From the NCBI GenBank assembly GCA_016189025.1, contig JACPGS010000024.1:1-47829 (forward strand): 47,829 nucleotides of DNA. The letters run 5' to 3'. This stretch comes from Candidatus Magasanikiibacteriota bacterium (GTDB lineage Bacteria; Patescibacteriota; Patescibacteriia; Magasanikbacterales; GWA2-37-8). The notes beneath the pieces are model-generated. The model ran no database searches and was not told the DNA's origin. It saw only the letters and a list, made by a program, of their open reading frames with translations. Positions 1-47,829 of the stretch are shown here, piece by piece. The translations under genes were made by a program, and so were the position numbers. Position 1 is the first letter of the stretch. Each line of letters begins with the position of its first letter.

Positions 1-216
1 CCCGCAAGCTTTGCTTGGTTCTGAGCAGATATTCTAACTTTTCTCTGTCATACAATTTTAAGTCGTTTGACATACCCACCACCTTTATGGATAAAGGCAT
101 ATTTTACCATTTAGGTGGTGCATTTAGATTAGACTACTGCTTTGGTTTTTAAAGATTGACCTCTGGCCTTAAATATGGTAGTAATAGGTTAAATCTCTTT
201 TCCGGAGGAGGAAAAA

Positions 217-1332
217 ATGGCACGGCAAGCTATCCTGATCGGAGTCGCTCTTTTCACAATCATCGGCTGCGCGCGTCTGCCAACGCCCGCTGGCCGAGCC
301 ACCCTCAACCCAACGGAGGCCGTCATGCCCATCTATGCCGACACGCTTGGATTCGTCGGCCTCCAGATGGGGCCGGCGGAGTTCACTCCCGAAGTTTTTG
401 CCCGCTTGCTTAAAAGCGGCGTGCGCCTGGTGCAGTGGGGCGGTCCGCATCCCCGGCAGCCGGATGCGGCGCACCTGGTTGCCGAAGTGCAGGCCACGGT
501 TGCCCAGTTCGGCTCCCACGGCGACCTTTTCCGACTGGTGCGCCGCCGGCAGGATCTTGCCGATCTGGAGATCACCCGCTCTGTCTACGTCGTGCTGACG
601 GTCCAGAACCCCGGCGCGATCGGGGAAGCCTGGAGCCGCCTGGACGAGCTGTGGGACGCCGGGGTGCGCGTGATTCAGCTCGCCTACTGGGACTGCGAGA
701 GGTACGGCTGCGGCTTTTTGGCGCCCGAGGACACTGGCCTCACCCTGGCGGGCCAGGAATTTCTGCGCCAAATCGCGGCGCGCGGTTTCATCCTGGACTT
801 GTCGCACGCCGGGCCGCGGACGGCGCTGGAGGCAGCCCAGGCCTACCAAGGGCGCCTGATGATTTCGCACACCGGCAGCCGGACGGTCTACGACTATCCG
901 CGCAATGCCCCGGACCAGGTAATCCGGCTGGTGGGAGCACGGGATGGCATCGTGGGCGTGTACACGATGACCTTCTTCCTCAACGGCGCGGATAATAGCA
1001 TTTCGCCCTGGCTTATCCATGTTCAGTACGTGGCTGATCTCGTCGGCGCTGATCACGTCGCCATCGGTTCCGACGCGCCGGTGGCCGGCTGCCCGGACGT
1101 GGAAGCAACGCGCGCCGGCTTTCTGCGGCTCGCCAAAGCGCTGGATGCCACCGGCCGCCTGCAGGGGGTACTCGCTCCCCGCTGGCCGGCGTTCATTCCG
1201 GAGCTGAACGGCACCGACCGCTTCGCGGTTCTCGCCGAAGCCCTGCGCCCCTACTTTTCCCATCGTCAGCGCCAGGGGATTGTGGGGCAGAATGCCTTGC
1301 GGTTCTACCGGAGCGCGCTCCCCCAAGAGTAG
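217..1332 (+). CDS. membrane dipeptidase (peptidase M19)-like lipoprotein
   Basis: SD ggaggagg upstream; lipobox-like IIGC; M19-like blocks VIQLAYW, GLT, ILDLSH, ISHTGSR, GADHVAIGSDAP. Confidence 0.8.
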   Translation: MARQAILIGVALFTIIGCARLPTPAGRATLNPTEAVMPIYADTLGFVGLQMGPAEFTPEVFARLLKSGVRLVQWGGPHPRQPDAAHLVAEVQATVAQFGSHGDLFRLVRRRQDLADLEITRSVYVVLTVQNPGAIGEAWSRLDELWDAGVRVIQLAYWDCERYGCGFLAPEDTGLTLAGQEFLRQIAARGFILDLSHAGPRTALEAAQAYQGRLMISHTGSRTVYDYPRNAPDQVIRLVGARDGIVGVYTMTFFLNGADNSISPWLIHVQYVADLVGADHVAIGSDAPVAGCPDVEATRAGFLRLAKALDATGRLQGVLAPRWPAFIPELNGTDRFAVLAEALRPYFSHRQRQGIVGQNALRFYRSALPQE

Positions 1333-1385
1333 CGCCGGAGCCGGCCACGGGCATTCGTGGCGTCCGGCAACCAAAGGAGTAGATC

Positions 1386-1934
1386 ATGCGCTATGTGCGC
1401 CTGGTTGAGAGCATCGCGAAGGATTGGAAGCTGCTGGCGTTGTGGGCGGCGTTGACCGTGGGTTTCAATCTGCTGCTTGGGTGGGCCGCTGCCGGGATGG
1501 GTTCATACCGGCCGCTTGACCTTCAATTCAACGGCTATCGCTCCTGGGAGGCCTATGACCTGCTCAATGCGCTCGGGCCGGCCGGCCGGGCGGCGCACCA
1601 GGACACCTGGTGGCTTGACCTCGTTTTTCCGCTCTGCTACGCGCCGTTCACTGCCATGCTCCTCGCCCGGCTGTGGAACGCCCGATTCGCCCCGGGCATG
1701 ATGCTGTGCCTGCTGCCGTTCGGCGGGGCACTGCTGGACTACCTGGAGAACATCTGCATCGGCGTAGCGCTCTTTACCTACCCGGCGCGGCACGACGCCC
1801 TGATGGATTTCTCCGGCCTGGTCACGGCGCTCAAGTGGTGGGGGTTCGCTTTCCCGAGCCTGGCGCTGGTGGGGATCGGCGGCGGATGGTCGCTCGGCGC
1901 TTTCCTGGAGCGGCGGCGCCGGGGCGCTGGCTGA
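1386..1934 (+). CDS. hypothetical membrane protein
   Basis: ORF with several hydrophobic segments; SD aaaggag upstream. Confidence 0.6.
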   Translation: MRYVRLVESIAKDWKLLALWAALTVGFNLLLGWAAAGMGSYRPLDLQFNGYRSWEAYDLLNALGPAGRAAHQDTWWLDLVFPLCYAPFTAMLLARLWNARFAPGMMLCLLPFGGALLDYLENICIGVALFTYPARHDALMDFSGLVTALKWWGFAFPSLALVGIGGGWSLGAFLERRRRGAG

Positions 1935-2015
1935 CACGGGCAAGTCGCCCGAGGGACGAAGCAGAGTCAGAGGGGGCACTCTCTACTCGTCCCTTCGTTC
2001 CTGGTGGGAATAATT

Positions 2016-2203
2016 GAAACTGTAGAAGAATGCCAACCATATCATTATCCGCCTGGTCGCTATCGCTATTGCGGTAACTCACTTGGTTGGTCGCGGCAGA
2101 CACTCTTTGGGTGCTCTCCCGACTAAAGTCGGGATGCGCGCCCAAAGACACTCGTCTGCCGCGCCCTGATGCTAACTGGCTTTTCCGATTCTTTTGCAGT
2201 TTC
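2016..2203 (+). repeat. interspersed palindromic repeat family 1, copy A
   Basis: gaaactgtagaagaat ... attcttttgcagtttc ends; internal gcggcagacactctttgggtgc / gcgcgcccaaagacactcgtctgccgc stem. Confidence 0.8.
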
Positions 2204-2271
2204 ATATTATTCTTAGCAGGAACGTTGAACAGTTTATGGGTTTGCGATATAATGCCTAAGGCAGCAGTCTT

Positions 2272-2406
2272 AATCACCAGGACTTACGCGTTTGGCGCAC
2301 TGCGGCGTCAAAAGCTCCGGTGCTCAACGCTGTATATCTGTATACAGCTTATTCCGCTCCTCGCTTTTTCCTTGCATTGCATCCAAACGCGTAAGTCCTA
2401 AATCAC
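2272..2406. mobile_element. MITE-like element: 17-bp perfect TIR with flanking direct repeat AATCAC
   Basis: AGGACTTACGCGTTTGG (2279-2295) and CCAAACGCGTAAGTCCT (2383-2399); AATCAC at 2272-2277 and 2401-2406. Confidence 0.75.
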
Positions 2407-2424
2407 ATCTAGGATAGGGGGAAT

Positions 2425-2673
2425 ATGAAGTTTTTTTTCGGAATCTTGATAATAGCCGCCGGCATCGGCCTAATCCTCAAAACCGAGTGGATTATTGAAA
2501 ATTTCGGCGGGAGCGCCTGGGCCGAAGACAAATTCGGCACCGCCGGCGGCAGCCGCACGCTGTTTAAGCTCATCGGCCTCGCTCTTATTTTTATCGGATT
2601 TTTGCTGATTACCGGATTATTTGAAGGATTTTTGGACAATACGGTGGGCCGGATATTTGTCCGCCCCTCTTAA
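2425..2673 (+). CDS. small two-TM membrane protein
   Basis: ORF 82 aa with two hydrophobic segments. Confidence 0.6.
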   Translation: MKFFFGILIIAAGIGLILKTEWIIENFGGSAWAEDKFGTAGGSRTLFKLIGLALIFIGFLLITGLFEGFLDNTVGRIFVRPS

Positions 2674-2683
2674 TCCGTGTCAT

Positions 2684-3235
2684 ATGGTGCACGCTGGCAA
2701 AGCCTTAATTGATCCGCATTTTATTTTTACTAAAATCGGCCTCGGCCCCGGCATGCGGGTGGCGGATTTTGGCTGCGGCCGCACCGGCCATTTTATTTTC
2801 TCCGCGGCGCGGGCCGTGGGCGAGCGGGGAGTGGTGTATGCCGTGGATATCGTAAAAAATATTTTGGAGAGCTTAAAGAGCCGGGTGCGCAGCGAAGGGT
2901 ACGACAATATCCAGCTAGTCTGGTCTAATGTGGAAGCCAGCGGGAAAACGCCGATTCCCCCGGCTAGTCTGGATGTGTGTTTTATGGTGAATCTGATGTT
3001 TTTACTGCACGACCGCGCCGGGGCGATGACCGAAGCGGCGCGCCTCCTTAAGAGCGGCGGACAGCTGGTGGTAGTGGAGTGGGAAAAACCATTGGGCGCG
3101 GTGGGGCCTACTCCCGGCCAGTTAGTTGCGGCCGAGCAGATTTTGCCGGCCGCCGAAACGCGGGGATTGTCGCTCGCCGATCACTTTGCCGCCGGCGAGT
3201 ATCATTATTGTCTGGTATTTAAGAAAAATTTATGA
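2684..3235 (+). CDS. SAM-dependent methyltransferase
   Basis: VADFGCGRTGHF motif I, YAVDI, LLKSGGQLVVVEW. Confidence 0.8.
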   Translation: MVHAGKALIDPHFIFTKIGLGPGMRVADFGCGRTGHFIFSAARAVGERGVVYAVDIVKNILESLKSRVRSEGYDNIQLVWSNVEASGKTPIPPASLDVCFMVNLMFLLHDRAGAMTEAARLLKSGGQLVVVEWEKPLGAVGPTPGQLVAAEQILPAAETRGLSLADHFAAGEYHYCLVFKKNL

Positions 3236-3642
3236 ATGTTGCCAACTTGCTGCGCTCCTCTTATTGGTTCAGCCAGCCCGCGGTAGCAGCCGGGCTGGTC
3301 CTTTGGTTGCCCTTGATTATAGCGGCGCTGCTCGCGGTCGGCGGCCTCGTTGCCCTGGTTTGGTCCGCCCGGCAAAGCGCCGGCGCGTGGCGGCGGTTAG
3401 GGGCAAGGTTTGGCTGGGGGGCGCTCTGGCTGGGGCTCGCGGGACTGGTGTGGATATATTGGCGGCAGCAGCGAGTGTTTTTTTTGGCCTGGCGGTTTTG
3501 GTTATGGTTAATTTTTATTCTGGGTTTGATTTGGGTCGGTCGGTTAGTCTGGTATATCAGCCGCCGCCTGCCGGTAGCGCGGCAGGAGCAGGCGGCGCGG
3601 CTGGCGCGTGATAAGTATTTGCCCGGCAGCCGGCGCCCGTGA
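3232..3642 (+). CDS. hypothetical membrane protein
   Basis: hydrophobic ORF overlapping the preceding gene by 4 nt. Confidence 0.5.
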   Translation: MNVANLLRSSYWFSQPAVAAGLVLWLPLIIAALLAVGGLVALVWSARQSAGAWRRLGARFGWGALWLGLAGLVWIYWRQQRVFFLAWRFWLWLIFILGLIWVGRLVWYISRRLPVARQEQAARLARDKYLPGSRRP

Positions 3643-3660
3643 ACTTGGTTCGCCCACTCT

Positions 3661-4020
3661 ATGAGTAGCGAGCGACAACGAGTCGGGGAGTGGGGAGAAA
3701 GCCAAGCGTGTCAGTTTTTGGTTCGCCATGGTTTTATCGTCCGGGAGCGCAATTACCATTCTACCCAGGGAGAAATTGACATTGTCGCCAGCCGCGGCGG
3801 CGATTATTATTTTATTGAGGTAAAAACCCGGTTTACTCCCGAATTGGCCACTGACCTGGCGATTACGCCGCGCAAGCTCTATCGTTTTCGCAAAACCGTT
3901 CAGCATTATTGCTATCGGCGCGGCATCGGCGAGGAAGGGTCGCTGATTATCGCCGGGCTGATTGTGCTGGTAAAGCGCGCCACCCGCACTATTTCTTTCC
4001 GCCTGGCAATATATTGTTGA
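3661..4020 (+). CDS. YraN/UPF0102 family endonuclease-like protein
   Basis: GEWGESQACQFLVRHGF, GEIDIVA, YYFIEVKTR. Confidence 0.85.
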   Translation: MSSERQRVGEWGESQACQFLVRHGFIVRERNYHSTQGEIDIVASRGGDYYFIEVKTRFTPELATDLAITPRKLYRFRKTVQHYCYRRGIGEEGSLIIAGLIVLVKRATRTISFRLAIYC

Positions 4021-4028
4021 TATTTTTA

Positions 4029-4113
4029 GACTGTAGAAGAATACTAACGATGTCGTTATTTGTCTGGCCGCTATCGCTATTGCTAAGTTTAACCTGATTC
4101 TTCTCCAGTCTCA
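4029..4113 (+). repeat. interspersed repeat family 1, copy B (short form lacking the central hairpin)
   Basis: gactgtagaagaat ... gattcttctccagtctca ends with ccgctatcgctattgct core. Confidence 0.7.
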
Positions 4114-4130
4114 TTTTTGTCAACCGTCGC

Positions 4131-4159
4131 TTGACTAGGTTCAGACCCTGCGGTATACT
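4131..4159 (+). promoter_or_regulatory. sigma70-type promoter for ndk
   Basis: TTGACT - 17 nt - TATACT. Confidence 0.7.
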
Positions 4160-4196
4160 CTATGGCAATCCGGGTAATTCAGCTAAATCCGTATCT

Positions 4197-4775
4197 ATGA
4201 ACTTCAAAACCGAACGCACTTTTGTGCTCATTAAACCCGACGGCGTGCGCAAGGGGCTGGTGGGCGAAGTAATCCGCCGCTTTGAGCAGCGCGACTTGAA
4301 AATTGTGGCGCTGGAGATGTTCCAGCCCACCCGCGAGCAGATTGATAATCATTACCCCAAAGACGAAGCCTGGATCCGCCGCCTGGGGCAAAAAACTTTA
4401 AGCACTTACGAGAAGTACGGAATAGATGCGACAAAAGAATTAGGCACGGCTGATGATTTGGCGATTGGCAAAATGGTGCGCCAGTGGCTGATTGATTTTA
4501 TGGTTTCGGCGCCCTTAGTCCGGCTGGTGGTAGAGGGCATTCACGCGGTAGATATGGTGCGCAAAATTTGCGGCCACACTCTGCCGTATCTGGCCGACAT
4601 GGGCACCATTCGCGGCGATTACTCGGCCGATTCGCCGGCGGTAGCCAATTCCGAGCACCGCGCCGTAATGAATTTAGTGCATGCCTCGGAAACGGCCACG
4701 GAAGCGGCCCACGAAATTAGCCATTGGTTTGGCGGGCGCGAGGTTATTTATTCTTATCAGCGTCTGACCGATTAG
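4197..4775 (+). CDS. ndk: nucleoside diphosphate kinase
   Basis: TFVLIKPDGVRKGLVGEVIRRFE, IRGDYS, NLVHASET; extended central segment. Confidence 0.92.
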   Translation: MNFKTERTFVLIKPDGVRKGLVGEVIRRFEQRDLKIVALEMFQPTREQIDNHYPKDEAWIRRLGQKTLSTYEKYGIDATKELGTADDLAIGKMVRQWLIDFMVSAPLVRLVVEGIHAVDMVRKICGHTLPYLADMGTIRGDYSADSPAVANSEHRAVMNLVHASETATEAAHEISHWFGGREVIYSYQRLTD

Positions 4776-4789
4776 GCCCGGTGGATAAC

Positions 4790-4970
4790 TTGATTGACAG
4801 CCGCCGGCAGGGTGGTAACGTACTCCTTAGTCTGGTTCGCGGCAGCGGTACGCTGTTCTACAACCTGTACCCTAGGTTTACCTAGATCTGCCCCGCCCGT
4901 GGGTGTGGCGTGCGGTTTACCACTTACAGCATTGGGACAGGAACGCTGCTTTTGAATCAGACCCTAAAAA
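4790..4970 (+). ncRNA. candidate structured non-coding RNA
   Basis: non-coding, between ndk stop and a terminator; GTGGTAA/TTACCAC outer pairing, GGTAC/GTACC and CTAGGTTTACCTAG inner hairpins. Confidence 0.3.
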
Positions 4971-4971
4971 A

Positions 4972-4999
4972 GCCCCGATTTAGTCGGGGCGTTTTTATA
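4972..4999. terminator. bidirectional intrinsic terminator
   Basis: aaaaaaGCCCCGATTTAGTCGGGGCgttttt. Confidence 0.85.
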
Positions 5000-5005
5000 C
5001 GGTCT

Positions 5006-5185
5006 TTATTTAGTTGATTTTTTGGCCAGGGTGCGGCGGCAGGAAGAGCAGACGCGCGCCCGGCCGCCCTCAATTTTTAGGAGTTGCAAATTTGGTTTCT
5101 GGCGGCGGGGTTTTTTGATGTTGGAGTGGCTGACGGAATTGGCGCGGACCGCGGATTTTCCGCACCGCGTACAAATACGGCTCAT
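5006..5185 (-). CDS. rpmB: 50S ribosomal protein L28
   Basis: manual translation MSRICTRCGKSAVRANSVSHSNIKKPRRQKPNLQLLKIEGGRARVCSSCRRTLAKKSTK; not in supplied ORF track. Confidence 0.9.
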   Translation of the reverse strand: MSRICTRCGKSAVRANSVSHSNIKKPRRQKPNLQLLKIEGGRARVCSSCRRTLAKKSTK

Positions 5186-5250
5186 ATAGTTGCGAGAAAG
5201 AGTAAGTTTTAGTATACTGCATTGTATCGCCTTTCTTGATACCTGTCAAT

Positions 5251-5853
5251 ATGGATCCGCTGGCTTTTATTTTCTACTTCCTGATTGTCATTCCGTCGGC
5301 CATTATCCACGAATACGCGCACGGCTGGACTGCCGACCAGCTCGGCGACCCCACGGCCCGCTATGCCGGCCGCCTGACGCTTGACCCGCGCGCGCACATT
5401 GATCCCTGGGGCACTCTGCTTTTGCCGCTCCTGTTGTGGTTTGGCACCGGCGGCCGATTTCTGTTTGCCTATGCCAAGCCGGTGCCGTTTAATCCCTACA
5501 ACTTGCGCTTGCCCCGCTGGGGGCCGGCCTTGGTGGGGCTGGCCGGGCCGCTGGCTAATCTTCTTCTGGCAGCCAGCTTTGCGATTGTCCTGCGTCTGTT
5601 GCCGGCGACCACCTTCTCCGCTTTTTTGCGTATCATCGTTCACATCAATGTGGTATTAATGATTTTTAATTTGGTTCCTATCCCGCCCCTGGACGGCTCC
5701 AAAGTTCTTTATGCCCTGCTGCCGGACTCGGCGCATCAATTCAAGCTTACCCTGGAGCGCTATGGTTTTTGGCTGCTTCTGATTTTTGTCTTTTTCCTGT
5801 TTGATTTAATTGCGCCGCTCATTGACGGGTTATTCCGGTTATTGGTAGGATGA
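5251..5853 (+). CDS. site-2 protease family (M50) membrane metalloprotease
   Basis: HEYAHGWTAD, FNLVPIPPLDGSKV. Confidence 0.9.
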   Translation: MDPLAFIFYFLIVIPSAIIHEYAHGWTADQLGDPTARYAGRLTLDPRAHIDPWGTLLLPLLLWFGTGGRFLFAYAKPVPFNPYNLRLPRWGPALVGLAGPLANLLLAASFAIVLRLLPATTFSAFLRIIVHINVVLMIFNLVPIPPLDGSKVLYALLPDSAHQFKLTLERYGFWLLLIFVFFLFDLIAPLIDGLFRLLVG

Positions 5854-5874
5854 TTTTAGCAGGTCGAAGGAAGT

Positions 5875-5994
5875 CATTTCAAAACTGTCATTCCCGTGTA
5901 AACGGGAATCCAGATAATTGCGATATTGGTTAAGACACTGGATTCCCGCTGGCGCGGGAATGACAATAACGTTCCCAGGCTTACTTTTGAAATG
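5875..5994. repeat. nested palindromic repeat (family 2): CATTTCAAAA ends enclosing two inverted ATTCCCG...CGGGAAT units
   Basis: CATTTCAAAA...TTTTGAAATG; TGTCATTCCCGTGTAAACGGGAATCCAG and inverted CTGGATTCCCGCTGGCGCGGGAATGACA. Confidence 0.8.
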
Positions 5995-6039
5995 GCCTCA
6001 AGGTTTATCCTTCAAGCTAACTCCTAACGCCTCACATAT

Positions 6040-6393
6040 ATGCGCCTTATTTTTCGCTGGCTGGCGAGCGCCGCCACCCTGCTCCTCGTCGCTTATTATA
6101 TCCCGGGCATCACCGTCGCCAATTTTTCCACCGCGCTCGTTGCCGCGGTAGTGCTGGGGCTGGTGAACGCGTTAATTCGCCCTCTAGTCCTCCTGTTCAC
6201 CTTGCCGGTGAATATTCTGACCTTGGGGCTGTTCACGTTCGTTGTCAATGCGCTGATATTCTGGCTGGCCTCGGCGGCGGTGTCGGGGTTTGCGGTCGCC
6301 GGTTTTTGGCCGGCGTTCTGGGGCGCACTGATTATGGGAATTGTCGGCTGGTTTACTAACGCCTTACTCAAGAAAAAATCTTGGCCATCTTAA
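6040..6393 (+). CDS. phage holin family (4 TM) membrane protein
   Basis: MRLIFRWLASAATLLLVAYYIPGI, LGLVNALIRPLVLLFTLPVNILTLGLFTFVVNALIFWL. Confidence 0.85.
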   Translation: MRLIFRWLASAATLLLVAYYIPGITVANFSTALVAAVVLGLVNALIRPLVLLFTLPVNILTLGLFTFVVNALIFWLASAAVSGFAVAGFWPAFWGALIMGIVGWFTNALLKKKSWPS

Positions 6394-6431
6394 ATCTGTG
6401 TAATCCCAAATAATCCGCGTAATCTGTGTAT

Positions 6432-6591
6432 GAGCTCATTTCAAAACCTCATTTCGGCTTCCCCGTTTGATTTTCGGCTGTGGCTAGCGGCTCGGCGGCA
6501 ACGTATTGCCAATACGTTTCAGCCTCCGCCGCTTCGCCTCGCTGCGAAAATCAAACGGCTCGCTGGCGAAAGCAGGTTTTGAAATGAGCTC
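6432..6591. repeat. long hairpin repeat (family 2-like)
   Basis: GAGCTCATTTCAAAACCT...AGGTTTTGAAATGAGCTC (18 bp perfect) and inner CCGTTTGATTTTCG...CGAAAATCAAACGG (14 bp). Confidence 0.85.
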
Positions 6592-6592
6592 T

Positions 6593-6733
6593 ATGAAAAA
6601 TTACGCTTCGCGCGCGCGCCGGGGGCGGGTGGCCTACCGCACGCCCAGCCGGTGGCTCTCGGGCCGGCCCGAGCAGTTCAAGCGGTTGCCGAATACTAAA
6701 TTACCGATAAGCAAGCGATACCGTAGCGTTTAG
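6593..6733 (+). CDS. small basic protein (46 aa)
   Basis: MKNYASRARRGRVAYRTPSRWLSGRPEQFKRLPNTKLPISKRYRSV; coding status uncertain. Confidence 0.4.
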   Translation: MKNYASRARRGRVAYRTPSRWLSGRPEQFKRLPNTKLPISKRYRSV

Positions 6734-6766
6734 TAGTTAATTTGTTTATTCTTAAATGCTAAGCAT

Positions 6767-7456
6767 ATGCCAGAGAGAGAAAATATCCCTTCCGCTGATG
6801 AACAAGCAGGGATTGGCGCAGATGAAGACACTAAACAAGAAGCAGCGCCGCTAGGAATGAGGGAAGGGGGGCGCGAGCAGGGGGAAGCCGGCGAAGCGGA
6901 AGATACAATTCAGGAAGAAGCGCCGTGGGCGATGAGGGTAGAGGAACCGACAAGGCCCGATATTAGCGATGAGCCAACCGCATTGCTGGCGGGCGCAGCT
7001 TTTGAGCGGGGCGAGAGGGCAGGCATGCAGGAATTATACGATAAACAAATTGCTGATGCGGTTGCTCGTTCCGATGATTTGGGTTCCCTGGCGCGTAATT
7101 TAGCTGCTGCCCAAAAAACTGCCGAACGCCTAGGCACAGAATTCAAAGATAAGATTGACCGTAGCATAGAGTCGTTAAACGTTTTAGTCTCTTTGTTAAA
7201 GCGGGAAGTATTGCCTAACCAGCAGATTAAAATTGATGTTCTGTTGCAGCATATAACTAGAACTAGCGGATTGCGGACTCGCGCCACGGATTTGACTACT
7301 GCCGCTTTAGCTGCTAAGCGCGCGCCAGGTAGCGAAGAACCTACGGCGATTACCGGAGCTCAAGAGCCGACAGTAGTGGTGGCGCCATTAGCAAAACCAG
7401 GCCAGCCAGGCCGGCCTGGTTTATTGAGTAGAATTAGAAAGGGGTTAGGATTTTAG
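6767..7456 (+). CDS. hypothetical protein, acidic N-terminus
   Basis: ORF only. Confidence 0.5.
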   Translation: MPERENIPSADEQAGIGADEDTKQEAAPLGMREGGREQGEAGEAEDTIQEEAPWAMRVEEPTRPDISDEPTALLAGAAFERGERAGMQELYDKQIADAVARSDDLGSLARNLAAAQKTAERLGTEFKDKIDRSIESLNVLVSLLKREVLPNQQIKIDVLLQHITRTSGLRTRATDLTTAALAAKRAPGSEEPTAITGAQEPTVVVAPLAKPGQPGRPGLLSRIRKGLGF

Positions 7457-7460
7457 TTTT

Positions 7461-8144
7461 GTGAATAAATACAAAATTATTTCCGTCGGCGGCTCTATTA
7501 TTATTCCGGAGAGCGGATTTGATGTTGGGTTTCTGAAAAAATTCCGCGCTTTGCTGATTAAGCGGGTGCGCGCCGGCGACCGGTTGGTGCTGGTAGTCGG
7601 CGGCGGCGCCACCTGCCGGGCTTATCAAGAAGCCGCGCGACGGGCAGTAAAGTTAACTGCTACTGACCTGGATTGGATTGGTATTAAATCCACGGTGCTT
7701 AATGCCGAGTTTGTCCGGTGTCTATTTAAGGAGTATGCTCACCCCGAGGTAATCTCCCGGCCGCGGCGTCGTTTAGTTGCCGGTAAACCAATTATTGTCG
7801 CCAGCGGCTGGCAGCCCGGGCACTCTACTGATCACGACGCGGTGTTATTGGCGCGGGCGTACGGCGCTAAAGAAATTATCAACCTCTCCAATACCGATTA
7901 TGTTTACGACCGCGACCCCCGGCGTTTTCCGGCGGCGCGTAAATTGATGCAAATTTCCTGGCGCGAGTTTCGCCGTCTAGTGGGAAGCCGCTGGACCCCG
8001 GGCGCCAATCTGCCATTTGACCCAGTGGCGGCGCGGCACGCCGCCCGCCTTGGGCTTACCGTCAAGTTTGTTAAAGGCACGAATCTTCCGGCCGTGGCCC
8101 GGGCCTTGACGGAACGTAAATTCCGTGGTACAATAATTTCATGA
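7461..8144 (+). CDS. pyrH: UMP kinase-like amino acid kinase family protein
   Basis: KIISVGGSIIIPE, VVGGGATCRAYQ, NTDYVYDRDPR, GANLPFDPVAA; GTG start. Confidence 0.75.
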   Translation: MNKYKIISVGGSIIIPESGFDVGFLKKFRALLIKRVRAGDRLVLVVGGGATCRAYQEAARRAVKLTATDLDWIGIKSTVLNAEFVRCLFKEYAHPEVISRPRRRLVAGKPIIVASGWQPGHSTDHDAVLLARAYGAKEIINLSNTDYVYDRDPRRFPAARKLMQISWREFRRLVGSRWTPGANLPFDPVAARHAARLGLTVKFVKGTNLPAVARALTERKFRGTIIS

Positions 8145-8248
8145 AAACCATTTATTTTGGTAATTTGAATAATAATCGCCCCGCCTGCGGGAGTTAGTTT
8201 GCTGTTTCCTAACAAACTCACCCCGCTTCCCTGGCGGGGGTTATTTTT

Positions 8249-8320
8249 TCCTGGGTAGTTTAATGGTAAAACGCCGCGCTGTTAACGCGGTTACTGCAGG
8301 TTCGATTCCTGCCCCAGGAG
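8249..8320 (+). tRNA. tRNA-Asn(GTT)
   Basis: full cloverleaf with TCCTGGG/CCCAGGA acceptor and CTGTTAA anticodon loop. Confidence 0.95.
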
Positions 8321-8323
8321 CGC

Positions 8324-8360
8324 GTTTAAAAAACCGAGCTAGTCGCTCGGTTTTTTAAAC
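8324..8360. terminator. terminator after tRNA-Asn
   Basis: GTTTAAAAAACCGAGC TAGTC GCTCGGTTTTTTAAAC, 16-bp perfect stem. Confidence 0.9.
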
Positions 8361-8368
8361 TTTTACCG

Positions 8369-8515
8369 CTACTCCTTTGGCGCCTCTACCGCCTCCACTC
8401 GTAAAAGTTTTTTGCATCTCTTACAGCGAATGGTAATTGGCCCGGTATTACCTGGTCTAAGCGTATACCCTAACTCATTCATGGTATTGCAGGCAGCGCA
8501 TTTTTGCTCTTTCAT
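8369..8515 (-). CDS. small zinc-ribbon protein
   Basis: MKEQKCAACNTMNELGYTLRPGNTGPITIRCKRCKKLL; two CxxC. Confidence 0.6.
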   Translation of the reverse strand: MKEQKCAACNTMNELGYTLRPGNTGPITIRCKRCKKLLRVEAVEAPKE

Positions 8516-8668
8516 ATGCTGGTAATAAGGAATATACTGGTAGTATGCGCTCATTAGACAATTAGTCAAGGGCAAGCGAGCAAAACCCGCGCCCTGGCCG
8601 GCCATTGTTTTATATTTAAGAATAGGTTACCATTAACTATCTGACGATATTAATTAAGGAAATATAGT

Positions 8669-9250
8669 ATGAAAAATTTTCACCGAGATAGCCGACCAGG
8701 CGGAAATAGGAATTTCAAAAAGAGAGGATTTGGCGGGGGCAGAGATTCCGGCCGGCCCTTGATGCATCAAGCAATTTGCGCGGAGTGCGACAAAGCATGC
8801 CAGGTGCCGTTTAAACCAACCGGCGACCGAGCCGTTTTTTGCCGTGACTGTTTTGAACGGAGAGGAAGCCCGGGGCAAGGGGGACCAAGAGACAATCATC
8901 AGCGCCGGACTAGTTTTGAGGATAAACGAATGTTTGCGGCAGTATGCAGCAAATGCGGAAACCGTTGTGAAGTTCCGTTTCGTCCGGTTGACGGCAAGCC
9001 GGTATTTTGTAAGCAATGTTTTGATCAAGGCGGCAAGGCCGGCGCGGGGAAAGGCGCCGATCAATTTACAGGCCAGTGGGAAATTTTGAACGCCAAACTT
9101 GATAGAATTTTAATCGCCCTGACTCCCGCTGCGGCAGAAACTGTTCCCGAGGAAAAGATGGTAACCGGAGTAAAGGAGCCGAACGGTAAAATTGCGGCGG
9201 CTAACACTAAGGCTGGTGGCAAAAAAGCAGGGATAAAGAAAAAGAAATAA
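8669..9250 (+). CDS. tandem CxxC zinc-finger protein with basic tail
   Basis: two repeats CAECDKACQVPFKP..AVFCRDCF / CSKCGNRCEVPFRP..PVFCKQCF. Confidence 0.7.
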   Translation: MKNFHRDSRPGGNRNFKKRGFGGGRDSGRPLMHQAICAECDKACQVPFKPTGDRAVFCRDCFERRGSPGQGGPRDNHQRRTSFEDKRMFAAVCSKCGNRCEVPFRPVDGKPVFCKQCFDQGGKAGAGKGADQFTGQWEILNAKLDRILIALTPAAAETVPEEKMVTGVKEPNGKIAAANTKAGGKKAGIKKKK

Positions 9251-9338
9251 GAAAAAATAATAACCCCCCCAGGAGCCAGCCGACAGCAGCGCCCGACGTT
9301 GCTTTACGCCGCCCCAGATGGGGAGTATAATAATACCC

Positions 9339-10022
9339 ATGAGATACCGGCATAAATTGTTGTTAGGAGTTTCGCTTCCCGTGCTTGCCTGGCTGGGCGG
9401 TTTTTTGGTTTTGAGTTCTCCCCCCCAAATCGCTAACAATTTGGTTTCTTTATTCATTTCTCCTCCGGCCGGAGTATTTTTTATTGATAAGAATTTTACG
9501 GTGGCTCTTAATTTAAAAGCTAAATCCAGCATCAATGCCGCGGAAGCCGCCTTAACCTTTAACCCAGAAACCGTTGAAGTCGTTAGCATCGCCAAAGAAA
9601 ATTCTATTTTTAGCTTATGGCTTAAAGAACCAGCTTTTTCTAATGTATCGGGATCAGTTGAATTCGCCGGCCTGGCGCCCAACGGCTACCAAGGAATTGG
9701 TAAACTTTTTACCATTACCTTTAAGCCCAAAAAAGCCGGCAGCACTGCTTTAGCTTTTTCTCGCGCTTCGGTCTTGGCTAATGACGGAGCGGGGACGGAA
9801 ATTCTTAAGGAAACCATCGGGGCATCCTTTACCCTAAAAAGCCAAGACATCGTGCCGGCGGATTTTAATAATGACGGAGAAGTCAACCTCCAGGATATCA
9901 GCATTCTGTTAAGTTATTGGAGCAGCCGACGTAGCGCCCGATATCGCTCTACTTATGACCTTAATCAAGACGGCGAAATTAATCTAGTTGATATCAGCAT
10001 TTTATTAAATCAGGCCAAATAG
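9339..10022 (+). CDS. secreted protein with cohesin-like and type I dockerin-like domains
   Basis: N-terminal hydrophobic segment; cohesin-like beta region; DFNNDGEVNLQDISILL and DLNQDGEINLVDISILL Ca-binding repeats. Confidence 0.75.
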   Translation: MRYRHKLLLGVSLPVLAWLGGFLVLSSPPQIANNLVSLFISPPAGVFFIDKNFTVALNLKAKSSINAAEAALTFNPETVEVVSIAKENSIFSLWLKEPAFSNVSGSVEFAGLAPNGYQGIGKLFTITFKPKKAGSTALAFSRASVLANDGAGTEILKETIGASFTLKSQDIVPADFNNDGEVNLQDISILLSYWSSRRSARYRSTYDLNQDGEINLVDISILLNQAK

Positions 10023-10074
10023 GAAACATTTATCCCCACCCCGGCCTTGACTGATGGGGAGGAGTTTAGTATCA

Positions 10075-10145
10075 TTGGCCTTGCCATAGACAGCAGGTTC
10101 CCGACCAGGGATTAAATATCCTGCCGAGGTAAACTAGACAAGGTC
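10075..10145 (+). promoter_or_regulatory. L10 (rplJL) mRNA leader
   Basis: CCATAGACAGCAGGTTCCCG...TTAAATATCCTGCCGAGGTAAAC resembles L10-leader consensus; upstream of rplJ-rplL. Confidence 0.75.
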
Positions 10146-10213
10146 ATTTTGACCCCGACTAAGTCGGAGCTCATGATGACACTGAATCTTTAGGTCGAAG
10201 TTACCGAAATTAT

Positions 10214-10240
10214 CAGTCTGTGGAAACACAGATTTTTTGT
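10214..10240 (+). terminator. attenuator-like hairpin immediately upstream of rplJ
   Basis: cAGTCTGTGgaaaCACAGATTTTTTGT directly before ATG. Confidence 0.6.
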
Positions 10241-10765
10241 ATGCCCAAAACCAAACAGCAGAAACAAGCGACGGTGCAGGCGTTGCGCACGGGACTCGCC
10301 GCGGCGCCGGGCGTGGTGTTTGCCAATTTCCAAGGGTTGTCGGTAGCCAAGCTGGAGGAGCTGCGCCGGCAGGCGCGTTTGTCCGGCATAAAAGTGTTAG
10401 TAGCCAAAAAGACCATTTTGCGCCGCGCCCTGGAGGAAAGCGACATCCGAGGAGTAGCGGTGGATGATTGGAGCGGCGGCGTGGCCACCTTTTTCGGCTC
10501 CGCCGATGAAGTAGCGCCGGCCCAGGTGGTGGCGACTTTCGCCAAAACTCACGAAGTAGTGCGCATTTTCGGCGGCATGCGGGAAGGGAAGTTTATTGAT
10601 GAGGCCGCCGTGAAGTATCTAGCCAGCATTCCGGGTCGCGCGGAGCTATTAAGCAGACTCGTGGGGTCGCTGCAGTCGCCGCTTGCCGGATTAGCGGCAG
10701 TGCTCTCGGGCACCTTGCGCAATTTCGTCGGCGTGCTCGGTAATATTCAAAAAGCTAAAGCGTAA
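10241..10765 (+). CDS. rplJ: 50S ribosomal protein L10
   Basis: MPKTKQQKQATVQALR...VVFANFQGLSVAKLEELRRQAR..KVLVAKKTILRRAL. Confidence 0.92.
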   Translation: MPKTKQQKQATVQALRTGLAAAPGVVFANFQGLSVAKLEELRRQARLSGIKVLVAKKTILRRALEESDIRGVAVDDWSGGVATFFGSADEVAPAQVVATFAKTHEVVRIFGGMREGKFIDEAAVKYLASIPGRAELLSRLVGSLQSPLAGLAAVLSGTLRNFVGVLGNIQKAKA

Positions 10766-10844
10766 AGATGATGCGAACCCGCATTTAGGCGAATCTACGA
10801 AGATGCGGATAGAGTTCAGTTTACTCACCTAATCTAATTAAAAT

Positions 10845-11252
10845 ATGTCCGAAGAAGCCAAAGTAGTGGAGGTTCCCGAAAAATTCAAAGCGCTGGTGGA
10901 GACGATTGAGAAAATGTCCGTGCTGGACTTGGCGGAACTGGTTAAAATTCTGGAGGGTAAGTTCGGCGTATCCGCGGCGGCGCCGGCGATGATGATGGCG
11001 GCGTCCGCGGCCGGGGCCGCGGCACCAGCGGCCGAGGAAAAGAGCGAGTTTGACGTGGAGCTGACCGAGGCCGGCGCCAACAAAATTAATGTCATTAAGG
11101 CGGTAAAGGAAATAACCGGACTCGGTCTGGCAGACGCCAAGGCGCTGGTAGACGGCGCGCCCAAAGTAATTAAGACCGGCGTTAAAAAAGCCGATGCCGA
11201 AGCGATGAAGAAGAAGCTTGAGGAAGCGGGTGGCAAAGTGACTCTAAAATAA
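10845..11252 (+). CDS. rplL: 50S ribosomal protein L7/L12
   Basis: C-terminal [70 protein letters not shown]. Confidence 0.97.
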
Positions 11253-11360
11253 ATCATAGATTTATTTTAGAGTCATCCTGAAGCCGCCACAGCGGCTGAA
11301 AGATCTAAACCCCGGCTAAGTCGGGGTCAGGATCTCTGGCTGATTGATTTAGATTATAAA

Positions 11361-11386
11361 AACCCCGATTCAGTCGGGGTTTTTAA
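11361..11386. terminator. intrinsic terminator between convergent rplL and 11383-13662
   Basis: aaaaACCCCGATTCAGTCGGGGTttttaaa. Confidence 0.85.
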
Positions 11387-13662
11387 ATTGGCAGATCGAT
11401 CTTATATAACGTCTCCCCGTCCACCACGTAAGCCGTTTTGTTGGGTTCATCCACCACAAACGCCGCGGGCGCCGCGAATACCGGCGCGGTCAGCTGGGTT
11501 TTTAGCCGGCCGTCTTTGGCCAGAATAATCAGGCGCGGCGGGGCGGCGTCCAGCAAGTACAGGTAGTTTAGATCAGTGTAAGTATAAAGGCCGCGGGGGG
11601 CGCTGGCCCCCGGATTAAACAGCGGCGTAAAGGGCTGGGCCAACCCGCCGCTGAATTTAAGGATTTCCCCGGCCCGGGTAAGCAAAAACACGTCGCCGTC
11701 AATGGCCATCTCAATGGCGCTGTCTAGGGCCGGCGGCGTGAGTTTAAGCCAGGGGGCGCCGGGGGTAAAGCCGGCAGTGGTGCGGTCGTGCCGGTAAATT
11801 TGTTTGCTCCCGGCGCTAATGCTGTAGAGCCGGCGGTTGTAAACCAGCATACTGGCGGGCCCCGCCGGGTCGGGATAATTAATTGCCAGGGGTTTCAGCG
11901 ACCAGTCGGCCGGCAAGAGTTCCCAGAATTTCTTGTCGTCAGTAAACAGCGCCAGATAGTCCTGTTCTTTGGGCAGGGCGCTGCTCTGCGGCGGCCGGGG
12001 GAGGCCCGTCCGGCGCCGCTCGGCGGCGCGGCTGGTAAGATTATAGGTAAAAATATCGGGCGTGGAAGAAGCCAACGCCACCAGGGTGTTGCCGATCTTA
12101 AAGAGGCGCGTGAAAGCAGCGCCGCCCTCCCACCGGGTCAGAGCTATGGGCGCAACGGCGGTAATTTTGCGCGCCCGCGCGAATAGGGCAGTCAGGCGCT
12201 CCCACAGCTCTTCGCAAGTTTTTTTATTTTCCCGGCCCCGGCAGTTCAAGCTGGCATAAGTAGCCTCGGCGGCGGTTAATTCCTGAATTGCCAGCGCATC
12301 ATTTTGGTAAATGAGCGCCGAATCGGCGGCGGTGAGCTGCAGATTAAGGCGGTTAGCCGCTTCTTGTTGGGAAGCGGCTGCCAGGCGATTGAGTCTAGCC
12401 TGCCGCACGGTAAAGAGTCCCCCCAACAGAATCAGCGCCGCCAGGGCGGCAAATAGCATGGCCAGTTTAGTAAACAGCGGCAGGCCCCGCAGATGTTCGC
12501 GCCAGCCTCGCCATTCGCGCGACCAGGCCTCTACAATCGGGCGGCGGCGGCGGTGCAGGTTGGTGATGACAAAGAATAATAAGACGCTGCCGCGGGCAAG
12601 AGTAGCCAGGGCGGTGAAGAGCGCCCGGATTCCCCACCACAGGGCCTGTGCCAACATTTGCAGCATCCGGACCAGCGCGGCGAGGATTCGTTCCCCGGTT
12701 AATTTTTTGGTGAAAGGGCCGGTGGCTTTGCCGGCGAGGCGCGTTTGCAGATGAGGGGCGCGGATCGCCGCCGTCGGGGCCGGGTGGGGGTCGGCCGCGG
12801 CTGGCGCTTTGAGGTTAAAAACGGCCGCGGCGCCGAAAGTTTTTGTCGCCAGCGTCCGCAGTTTAGGCAGGAGTGAGGCCGACAGAGTAGCCTTGGTGCG
12901 TTCGGCAGTGGTAAACAGATTTTCCAGGGAAGCGGCGGAGCGGACGCGGTTGCCGGCCGCCGGGCCGCCTTTGGCGGCGCTGGCGGAAAGGTGCAGAATC
13001 AGCCCGCCGAACGAGGCGCTGTCCTGCAGCTCGCGCAATACCCGCTGCAGGTGATCGGCGCTTTGGCGCGCCGGCCGGGTGGTGATAATTTTCTGCAGGC
13101 GGTCGGCGGTGAAGTACAGTCCCACCTGGGGGGTGGCAAGCAGCAGATAATCATCCGGCCCCAGTTTGCCTTCAATCAGCTCGGAAAAAATCGCCGGGCG
13201 CTCCGGAGGGTTGCCCGCGGCGGAACCGGCCGGGCTGGTTTCCGCCAGGTTAAGCCGCTGGTAAATACCGGAGCGGTTTTTGTAACATAACAGGGCAAGC
13301 GGCGCGCCGCCGGTGGCGATGGCGATTAAAGGTTCGCGGATCGCTCCCACTACGCAGTGCAGGGTCGGCGCGTCTTGGCGCCAGGCGTAATTTTCCTGGT
13401 TGACCCGCGCCAGCGCCGCTTCCAGCGCGTTGCCGCCCGCGGGCAGGGGCAGCTCAAAAAAGGAATTTTCCAGGCTGTCAATCAGCGTTTGCAGGCGGGC
13501 GATGTCGCGCGTTTCGGCGCCGTTCAGTTCGGCAATGGCAAAAAAATACCCGCGCTCGCGCTCGGCCGCGGTAGACGGTTCGGTGAGGTGGAGGATAACG
13601 TGGGAAACTTTCTGGTTACCCCCCTCCACAAAGAATTCATTAAGATGCAGCGTTGCCTCCAT
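11383..13662 (-). CDS. PP2C-like/propeller membrane protein (CPR-type hypothetical)
   Basis: N-terminal phosphatase-like region, TM segment LAMLFAALAALILLGGLF, propeller-like C-terminus. Confidence 0.5.
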   Translation of the reverse strand: MEATLHLNEFFVEGGNQKVSHVILHLTEPSTAAERERGYFFAIAELNGAETRDIARLQTLIDSLENSFFELPLPAGGNALEAALARVNQENYAWRQDAPTLHCVVGAIREPLIAIATGGAPLALLCYKNRSGIYQRLNLAETSPAGSAAGNPPERPAIFSELIEGKLGPDDYLLLATPQVGLYFTADRLQKIITTRPARQSADHLQRVLRELQDSASFGGLILHLSASAAKGGPAAGNRVRSAASLENLFTTAERTKATLSASLLPKLRTLATKTFGAAAVFNLKAPAAADPHPAPTAAIRAPHLQTRLAGKATGPFTKKLTGERILAALVRMLQMLAQALWWGIRALFTALATLARGSVLLFFVITNLHRRRRPIVEAWSREWRGWREHLRGLPLFTKLAMLFAALAALILLGGLFTVRQARLNRLAAASQQEAANRLNLQLTAADSALIYQNDALAIQELTAAEATYASLNCRGRENKKTCEELWERLTALFARARKITAVAPIALTRWEGGAAFTRLFKIGNTLVALASSTPDIFTYNLTSRAAERRRTGLPRPPQSSALPKEQDYLALFTDDKKFWELLPADWSLKPLAINYPDPAGPASMLVYNRRLYSISAGSKQIYRHDRTTAGFTPGAPWLKLTPPALDSAIEMAIDGDVFLLTRAGEILKFSGGLAQPFTPLFNPGASAPRGLYTYTDLNYLYLLDAAPPRLIILAKDGRLKTQLTAPVFAAPAAFVVDEPNKTAYVVDGETLYKIDLPI

Positions 13663-13768
13663 AAGTCAGAATTTTGACTACTCTAGTCCTCTCCAGTATA
13701 CTATATTCAGCCGGCAAAGTCCAACCGGCATTCAGGTGATGCCGGGCACCGTAACCGCTTTTCCCAGT

Positions 13769-14365
13769 ATGCTTGAACACTTTTTTGGTTCAACGGCGCG
13801 CGTTAAATTGTTACGACTGTTGTTTCGCCAGCCGGAGCGGGTATTTTACCTGCGCGAACTGGCCCGCGCCGCCGGTTTGCCGCTGAATGCCGTGCGCCGC
13901 GAAGTTTTGCGTCTGTCCGCCGTGGAGCTGCTGCAGCCGGTCTCCGGCGGGGCGCGGCCGGAGGGTGGGGTAGCATCGGCGCGCGTTAAATATTTTCGCC
14001 TTAATACCGAGGCGCTGGTCTACCCCGAATTAGCGGCGCTCCTGGCCAAAGCCGAGCGGTGGGAGGAGCAGGTGTTTGTCCATAATCTGCGCGAGCGGGG
14101 CGGCCAGGTAAAACTCCTCCTGCTTTCCGGGGTATTTACCGGCGCGCCCGAAGCGCCTACCGATTTATTAATTGTCGGGCGTCTGAAGCCGCTGGCTATC
14201 ACTCGCCTGATCCGCGCGCACGAGGCTGCCACCGGCAAAACCATCCGTTATACTCTGCTTACCGAGGCTGAATTCCATGACCGGCGCGAACTGGGCGACA
14301 AGTTCCTCTACGGCGCTCTGGAGAGCAAGCATCTGATGGCGGTGAATGAGTATGCGATTAGTTAG
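13769..14365 (+). CDS. winged-helix transcriptional regulator-like protein
   Basis: MLEHFFGSTARVKLLRLLFRQPERVFYLRELARAAGLPLNAVRREVLRL. Confidence 0.65.
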   Translation: MLEHFFGSTARVKLLRLLFRQPERVFYLRELARAAGLPLNAVRREVLRLSAVELLQPVSGGARPEGGVASARVKYFRLNTEALVYPELAALLAKAERWEEQVFVHNLRERGGQVKLLLLSGVFTGAPEAPTDLLIVGRLKPLAITRLIRAHEAATGKTIRYTLLTEAEFHDRRELGDKFLYGALESKHLMAVNEYAIS

Positions 14366-14377
14366 TTGTTTGTTAGT

Positions 14378-14564
14378 TGAAACTGTAGAAAAATGACGGC
14401 AGGCTGTTATTTACTGGTCGCTTTCGCTATTGCTGTAACCCACCTGGTTGGTCGCGGCAGACACTCTTTGGGTGCTCCCCCGATTTAATCGGGGTGCGCG
14501 CCCAAAGACACTCGTCTGCCGCGCCCTGATGCTAACTGGTTTTTCCAATTTTTCTATAGTTTTT
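14378..14564 (+). repeat. interspersed repeat family 1, copy C
   Basis: tgaaactgtagaa...ttctatagttttt; same internal stem. Confidence 0.8.
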
Positions 14565-14568
14565 GTCT

Positions 14569-14740
14569 ACCGATAGTGTTAATTAAAACGCTCTCTTAAG
14601 GCTAAAACATATCAATTTTCTCAAGCGGTCATCGCGCCCTCAAGGGGCGACCGACCCCCCACCAGCGCGCTGGTGGGGGGGAGGGAGTTTGACCGCTAGA
14701 AAATTGATATGTTTTAGCCAAAATAATTAGCACTATCGGT
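14569..14740. repeat. palindromic repeat family 3 with nested hairpin insertion
   Basis: ACCGATAGTGTTAATTAAAACGCTCTCTTAAGGCTAAAA...AAAATAATTAGCACTATCGGT interrupted by 14600-14719 hairpin. Confidence 0.8.
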
Positions 14741-14748
14741 TTCTGCTT

Positions 14749-15132
14749 ATGTATCTATTAATTGACAGCAGCAACCCCGAACAATACTTAATTGCCGTTG
14801 ATTCCACGGAGCGCGGCGAGTGGCAGGAATTCCCGTATCCCCGCCCCGATTACGCCAGTCCGCTCGCCGCCCTGGCGAATTTTTTTCTGGCTAATAATCT
14901 GGCGCTGTCGGCGCTCTCCGGAATAGCGGTCCGGGTGGGGGTCGGCAGTTTTACCGCGCTGCGCACCGCGGTAACCGTTGCCAATACGCTGGGCTTTGCT
15001 TGGGGGATTCCGGTAATCGCCTGGGAGAGCGCCGCCGAGAAGCCGCTGCTCGCCCCCCGTCTGCAGCAGGCGCGGCCGGGCATTTACGTTTCCCCCGCCT
15101 ATAGCGCCCCGCCGCGGATTGGCGGCAGTTAG
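14749..15132 (+). CDS. tsaB: tRNA threonylcarbamoyladenosine biosynthesis protein TsaB-like (short)
   Basis: LSALSGIAVRVGVGSFTALRTAVTVANTLGFAWGIPVIAW. Confidence 0.75.
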   Translation: MYLLIDSSNPEQYLIAVDSTERGEWQEFPYPRPDYASPLAALANFFLANNLALSALSGIAVRVGVGSFTALRTAVTVANTLGFAWGIPVIAWESAAEKPLLAPRLQQARPGIYVSPAYSAPPRIGGS

Positions 15133-15134
15133 AT

Positions 15135-16628
15135 ATGCTGACCGACTATCAGCGTTATCGCTTTTATGAAATGCTCCCCGGCTTAAGCATCTGGGGGACG
15201 ATTATCGGCGTGGTCGTTCTTTCTCTGGCGCGGCCCCTGTGGATGCTATATGCCATTCTGGTGTTTGACGTGTACTGGGTGCTGCGGGTGCTCTACTTTT
15301 CCATTTATCTTGTCATTTCCTGGCGGCGCTTCCGGCGCGCTGTGGCCACCCGGTGGCTACCCAAATTAGCGGCAGAATTTCCCGGCCGATGGGAAACCAA
15401 AATCAATGTCATTTTTTTGCCGCTTTATAACGAAGAGTGGGCGGTGGTGGAAGCTACCCTGGAAGCCTTGCGGCATTCCAGTTATCCCGCCTCCCGCCTT
15501 TATGTGGTAGTTTCCGGCGAAGCGCGGCAGGCTGATCATTGGCGTCAGATTCAGGAGCAGTTAAAGACCCGGTATACCGGCCGTTTTGCTGATTTAATTT
15601 GCTACACTCATCCGGCGGATTTGCCCGGCGAAATTCCTGGCAAGGGGTCAAACATCAACTGGGCGGAACATCAGTTTAAGCAATACGCGGACGCCCGCCA
15701 CTGGCAATACCGCGACATCATCATTTCCGTGTTTGACATTGATACGGTGGTGCATCCGGAATATTTCGCCCACCTTACTTATTTGTATTGCCGCCATCCC
15801 CGGCCCGAGCGCAGTTCCTTCCAGCCGCTGACGCTGTATCACAATAATCTATGGGAGTCGCCGGCGGTGTTGCGCTTAATGGCATTTGGCACCACTTTCT
15901 GGATGCTGTTTAGCCTGGCGCGCCTGGACCACCTGGTAACTTTTTCCTCGCACAGCATGAGTTTTCAGGCGGCGCTGGACTCGGGCGGGCATGCCAAGGA
16001 TATTGTCAGCGAGGATTCGCGCATTTTTTACCAGTGTTGGCTCCATTACGCCGGCGACTACGAAGTCACCCCCCTGTATGTGCCGGTATCCATGGACACG
16101 GTGCGGGAGAGGCGCTGGTGGATGAGCTTGAAGAATCTGTATTACCAGCAGCGGCGCTGGGCCTGGGGCAGTGAAAACATTCCTTATCTATTGTGGGGCT
16201 TTCGTCGGCATCCGGAAATCAGCTGGCGTAAAAAAATTGGCCTCCTGCTGCCCGAGTGGGAGGGCAAGTGGAGCTGGGCCGTGGTGGCGATTTTAATTAC
16301 TTTGCTGGGGCGCCTGCCCCTGTGGCTAGCCGGGGATGAACTGCGCACCAGCGCCCTGTTTTTTAATACGCCCCACATGCTGGAGAATTTAATGCGCCTG
16401 GCAATGGTGGGTTTATTTATCTCCGCTATTTTAAGCTTACTCCTGTTGCCGCGCCGTCCCGAGTCGCATCCGCCCCACCGCTACCTCTACATGATTCTCC
16501 AGTGGCTGCTGCTGCCGTTTTCCCTGCTCTTTTTTTCCGCCCTGCCCTGTTTGGACGCGGTAACGCATTTAATGTTCGGGCGTTATTTAGGGTTTAATGT
16601 GTCGGCGAAGAAGCGAAGTGAACCGTAA
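15135..16628 (+). CDS. membrane glycosyltransferase family 2
   Basis: INVIFLPLYNEEWAVVEATLEAL, FDIDTVVHPEYF, QQRRWAWG, several TM segments. Confidence 0.8.
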   Translation: MLTDYQRYRFYEMLPGLSIWGTIIGVVVLSLARPLWMLYAILVFDVYWVLRVLYFSIYLVISWRRFRRAVATRWLPKLAAEFPGRWETKINVIFLPLYNEEWAVVEATLEALRHSSYPASRLYVVVSGEARQADHWRQIQEQLKTRYTGRFADLICYTHPADLPGEIPGKGSNINWAEHQFKQYADARHWQYRDIIISVFDIDTVVHPEYFAHLTYLYCRHPRPERSSFQPLTLYHNNLWESPAVLRLMAFGTTFWMLFSLARLDHLVTFSSHSMSFQAALDSGGHAKDIVSEDSRIFYQCWLHYAGDYEVTPLYVPVSMDTVRERRWWMSLKNLYYQQRRWAWGSENIPYLLWGFRRHPEISWRKKIGLLLPEWEGKWSWAVVAILITLLGRLPLWLAGDELRTSALFFNTPHMLENLMRLAMVGLFISAILSLLLLPRRPESHPPHRYLYMILQWLLLPFSLLFFSALPCLDAVTHLMFGRYLGFNVSAKKRSEP

Positions 16629-16633
16629 ATAAT

Positions 16634-18058
16634 ATGATGAAGTGGTTAAAAATTTTAGGTTTACTTATTGTCATTATCGGCGGGGCAGGATTGGCCGTGC
16701 GCTGGGGATGGCGGAGCGGACGCTTGCCCCAGGTTGCGGTGCGGCAGGTAGGGGAGCGGCTAGGGCTGCCTCCGGCGGAGCTCTCGCTAATGGAAACCGC
16801 GCTGGGGTTCGGCGGACCGCGCACCTACCTGATTTTATTTTTGAACAATACCGAACTGCGGCCGGGGGGCGGGTTTATTGGCGCTTATGCTTTGCTGAAA
16901 ATCAACCGGGGCATTCCGCAGTTGGTAAAAATAGAAGGCACTGAATTATTAGACGGGCGGGCCAAACGCGAAGCGCTGCCGCCGCCGCCCGATCCGATTC
17001 GTGAATATCTAAAAGTGGACCGCTGGTATTTCCGCGACAGCAATTGGTCGCCGGATTTTGCCAGCTCATCGGCCCGGGCGTTAGAGCTTTATGGGCGCGA
17101 AGGAGGCGAGGCCGCCGGCGAAATTGACGGCGTGGCGGGAGTTACCGCCACGGTATTGGAAGAATTAGTGCGCATTTTAGGACCGATAGATATTGCCGGC
17201 GAGGTTTGGCGCGCCGATAACATTGTGGAACGGCTGGAATATGAAGTGGAGTACGGTTATCGGGAGCGCGGCCGGAAATTTAGCGAGCGCAAACAGCCTC
17301 TAGCCGAATTAGCCGGGGTATTAGGCACCCGTCTGCAGCAGGCCGGCTGGCGGCGGGGGAAAGAGTTACTTACGCTGGCCGGACGACTGGTAAAAGAAAA
17401 ACATTTATTATTTTACGCCGTGGCCCCGGCCGAGCAGCAGGCGCTCCTCGCTGCCGGGTGGGCGGGGCATCCTACTACCAGTTCGGTTGATTATCTTTTC
17501 TGGGTCGATGCCAATTTAGGCGCGCTGAAGACCGATGCCGCCCTGGAGCGGTCGCTGCAGTATCAAATTATTCCTACCAGTACCGGGTATCTTGCCCGCG
17601 CTACCATGACTTTTAGTCATCGCGGCAAATTGGACTGGCGCACCAGCCGCTATCGGGATTATGTCCGCATTTTTGCGCCCGGCAATAGTATTTTGCAGGC
17701 GGTTACGTCTAGCGGGGCGCTGGCTGATTTAACGTCGCCGGATAGCGGACGGGAAGGCAGCCGGCAGTGGTTCGGCGCCTGGTTCACTCTGCCGGCCGGC
17801 CGGGAGGGGAGTTTGACCTTTGAATACCTGGTGGCGCCGGCAGCGGCGCAAGCCCTTGGCAGCGGCAGTTATTCCCTGGCCATAGACAAACAAGCCGGGA
17901 CGCTGGCGCAGGCGTTGACAGTAGACCTGGATTTTGGTACAAAAGTAAGGTTTGCGCGCCCGCCCGAGGCGCCGGAGGAACACGGCGATATGCGGTATCG
18001 GTATCAGACGGATTTGCGGGTGAATCGGGAGTTTGAGATTAAGATTGTAGGACGGTAG
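16634..18058 (+). CDS. DUF4012-type protein
   Basis: TYLILFLNNTELRPGGGFIGAYALLKI, DSNWSPDFASSSARALELYGREGG, GVAGVTATVLEELVRILGPI. Confidence 0.85.
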   Translation: MMKWLKILGLLIVIIGGAGLAVRWGWRSGRLPQVAVRQVGERLGLPPAELSLMETALGFGGPRTYLILFLNNTELRPGGGFIGAYALLKINRGIPQLVKIEGTELLDGRAKREALPPPPDPIREYLKVDRWYFRDSNWSPDFASSSARALELYGREGGEAAGEIDGVAGVTATVLEELVRILGPIDIAGEVWRADNIVERLEYEVEYGYRERGRKFSERKQPLAELAGVLGTRLQQAGWRRGKELLTLAGRLVKEKHLLFYAVAPAEQQALLAAGWAGHPTTSSVDYLFWVDANLGALKTDAALERSLQYQIIPTSTGYLARATMTFSHRGKLDWRTSRYRDYVRIFAPGNSILQAVTSSGALADLTSPDSGREGSRQWFGAWFTLPAGREGSLTFEYLVAPAAAQALGSGSYSLAIDKQAGTLAQALTVDLDFGTKVRFARPPEAPEEHGDMRYRYQTDLRVNREFEIKIVGR

Positions 18059-18068
18059 GCGAGTAGGT

Positions 18069-18259
18069 TGAGACTGGAGAAGAATTGAAAATACCAGTTA
18101 GCATTAGGGAGCGGCAGACGAGTGTCTTTGGGCGCGCAACCACCGCGTAAGCGGGGGGAGCACCCAAAGAGTGTCTGCCGCGACCAACCAGGCAGTCCCA
18201 GCAATAGCGATAGCGACCAGGCGGATAACGATTATCGTCAACATTCTTCTACAGTCTCA
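18069..18259 (-). repeat. interspersed repeat family 1, copy D (inverted orientation)
   Basis: tgagactggagaagaat...attcttctacagtctca. Confidence 0.8.
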
Positions 18260-18261
18260 CT

Positions 18262-19269
18262 ATGTTCATCAAGAAAATCGGCATTGACCTCGGCACCACT
18301 AATGTATTGGTCTACGTTCCCCGCAAGGGGATTGTAGTGAATGAGCCGTCGGTAGTGGCGATTGCCAGAATAGACGGCAAAGTGCTGGCCGTGGGGCTGG
18401 AAGCCAAGGACATGATCGGCCGCACGCCCGATACGATTGTGGCCGAGCGCCCCCTGAAAGACGGCGTGATTGCCAATTACCACACCACCGAGGCGATGCT
18501 GCGTTATTTTATCAATAAGGCGCTCGGCGGGGTGCGGCTGTTCCGGCCCGAAGTGATGGTAGCAGTGCCGGGCGGCATTACTTCTACCGAGCGGCGCGCG
18601 GTGATTGACGCCGCGGTGGCGGCCGGCGCCCGGGCCGCCTACATTATTAAAGAGCCGATTGTGGCGGCAATCGGCGCTGACATTCCCATCGGCGCCGCTT
18701 CCGGACATTTAATTATTGACATCGGCGGCGGCACCGCGGAGATTGCGGTAATAGCTCTCGGCGGGGTTGTTTCCTCGGGGTCAGTACGGATTGGCGGCAA
18801 CAAGTTTGACCAGTCCATTGGGGAATACATCCGGCATAAATATAATCTGGCGATTGGCGAGCGCACCGCCGAGGAAATTAAAATCGGCGTCGGCTCGGCC
18901 CTGTTTATGGATAAGCCGCTGACGATGGAAATTAAGGGTCGCGATATGGTTTCCGGGCTGCCCCGCATTATTACCGTTAATTCCGACGACACCACCGAGG
19001 CGCTGCAGCATGACCTGGAACTTTTGGTTTCTGCCATTAAAGACGTGCTGCAGCGCACCCCGCCCGAGCTTTCGGCTGACGTGATGGATAAGGGCATTAT
19101 TCTTTCCGGCGGTTCGGCCCTGCTGCGCAATCTGGACGAGCTAATTGCCACCGCCACCGGCGTGCCAACCTATGTGGCCGAGGAGCCGCTGTTGTGCGTG
19201 GCCAAAGGCACCGGCATTGCCCTGGAGAATCTGGAACATTATAAGCGCAGTATTTTAGCGACGCACTAG
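18262..19269 (+). CDS. mreB: rod shape-determining protein MreB
   Basis: GIDLGTTNVLVYVPRKGIVVNEPSVVAI, IDIGGGTAEIAVIALGGVV, LSGGSALLRNLD. Confidence 0.95.
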   Translation: MFIKKIGIDLGTTNVLVYVPRKGIVVNEPSVVAIARIDGKVLAVGLEAKDMIGRTPDTIVAERPLKDGVIANYHTTEAMLRYFINKALGGVRLFRPEVMVAVPGGITSTERRAVIDAAVAAGARAAYIIKEPIVAAIGADIPIGAASGHLIIDIGGGTAEIAVIALGGVVSSGSVRIGGNKFDQSIGEYIRHKYNLAIGERTAEEIKIGVGSALFMDKPLTMEIKGRDMVSGLPRIITVNSDDTTEALQHDLELLVSAIKDVLQRTPPELSADVMDKGIILSGGSALLRNLDELIATATGVPTYVAEEPLLCVAKGTGIALENLEHYKRSILATH

Positions 19270-19277
19270 CACCCGGT

Positions 19278-20480
19278 ATGACTTCTCCCGAGCGTCCCGC
19301 CAGTGAGTTTGCCCGCGCCACTGGCTATGAGTCTTACCGCCCGGCCGACTACCGGGCGCGGTTGCGGGCGATATTGGATCATTATGGGCAGCGATTAGCG
19401 CCCCCCGACATTGCCCGGCTGCGCCAGTTTATTTTTTTCTCGCGGCTGCCGATTTTTTCTTCGGGAGTTTTGTATAACGGTTTGGCGATTTTTAACCGTA
19501 AATTTTTTGGGGCGGGCATTGCTCCTTTGGAATTGGAACTTGATCCCCGGTACGGGCAACTGCAGCAGAGCGGTGATGAGGAAACTCTGATTAAGCAGCT
19601 TAGAGAACTTGACCGGCAACGGCAAGGGCAGTTACAAATACAGGTAGCCGCGGCGCGCCACCCTTACCAGCAGGCGGTGGCTGAGGCGCTGGGCGAATCA
19701 GTGGGTGAGTCAGAAAGCGAAAATAAGGATGTTTCCGTAGACCTGGTCCAGCTGCTGGCCGCTGATCGCACCAGCTATCAGGCCGTTGCTTTGCCGGATT
19801 GGGCGGCTGCTTTGCCGGAGGCGGATGAATTGTGGCTAACCGGCGAACACCGCGCGGCGCTCAGCTATTGGATCGGCCGGGGATTTGTGCCGCATTTTTT
19901 CCCGCCCCGCCGCGTTCAGCTGGAAAGTCTGTTAGCACTGGTGGAAGAAAGCCGTCCGGAGTGGATCGAAAACGGGGCCTCCCGGCCCACGGCCCCGGTG
20001 GAAATTGAAAATAATCAAGAGTTGGCAGATTTGCTGGCGCGGGGCGAAACCTTTGGTATTGATCTGCCCGACCAGCCGTATCTACTGTTATTTGCGCCGT
20101 CAGCCGGATTGCAGTTCCTTAATCGTTCCAACAACGAGCAGCACGAGTATTTGGCGGAGCTTCAGGGTCGGCACCTGAATCTCGGCACCGCGTGCCTGAC
20201 TGAATATCTGCTGGAACAGCAGTTTTACGCCCGGCACGTGCGGGAATACGTTCAGATAGTGCGGGAGAGCGCCGGCGCTATGCCCCGCCGCTTCCGGCCC
20301 TTTGGTGGCGGTACGGAAACCCGTTTTCTGGATGCTCGCCCCGCCGGCGGTTTTCGGCCGGCCATCCGGGTCTCCCAAAATCCGGCGGTACATTATTCTC
20401 TTTCTTTCAGCGGCGGACCCAAAGAAGACGCCGGCATCCGGCTGGGTATTCGTCTGCTGCCTTGGTTGCCCCAAGAATGA
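19278..20480 (+). CDS. hypothetical protein (400 aa)
   Basis: ORF between mreB and holB; no family recognised. Confidence 0.5.
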   Translation: MTSPERPASEFARATGYESYRPADYRARLRAILDHYGQRLAPPDIARLRQFIFFSRLPIFSSGVLYNGLAIFNRKFFGAGIAPLELELDPRYGQLQQSGDEETLIKQLRELDRQRQGQLQIQVAAARHPYQQAVAEALGESVGESESENKDVSVDLVQLLAADRTSYQAVALPDWAAALPEADELWLTGEHRAALSYWIGRGFVPHFFPPRRVQLESLLALVEESRPEWIENGASRPTAPVEIENNQELADLLARGETFGIDLPDQPYLLLFAPSAGLQFLNRSNNEQHEYLAELQGRHLNLGTACLTEYLLEQQFYARHVREYVQIVRESAGAMPRRFRPFGGGTETRFLDARPAGGFRPAIRVSQNPAVHYSLSFSGGPKEDAGIRLGIRLLPWLPQE

Positions 20481-20514
20481 TTGCCAAATTGGTTAAACCC
20501 TGATACAATTTACC

Positions 20515-20574
20515 TTACCAACAGTGCTAATTATTTTAGCCTTAAGAGAGTGTTTTAATTAGCACTATTGGTAA
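20515..20574. repeat. palindromic repeat family 3, uninterrupted copy
   Basis: TTACCAACAGTGCTAATTATTTTAGCCTTAAGAGAGTGTTTTAATTAGCACTATTGGTAA. Confidence 0.85.
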
Positions 20575-20582
20575 TTTATCTT

Positions 20583-21530
20583 ATGATCATCGGCCACCAG
20601 CGCCTGCAGGAGTATTTTGCCGGTTTAGCGCCTGCCCGGTGGAGCCATTTGTATGTTTTGGTGGGGCCCGCCCAGGTAGGCAAACGCGCTCTGGCGCGGC
20701 AATTGGCGGCGCGTTGGTTTGGCATTACTCCGGAAAAATTAGCCGGTCACCCCGATTTTTGCTATTTGGAGAGATCAGTGGACGCCAAATCCGGCGAGTT
20801 TAAAAAAGAGATTACGGTAGCGCAGGCGCGGCAGCTGCGGTCGCTGTTTAGCCTGCGTTCCTGGGGAGAGGGCGGGAGCGTCGCCGTAATTGACGAAGCC
20901 GAGCGGCTGAACAGCGAAGCCGGCAATGCCCTGTTAAAAATTTTAGAAGAGCCCCGGGGTAAGTTGGTGGTATTTTTGCTGACGGAATCTCTCGCGGCGC
21001 TTTTGCCCACCATTCGCTCGCGGGCCGCCGCGCTGTATTTAGCGCCGCTGCCGGAGGCGGAATTGCGCGTCGGGCTGCAGTCGCAGGGGTTTGCCGCGCC
21101 GGAAATAGACGAAGCCGTGGCCCACGCCGCGGGGTGTCCGGGCCGCGCTTTAGAGTTTTTACAAAATCCGGAACGGTTAAAAATTTTACGCGCCGCGCGC
21201 TCCGGCGCGGCCCGGCTCGCGGCCGGCTCTTTGCCCGAGCGTTTTGCCGGCGCGGCGGAGCTGGTTAAACAAGCGGAAGCCACCGCTGACGCTACCGGTT
21301 ATCTGCTTACCGTCATCGGGGAATGGGAATTATTCTGGCAGCAACAGCTGCAGGTTCAGCTGCCGGCGGCGGGGGCGGCGCCAGCGGGCGATGAGTTAGG
21401 CCAACCGGCGGCTCGCCGCTCTTTGCCCCAGTTAGTTACCATTCTGCGCGGGTTAGAGCGGGTACAGAGCTTGTTATGGACCAATGCCCAGCGCCGTTTG
21501 CTGCTGGAGCAGGCACTATTGGAGTGGTAG
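20583..21530 (+). CDS. holB: DNA polymerase III delta prime-like subunit
   Basis: LYVLVGPAQVGKRALARQLA, VIDEAERLNSEAGNALLKILEEPRGKLVVFLLTE. Confidence 0.85.
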   Translation: MIIGHQRLQEYFAGLAPARWSHLYVLVGPAQVGKRALARQLAARWFGITPEKLAGHPDFCYLERSVDAKSGEFKKEITVAQARQLRSLFSLRSWGEGGSVAVIDEAERLNSEAGNALLKILEEPRGKLVVFLLTESLAALLPTIRSRAAALYLAPLPEAELRVGLQSQGFAAPEIDEAVAHAAGCPGRALEFLQNPERLKILRAARSGAARLAAGSLPERFAGAAELVKQAEATADATGYLLTVIGEWELFWQQQLQVQLPAAGAAPAGDELGQPAARRSLPQLVTILRGLERVQSLLWTNAQRRLLLEQALLEW

Positions 21531-21633
21531 AGTCTCGCGTTGTTATTTTCTGGTCGCTCGGTCCCCCGACTGAGTCGGGGTCCCTCGCTCGGTTTCGTAA
21601 TCCAAAATTGAATCTTGAACTTGCCAACATCAT

Positions 21634-22719
21634 ATGTCCAAAACATCATGGCTACTTGTCAGTCTAGGAGCGGGTTTAATTCTGCTCGGCCAGGGGTGCC
21701 TGAATCTGCAAAGCAAGCAGGCCGGACCGGCCGGTGTTTTCCGTTCGGTGGATCGCGGAGAAAACTGGACGCCGGCGGTGAGCCTGCCCACGGCCCAGGG
21801 GGTAAAAAGCATTGCCGGGGTCAACGTTTTCCGGTTTTTTCCGGACCCTGGCGACCCCAATGCCCTGTACCTGGCTTCGCGCAACCAGGGGCTGTTTTAC
21901 ACCTATAACCGCGGCGAATCCTGGAACCGGGTAGAGCCGCTCTCCGGCAAATTTATTTATGCGCTGGCCGTTGACCCGCACAATAAATGCGCGATTTTTG
22001 TGTCCGACGGCCCGCATATTTACCGCACCCTGGACTGCAGCCGCAGCTGGCAGCTGGTGTACACCGAAGAGCGCCCCCTGGAGCGCTTTGTGGCGCTCGC
22101 GGTAGACTACGGCACTTCTACCCTGGTATACGGCGCCACCATCGGCGGCGACGTGTTCCGCAGCACCGATCGCGGCGCCAGCTGGCAGGCCGTGAAACGG
22201 TTTGGCTTTGAGATTCGCGAACTCTTGGTTGATCCCTTTGCCTCCCGGCGCGTTTATGTGGCAGCGCACCGCCAGGGTCTCTACCGCTCCGACGACGCCG
22301 GAGTCAATTGGGCGAATCTTTCCCGCGGTTTTGACGCTTACAGCGAAGCGAATAATTTTTATCGCCTGGTATTGCACCCTGGCCGCAAAAACAGCCTGTT
22401 CTGGGTTTCTAAATACGGCATTCTGCGCTCCGATGATCTGGGCTATACCTGGCAGGATATTAAGTTGCTGACGCCCCCCGGCAGCGTCAGCATTTTTGCG
22501 TTTGCCGTCAGCCCCAAAAACGACGACGAGATGTATTATCTGGCTACCATCCTCAACGAAAAGCAGCTGCCGGTGCGCTCCACCTTTTACAAAACCGCCG
22601 ACGGCGGCGTGAACTGGGTAACCAAAAAACTCCCCACCAATACTATTCCGGTTGGCATCCATCTTCACCCCTTGGAGCCGAATATGTTATTTTTAGGTTT
22701 TACCTCGGCGATTCAGTGA
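21634..22719 (+). CDS. lipoprotein beta-propeller (BNR/YCF48-like)
   Basis: lipobox LLGQGC; repeated DRGxxW / DDxGxxW motifs. Confidence 0.75.
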   Translation: MSKTSWLLVSLGAGLILLGQGCLNLQSKQAGPAGVFRSVDRGENWTPAVSLPTAQGVKSIAGVNVFRFFPDPGDPNALYLASRNQGLFYTYNRGESWNRVEPLSGKFIYALAVDPHNKCAIFVSDGPHIYRTLDCSRSWQLVYTEERPLERFVALAVDYGTSTLVYGATIGGDVFRSTDRGASWQAVKRFGFEIRELLVDPFASRRVYVAAHRQGLYRSDDAGVNWANLSRGFDAYSEANNFYRLVLHPGRKNSLFWVSKYGILRSDDLGYTWQDIKLLTPPGSVSIFAFAVSPKNDDEMYYLATILNEKQLPVRSTFYKTADGGVNWVTKKLPTNTIPVGIHLHPLEPNMLFLGFTSAIQ

Positions 22720-22720
22720 T

Positions 22721-23269
22721 ATGAACCTGGCTGATTTTCAGTCCGACTTCACCAAAGTAATAGAATTTCTGACCACCGACATTGCCACTCTGCGCACCGG
22801 CCGGGCCTCGGTGGCCATGGTGGAGGGGATTATGGTAGAGGCTTACGGCACCAAGCAACCGCTCAAAGCCGTCGCCTCCCTTACCGTTACCGACCCCAAG
22901 TCGCTGGCTCTGGAGCCCTGGGACAAGAGTATTATGGCCGCCGTGGAAAATGGCATCCGCGAATCTTCGCTCGGCATCAATCCGGTGAACGACGGCCGGT
23001 TTATCCGCCTGACCCTGCCCGAGCTTACCAGCGAGCGCCGGGCTGAACTGGTGAAAGTGCTGCATCAAAAGCTGGAGCAGGCGCGGATTGCCCTGCGTAA
23101 AGTGCGCGAAGAAGTGCGCGAGCTGATTGCGAGCGAGGAAAAGGATAAGAGTATCAGCGAAGACGCCAAATTCCGCTTCCAGGAAGAATTGGATAAGATG
23201 GTAAAGGGATATAACGAAGAAATTCAGCAGATCGGGGAGGGGAAGGAGAAGGAGATAATGCAAATTTAA
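22721..23269 (+). CDS. frr: ribosome recycling factor
   Basis: LRTGRASVAMVEGIMVEAYG, LPELTSERRAELVKVLHQKLEQARIALRKVREEV. Confidence 0.93.
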   Translation: MNLADFQSDFTKVIEFLTTDIATLRTGRASVAMVEGIMVEAYGTKQPLKAVASLTVTDPKSLALEPWDKSIMAAVENGIRESSLGINPVNDGRFIRLTLPELTSERRAELVKVLHQKLEQARIALRKVREEVRELIASEEKDKSISEDAKFRFQEELDKMVKGYNEEIQQIGEGKEKEIMQI

Positions 23270-23279
23270 CATCCAGATT

Positions 23280-23936
23280 ATGTCATTGGATTCAGGCAAA
23301 CCATCCCGTAGGCCAGAGTTGGCAGATACCTCGCCAGAAATCGCAGAAGTAGAGGAATCAAAGCGCAAAGGCGGCAAAATAATACATCCGGAAGCTTTGG
23401 CAATGGCCGAGCGGATAGCGCGGCAGTTTATGCGTAAAGTGCCCGCTCATTTGGCCGAGGACGTAAGGGGAGACGCTATTTTGGGGTTAGTGGAAGCGGC
23501 GGCGTACTATGATCCCCACCGACCAGAACCTTTTGAAGGTTTTGCCCCGCAGCGGATTAGGGGCGCTATTCAGGACGGCCTGCGGCGTGGTGATATAGTG
23601 CCTAGGCGTAAGCGGACGGAGATTAACAAAAGCCGAGCAACCGATAATCCGTTACCGAGTCCGAAAATGGTTGGCGCAGAAGCTCTTAATACGGTGGCTC
23701 GCGAAGACAGGAACCCCGAGGAAGAGGCTGACCGAAATCAGAGAATTTTGATGGTGCGTAAAGCGGTAGCTAAGTTGCCGGCACGACTTCAACAGCTGCT
23801 TGATTTGTATTTAGTTGAAGGGAAAACTTTAGATGAAGTTGGAAAGATACTTAGAGTATCTGAGTCGAGAATTTCTCAACTGTATAAACGAGCGGTTACG
23901 TTATTACGTGCGGAAATGGAGCGTAAGATAAAATAA
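23280..23936 (+). CDS. FliA/WhiG-like sigma-70 family RNA polymerase sigma factor
   Basis: DAILGLVEAAAYYDP..FEGFAPQRIRGAIQDGLRRGDIVPRRKR; region 4 LPARLQQLLDLYLVEGKTLDEVGKILRVSESRISQLYKRAVTLLR. Confidence 0.85.
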   Translation: MSLDSGKPSRRPELADTSPEIAEVEESKRKGGKIIHPEALAMAERIARQFMRKVPAHLAEDVRGDAILGLVEAAAYYDPHRPEPFEGFAPQRIRGAIQDGLRRGDIVPRRKRTEINKSRATDNPLPSPKMVGAEALNTVAREDRNPEEEADRNQRILMVRKAVAKLPARLQQLLDLYLVEGKTLDEVGKILRVSESRISQLYKRAVTLLRAEMERKIK

Positions 23937-23946
23937 CTATTTTTTT

Positions 23947-25326
23947 ATGGCGGAGAACCGGATGGACAAAATTATTTCCCTGTGCAAACGCCGCGGTTTT
24001 GTCTTCCCCGGCAGTGAAATTTACGGGGGGCTAGCGAATAGCTGGGACTACGGCCCCCTGGGGCATCTTCTTAAACAAAATATCAAAAACGCCTGGTGGA
24101 AATTTTTTGTCCAGAATCGTGATGATATGGTGCCGTTAGACACGGCCATTATCATGAATCCGAAAGTGTGGGAGGCGAGCGGGCACCTTGCCAGTTTTTC
24201 CGATGCTCTGGTAGAGTGCAAATCCTGCCATCAGCGTTTTCGCGCTGATCATCTGCTGTTGGCCGAGAGCCTGAAGCCGGAACACGAAAAAGCACCGCCG
24301 CCCCAGACCGTGGCCGAGGCGCGCTGCCCGGAATGCGGCGGCGAACTCACTGCTCCCAAGTCATTTAATCTGATGTTCAAAACTTTTATCGGCAGCACCG
24401 AGGACGCGGCCGCGGTCGCTTATCTGCGCCCGGAAACCGCGGCCGGCATGTTTGTTAACTTCAAAAATATCCAAACCGTTACTCGGCGCCGGCTGCCGTT
24501 CGGCATCGCCCAAATCGGCAAAAACTTCCGCAACGAAATAACCCCGGGCAATTTTATTTTCCGCACCCGCGAGTTTGAAATTGCCGAGTTTGAATATTTT
24601 ATCAATCCAGAAAATTGGGAGCAGACGTTTGAGCGGTGGCTCCACGAAATTAAGCGCTGGTGGCAGGAAGTGATGCAAATAAACCTGGATCATCTGGTGT
24701 GGCGCGAGATTCCCGACGGGGAACGGGCTCACTACAGCCAGCGCACCGTGGATATAGAATACCAGTATCCCTTTGGCGTTAAAGAACTTCACGGCATTGC
24801 CTATCGCACTGACTTTGACTTGTTGCGGCATGAGCAATACAGCGGCACGGACCTGCACTACACTGATCCGGATACCGGCGAGCGATTTATTCCCCACGTG
24901 ATAGAGCCAACGTTCGGCATTGACCGGATGCTGCTCGTTGCCTTATTAGAGGCGTACCACGAAGAAGAAGCGCCGACGGCTACCGAAGGAGAGAGCGAAA
25001 CGCGGGTGGTGATGAAGTTCCCCAAAATTTTAGCGCCGCTTCAAGTGGCGGTGCTGCCCCTCTCCAAAAAAGAAGAATTAGCGGCGGTGGGGAAACCGCT
25101 CGCCGCCGCGCTGCGGCAAAAATTCCGGGTGGATTACGACGAAACGCAATCCATCGGCCGGCGCTACCGCCGGCAGGATGAAATCGGCACTCCCTACTGC
25201 GTTACGGTTGACTTTGATTCATTAGAAGATAAAAAAGTAACCGTGCGCGACCGCGATACCATGAAGCAAGAGCGGGTGGCGATTGCCGAGGTTAGCGCTT
25301 ATCTTACGGCGCAATTCGGACTCTAG
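23947..25326 (+). CDS. glyS: glycyl-tRNA synthetase
   Basis: KRRGFVFPGSEIYGGLANSWDYGPLG, LRPETAAGMFVNF, RNEITPGNFIFRTREFEIAEFEYF. Confidence 0.95.
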   Translation: MAENRMDKIISLCKRRGFVFPGSEIYGGLANSWDYGPLGHLLKQNIKNAWWKFFVQNRDDMVPLDTAIIMNPKVWEASGHLASFSDALVECKSCHQRFRADHLLLAESLKPEHEKAPPPQTVAEARCPECGGELTAPKSFNLMFKTFIGSTEDAAAVAYLRPETAAGMFVNFKNIQTVTRRRLPFGIAQIGKNFRNEITPGNFIFRTREFEIAEFEYFINPENWEQTFERWLHEIKRWWQEVMQINLDHLVWREIPDGERAHYSQRTVDIEYQYPFGVKELHGIAYRTDFDLLRHEQYSGTDLHYTDPDTGERFIPHVIEPTFGIDRMLLVALLEAYHEEEAPTATEGESETRVVMKFPKILAPLQVAVLPLSKKEELAAVGKPLAAALRQKFRVDYDETQSIGRRYRRQDEIGTPYCVTVDFDSLEDKKVTVRDRDTMKQERVAIAEVSAYLTAQFGL

Positions 25327-25329
25327 GGT

Positions 25330-26634
25330 ATGAAACATTACCGGCGTTTTCATTTAGCTAATGGCGTTACTGTTTTTCACGTACCGCTGGCCGGCACCCG
25401 CGCCACTACGGTGCTCGCCATGTTCCCCATCGGCTCGCGCTACGAAACCAGGCCGATTTCCGGCGCCGCGCATTTTGTGGAGCATCTATTATTTAAAGGC
25501 ACGGAAAAGCGCTCCACTACCGTGGAGCTGTCGCGCGGTTTGGAAGCCGCCGGGGCCGAGTACAATGCTTTTACCAACAAAGATTACACCGGCTATTATG
25601 TAAAAATTGACAGCGCCCAGCAGGAGCTGGCCTTTGACCTGCTCGCGGATATGATTTACCACTCCAAACTGGATTCCCGGGAAGTGGATAAAGAGCGCGG
25701 GGCGATTGTGGAGGAATTGCGGATGTACCAGGATAACCCAACCATGAAAGTGGACATGCTGTTCGACCAGGCGCTGTTCGGCGACTGCCCCCTGGGGTGG
25801 GAAATCGGCGGCACGGCAAAAACAGTGCGCGCGGTGCCGCGGGAGGCTTTATGGAATTTTTACCGCACGCACTACAGCCCGCGCAGTCTGGTTTTGACCG
25901 TGGCAGGCAATATCAGCGCGCGCCAACTCGCTCGGCATCTTAAATATTTTGCCGAGGGGCGCGCCTTGGCGCGGGCTCCGGCGTTTGCCTGGTATCGCCA
26001 GTCATTTGCGCGGGTGCGCTGGCCGCGCCGCCCCCCGCCTTTAGCGCGCCGGTTAGTAGTAGAGGAGCGGCCGGCTGACCAGGCCCACGTAATTATCGGT
26101 TTTCCCGGGCTCCCCAATAATCACCCCGACCGCTACGCGGCTTCGCTCCTGCTTTCCATTTTGGGCGTAGGGATGACCTCGCGCTTGTTTGTGGAAGTGC
26201 GGGAAAAGCGGGGGTTAGCTTATATGATCCGCGCTGGCGCCGCTTCGTACCGCGACGTCGGGGCGGTATACGTGCAGGCTGGCCTCGACCCGGCGCGCTT
26301 GCCCGAGGCCCTGCGGGTGATTCGCGAAGAATTGCATCGCTTAACTGCCGAGCTGGTAACGCCCGAGGAATTGCGCGATGCTAAATCCAGCATTGCCGGC
26401 CGGCTGGCTTTAAGTCTGGAAGAATCCAGCGCCCAGGCCGAGTGGTATGCCAAGCAGCTATTGTTTGCCCGCCAGCTGGAAACTCCCGAAGAATTAGTGC
26501 GGCGCCTGCAGCGGGTTTCCGCCGAAAGCGTGCGGGCAGTGGCCCGGCGCCTGTTGCGCTGGGAAGAGGTAAGGGGCGCTTTTATCGGCGCGCTGACGGC
26601 CGGTAAAGTGCGCCAGATGATGGAGAAATCCTGA
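25330..26634 (+). CDS. M16 family zinc peptidase
   Basis: GAAHFVEHLLFKGT (HxxEH), ERGAIVEELRMYQDNP. Confidence 0.93.
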   Translation: MKHYRRFHLANGVTVFHVPLAGTRATTVLAMFPIGSRYETRPISGAAHFVEHLLFKGTEKRSTTVELSRGLEAAGAEYNAFTNKDYTGYYVKIDSAQQELAFDLLADMIYHSKLDSREVDKERGAIVEELRMYQDNPTMKVDMLFDQALFGDCPLGWEIGGTAKTVRAVPREALWNFYRTHYSPRSLVLTVAGNISARQLARHLKYFAEGRALARAPAFAWYRQSFARVRWPRRPPPLARRLVVEERPADQAHVIIGFPGLPNNHPDRYAASLLLSILGVGMTSRLFVEVREKRGLAYMIRAGAASYRDVGAVYVQAGLDPARLPEALRVIREELHRLTAELVTPEELRDAKSSIAGRLALSLEESSAQAEWYAKQLLFARQLETPEELVRRLQRVSAESVRAVARRLLRWEEVRGAFIGALTAGKVRQMMEKS

Positions 26635-26638
26635 ATTT

Positions 26639-27418
26639 ATGTCATCAGCTACTCACGGTTACATTTTTGCCAACTGGAAAATGTATCTTAATCAGGAGGA
26701 GTCGGTGGCGCTGGCAACCAGCTGGCGCGCCGCTCCTCGGCCCGACGGCTACCAGCTGGCGGTATTTCCGTCGGCGCTTGCCTTTACATCCGTAGCCGAG
26801 GCGCTCGCCGGCAGCAGCATCCGGGTCGGGGCGCAGAATGTTTATTGGGTGGACCAAGGCGGTTATACCGGAGAAGTTTCCGCCGCAATGTTTGCCGCGG
26901 CCGGCGCCCAGTACGCGCTGATTGGACACTCGGAACGCCGGCATCAGTTTCACGAAACTAATCACGAGGTGCGGCAAAAACTAGAAGCCGCGCTTGCCTC
27001 CGGCCTTACCCCGCTTTTATGCGTCGGCGAAACCGCAGCCGAGCGCAGTGCCGGCCGTACCTGGGAGGTAATTGAAACTCAACTGCGCGCTGCTTACCAT
27101 AATCTGGTCTGGCCGGCTAAGACAGATTTATTGATTGCCTATGAGCCGGTGTGGGCAATCAGCCGCGGCACGGAGAGGTGGGGAGCGGACTGCCCGCCCG
27201 GCGAAGCCGAAGTAATCCACACCCGGATTAGCGACTGGCTGCAGGGAATAATGTCCGGGGTCGCGCCGCAGGTGCTCTTCGGCGGCAGCGTGCGGGCCGC
27301 AAACCTTGGCCGCTATTTGGCCGAGCCCCACCTGGCCGGCGTATTGGTGGGGGCGGCCTCCACCCAGCCCGACCGTTGGTCGGCCTTGTTAGCTAACATC
27401 ACTCCCCGCGCTTTATGA
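26639..27418 (+). CDS. tpiA: triosephosphate isomerase
   Basis: NWKMYLN, ALIGHSERR, IAYEPVWAI, FGGSVRAAN. Confidence 0.93.
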   Translation: MSSATHGYIFANWKMYLNQEESVALATSWRAAPRPDGYQLAVFPSALAFTSVAEALAGSSIRVGAQNVYWVDQGGYTGEVSAAMFAAAGAQYALIGHSERRHQFHETNHEVRQKLEAALASGLTPLLCVGETAAERSAGRTWEVIETQLRAAYHNLVWPAKTDLLIAYEPVWAISRGTERWGADCPPGEAEVIHTRISDWLQGIMSGVAPQVLFGGSVRAANLGRYLAEPHLAGVLVGAASTQPDRWSALLANITPRAL

Positions 27419-28311
27419 TTATCTACGGCCTGGCAGTAGCGCTGATTATCGTTGCTCTGTTGGTAGGCGGTACTATTATCGTGCGCAAATTCCCCCAGCT
27501 GACGCACCTGGATGTTGCCCAGCTGCCCGAGGAGCGGGAGAATAGACGCAAGCGGGAAATTTTAACCCGCCGGCTGGAGGCCCAAGCGGCGCGCTTCGGC
27601 GAGCGTTTTCGGGGAGTCGGGGAGCCCCTGGCGCGCTGGTGGGGAGCGCTGCAGTTGCGCTTCCGGCAGTATGTGGGCAAGGTAGAGCGGCTGTGGCATC
27701 ACGAAGAACGCCTGCGCCGCCGCGCGCGCCCGGCGTCGTCTACCACTGATGAAGATAAAGTAGCGGCTCTGATTGCCCGCGCGGAAAGTGCGCTCGCCGC
27801 GGCGCGTTATGAAGAAGCCGAAGGGTTGTTCATCGCTGCCATTAAAATTAATAATCGCGCCGCCGCCGCCTACCGCGGTCTGGCCGACAGTTACGCGGCG
27901 CGGCAGATGCTGGAGGAAGCGCGCGAAACTTACCGGTTCGTGCTGCGGCTGGAGCCTGATGACGACAGCGTGCTGACGCGCCTGGCGGAAATTGCCGAAA
28001 GCCAGGGCGACCTGGAGGAAGCGGTGTCCTATTACGAACAGGCGGTAGTTTTGAACGACAATCTGGCGCCGCGTTTTTATCATCTGGCGGAATTGTTGTT
28101 AAAACTTAACCAGCCGGCGGCGGCCCGCGAAGCGATCCGTTCCGCAGTAACTTTGGAGGACAAGAACCCGCGTTATCTTGACATGAGGCTAGAAACTGCT
28201 ATACTATGCGGCGATCAGGCGGATGCTGAAGCAATGTATCGCGAGCTGCGCTTGGTGAATCCGGAAAATCAGAAGCTGGCCGAGTTCCGCGAGCGCATCA
28301 GCCGGATGTAA
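27415..28311 (+). CDS. TPR-repeat membrane-anchored protein
   Basis: N-terminal TM, TPR-like repeats. Confidence 0.75.
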   Translation: MIIYGLAVALIIVALLVGGTIIVRKFPQLTHLDVAQLPEERENRRKREILTRRLEAQAARFGERFRGVGEPLARWWGALQLRFRQYVGKVERLWHHEERLRRRARPASSTTDEDKVAALIARAESALAAARYEEAEGLFIAAIKINNRAAAAYRGLADSYAARQMLEEARETYRFVLRLEPDDDSVLTRLAEIAESQGDLEEAVSYYEQAVVLNDNLAPRFYHLAELLLKLNQPAAAREAIRSAVTLEDKNPRYLDMRLETAILCGDQADAEAMYRELRLVNPENQKLAEFRERISRM

Positions 28312-28344
28312 CCGGACAGGAATCCAGTCAATGTGCAAGTAACT

Positions 28345-28426
28345 GGGCAGGTACCGAAGCGGTCAAACGGGGCTGACTGTAAATCAGCTGGCTATGCCTT
28401 CCTAGGTTCGAATCCTAGCCTGCCCA
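28345..28426 (+). tRNA. tRNA-Tyr(GTA)
   Basis: class II cloverleaf, CTGTAAA anticodon loop, GGGCAGG/CCTGCCC acceptor. Confidence 0.93.
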
Positions 28427-28537
28427 CTAATTTGGAATTGTCAAATTTTCGGAGGCCGCCGCCCCCCGCCTCCTTTACAAGCATCCGGTTAATCTATATA
28501 CTAGAGCCCAGTTAATTCGCGGCTAACAGCCAGGGGC

Positions 28538-28610
28538 GCCGCCTTAGCTCAGCTGGTAGAGCAACACTTTTGTAAAGTGAAGGTCGTCGGTTCAAGTCCG
28601 ACAGGCGGCT
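28538..28610 (+). tRNA. tRNA-Thr(TGT)
   Basis: GCCGCCT/AGGCGGC acceptor; TTTGTAA anticodon loop. Confidence 0.93.
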
Positions 28611-28631
28611 CTAATTTGCTAGGGCATAGTT

Positions 28632-29030
28632 ATGCACACCAAACTAAAAGGCGACATCGGAGAATTAGTAGTTGCTGTTAAACTTTTGCAAGATGGTTGG
28701 CACGTCGCTTTTCCGTATGGAGAAAATTTAAAGTATGATTTGGTTGTTGAAAAGCAAGGCATCATGAAACGGGTTCAGGTAAAATCCGTATTCCCTAAAA
28801 ACGGAGTTTTACATGTTAATTGTCGGTCTTCAAACAATTGGTCCGTTATTCATTACCAACCAGAAGATTTTGAAATATTAGCGACAGTTGATTTAGAATC
28901 AAAAGAAGTGTATTTTATCCCATCTAAGCAAATCAGTAAAACATTGATTGACTTGAGATTAATACCTACGAAGAATAAACAGAAAAGTAAAATTAATTAC
29001 GCTGAAGATTTTAAAACAATGCCGTTGTAG
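28632..29030 (+). CDS. PD-(D/E)XK endonuclease (homing-endonuclease-like, PDDEXK_5/I-Ssp6803I-like)
   Basis: KGDIGELVVAVKLLQDGWHVAFPYGENLKYDLVVEKQGIMKRVQVKS; D-x(n)-QxK motif. Confidence 0.7.
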   Translation: MHTKLKGDIGELVVAVKLLQDGWHVAFPYGENLKYDLVVEKQGIMKRVQVKSVFPKNGVLHVNCRSSNNWSVIHYQPEDFEILATVDLESKEVYFIPSKQISKTLIDLRLIPTKNKQKSKINYAEDFKTMPL

Positions 29031-29093
29031 CTCAGCTGGTAGAGCAACGCCATGGTAAGGCGTAGGTCTCGGGTTCAATTCCCGACAACGGCT
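29021..29093 (+). tRNA. tRNA-Thr(GGT)
   Basis: GCCGTTG/CAACGGC acceptor; ATGGTAA anticodon loop. Confidence 0.93.
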
Positions 29094-29149
29094 CGGAGCC
29101 GGTAACGGCGCGGGTCGTACCGCGGTTAAAAATTTTGATAATTATCTTT

Positions 29150-29305
29150 ATGTCCCAAGACAACCTGATCAAACTGGAATGCGGCGCGTGCCAGCAGATT
29201 AACTATTTTTCGCGCAAGAACAAAAAGACCAGCAAAGAGCGGCTGACGCTTGCCAAATACTGCCGCCACTGCCGCAAGCATACGTCGCATAAAGAAACTA
29301 AATGA
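29150..29305 (+). CDS. rpmG: 50S ribosomal protein L33
   Basis: manual translation [51 protein letters not shown]. Confidence 0.88.
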
Positions 29306-29306
29306 T

Positions 29307-30227
29307 ATGCGCCATTTGCTGACCGCCCTGTATCGCAGCTGCTACGATTTAGGGTGGCTGAAAGCCGAAGGGAAACGCCCGGGCCGCGCCTGGGGATATT
29401 TTTTTTGGCTGACTTTGCTCATCGTGCTGGTGACCATCGTGCCGGCCGTTGTCAGTCTGCCGCGGGTGGTGGCCGAGGTGGAGCGCGGCATTACCACCGA
29501 GGTGCCCGATTTTACCGCCCGCGTTAAAGACGGCCGGCTGTCGGTAACCGAGCTGCCCCAGCCTTTTATCCGTTCCGAAGCGCTGCAGGGCAAACGCGTA
29601 GTGGTAGTGGTAGATACGGTAACCACCACGCCGCTCGCGCTCACTAATTATTTTGCCCCTGACGCGGAAGGGCTGGGAGTATTGATTACCGCCGAGCGGG
29701 TGGAAGCGCGGCAACGCGACGGCAGCCGCGAGCAGACGCGGGTGCAGTACTGGCGCGAGGCGCCGGAGTTCAGCGTCAGCAAGCAGAATATTTTGGGGTG
29801 GATTGCCCGCTACCGCGGCGCGGCGGTGTGGCTGGTAGGCGCCCTGCTGGTGGCCGTGATGTATCTCGCCATTGCCATCGGCAAACTGGTTACCCTGTTG
29901 CTGGTAAGTTTGCTTTCCTGGGGCATCGGTAAAATTGCCCGCCGTCCGGCCCGCTTCGGCGCGGTTTTTACCACCGGCCTCTACGCCCTGACTCTACCGG
30001 CTATTATCGCTTTAGTCGCTCCCTTCCTCGGCCTGCGCCTACCTTACCTCCACTTTATTGCCCTCCTGGCCTTTATGCTGGCGGTGGTGCTGACTAAAGA
30101 TGATAAAGCGCCAGCTGCTGTTGCCGAAATGACTCCATCTTCGCCGTCAGCTAGCGGCACGCCCCCTCCCTCATTCAGCAATTCCTTACCGCCTTCCCCA
30201 CCGCCTCCTGCTTCCGGTATCAATTAG
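29307..30227 (+). CDS. DUF1189-like membrane protein
   Basis: MRHLLTALYRSCYDLGWLKAEG..; four hydrophobic segments; start chosen after rpmG stop. Confidence 0.6.
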   Translation: MRHLLTALYRSCYDLGWLKAEGKRPGRAWGYFFWLTLLIVLVTIVPAVVSLPRVVAEVERGITTEVPDFTARVKDGRLSVTELPQPFIRSEALQGKRVVVVVDTVTTTPLALTNYFAPDAEGLGVLITAERVEARQRDGSREQTRVQYWREAPEFSVSKQNILGWIARYRGAAVWLVGALLVAVMYLAIAIGKLVTLLLVSLLSWGIGKIARRPARFGAVFTTGLYALTLPAIIALVAPFLGLRLPYLHFIALLAFMLAVVLTKDDKAPAAVAEMTPSSPSASGTPPPSFSNSLPPSPPPPASGIN

Positions 30228-30288
30228 GCTTGATTTTTTCTCCGTTTTCCCGTATTATTACCCTCCAGACGGAGGGTATTCCAATTAC

Positions 30289-30359
30289 GGGCGCGTCGTA
30301 TAATGGTAGTACTACGGTCTCCAAAACCGTATGCGTAGGTTCGATTCCTACCGCGCCTG
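30289..30359 (+). tRNA. tRNA-Trp(CCA)
   Basis: GGGCGCG/CGCGCCT acceptor, CTCCAAA anticodon loop. Confidence 0.93.
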
Positions 30360-30366
30360 CAACGCA

Positions 30367-30396
30367 AAACCAGGTTGCCCTCGGCCTGGTTTTTTG
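30367..30396 (+). terminator. tRNA-Trp terminator, copy 1 of a repeated terminator
   Basis: AACCAGGTTGCCCTCGGCCTGGTTTTTTGTT. Confidence 0.9.
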
Positions 30397-30437
30397 TTTA
30401 GACCAGATTCCTTTAGTCCTAAGGTGGCCGACAGCGG

Positions 30438-30466
30438 TTGACAGTAGTGGTCATGTTAGATATAGT
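30438..30466 (+). promoter_or_regulatory. sigma70-type promoter for the mntA-hepT-like operon
   Basis: TTGACA - 17 nt - TATAGT. Confidence 0.8.
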
Positions 30467-30484
30467 AAAGATATCAGTTTTGTT

Positions 30485-30910
30485 ATGGCCATCGCTATTC
30501 CCCAAAAAATACAACAGGAGTTAGTTGACCTCGGCGTAGTGGCGCTGTACTTGTTTGGTTCGCGTGCCCAGGGGGTGGCCGGGCCTTTGGCCGACTATGA
30601 TTTTGGCGTTTTGCTTGACGATCCGCTACGGGTACAGCGCAGCTCGTTTGAGCTGTACGGCAAGTTGTATGAGATATTGTCCAAGGTGACGCATCCGGAA
30701 ACACTAGAGGCGGATGTGATTGATATCGTATTCTTAGACAGTCCGCGCGTTTCTCTTGAGCTTAAATTTAATATTATCCGTCACGGCCGCGTTCTCTTTG
30801 ACAGTAATCCGCGGCGTCGGGTGGACGCGGAGGAGCGCATTATGGAAGCATATTGTGATTTTCGTCCGCTCTTGAAGATGTTTGACCAGGCAGTTTTAGC
30901 CCGTCTGTAA
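30485..30910 (+). CDS. mntA: MNT-domain nucleotidyltransferase antitoxin (MntA-like)
   Basis: GSRAQGVAGPLADYD = GSX10DXD motif; upstream of HEPN gene. Confidence 0.88.
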   Translation: MAIAIPQKIQQELVDLGVVALYLFGSRAQGVAGPLADYDFGVLLDDPLRVQRSSFELYGKLYEILSKVTHPETLEADVIDIVFLDSPRVSLELKFNIIRHGRVLFDSNPRRRVDAEERIMEAYCDFRPLLKMFDQAVLARL

Positions 30911-30917
30911 GCCAAAT

Positions 30918-31379
30918 ATGCCAATCCTTCCTCTCTTGCGTGAAGCAGTCATTCCCCGCCTGGATGGCATACTCAAGGATATTAAGAAGCTGCGCGAACT
31001 GCACCGGCGCGGTCCGGAGGAATTTGTAAAAAAAGAAGACACCTTTGCGCTAGCCCAGCACCATCTGCGGCTTGCTTTAGAGGGAGTATTTCATATCGGA
31101 GCGCACGTGCTGTCGCGACTGGAAGGAGGCCGCGCTCGCGAATATGCGGAACTGGCGGTACGCTTAGGCGAACTGGGCGTCGTTCCCAAAGAATTTGCCG
31201 AAAGTAAACTGGTGCCGATGGCCAAAATGCGCAATCTGTTGACTCATTTTTATGCGGAAGTGGAGGCCGGGCGCCTGTATGATGTTTTAGCGAAGGACAT
31301 TGATGATATTGAAATATTTTTGCAGGCGATCAAGCATTTATTTGAGCACCCCGATCGCTTGGGATTGGCGGTAGAGTAA
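30918..31379 (+). CDS. hepT: HEPN-domain (DUF86-like) toxin (HepT-like)
   Basis: RNLLTHFY = RX4HXY motif; 7 nt after MNT gene. Confidence 0.88.
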   Translation: MPILPLLREAVIPRLDGILKDIKKLRELHRRGPEEFVKKEDTFALAQHHLRLALEGVFHIGAHVLSRLEGGRAREYAELAVRLGELGVVPKEFAESKLVPMAKMRNLLTHFYAEVEAGRLYDVLAKDIDDIEIFLQAIKHLFEHPDRLGLAVE

Positions 31380-31396
31380 ACCCCGCACTACTTGCT

Positions 31397-31433
31397 AACC
31401 AGGTTGCCCCCGGCCTGGTTTTTTGTTATGCTT
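31397..31433 (+). terminator. repeated terminator copy 2
   Basis: AACCAGGTTGCCCCCGGCCTGGTTTTTTGTTATGCT. Confidence 0.9.
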
Positions 31434-31441
31434 AGGGCGTT

Positions 31442-32155
31442 ATGCATGAAGAAGAAATTCACCAAGCCGCTATAGAATTTGCCAGGCGAAATAAAAAGCG
31501 CATTGCCCAAGAATTAACTAATCCGGCAATATATATGCCGGATGGAATCCCGATTTCAGTTTTTATGGCCGGGTCGCCGGGCGCGGGGAAGACGGAATTT
31601 TCTAAAGTGCTCATTGGCATTTTGGAGAAAAGCAGAGACCATCGCATTATTCGCATTGATGGTGACGAGATTAGAGGCTTGATTCCCGGTTATACAGGTG
31701 ATAATTCGCATTTGTTTCAAAGCGCCGTATCGCTCATAGTGGAAAAAATTCATGATTGCGTTTTGGAACAACGGCAAACTTTTGTACTCGACGGCACCTT
31801 TGCCAAATATGATAAAGCTGCCGATAATATCCGGCGTTCACTTGGTAAAGGTCGCAAGGTGTTTATTTTTTATCTCTACCAAAAGCCAGAAATTGCTTGG
31901 AAATTCACTGAAGCGCGCGAAGAAGCTGAAGGGAGACATATCCCCAAGGAAGCGTTTATTGAGCAATTCTTTGGTGCCATTGATACAGTTAGGGAAACCA
32001 GGAAAGAGTTTAGTACGGATGTCGTTATATTTTTTGTAAAGAAAGATTTTATGCAGAATACCGTTGAATTGGTTGAAATAGAGCCAAACGGCAGGGGGCT
32101 TGACGATTATTTGGAGGCGGATTATACTAAAGAAAGATTAGAGAATATTCTATGA
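31442..32155 (+). CDS. zeta-toxin-like P-loop kinase
   Basis: VFMAGSPGAGKTEFSK Walker A, RIDGDEIRGLIPGY, TFVLDGTFAKY. Confidence 0.85.
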   Translation: MHEEEIHQAAIEFARRNKKRIAQELTNPAIYMPDGIPISVFMAGSPGAGKTEFSKVLIGILEKSRDHRIIRIDGDEIRGLIPGYTGDNSHLFQSAVSLIVEKIHDCVLEQRQTFVLDGTFAKYDKAADNIRRSLGKGRKVFIFYLYQKPEIAWKFTEAREEAEGRHIPKEAFIEQFFGAIDTVRETRKEFSTDVVIFFVKKDFMQNTVELVEIEPNGRGLDDYLEADYTKERLENIL

Positions 32156-32340
32156 GGAAGCTACTACAAATTTTTAGAAAACGTCCGGTTACAGCACAAA
32201 CTAGTCATTTTTCTGATTTCTTTTTGCATGCTTCTGATGAGCAAAAAAGGAAAGTTTTTACCGAAGCTGCCAAGCGCGCCAACGAAGAGCAAATGGAAGT
32301 GTTTAAAAAACTGCATTTGAAGCTAGAAACGAACGGATAA
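32152..32340 (+). CDS. small partner protein (62 aa) overlapping the zeta-like kinase by 4 nt
   Basis: ATGA overlap; MRKLLQIFRKRPVTAQTSHFSDFFLHASDEQKRKVFTEAAKRANEEQMEVFKKLHLKLETNG. Confidence 0.65.
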   Translation: MRKLLQIFRKRPVTAQTSHFSDFFLHASDEQKRKVFTEAAKRANEEQMEVFKKLHLKLETNG

Positions 32341-32356
32341 ATTTTGCTGTATTTTA

Positions 32357-32393
32357 AACCAGGTTGCCCCCGGCCTGGTTTTTTGTTATGCTG
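32357..32393 (+). terminator. repeated terminator copy 3
   Basis: same 36-nt string as copy 2. Confidence 0.9.
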
Positions 32394-32442
32394 GCAGCAG
32401 CCGCGATGTTAAGAGTCAAGCAAAACTTACCAGAAATAATCT

Positions 32443-33549
32443 ATGCCCGAGCCAAGTCCTTATCTTGAATCTGCCGCCAGAGACAAAGAAAAATATAAAT
32501 ACGTAACCAATCCCAATTCCTTTCGCGCGGAAGATGTTTTCCGTGCTCGTTTTGTGGAGGTTGAAAAAGCAGTGAAAAATAATCCGGAAAAGCGCGGCGT
32601 GGCCACGGCAATTCTCGCCGCCTGTTATCTGGCATTTGGGTCGGAACGAGTTGACCTCAAAAGATTAGGGCCGGATGCGCTGCCTCCCCGTTTGAATGGT
32701 TATTTGGTAGCATATAATGACGAGGTTGATATTGCGGAAAAAATTAAGGACACCGACCCGGAAGTGTATCAGCTGATTATGAATCACGTTAAAAAATATC
32801 AGGAAAAATTTGAGCAGTATTTTGAGCCGACCGGCGATGCCGAAGAAGACGGGCGCCGGCAAAAATTTAAAAAGTTTTATGATGTGGCATTTAAAGAAGT
32901 TGACGCGACAGAACGCGAGCTTTTTACCGTTAAAAAGCCAGAGGGAGCAGGTGCTGCGGACAATGATATTCTGGCCGGGGAAATTGAGCGTATCCAAAAA
33001 GGACGAGAGCTGGTAAATGCCATAGAAATACTGATGAATATTCGCGCTTGCGTAGAAGAAGATATTTTTTCCGATCGGGGGATTGATGAGGCGGGCGCGC
33101 GGGATATTGCCGGATTGGCGCAAAAATACGATTGGTTGATTAATTCTGATTACGAGGATAAAGAGCTGACAGAAGATGAGAGAAAAGCGCGGATGCTGTT
33201 TTTTGCTACGATGTCTAATCAAGCGGCATTAGACGAAATAGATTTTCAGGAAGACCGTTGCTTTGAGATTTGGAAGAAAATGACTTACCTGACGGAAGTA
33301 AAAAAGGTGCCGCCTAAAGAAGCGGCACGAATTGTTCAAGAAGACGCGGCGCGCTATGCTGCGCTCGCCGCTAAATCTGGCATGTCGCCGGTGCCATTGT
33401 GGTTTGCCAATAAAGGTGCCCGTGCTCTTTCGCACGTCAAAAATATATGGCGCGGTTTTATTGCCGGCCGCGCCGAGCGCCACGGCCATATCCGGGAAAA
33501 GGCGGTGGCGATGCTTCAGAAAAAGCACCCAGGAAAGTATAAAATGTAA
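32443..33549 (+). CDS. orphan helical hypothetical protein (368 aa)
   Basis: ORF; no family recognised; 3 nt before next gene. Confidence 0.6.
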   Translation: MPEPSPYLESAARDKEKYKYVTNPNSFRAEDVFRARFVEVEKAVKNNPEKRGVATAILAACYLAFGSERVDLKRLGPDALPPRLNGYLVAYNDEVDIAEKIKDTDPEVYQLIMNHVKKYQEKFEQYFEPTGDAEEDGRRQKFKKFYDVAFKEVDATERELFTVKKPEGAGAADNDILAGEIERIQKGRELVNAIEILMNIRACVEEDIFSDRGIDEAGARDIAGLAQKYDWLINSDYEDKELTEDERKARMLFFATMSNQAALDEIDFQEDRCFEIWKKMTYLTEVKKVPPKEAARIVQEDAARYAALAAKSGMSPVPLWFANKGARALSHVKNIWRGFIAGRAERHGHIREKAVAMLQKKHPGKYKM

Positions 33550-33552
33550 GCT

Positions 33553-34110
33553 ATGATTAGAAAAAAATTATCTCCTGATCAAATAATTACCCTCAACGAT
33601 TATCCACTGCACAGCGAGCAGGTTTTGAAGTTGTATCATCGGATGTTTTGGCAAGGAGCAGACGGCCTGGTTCCGCCGTGTCCGGTTGTCCATAAATCCT
33701 CCGGCTCGCTATTTATCCGGGGGCGGGGGAAGAAGATAGAGGAGTACAATAAATTGCTAGCAAAATTTTTCCAGTCGCACCCCAAGGCCGAGTATTTTAT
33801 AGTTGACGGAAGCCATAAAACTACGGCGGCGGCTTTATGCGGTAAGCGTATCACGGTAATGGTATTTCAATCGGCAACCGATATACAGGAAGCCAGGCGG
33901 CTGGTAAAAAAAGGAAAAATTTTTAGTCTAACGGCGGGCGGCAATTCTATCCCCGAAGTAGTCAGGACCTTGCGGCAACATTTTTTCAAAACCAGGCGCT
34001 TTGAGACCGTCGCCGAGAAAACTACGCGGCTGGTGAAGGAAAAGAAGGTGCCGAGATATATGATTGGGGTTTATAAGAAATCATCTCCAGTATTTGACAA
34101 GCCAGCCTGA
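33553..34110 (+). CDS. ParB/sulfiredoxin-like domain protein
   Basis: YFIVDGSHKTTAAALCGKRITVMVF resembles ParB-type DGxHR..A motif. Confidence 0.6.
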   Translation: MIRKKLSPDQIITLNDYPLHSEQVLKLYHRMFWQGADGLVPPCPVVHKSSGSLFIRGRGKKIEEYNKLLAKFFQSHPKAEYFIVDGSHKTTAAALCGKRITVMVFQSATDIQEARRLVKKGKIFSLTAGGNSIPEVVRTLRQHFFKTRRFETVAEKTTRLVKEKKVPRYMIGVYKKSSPVFDKPA

Positions 34111-34122
34111 TTTTGGTATAGT
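34094..34122 (+). promoter_or_regulatory. sigma70-type promoter for csp
   Basis: TTGACA - 17 nt - TATAGT; -35 within the end of the preceding gene. Confidence 0.75.
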
Positions 34123-34206
34123 ATACCCCGCAAATATATTTGCTGTAGAAACGTAGTCGGGTTTCTTCCCAGTTAATTTTTGCTTCTATTCACTCACTTT
34201 TGTCCT

Positions 34207-34407
34207 ATGAAAGGCACTATTAAACGCTTGGTAGCCGAGAAAAACTTCGGTTTCATCGGGCCGGAAGACGGCAGTCAGGATATTTTTTTCCATGCCACCG
34301 GCCTGCAGGGCGTAGAGTTCCGGGAGCTTAACGTCGGCGATGTGGTAACCTTTGAGGTGGAACAATCCGAAAAAGGTCCGCGCGCCGCGAAAGTTGCCCG
34401 CGGTTAA
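34207..34407 (+). CDS. cold shock domain protein
   Basis: MKGTIKRLVAEKNFGFIGPEDGSQDIFFHATGLQG. Confidence 0.93.
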   Translation: MKGTIKRLVAEKNFGFIGPEDGSQDIFFHATGLQGVEFRELNVGDVVTFEVEQSEKGPRAAKVARG

Positions 34408-34499
34408 AAGCGCTGAAAATCAAAAACAATCCGCCGCCAGCGGGTTGTTTTGTTTGTAGCATAGACAAAAGCGCGGCAGTAGATTAGACTAATGAGCAT

Positions 34500-35804
34500 A
34501 TGACCCAACCCAAATTACCATCAGCGGCAAGTTTTGACACCCTGGGCATTGCCCCTAAGCTCCTCGCGATTTTAGCGGAGCAGCGTTACCGCGCGCCGAC
34601 CCCGATTCAGCACCAGGCCATTCCGCCGGCGCTGGAAGGGAAAGATTTAATCGGCATTGCCCAAACCGGAACCGGCAAAACCCTGGCGTTCGGCGTTCCC
34701 CTTATTCAGCGGCTAGCGCAAATTGGCGGCCAGGGGCTGATAATGCTGCCGACCCGCGAGTTGGCCCTCCAGGTAGAGGAAATGCTGCAGCGCATTGGCC
34801 GGCCGCTCGGCCTGAAGACCGCGGTACTGATCGGCGGCGCTCCGATGCACCGGCAGATTCAGGCGCTGCGCCACACCCCGCACGTCTTGGTGGCAACACC
34901 GGGCCGCCTGGCGGACCACCTGCAGCAAAAAACCGTTTCTCTGCAGCAGGTAAAAGTGGTGGTGCTGGACGAAGCGGACCGAATGCTGGACATTGGATTT
35001 CTCCCGCAAATCAAGCAGATTCTGAATGTTACCCCCCGCGAGCGGCAAACGATGCTGTTTTCGGCAACCATGCCGGCCGAAATTGCCCAGTTAGCCGGCA
35101 GATATATGCGCCTGCCGCTGCGGGTAGAAGTGGCGCCGGCCGGCACCGCCGCGGCCCAGGTGGAGCACGAAGTATTTATGATTGGCAAAGACGCCAAGCT
35201 GCAATTGCTGGAAAAACTACTGGCCGAATACCCGGGGACGATTCTGGTGTTCTCTCGCACCAAGCACGGCGCCAAAAAAATTACCGCGGCGGTGCGCCGC
35301 CTGGGGCACAGCGCGGCGGAGCTGCATTCCAACCGTTCGCTCTCCCAGCGCCGCGCCGCGCTGGACGGCTTCAAATCCGGAGTTTATCGCGTGCTGGTGG
35401 CTACCGACATTGCCGCCCGCGGCATTGACGTGGTCGGCATTTCTCTCGTCATCAATTATGACTTGCCGGATAACTCCGAGGATTACGTTCATCGCATCGG
35501 CCGCACCGGACGCGCTGGCCTTACCGGCAAGGCAATATCGTTTGCCACGCCGGATCAGCGCGGCGACCTTAAAAGCATTGAGCGGCTGATTCGCAAAACC
35601 CTGCCCATTCTGGCGCTGCCGGTATTGCCGCCGCGTTGTTCCCCGCCCCCGGCAGCCTTCAGCGATCAAGCATTCCGCGGGCGCTCGCCGGCCCCTCGGC
35701 ATTCTCGCTGGGGCGGGCGCTCGGGTGGTTTCCCGCGCTCCCGGCCCCGGCGTTCGTCCGGAGGCGGCGGCAGAGGGTGGGGTGGCCGCGGGCGGCGGCG
35801 CTGA
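34500..35804 (+). CDS. DEAD-box RNA helicase (RhlE-like)
   Basis: AQTGTGKT, DEAD, SAT, HRIGRTGR; RGG-like tail. Confidence 0.95.
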   Translation: MTQPKLPSAASFDTLGIAPKLLAILAEQRYRAPTPIQHQAIPPALEGKDLIGIAQTGTGKTLAFGVPLIQRLAQIGGQGLIMLPTRELALQVEEMLQRIGRPLGLKTAVLIGGAPMHRQIQALRHTPHVLVATPGRLADHLQQKTVSLQQVKVVVLDEADRMLDIGFLPQIKQILNVTPRERQTMLFSATMPAEIAQLAGRYMRLPLRVEVAPAGTAAAQVEHEVFMIGKDAKLQLLEKLLAEYPGTILVFSRTKHGAKKITAAVRRLGHSAAELHSNRSLSQRRAALDGFKSGVYRVLVATDIAARGIDVVGISLVINYDLPDNSEDYVHRIGRTGRAGLTGKAISFATPDQRGDLKSIERLIRKTLPILALPVLPPRCSPPPAAFSDQAFRGRSPAPRHSRWGGRSGGFPRSRPRRSSGGGGRGWGGRGRRR

Positions 35805-35818
35805 CCCGAGATATTGAT

Positions 35819-38200
35819 CTATACCGCATGCCCGCCGAATTGTTCGCGCAGGGCAGAGAGGATTTTGCCGGCAAATTCGGGATGGGTTTGCGAGCGCTGG
35901 CGGAAGCGCACCGCGTCGTGAATTACGCGGTCGCGCACCTTTAGGGCGTGGGCCGTGGCTACGGTCCAGTCGCCCTCGCCGGTATGCCCCACCCGCGCCG
36001 ACACGCGCGCCAGTTTTGGCCCGTGGATTTGAAGCGCGTTACGCAGCCAGCCCAGGAGGCGCGACTCAATCACGCTGCCGTGATTATAGACATCCGCCAC
36101 GCGCGAGAGGTCCAGTCGGAAGCGGGCGCGGTGAAGAATATCGAACCCTTCGGCGATCGCCTGCATCATGCCGTACTCAATGCCGTTGTGCACCATTTTT
36201 ACAAAATGTCCGGCGCCCACCCCGGGGAAAAATTGATAGCCGCCGGCGGCGGACAAGTCTCGCCATAATGGTTCCAAATAGGCAAATAGTTTAGCGTCGC
36301 CCCCGATCATGAGAGAGCTGCCGGTGCGGGCGCCGTGGGGACCGCCGGAAACCCCGACATCCATAAATTTAATTCCCCACCGCGCCAGGCGTTTAGCGCG
36401 CCGCCCCGCATCCTGATAAAAAGAATTGCCGCCGTCAATCACAATGTCGCCGCGTTTTAGATAATTGGTCAGTCCGTTTTTACCAAACAATACCTCATCC
36501 ACCGCCGCTCCGGCCGGCACCATCAGCCACACCAGGCGGGGTTCCTCTGGTCGGCTCGGCGCCGCGGGGGGAGAAAGTTTTTTCACCAGATCTTTAATGC
36601 TCTCGGCTGGCCTTAAGCCGTCTGGCGCCAGCAGCTGGGTGGCTTCCGGCGTGCGGTTATACCCCACCACCGGCCAGCCGCGCTCTAGCAGGCGGCGCGC
36701 CAGGCCGCTTCCCATCTTCCCCAGGCCGATTATCCCGAGCGAGCGCGGTTGAATTACTTTTTTAGGGGTGGGGGGGGAAGCGGGGAGGGGGGTAACTCCC
36801 GGCTTATAGTGATGCAACGGTACTAAATTTTTTTGCCAGGCAGTAATTACCGGATCTACCAAGCGCCAGGCTGCGGCTACCTCGCCCCAGCTGACAAAGC
36901 GCATCTGGTCGCCGCGGATGCAATCGCGCAGGAGTTTGGCATACTCTTCCACATATTGCGCCGGCTGGCGCTTTTCGTATAAAAAGAAGGTGAAAGCGCG
37001 CTCTTCCAGCTCCCGCTGGTAGCCGGGTTTTTTGGTCCAAAAGCGGATGCGGATGGAATCATCGGGCTCCAGCGAAAAAATTATTTGATTTTGGAAGTGG
37101 GCGCCGGGCCGGCAGTCCAGGCAGACCGGCGGATGGCGAAAAGTGACCACGGCTTCTTTGCGCATCTCCCGGCAGCGCTTGCCGGCTTCCAGGGTAATCG
37201 GCACTCCTTGCCAGCGCGGGTGGTTAAGGGCGGTAGTGAGCTTAAAATAAGTTTCGGTGGCGGAGCGCGGGCGCACGCCGGCAATTTGCTGATAACCGGA
37301 ATATTGAGCGCGATCGGAATTGGTTTTGAGGGCCGGAGCAGTCCAGGGGTTTAGCGTCTGCAGAATTGCCGCGCGCTGATGCCGGATTTGGCGGGCGTTC
37401 ATCGCCGCGGGAGTATCCATGGTAAGGAGCGCCAAGACCGAAAGCAGATGATTTTGCCCGACGTCGCGCAGGGCTCCTACGGGATCATAAAAAGCGCCGC
37501 GTTCCTCCACGCCGATGGTTTCTAGCAGGCGCAGGTCAATCCGTTCAATGGTGCGATTATCCCAGGCGCATTCCAGCAGGTTATTGGAAAAGCGGAAATT
37601 CAAAATTCCCTCAATAATTTCTTTGGCCAGGTAATGGTCAATCAGGTAGAGTTGTTCCTCCCGGAAGTATTTAGCGAGCAATTTTTCCAGCTGTTCAGCG
37701 TCCCGGCCGCTGGCGCCAAACGGTTTTTCCGCCAACACCCGGGTCCAGCCGGTCTCGGCCGAGCAGGGGAGATTGAGTTTAACGCGGGCCAGCCGGCGGA
37801 AGATGATGGCGTAATGCTGGGGCGGGGTAGCCAGATAAAAAATTTTGTTGGCGCAGACGCCCCAGGCGGCGTCGGTTTGGGAGAGCTGTTTAGCCAGGGC
37901 GGGGAAAGTGCGGGGGTCGGCGAATTCGCCGGCGTGGTAGGTAAAAAGTGAGAGGAATTTTTTTTCGTCAGCGCGGGACGGGGAAGGATGCGCGGCTTGA
38001 TGTTCCGCGATGATTTTTTTTATCTCTCGGCGGAACTCCGCCTCGCTCCACTCGCGCCGCGCCAGGCCGATTACCCGGAAACGCTCGGGCAGTTGCTGCT
38101 CCCCAAATAGATGCCACAGCGCCGGCACGATTTTTTTGCGCATCAAGTCTCCGGTGGCGCCGAGGACTACCAGGATAGTGGGGATGTTATTAGAATTCAT
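35819..38200 (-). CDS. fused glucose-6-phosphate dehydrogenase / 6-phosphogluconate dehydrogenase
   Basis: N-term VVLGATGDLMRKKIVPALWHLF, YLIDHYLAKEIIEGILNFRFSN; C-term IIGLGKMGSGLARRLLERGWPVVGYNR, VGAGHFVKMVHNGIEYGMMQAIAEGF. Confidence 0.9.
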   Translation of the reverse strand: MNSNNIPTILVVLGATGDLMRKKIVPALWHLFGEQQLPERFRVIGLARREWSEAEFRREIKKIIAEHQAAHPSPSRADEKKFLSLFTYHAGEFADPRTFPALAKQLSQTDAAWGVCANKIFYLATPPQHYAIIFRRLARVKLNLPCSAETGWTRVLAEKPFGASGRDAEQLEKLLAKYFREEQLYLIDHYLAKEIIEGILNFRFSNNLLECAWDNRTIERIDLRLLETIGVEERGAFYDPVGALRDVGQNHLLSVLALLTMDTPAAMNARQIRHQRAAILQTLNPWTAPALKTNSDRAQYSGYQQIAGVRPRSATETYFKLTTALNHPRWQGVPITLEAGKRCREMRKEAVVTFRHPPVCLDCRPGAHFQNQIIFSLEPDDSIRIRFWTKKPGYQRELEERAFTFFLYEKRQPAQYVEEYAKLLRDCIRGDQMRFVSWGEVAAAWRLVDPVITAWQKNLVPLHHYKPGVTPLPASPPTPKKVIQPRSLGIIGLGKMGSGLARRLLERGWPVVGYNRTPEATQLLAPDGLRPAESIKDLVKKLSPPAAPSRPEEPRLVWLMVPAGAAVDEVLFGKNGLTNYLKRGDIVIDGGNSFYQDAGRRAKRLARWGIKFMDVGVSGGPHGARTGSSLMIGGDAKLFAYLEPLWRDLSAAGGYQFFPGVGAGHFVKMVHNGIEYGMMQAIAEGFDILHRARFRLDLSRVADVYNHGSVIESRLLGWLRNALQIHGPKLARVSARVGHTGEGDWTVATAHALKVRDRVIHDAVRFRQRSQTHPEFAGKILSALREQFGGHAV

Positions 38201-38227
38201 AGTTGTATAGTTGGGTTGAGGCTAACT

Positions 38228-38405
38228 TGAGACTGTAGAAGAATGCCGAACATAATCGTTATCCGCCTGGTCGCTGTCGCTATTGCGGTAACTCACTTGG
38301 TTGGTCGCGGCAGACACTCTACGTGCTCGCGAGGGCTCAAGCGCGTAGAGACTCGTCTGCCGCGCCCTGATGCTAACAGGTTGTTTCTATTCTTCTACAG
38401 TTTCA
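38228..38405 (+). repeat. interspersed repeat family 1, copy E (variant stem)
   Basis: tgagactgtagaagaat...attcttctacagtttca; stem ctctacgtgc/gcgcgtagag replaces ctttgggtgc/gcgcccaaag. Confidence 0.8.
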
Positions 38406-38436
38406 ACTTTAAAATTCAAGGGGTCGGGATAACACG

Positions 38437-39300
38437 TCAATCAATCAGGTCATTCCAATCATTAGAAAACAGCTCCAGGCCGCGGGCGGTGAGGGGATGA
38501 GTAAGATTAAAACTCTGCCAGGGGCGGTTGAGGTCAAGTTCTTGGTAAGGGAGGCGGCGGAGCGTCCCGTGATTGTAGGCAAAATCCGTTGGCGGCAAAG
38601 ATAAGCCCGTTTGCGCCCATTCGGAGAGCACGCGCAGCGGCGCGGTGATAATATCTGATTTTAAGGCGAGGGCATAATAAAGATGAGAGAGCGTCCGGAC
38701 GCTAGCGGTTAATACTAATACGTGTCCATCGCCGGCTCGGTACATTTTGATAATATTAGCAATCACATCCATTCCGCTTTCTCCCCGGTCGTCCAGGCGC
38801 CCGACAAAGGGAGAGACATAAACTTGGCCCGGCGCGGCTCCTTTAGTGGCGGCATACACTGCCGCTGCTTGTTCTTGCGAAAAACAGAGCGTCAAGTTGA
38901 CGCGGAGTCCTTCCCGCGCTGCTTGGGCGGCGGCCCGTAATCCCTCGGTCGTCGTCGGGAATTTAATGTGAGCATTAGGAATCCAAGAATACATCTCTCG
39001 CCCTTCTTGCCGCATTGCTTCGGCTGTGCTATTGGTATCAGCGTAAACTTCTACCGAGACCGAACCAGCAGGGATTAGTGCCGAGATTTCTGTTACCACG
39101 GTGCGGTAGCGATCCCGGAGCTCCTCGGTCGTGAATTTAGCGCCGCCCGCCAGCCGTTGGTTGACTGCTGGGTTTTTCGCGAGCAGCGTTGGATTGGTAG
39201 TCTGGCCGTCCAGAAAGCCGAGCAGTGCCAGCGCTTGTTGGGTTTCCGCCGGGTCAGCGCCGTCCAGGAAGATTTTAGCGGTGAGAGCAGCGGGGCGCAT
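38437..39300 (-). CDS. tal: transaldolase
   Basis: IFLDGADPAETQQALALLGFLDGQTTNPTLL, VNLTLCFSQEQA, YVSPFVGRLDDRG. Confidence 0.92.
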   Translation of the reverse strand: MRPAALTAKIFLDGADPAETQQALALLGFLDGQTTNPTLLAKNPAVNQRLAGGAKFTTEELRDRYRTVVTEISALIPAGSVSVEVYADTNSTAEAMRQEGREMYSWIPNAHIKFPTTTEGLRAAAQAAREGLRVNLTLCFSQEQAAAVYAATKGAAPGQVYVSPFVGRLDDRGESGMDVIANIIKMYRAGDGHVLVLTASVRTLSHLYYALALKSDIITAPLRVLSEWAQTGLSLPPTDFAYNHGTLRRLPYQELDLNRPWQSFNLTHPLTARGLELFSNDWNDLID

Positions 39301-39312
39301 ATTTCAGTTTTT

Positions 39313-39510
39313 AGTTAAGCTGTAGTAGAGAAATAGAAAATAACTAGTGAGAATTAGGGAGCGGCAGACGAGTGTCTTTGGGCGCGCAACCACCGCGTAA
39401 GCGGGGGGAGCACCCAAAGAGTGTCTGCCGCGACCAACCAAGCAATCTTAGCAATAGCGATAGCGACCAATTAAATGACGATATCGCCGGTATTCTTCTA
39501 CCGTTTCAGT
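39313..39510 (-). repeat. interspersed repeat family 1, copy F (inverted orientation)
   Basis: same ends and core as copy D. Confidence 0.8.
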
Positions 39511-39517
39511 ATATCAT

Positions 39518-39547
39518 AAAAAACCAGCCCGGGAGAGAGGCTGGTTC
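39518..39547. terminator. hairpin/terminator
   Basis: aaaAACCAGCCCGGGAGAGAGGCTGGTTctt. Confidence 0.6.
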
Positions 39548-39739
39548 TTAAGGATCAAATAAACTCGCTCGCTCCGCTCGCTCGTTTTTGAGGGGCTCCG
39601 CTACGCTCTCGCCCCTCAACGCTCGCCTGCGGCTCGCTGCTCCCCTGCTTCCCCGACTTAGTCGGGGTCGCACCAAGGGGTACCCCCCTTGGAACCCCCA
39701 TTTTTGGTTCCCCGCAGCAGAGCCGCGGGGAACCAAAAA

Positions 39740-40096
39740 TCATAATCCGAATACGTACGGATCAAGGCCGAAAGCGCCGCCGCCCATTAAGAACAAGGCA
39801 ATCGCCGCTGCCAGAATCAGTAAGTCAAATTCCCAGCCGGTTTTATCCTGGGCCATAAACGGCATCTTCCAGACGCCTAGTTTGAAGCGCAAAGCGCCGA
39901 GCATTACTAAACCCAGGCCAGCGGCCGCTAGCTGCGTTAAGAAGCCAAGCAGCACCGCGATGCCCCCGAGCGGCTCCACCACTGACAGAAATTTCATCAG
40001 CGACAACATCCCGGAGGGCATCTGCTCGGACGGCGTCATTTTCCACATCTTCCACTTCATGGTGCCGTGCGCGAGAAAAATGGCGCCGACCGCCAC
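39740..40096 (-). CDS. DoxX family membrane protein
   Basis: AIFLAHGTMKWKMW, GGIAVLLGFLTQLAAAGL. Confidence 0.75.
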   Translation of the reverse strand: MAVGAIFLAHGTMKWKMWKMTPSEQMPSGMLSLMKFLSVVEPLGGIAVLLGFLTQLAAAGLGLVMLGALRFKLGVWKMPFMAQDKTGWEFDLLILAAAIALFLMGGGAFGLDPYVFGL

Positions 40097-40184
40097 CCGC
40101 AGGGCGAGCAGCCCCCAGTCGTTATAAGTTTGCAGAGAAAAAAGTCACTCCATAACTTCACCCCCTTTCTTGATAGGCAAATAA

Positions 40185-40212
40185 CTTGACAGGCAAATAG
40201 CAGATGGTACAA
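40185..40212 (+). promoter_or_regulatory. sigma70-type promoter within a tandem 16-bp repeat
   Basis: TTGACA - 16 nt - TACAAT; CTTGATAGGCAAATAA|CTTGACAGGCAAATAG. Confidence 0.65.
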
Positions 40213-40258
40213 TTATACCCAGTATATCATATTTAGAGCAAGTTGTTAGTAAAACCAT

Positions 40259-40459
40259 ATGGTTACCGTGACGCGACTAGGCGAACGAGAACAATACGCC
40301 TGTGAAATCTGCGGCTATCAATATACTGATCGGAACTGGGCAGAGCAGTGCGAGGCATGGTGCCGCGCCAATTCTTCGTGTAACTTAGAAATCATTGCTC
40401 ACGGCGCTCCGCCGGCGGCGCGCACTGACGCCGGCGATCAGTCAGTTGGCAGCGTCTGA
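40259..40459 (+). CDS. small Cys-rich zinc/metal-binding protein
   Basis: YACEICGYQYTDRNWAEQCEAWCRANSSCNLEIIAHG. Confidence 0.65.
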   Translation: MVTVTRLGEREQYACEICGYQYTDRNWAEQCEAWCRANSSCNLEIIAHGAPPAARTDAGDQSVGSV

Positions 40460-40481
40460 TATTTGAGAGGAGGTGGAAGAT

Positions 40482-40511
40482 ATGTTAGGCGGCGGCACTT
40501 GCAGCTGCTAG
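40482..40511 (+). CDS. putative 9-aa ORF MLGGGTCSC
   Basis: gagaggaggtggaagat-ATG...TAG; very strong SD. Confidence 0.3.
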   Translation: MLGGGTCSC

Positions 40512-40595
40512 GCAGCTCGAAAAGGAGTTGCTTTGGGCAGAGCGGGCGTGGTATATTAATTCCCCGCCTTTTGTTTGTATTTTAACCATAAAAAT

Positions 40596-41336
40596 ATGCG
40601 GCGGCATTCCCCTGGGTTTTTTGTCGTTATCGTGGGGTTGATTTTAGCGCCTCTTTCGTTTGTGGCAGCCGCCGGTGGCGGGGGAGGCGGTAGTAGCGGC
40701 GGCAGCGTGCCGGCCGTAAAAGTAAAGCCGAGCGCCCCTACTTTGCGCTGCGGCTATCTGGCTAAACTCCGGGAGCGGGTGGCTTGCCGCCTTAGACTTT
40801 CCGAGCCCGAACTAGCAGAAGAGCTGGCCATCCAATATCTGCCGGAAGAATGCCGGGCGCTTACGAGCGGCGCGCAAGAGGCGTGTCTGGCACGCTACCG
40901 CGCCCTGCAGTCCTGTTGGGAAAAGCCAGCCGGCATACCGCGCACTACTTGTGCCGTTAAAGTTTTAGGAATTACCGGGAAGAGAGGGGCGATGTTCAAG
41001 CAATGTACCAAAAAAATCGGCCCCGCGCGCGCGATTTGCCAGCGGGAGGGGCGCGATAAAGTTTATGCCCTAATTAAATTCCGGCTCTATGATTTATCGG
41101 AGCGGGCGGAGGACGCCCTAAAAAAAGGCGCGCCGCGCGAGGCGGCGGTCAATTTAGTCACGGCGATGGAAACCAACAAACAGCGATTTAACCGCGCCAA
41201 GAACTATGCTGAACGGCGCAAAACCATTCTGGATTCGCGCCAAAGCTGGCAGCAGTTTGTGGCCAAAGCCAAAGGCAAAGAGAACCGGCGCGATTATTTA
41301 GATGAGGCGTTAAGCGATCTAGCGGCAGTTAAATAA
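40596..41336 (+). CDS. secreted Cys-containing hypothetical protein
   Basis: signal peptide MRRHSPGFFVVIVGLILAPLSFVAAAGGGGGG. Confidence 0.6.
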   Translation: MRRHSPGFFVVIVGLILAPLSFVAAAGGGGGGSSGGSVPAVKVKPSAPTLRCGYLAKLRERVACRLRLSEPELAEELAIQYLPEECRALTSGAQEACLARYRALQSCWEKPAGIPRTTCAVKVLGITGKRGAMFKQCTKKIGPARAICQREGRDKVYALIKFRLYDLSERAEDALKKGAPREAAVNLVTAMETNKQRFNRAKNYAERRKTILDSRQSWQQFVAKAKGKENRRDYLDEALSDLAAVK

Positions 41337-41347
41337 CCCCTGGAAAT

Positions 41348-41387
41348 CCGCCTTATTTCCTAGCCAAGGGAAGTAAGGCGGTTTTTG
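41348..41387 (+). terminator. intrinsic terminator
   Basis: CCGCCTTAtttcctagccaagggaagTAAGGCGGttttt. Confidence 0.85.
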
Positions 41388-41434
41388 TTTTGGGCTGTGG
41401 ATAACTTGAGTAGCTGGTGGACGGGCGGGGAGTA

Positions 41435-41496
41435 TGGTATAATCCTAAATACCACATTTAGTGATTAAAAATGGAATTAACTACTATATTTTGTGT
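41435..41496 (+). promoter_or_regulatory. extended -10 promoter with two candidate NrdR boxes
   Basis: TGGTATAAT (41435-41443); ATACCACATTTAGTGA (41449-41464) and CTACTATATTTTGTGT (41481-41496), 32 bp start to start. Confidence 0.65.
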
Positions 41497-41511
41497 TAGT
41501 CTCTATTTACT

Positions 41512-43629
41512 ATGCCCCTCACCAAAATCCAAAAACGTCACGGCGCCATTGTTGATTTTGACCTCTCTAAAATAGAGCAGGCGGTTACCAAGGCGCTGAA
41601 AGCTTCGGGCGCGGCCGATACCGTTCCGGCGGCCGCGGTAGCGCACGAAGTGCGCCGCACTCTGGAAGAACAATACCCGGACGTGGTGCCCGGGGTGGAG
41701 TTGGTGCAGGATTTGGTGGAAGAAAAACTAATCAGCGGCGGCTACGCGGCGGCGGCCAAAGCCTACATTTTGTACCGCGCCCAGCGCTCCCGGCTGCGCA
41801 CCCAGAAACACATCGTGGTTGAGGTGCAAAAAACCATCGCCGAATATCTGTTCCAGCTGGACTGGCGGGTGAATGCCAACTCCAACCAGGGGTACTCCTT
41901 GGGGGGAATGATTCTTAACACCTCCGGCAAGGTGATTGCCAGTTACTGGCTGGAGCAGATATATCCGCGCGCCGTGGGCGACGCCCACCGCAGTGCGGAT
42001 TTCCATATTCATGACCTGGATATGTTTTCCGGGTACTGCGCCGGCTGGAGCCTGCGGATGCTGCTAGAAGAAGGATTTAACGGCGTGCCGGAGCGCATTG
42101 AATCCGGCCCCCCCCAGCATCTTTCCTCGGCGGTGGCGCAGATGGTGAATTTCCTTGGCACCCTGCAGAACGAATGGGCCGGCGCCCAGGCATTTTCCAG
42201 TTTTGATACTTACCTGGCACCCTTTGTCAAAAAATATGAACAGGAGTTGCGCGCCGAGCTTAATCGTTATGGCGTAACTTTCCCCAGCGCGGAACAAGGC
42301 GAACAATACGTGCGCGACCGCGTCTATAAATATGTTTATCAGCAAATGCAATCGTTTGTTTTCAATCTTAACATTCCTTCGCGCTGGGGCACCCAGACGC
42401 CGTTTACCAACATCACGCTGGATTGGCTCTGCCCGGATGACCTCTGCGATAAGCGCCTGCTGATGGGCGGAGAGGAATTTGCCTATACTTTCGGCGAACT
42501 GCAGCCGGAAATGGACATCATCAACCGCGCCTTTATTGAGGTGATGATTAAAGGCGATGCGCGCGGCCGTACTTTCACTTTTCCCATTCCTACCTACAAC
42601 ATCGGTAAAGACTTTGCTTGGGACGACCCCAAAAACCTGCTGCTGTTTGAGATGACCGCCAAATACGGCACGCCTTATTTCCAGAATTTTATCAACTCCG
42701 ACCTGAACCCGGGCGACGTGCGCAGCATGTGCTGCCGGCTGCAGCTTGACCTTACCGAGTTGCGCAAGCGCGGCGGCGGGCTGTTCGGCTCGGCGGAAAT
42801 GACCGGCTCCATCGGCGTCGTTACCATCAATGCGGCGCGCCTCGGCTATCTGTATAAAGGCGATCGGGAGGGTTTTTTGGCTCGCCTGGCCCACCTGATG
42901 GAACTCGCCAAAACCTCGCTGGAAATTAAGCGCAAAGAAATTCAGAAATGGATTGACCGCGGGCTGTTCCCTTATACCAAACGATATCTCGGCAATTTGC
43001 ACAATCATTTTTCCACCATCGGCATCAACGGCTTAAACGAAGCAATCCGCAATTTTACGGCAGACCAGGAAAACATTACTACTCCCGTGGGGCAGCAGTT
43101 TGCTGCCGCGGTGCTGGATTTTATGAGGGGCAAGCTGCAGTCCTTCCAGGAAGAAACCAAGAATCTTTACAACCTGGAAGCCACGCCGGCCGAGGGTACC
43201 ACTTATCGCTTTGCCAAAGAAGACCAAAAGCGCTTCCCCGATATTTTGCAGGCCGGCACCCGGGAAGCGCCTTATTATACCAATTCTTCCCAGTTGCCGG
43301 TGGGGTATACTGATGATGTGTTTGAAGCGTTGAAACTGCAAGACGCCCTGCAGACCAAATACACCGGCGGCACGGTGCTGCACTGTTACCTGAACGAACG
43401 GGTTTCCAGCCCGGCGGCTTGCCGCCGGCTGGTGCGCGCCGTACTCTCTAATTTTCGTCTCCCCTACATCACCATTACCCCCACGTTCTCCATTTGTCCC
43501 AAGCATGGTTACTTGGCTGGCGAGTGGGATTGGTGCCCGAAGTGCGACGCGGCGGCTGGCATTACCGATGCAGTCCGTTACGATCCGCAAGTGCGCGTAC
43601 TGCATGCCAGCCCGTTGCCCGCTCGATAG
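41512..43629 (+). CDS. nrdD: anaerobic (class III) ribonucleoside-triphosphate reductase, catalytic part
   Basis: ATP-cone N-terminus; IHDLDMFSGYCAGWSLRMLL, NIPSRWGTQTPFTNITLDW; C-term CPKHGYLAGEWDWCPKC then stop. Confidence 0.92.
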   Translation: MPLTKIQKRHGAIVDFDLSKIEQAVTKALKASGAADTVPAAAVAHEVRRTLEEQYPDVVPGVELVQDLVEEKLISGGYAAAAKAYILYRAQRSRLRTQKHIVVEVQKTIAEYLFQLDWRVNANSNQGYSLGGMILNTSGKVIASYWLEQIYPRAVGDAHRSADFHIHDLDMFSGYCAGWSLRMLLEEGFNGVPERIESGPPQHLSSAVAQMVNFLGTLQNEWAGAQAFSSFDTYLAPFVKKYEQELRAELNRYGVTFPSAEQGEQYVRDRVYKYVYQQMQSFVFNLNIPSRWGTQTPFTNITLDWLCPDDLCDKRLLMGGEEFAYTFGELQPEMDIINRAFIEVMIKGDARGRTFTFPIPTYNIGKDFAWDDPKNLLLFEMTAKYGTPYFQNFINSDLNPGDVRSMCCRLQLDLTELRKRGGGLFGSAEMTGSIGVVTINAARLGYLYKGDREGFLARLAHLMELAKTSLEIKRKEIQKWIDRGLFPYTKRYLGNLHNHFSTIGINGLNEAIRNFTADQENITTPVGQQFAAAVLDFMRGKLQSFQEETKNLYNLEATPAEGTTYRFAKEDQKRFPDILQAGTREAPYYTNSSQLPVGYTDDVFEALKLQDALQTKYTGGTVLHCYLNERVSSPAACRRLVRAVLSNFRLPYITITPTFSICPKHGYLAGEWDWCPKCDAAAGITDAVRYDPQVRVLHASPLPAR

Positions 43630-43693
43630 ATTTAGTTTATTTATTGAACTGATAGCAAGTTAAGTCCAATTTCCGCGTCAGCCGAGCCGAAAA

Positions 43694-43777
43694 AGTTACT
43701 GATTTTCGCGGCGACCATTACGCCCCGCCGCTAGCGGGTTTGGGCGCTAGAAAATCAGTACTTTTGAGGCGAGGGCA
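43694..43777. repeat. hairpin element between nrdD and its glycyl-radical ORF
   Basis: AAAAGTTACTGATTTTC...GAAAATCAGTACTTTT. Confidence 0.75.
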
Positions 43778-43789
43778 GGAAAACTTAAA

Positions 43790-44005
43790 ATGAGTTCATT
43801 CTTAATTTCCAACTTTATGACCGACGTTGTCGGGGCGTCCCCGCGCACGCGCTGCGAGGTATGGACCAGGGTGATGGGGTACCATCGCCCGGTGTCGCAC
43901 TTTAACCGCGGCAAAAAGAGCGAGCACTACTCGCGCAAGCATTTTACCGAGGTGGCGGCGGCCAATTGCGAATTTGTCCAGCAGTATACCAATAATAACA
44001 CCTGA
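43790..44005 (+). CDS. glycyl-radical domain of NrdD as separate ORF
   Basis: RTRCEVWTRVMGYHRPVSHFNRGKKSEHYSRKHF. Confidence 0.85.
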   Translation: MSSFLISNFMTDVVGASPRTRCEVWTRVMGYHRPVSHFNRGKKSEHYSRKHFTEVAAANCEFVQQYTNNNT

Positions 44006-44024
44006 CTATTAGTCAGGTGTTATT
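43994..44024. terminator. perfect hairpin AATAACACCTGACTATTAGTCAGGTGTTATT
   Basis: near-perfect 14-bp stem. Confidence 0.6.
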
Positions 44025-44123
44025 GGGAACCTGCCGGTGACTTCACTTGCGGGCAGCATTATCAAGTCGTTCTTATTATACAGCAGCCTTTATATCTTGT
44101 CAGTAGGCTCGGGAGGTAAGGAT

Positions 44124-44846
44124 ATGCTCATCTCCGGCATCCAAAAATTCACTTTGCTGGATTTCCCCGATCGCACCGCCTGCATTGTTTTTACCCCGGG
44201 CTGTGATTTCCGCTGCGGGTACTGCCATAATCCGGAATTCGTGTTACCCGAACAAATTGCTAAGCTACGGCCCAGTTTTATTCCCGAGGCTGTTTTTTTT
44301 AATTTTCTCTCCGAGCGCCGGGGACAAGGCGAGCCGGGGGTGCCCTGGCTGGAGGGAGTGGTAATCACGGGCGGTGAACCCACGCTCCAGCCGGATCTGC
44401 TACCATTTATGCGCCGGCTGAAGGATTTAGGGCTAGCGGTTAAGCTTGACACTAACGGAAACCGTCCGGCCGTGATTGCGGCGGCGCTCTCGGCCGGCCT
44501 CCTTGATTATATCGCCCTGGATGTTAAAACCTCGCTCCCGCACTACCCGGCGTTGGTGGGGCCGCTGGTTAAGCCCGAGAATATCGCCGAGAGCATCCGG
44601 CTGATTAAAGACAGCAGCATTCCTTACGAATTCCGTTCCACTTTGATTAAAGAAGCGCATTCTGATATAATATTGCAGGAGATGGGGGAGCTGATAGCCG
44701 GGGCAAAGTTGCTTTATTTACAGCAATTCCGGCCCGGGATTACTTTAAAGTCCGAATTCGCCGGTTACCATCCGTTTACCCTGGAAGAATTAGAGCAAAT
44801 TGCCGAGCGGTTGAGGTCAAATGTTCAAGAGGTACGGGTGCGATGA
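44124..44846 (+). CDS. nrdG: anaerobic ribonucleotide reductase activating protein (radical SAM)
   Basis: CDFRCGYCHNPE (CxxxCxxC), VVITGGEPTLQ. Confidence 0.92.
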   Translation: MLISGIQKFTLLDFPDRTACIVFTPGCDFRCGYCHNPEFVLPEQIAKLRPSFIPEAVFFNFLSERRGQGEPGVPWLEGVVITGGEPTLQPDLLPFMRRLKDLGLAVKLDTNGNRPAVIAAALSAGLLDYIALDVKTSLPHYPALVGPLVKPENIAESIRLIKDSSIPYEFRSTLIKEAHSDIILQEMGELIAGAKLLYLQQFRPGITLKSEFAGYHPFTLEELEQIAERLRSNVQEVRVR

Positions 44847-45010
44847 AATTCCCTGGTTTAATCTTAATTTTTAATCATATGATGTTTGGACTCGGCAATA
44901 GTCCGATGGGCGTCGGCTTCGGCTGGCTGTTTACGCTCACCTGGGTAGTGTGGTTTGTGGTGGGGGTGCTGGCCATAATGTGGCTGTGGCAGCAGATTAC
45001 TAAAAAATGA
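44843..45010 (+). CDS. small membrane protein (55 aa)
   Basis: MKFPGLILIFNHMMFGLGNSPMGVGFGWLFTLTWVVWFVVGVLAIMWLWQQITKK; 4-nt overlap with nrdG. Confidence 0.55.
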   Translation: MKFPGLILIFNHMMFGLGNSPMGVGFGWLFTLTWVVWFVVGVLAIMWLWQQITKK

Positions 45011-45029
45011 TTAGGTGTATTTTCTGAAT

Positions 45030-45416
45030 ATGAACACCAAACTTATGGAGTGGGTATTACGGATTGCCGTGGCCGGAGAATTTTTGGGCCACGGCGCATT
45101 TGCCTTGCAGGGCAAACCGCAGTGGGTCGGCTGGATTAGTAAGCTGACCGGCGCTGATGCCGCGCTGGCGGGCCAGCTGCTGTTGCTGGTCGGTTTGTTA
45201 GATTTGTTGGTGGCGCTGATAGTTTTGGTTAAGCCGGTGCGGGCAGCAATGCTCTGGGCGGCATTCTGGGGATTCTGGACCGCGCTGGTGCGGCCGCTGG
45301 TTGGCGAGCCGATCTGGGATTTTGTGGAACGATGGGCGAACTGGGGGGCGCCGCTCGCCCTGCTGTTGCTTTACGGCTGGCCGAAGAGCGCGCGGGAGTG
45401 GTTACGTCGTAGTTAG
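45030..45416 (+). CDS. DoxX-like membrane protein
   Basis: AVAGEFLGHGAFALQGKPQW; four hydrophobic segments. Confidence 0.6.
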   Translation: MNTKLMEWVLRIAVAGEFLGHGAFALQGKPQWVGWISKLTGADAALAGQLLLLVGLLDLLVALIVLVKPVRAAMLWAAFWGFWTALVRPLVGEPIWDFVERWANWGAPLALLLLYGWPKSAREWLRRS

Positions 45417-45490
45417 TAGAATATTAAGGGCGTTCGTCTTAAGCAGCGGCAGAAAGGTCGGCCGAACGTCTAATTTTAATCCGAATTTTT

Positions 45491-45766
45491 ATGACCAAAC
45501 CATCAACTCGGCACGCCGCGCTGGTAGGCCTTTTCGTGGTGGCGCTCTACGCAATTTGCTTATTGTGGAGCTTATTTATTACCGATCCGGCCGTCGCCAA
45601 TTTCCATTTACTGTCTCTCAAGCTCACCTTTCCTGGGTTCCAGGGATTTAGCGTCGGGAGTATTATCTGGGGCGGCGTTCTGGCTTTCGTTTACGGATTT
45701 TTAGCGTCGCTGGTTTACCACGCTTTCCACGGTCGCTGCTGCACCGGCATGCGCAGCTCCCCCTAA
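45491..45766 (+). CDS. small membrane protein
   Basis: two TM segments. Confidence 0.55.
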   Translation: MTKPSTRHAALVGLFVVALYAICLLWSLFITDPAVANFHLLSLKLTFPGFQGFSVGSIIWGGVLAFVYGFLASLVYHAFHGRCCTGMRSSP

Positions 45767-45802
45767 CGGGAAGGGGGATCATTTAGAATAGAGGCGCAAT
45801 TT

Positions 45803-46807
45803 ATGGCACGCCTTAAACCGCGGGTAGTTTTTTACAATTTGTGGCCGGAGTTCCGGGCCCTAGCGCGGCGGCAGCTGCCCGGCTGTACCACACGTTTTGT
45901 GGCAGCGCCGCTTGACTTGAATAATGCCGACCGGCGCGCCCAGGTGGTCGGGGTCTTTATTGATTCACGGATTACTGCTAAAATACTTGCCCGACTGCCC
46001 CGGCTTGCTGCCCTGGCCACCTTAAGCACCGGCTTTGATCATATTGATTTGCCGGCTTGCCAGAAGCGGCGGGTGGTAGTGATGAACGTGCCGAGTTATG
46101 GCGAAAATACCGTTGCCGAACATACTTTTGCTTTAATTCTAGGTCTGACGCGCAAGCTATTTGAATCAGTGAAACGGGTAAAAGAAGGACGTTATGATTT
46201 TGTCGGCCTGCGGGGCGTTGATTTAAAAGATAAAACCTTGGGCATTATTGGCACCGGACGCATCGGCAGCCATGTGGCGCAGATTGCCCGGGGGTTTGGT
46301 CTGCGGGTGATTGCTTACGATCCGCACCCCAATCGCGCGCTCTCGCGGGAGTTAAATTTTACCTACATTTCCCTACCGGCGCTCTTGAAACAGTCGGATA
46401 TTATTACCCTGCATTCGCCCCTAACGCCGCAGACGCACCATCTGCTCAACGCGAAAAATCTTAAATTATTAAAGCGGGGCGCGTATCTTATCAATACCGC
46501 GCGCGGCGCTCTGGTGGATCCGGCGGCGCTCTATGCGGCGCTGCAGTCGGGGGCTTTGGCCGGGGCCGGGCTGGACGTGCTGGAGGACGAAAATTTAATT
46601 CAGCATTTTGAAAGCGTAATGCAGTGCTCCGATTGCCAGCTTAAAACTACGCTGCTGAACAATTTAATTATTGATCACCCTCACACTATCGTTACCCCGC
46701 ACAATGCCTTTAACAGCACCGAGGCGCTGGCCCGAATTGTGCACACCACGGTTGAAAACATCCGGAAATTTTTACCAGGGCGGCCGCAAAATGTGGTCGG
46801 GAAGTAA
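45803..46807 (+). CDS. D-2-hydroxyacid dehydrogenase (D-lactate dehydrogenase-like)
   Basis: LGIIGTGRIGSHVAQIARGFGLRVIAYDPHP, LINTARGALVD. Confidence 0.9.
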   Translation: MARLKPRVVFYNLWPEFRALARRQLPGCTTRFVAAPLDLNNADRRAQVVGVFIDSRITAKILARLPRLAALATLSTGFDHIDLPACQKRRVVVMNVPSYGENTVAEHTFALILGLTRKLFESVKRVKEGRYDFVGLRGVDLKDKTLGIIGTGRIGSHVAQIARGFGLRVIAYDPHPNRALSRELNFTYISLPALLKQSDIITLHSPLTPQTHHLLNAKNLKLLKRGAYLINTARGALVDPAALYAALQSGALAGAGLDVLEDENLIQHFESVMQCSDCQLKTTLLNNLIIDHPHTIVTPHNAFNSTEALARIVHTTVENIRKFLPGRPQNVVGK

Positions 46808-46813
46808 CCCTTT

Positions 46814-47140
46814 ATGAAGTTGGGAATAATTTTACAGTCCAATAAACCCGAGCACGTGTGGAATACTTTTCGTCTGGGAATCACTGCCCGGGAAGCCGGT
46901 CATCGGGTAGAAATTTTTTTGCTGAACGAAGGGTCGGAACTGGACACCATTCCTGATAGTGAACATTTTGATATCTCGGCAAAAGTGGCGGAATTCAAAA
47001 ATCAGGCAGGCGAAATTTATGCCTGCGGCACTTGTCTTAAACTGCGCGGCAAGCAAGAGAGCAAGGTTTGTCCGGTCTCCTCGATGTCCGATCTGCTTAA
47101 AATGGTTGAGGGCTCTGACAAAGTTTTAGTTTTTGGTTAA
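46814..47140 (+). CDS. DsrE family protein
   Basis: MKLGIILQSNKPEHVWNTFRLGITAREAGHRVEIFLLNEG, ACGTCLKLR. Confidence 0.75.
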   Translation: MKLGIILQSNKPEHVWNTFRLGITAREAGHRVEIFLLNEGSELDTIPDSEHFDISAKVAEFKNQAGEIYACGTCLKLRGKQESKVCPVSSMSDLLKMVEGSDKVLVFG

Positions 47141-47146
47141 TGATAT

Positions 47147-47590
47147 ATGAAGATTCCCAGTCAGTTGCCTCAGTTCACCAAGGAAACGGTTCTGCTGATT
47201 GTGACCGGACTCCAGGAAGCAGAGTTTTTTCTTGCCGGCGAGGGGAAACTGGATCGCGTCGGCGGTTTCCGAGTGGAGAAGCCGCAGTATTCGGATCGCG
47301 AAGACTTTTCCCGCGGCGGGGGAGCGCTGGTGTTTGAGTCCGGCGCCAAATTTGAGGCACGAAAAAGATTGATCTGGCAGGATTTTCGGCGCCAGTTTAA
47401 GGAACAGCTGGCTAACTTAGTCCGCGCCCATGATTTTACGGCCGTTTACCTGCTGGCGCCGGCGCCGATTAGCGCCACCGTTAAAGCGCTCCTCCCGGCG
47501 GCTCTTCAGAAAAAAATCAAGCGTACCGTGCGCGGCAACTTTTTTAAGGAGCATCCCCTTAAAATTCTGGCGCGGTTGTCGGTTCAGTAA
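47147..47590 (+). CDS. host-attachment-protein-like (eRF1-fold) protein
   Basis: VTGLQEAEFFLAGEGKL...FRRQFKEQLANLVRAHDFTAVYLLAPAP..ALLPAALQKKIKRTVRGNFFKEHPLKI. Confidence 0.6.
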   Translation: MKIPSQLPQFTKETVLLIVTGLQEAEFFLAGEGKLDRVGGFRVEKPQYSDREDFSRGGGALVFESGAKFEARKRLIWQDFRRQFKEQLANLVRAHDFTAVYLLAPAPISATVKALLPAALQKKIKRTVRGNFFKEHPLKILARLSVQ

Positions 47591-47675
47591 TCATCCCGCA
47601 GCCGCGTCCGCGAGGGATTGCCCCGGCCGCGGCTTTACTATTAATTACTCGCTCCGGCGGGGTTTTTGTGGTTAA

Positions 47676-47829
47676 AAATGGCCCGATATGTCCCACGGAC
47701 GTGATAATGTCACCCTTTGAAGGAAGTTAAAATGTCACCCCTATGCTAGAATGATGAGTTACTCTTAACTCATCGCTAGTATGGATACTGACTTTAACTA
47801 CCTTCGTATGACACCACGCGATTTAGAAC
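47676..47829 (+). mobile_element. probable left end of an IS element, truncated by window
   Basis: repeated TGTCCCAC / TGTCACCC / TGTCACCC motifs followed by ORF start MDTDFNYLRMTPRDLE (47781 on). Confidence 0.5.

Follow-up and report, generated by a model that had tools for sequence, protein, structure and literature searches.

Toxin-antitoxin modules bracketed by copies of a tRNA-Trp terminator in a Patescibacteria genome: probable serial insertion with addition of target-end copies

In a 1.22-Mb Magasanikbacteria-like Patescibacteria genome (G000), two unrelated two-gene modules lie 3' of a tRNA-Trp gene and are bordered and separated by copies of the tRNA terminator (T1, T2 and T3), in the order T1, mntA-hepT, T2, zeta kinase-p62 and T3. 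It is probable that the two modules were inserted serially at this site as separate units, and that each event added a copy of the target end, namely, the terminator. The repeats are local, the modules are unrelated to each other, the site is variable among relatives, and local repeats are enriched around HepT and DUF4143 genes. The initial annotation of this DNA had proposed that modules were added singly at a tRNA-linked terminator, and this proposal is supported by the uniqueness of the terminator, the variability of the hotspot and the presence of repeat-bracketed modules elsewhere. Unless a contig is named, coordinates refer to the whole stretch of DNA that was analysed (47,829 nt, hereafter the window), in which the features are as follows.

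30289..30360, + strand: tRNA-Trp(CCA), detected by ARAGORN; the anchor of the hotspot, with the order DUF1189-tRNA-Trp common to many relatives
30368..30398, + strand: terminator copy T1, at the native tRNA-Trp terminator position; a homologous terminator lies 3' of tRNA-Trp in G007
30438..30466, + strand: promoter-like site TTGACA-17-TATAGT ahead of mntA (11/12, a consensus match only)
30485..30910, + strand: mntA, nucleotidyltransferase antitoxin (NCBIfam NF047752 above cut-off; Pfam Polbeta; GSX10DXD)
30918..31379, + strand: hepT, HEPN RNase toxin (NCBIfam NF047751 above cut-off; PF01934; RX4HXY)
31397..31432, + strand: terminator copy T2, matching T3 at all 36 nt (pattern match, hairpin fold)
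31442..32155, + strand: zeta-toxin-like kinase (PF06414, E=1.4e-40; PezT match weak)
32152..32340, + strand: p62, 62-aa kinase partner, overlapping the kinase stop (alignment of ten loci)
32357..32392, + strand: terminator copy T3 (pattern match, hairpin fold)
32443..33549, + strand: p368, no family; its G016 homologue adjoins a large serine recombinase
33553..34110, + strand: p185, no family; a conserved DGSHKTTA stretch, ParB-like by eye only
34207..34407, + strand: cold-shock protein gene (PF00313), just beyond the island
34500..35804, + strand: DEAD helicase, which forms the conserved right border; its distance from tRNA-Trp in relatives is 0.2 to ~5 kb

The sequence AACCAGGTTGCCC(T/C)CGGCCTGGTTTTTTGTT is present as exact copies at 30368-30398, 31397-31427 and 32357-32387, with 0 copies in shuffled sequences. 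This confirms the previously noticed recurrence at three sites, including the starts of the second and third copies (31397 and 32357); the first copy starts at 30368, not at 30367 as had been given. The identity common to T2 and T3 covers exactly 36 nt, through ATGCT, again as described earlier. All three copies fold into a strong 10-16-kcal hairpin followed by a U-run, the intrinsic terminator type. A candidate promoter overlapping the repeat (TTGCCC-17-TATGCT, 8/12) fell below the scan threshold. The GC content of the island interior is 41-51% versus 54-64% in the flanks, in agreement with the AT-richness that had been suspected by eye.

The 31-36-nt terminator is absent elsewhere in the 1.22-Mb genome, where searches with up to three mismatches yielded weak chance-like matches only, and the exact 36-nt string was not found in any of the 57 relatives searched. 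The sole match to a looser pattern among GTDB contigs (G007/CALRIA010000041) is homologous and likewise located 3' of tRNA-Trp; the same pattern had no viral match in IMG/VR. The repeat is thus confined to this locus; a string common throughout the genome, which the initial annotation had named as fatal to its proposal, was not found. Among 478 terminator-like hairpins in this genome, one further nearby same-strand pair was identified, which flanks a DUF4143 gene on contig C7. A dispersed palindromic repeat (~98 bp, ~60 genome copies) that occurs in the window at 14443-14540 and also at 2084, 18093, 38298 and 39343 differs in sequence from the tRNA-Trp terminator, and no REP-associated (Y1) transposase was found in the genome. 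The last 140 bp of the window (47689-47829) are common to the ends of four other contigs and represent a repeat that breaks the assembly.

On the basis of equivalog matches and the motifs found within one operon, MntA and HepT are assigned as a type VII toxin-antitoxin (TA) pair. The zeta-like kinase contains the Walker A motif GSPGAGKT and has the zeta kinase fold; its partner is encoded downstream, unlike the upstream epsilon or PezA antitoxin of epsilon-zeta and PezAT. Although p62 matched no known profile family in Pfam or NCBIfam, a partner of 57-66 aa is encoded directly behind the zeta-like kinase in 10 of the 10 aligned loci of the order (window 32152-32340 and L055-L063), with conserved K, N and DQ positions. 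We regard p62 as a candidate antitoxin whose gene order is reversed relative to epsilon-zeta. The two modules correspond, within a few bases, to those delineated previously. A third two-gene module had also been proposed, but p368 and p185 are not supported as such a unit, because homologues of the two genes occur apart from each other in the order. PADLOC and PHROGs searches yielded weak matches only, and a profile search of the island proteins detected no transposase, integrase or recombinase remnant.

The interval between tRNA-Trp and the DEAD helicase is an accessory hotspot that varies in the family. The gene order is not fixed in relatives; a fixed order in distant relatives was the other outcome that the initial annotation had named as refuting its proposal. 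In the four relatives whose retrieved stretch contained the helicase, its distance from tRNA-Trp is 0.2 kb (G010), 1.4 kb (G019) or ~5 kb (G009 and G012), compared with 4.1 kb here. Relatives were sampled as one genome per species, and the genus of this genome is represented by G000 alone. Another tRNA-linked gene in the window is an AT-rich PD-(D/E)XK nuclease gene (28632-29030), located between tRNA-Thr(TGT) and tRNA-Thr(GGT) and overlapping the latter by a few bases at its end; these two tRNA genes lie almost side by side in G001, G004 and G018.

Large serine recombinases also sit at tRNA-Trp in relatives, directly abutting it in G001, G017 and G023, and one in G016 neighbours a p368 homologue; p368 resembles the cargo of such elements. 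In G000 itself, the reading frames of two large serine recombinases (C34:260-2083 and C2:6137-7801) end inside tRNA-Pro and tRNA-Leu. The island might accordingly be decayed DNA of a serine-recombinase element, with the terminator copies being secondary. The att sites that serine integrases leave, however, are hybrids with a very small core, unlike the 36-nt identical repeats, and no recombinase remnant was seen among the island proteins. This explanation, which also leaves the brackets derived from superoxide dismutase (SOD), methyltransferase and AbiEii gene ends at other loci unaccounted for, appears very unlikely.

The zeta/p62 pair is present in other genomes without the tRNA-Trp terminator. 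In G009, it lies between perfect 43-bp repeats that match the upstream methyltransferase gene at its 3' end. Because the same pair lacks the terminator elsewhere or has a different bracket, the terminator is not a part of the module, and the alternative offered in the initial annotation, that it travels with each module like a cassette, is not supported. The methyltransferase gene end is single-copy and not accompanied by zeta in G018, which belongs to the genus of G009, and in G000; the ancestral downstream genes have been lost at the G009 site, so this is not a clean insertion. In G005, three copies of the SOD 3' end surround an MntA/HepT pair and a second gene, whereas at the G000 SOD site one gene-end copy precedes the SOD terminator and the adjoining gene, with no module. 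The three G005 copies are coding-compatible variants that specify different but plausible C-termini, and look as if units had arrived with gene ends of their own.

As had been suggested as a check, repeats were thus found to flank other defence and TA genes, namely those of HepT, DUF4143 and zeta loci. Contig C2 of G000 contains the array repeat-HepT/MntA-repeat-DUF4143 ATPase-repeat and contig C7 the array repeat-DUF4143 ATPase-repeat, while three repeats surround two DUF4143 genes on contig C10 of G012. Further brackets derive from the uvrA 5' end (G004), the 3' end of an AbiEii gene (G009) and, apparently, by reading, the radA 5' end (G018). The bracket repeats at these other loci are 26-129 bp in length and share no common core by inspection, which argues against a single site-specific recombinase or a transposase of fixed stagger; no dedicated recombinase signature was found. 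In some of the repeats, the exact tracts are only 11-17 nt, which is short for RecA, and these are perhaps decayed repeats. A 139-bp direct repeat (98.6% identical; C31:413-551 and 1812-1950) was also observed in G000. The unit that it brackets lies near a tyrosine recombinase gene and consists of two genes, one deaminase-like and the other methyltransferase-like as judged by eye.

To quantify the association, a gene was scored as bracketed when a direct repeat of ≤200 bp was detected by blastn (E<=1e-6, >=80% identity); in relatives, repeats were assessed at the locus, not genome-wide for dispersed copies. HepT genes were bracketed in 5/8 cases and DUF4143 genes in 9/27, compared with 11/262 control ORFs in relatives and 19/674 in G000. 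For the family including G000, this amounts to 14/35 versus 30/936 (Fisher p=2e-11), with the counts not fully independent between neighbouring modules and sister genomes. Since DUF4143 and HepT were picked after repeats had been seen in G000, the figures outside G000 (9/27 versus 11/262, Fisher p=1e-5) are the fairer test. No detectable repeat accompanied the remaining 21 of the 35 HepT and DUF4143 modules.

These data also bear on two other explanations of the array. Terminator copying or gene conversion after insertion may account for the copies, and the modules could in that case have arrived by unrelated routes, while the terminator was duplicated locally, through gene conversion or template switching, and retained as an insulator. 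Each copy closes a + strand transcription unit, all three hairpins are strong, and T2 equals T3 despite unrelated flanks. However, at other loci the bracketing repeats derive from coding sequence (SOD, methyltransferase, AbiEii, uvrA and probably radA ends), which has no terminator role, and the enrichment tracks the module class, not terminators; we consider such purely local copying quite improbable. The second explanation, that the palindrome of the terminator served as att site for a resident or lost tyrosine recombinase, which acted in trans and left T1-T3 as attL/attR-like scars, as in p-dif systems, is also unlikely, if slightly less so. It is favoured by the presence of three tyrosine recombinases (PF00589) in the genome, by the direct-repeat array layout and by the nature of the repeat, a palindrome of attachment-site size adjoining a tRNA gene. 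Nevertheless, the variable, coreless brackets at other loci do not fit one recombinase, zeta/p62 is bracketed differently in two genomes, the 36 nt contain no dif-like ATAA-N6-TTAT, and the island carries no recombinase gene.

In the serial insertion model that we prefer, mntA-hepT and zeta-p62 would have arrived as separate accessory units immediately 3' of tRNA-Trp, and each insertion would have left behind one more copy of the local target end, which at this locus is the tRNA terminator. A unit in circular form or as transforming DNA, carrying a duplicate of a host gene end, would undergo RecA-mediated homologous recombination with the resident end, and the outcome would be gene-end/module/gene-end, in which the resident gene or terminator remains functional. 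Repeated events would produce stacked repeats with the newest unit nearest the tRNA gene, so that mntA-hepT would have been inserted after zeta-p62, and the direct repeats could also permit looping out of a unit. Such homology-driven integration by units with their own gene-end copy is the most likely, albeit unproven, mechanism; recA and a dprA-like gene are encoded in the genome (motif match only). More tentatively, a still unnamed mobility route may operate family-wide, in which recombinase-less TA and defence units carry their own gene-end or terminator copy, insert harmlessly, stack and loop out.

The recurrence across the family of a defence gene flanked on either side by a local gene end suggests an overlooked route of gene movement. 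The spread of TA and small defence genes that have no transposase is a long-standing puzzle, and the brackets provide a testable footprint: from the copies of the repeat one can read where a unit entered, what the empty site should look like and in which order units arrived. The brackets also hint at how bacteria that depend on a host and have tiny genomes come by these genes. Should the route prove general, scans for locus-specific direct repeats would expose mobile units that are missed by integrase-based island finders.

Several known systems share features with this arrangement. Integrative elements at the 3' ends of tRNA and other genes, such as islands and e14-type prophages, encode an integrase and duplicate and restore the gene end. 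The brackets described here likewise consist of target-bearing direct repeats, with the gene end restored and units stacked at a single site, but the units are single or paired genes without an integrase. In the minimal mobile elements of Neisseria, alternative gene sets are swapped at a fixed chromosomal site by homologous recombination. Different gene sets at a single site are a common feature, whereas those elements use whole flanking genes and show neither a duplicated end nor repeat-separated stacking. The Neisseria elements are mentioned in PMC3388099.

The p-dif (XerC/XerD) modules of Acinetobacter plasmids are small modules, some of them TA, between short repeated sites (PMC6449649). 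All p-dif sites have one Xer consensus of ~28 bp, whereas the repeat here is locus-specific with no dif-like site and the boundaries differ between loci. The array does not conform to an integron cassette array either: of the attC pattern RYYYAAC...GTTRRRY, the bases preceding AAC differ between the copies and GTTATGC misfits GTTRRRY, by reading.

The closest parallel is the insertion with long target duplication described for restriction-modification (R-M) genes (Nobusato et al. 2000, as summarized in PMC3874152, PMC3031569 and PMC1643837). As outlined in these citing papers, that process also involves selfish two-gene defence units without a linked transposase, long and variable direct duplications of a local target, and a single-copy empty site in a relative; the island likewise has local direct repeats (36 nt) and no linked transposase or integrase. 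A single gene-end copy at an unoccupied site in a relative is seen at two loci other than the island, those of SOD (G000) and methyltransferase (G018 and G000). Compared with the R-M cases as portrayed there, the units identified in Patescibacteria are type VII TA, zeta and DUF4143 units, their targets are gene ends and terminators, the copies at the SOD site are coding-compatible variants, and the modules form serial arrays of three repeats and two modules.
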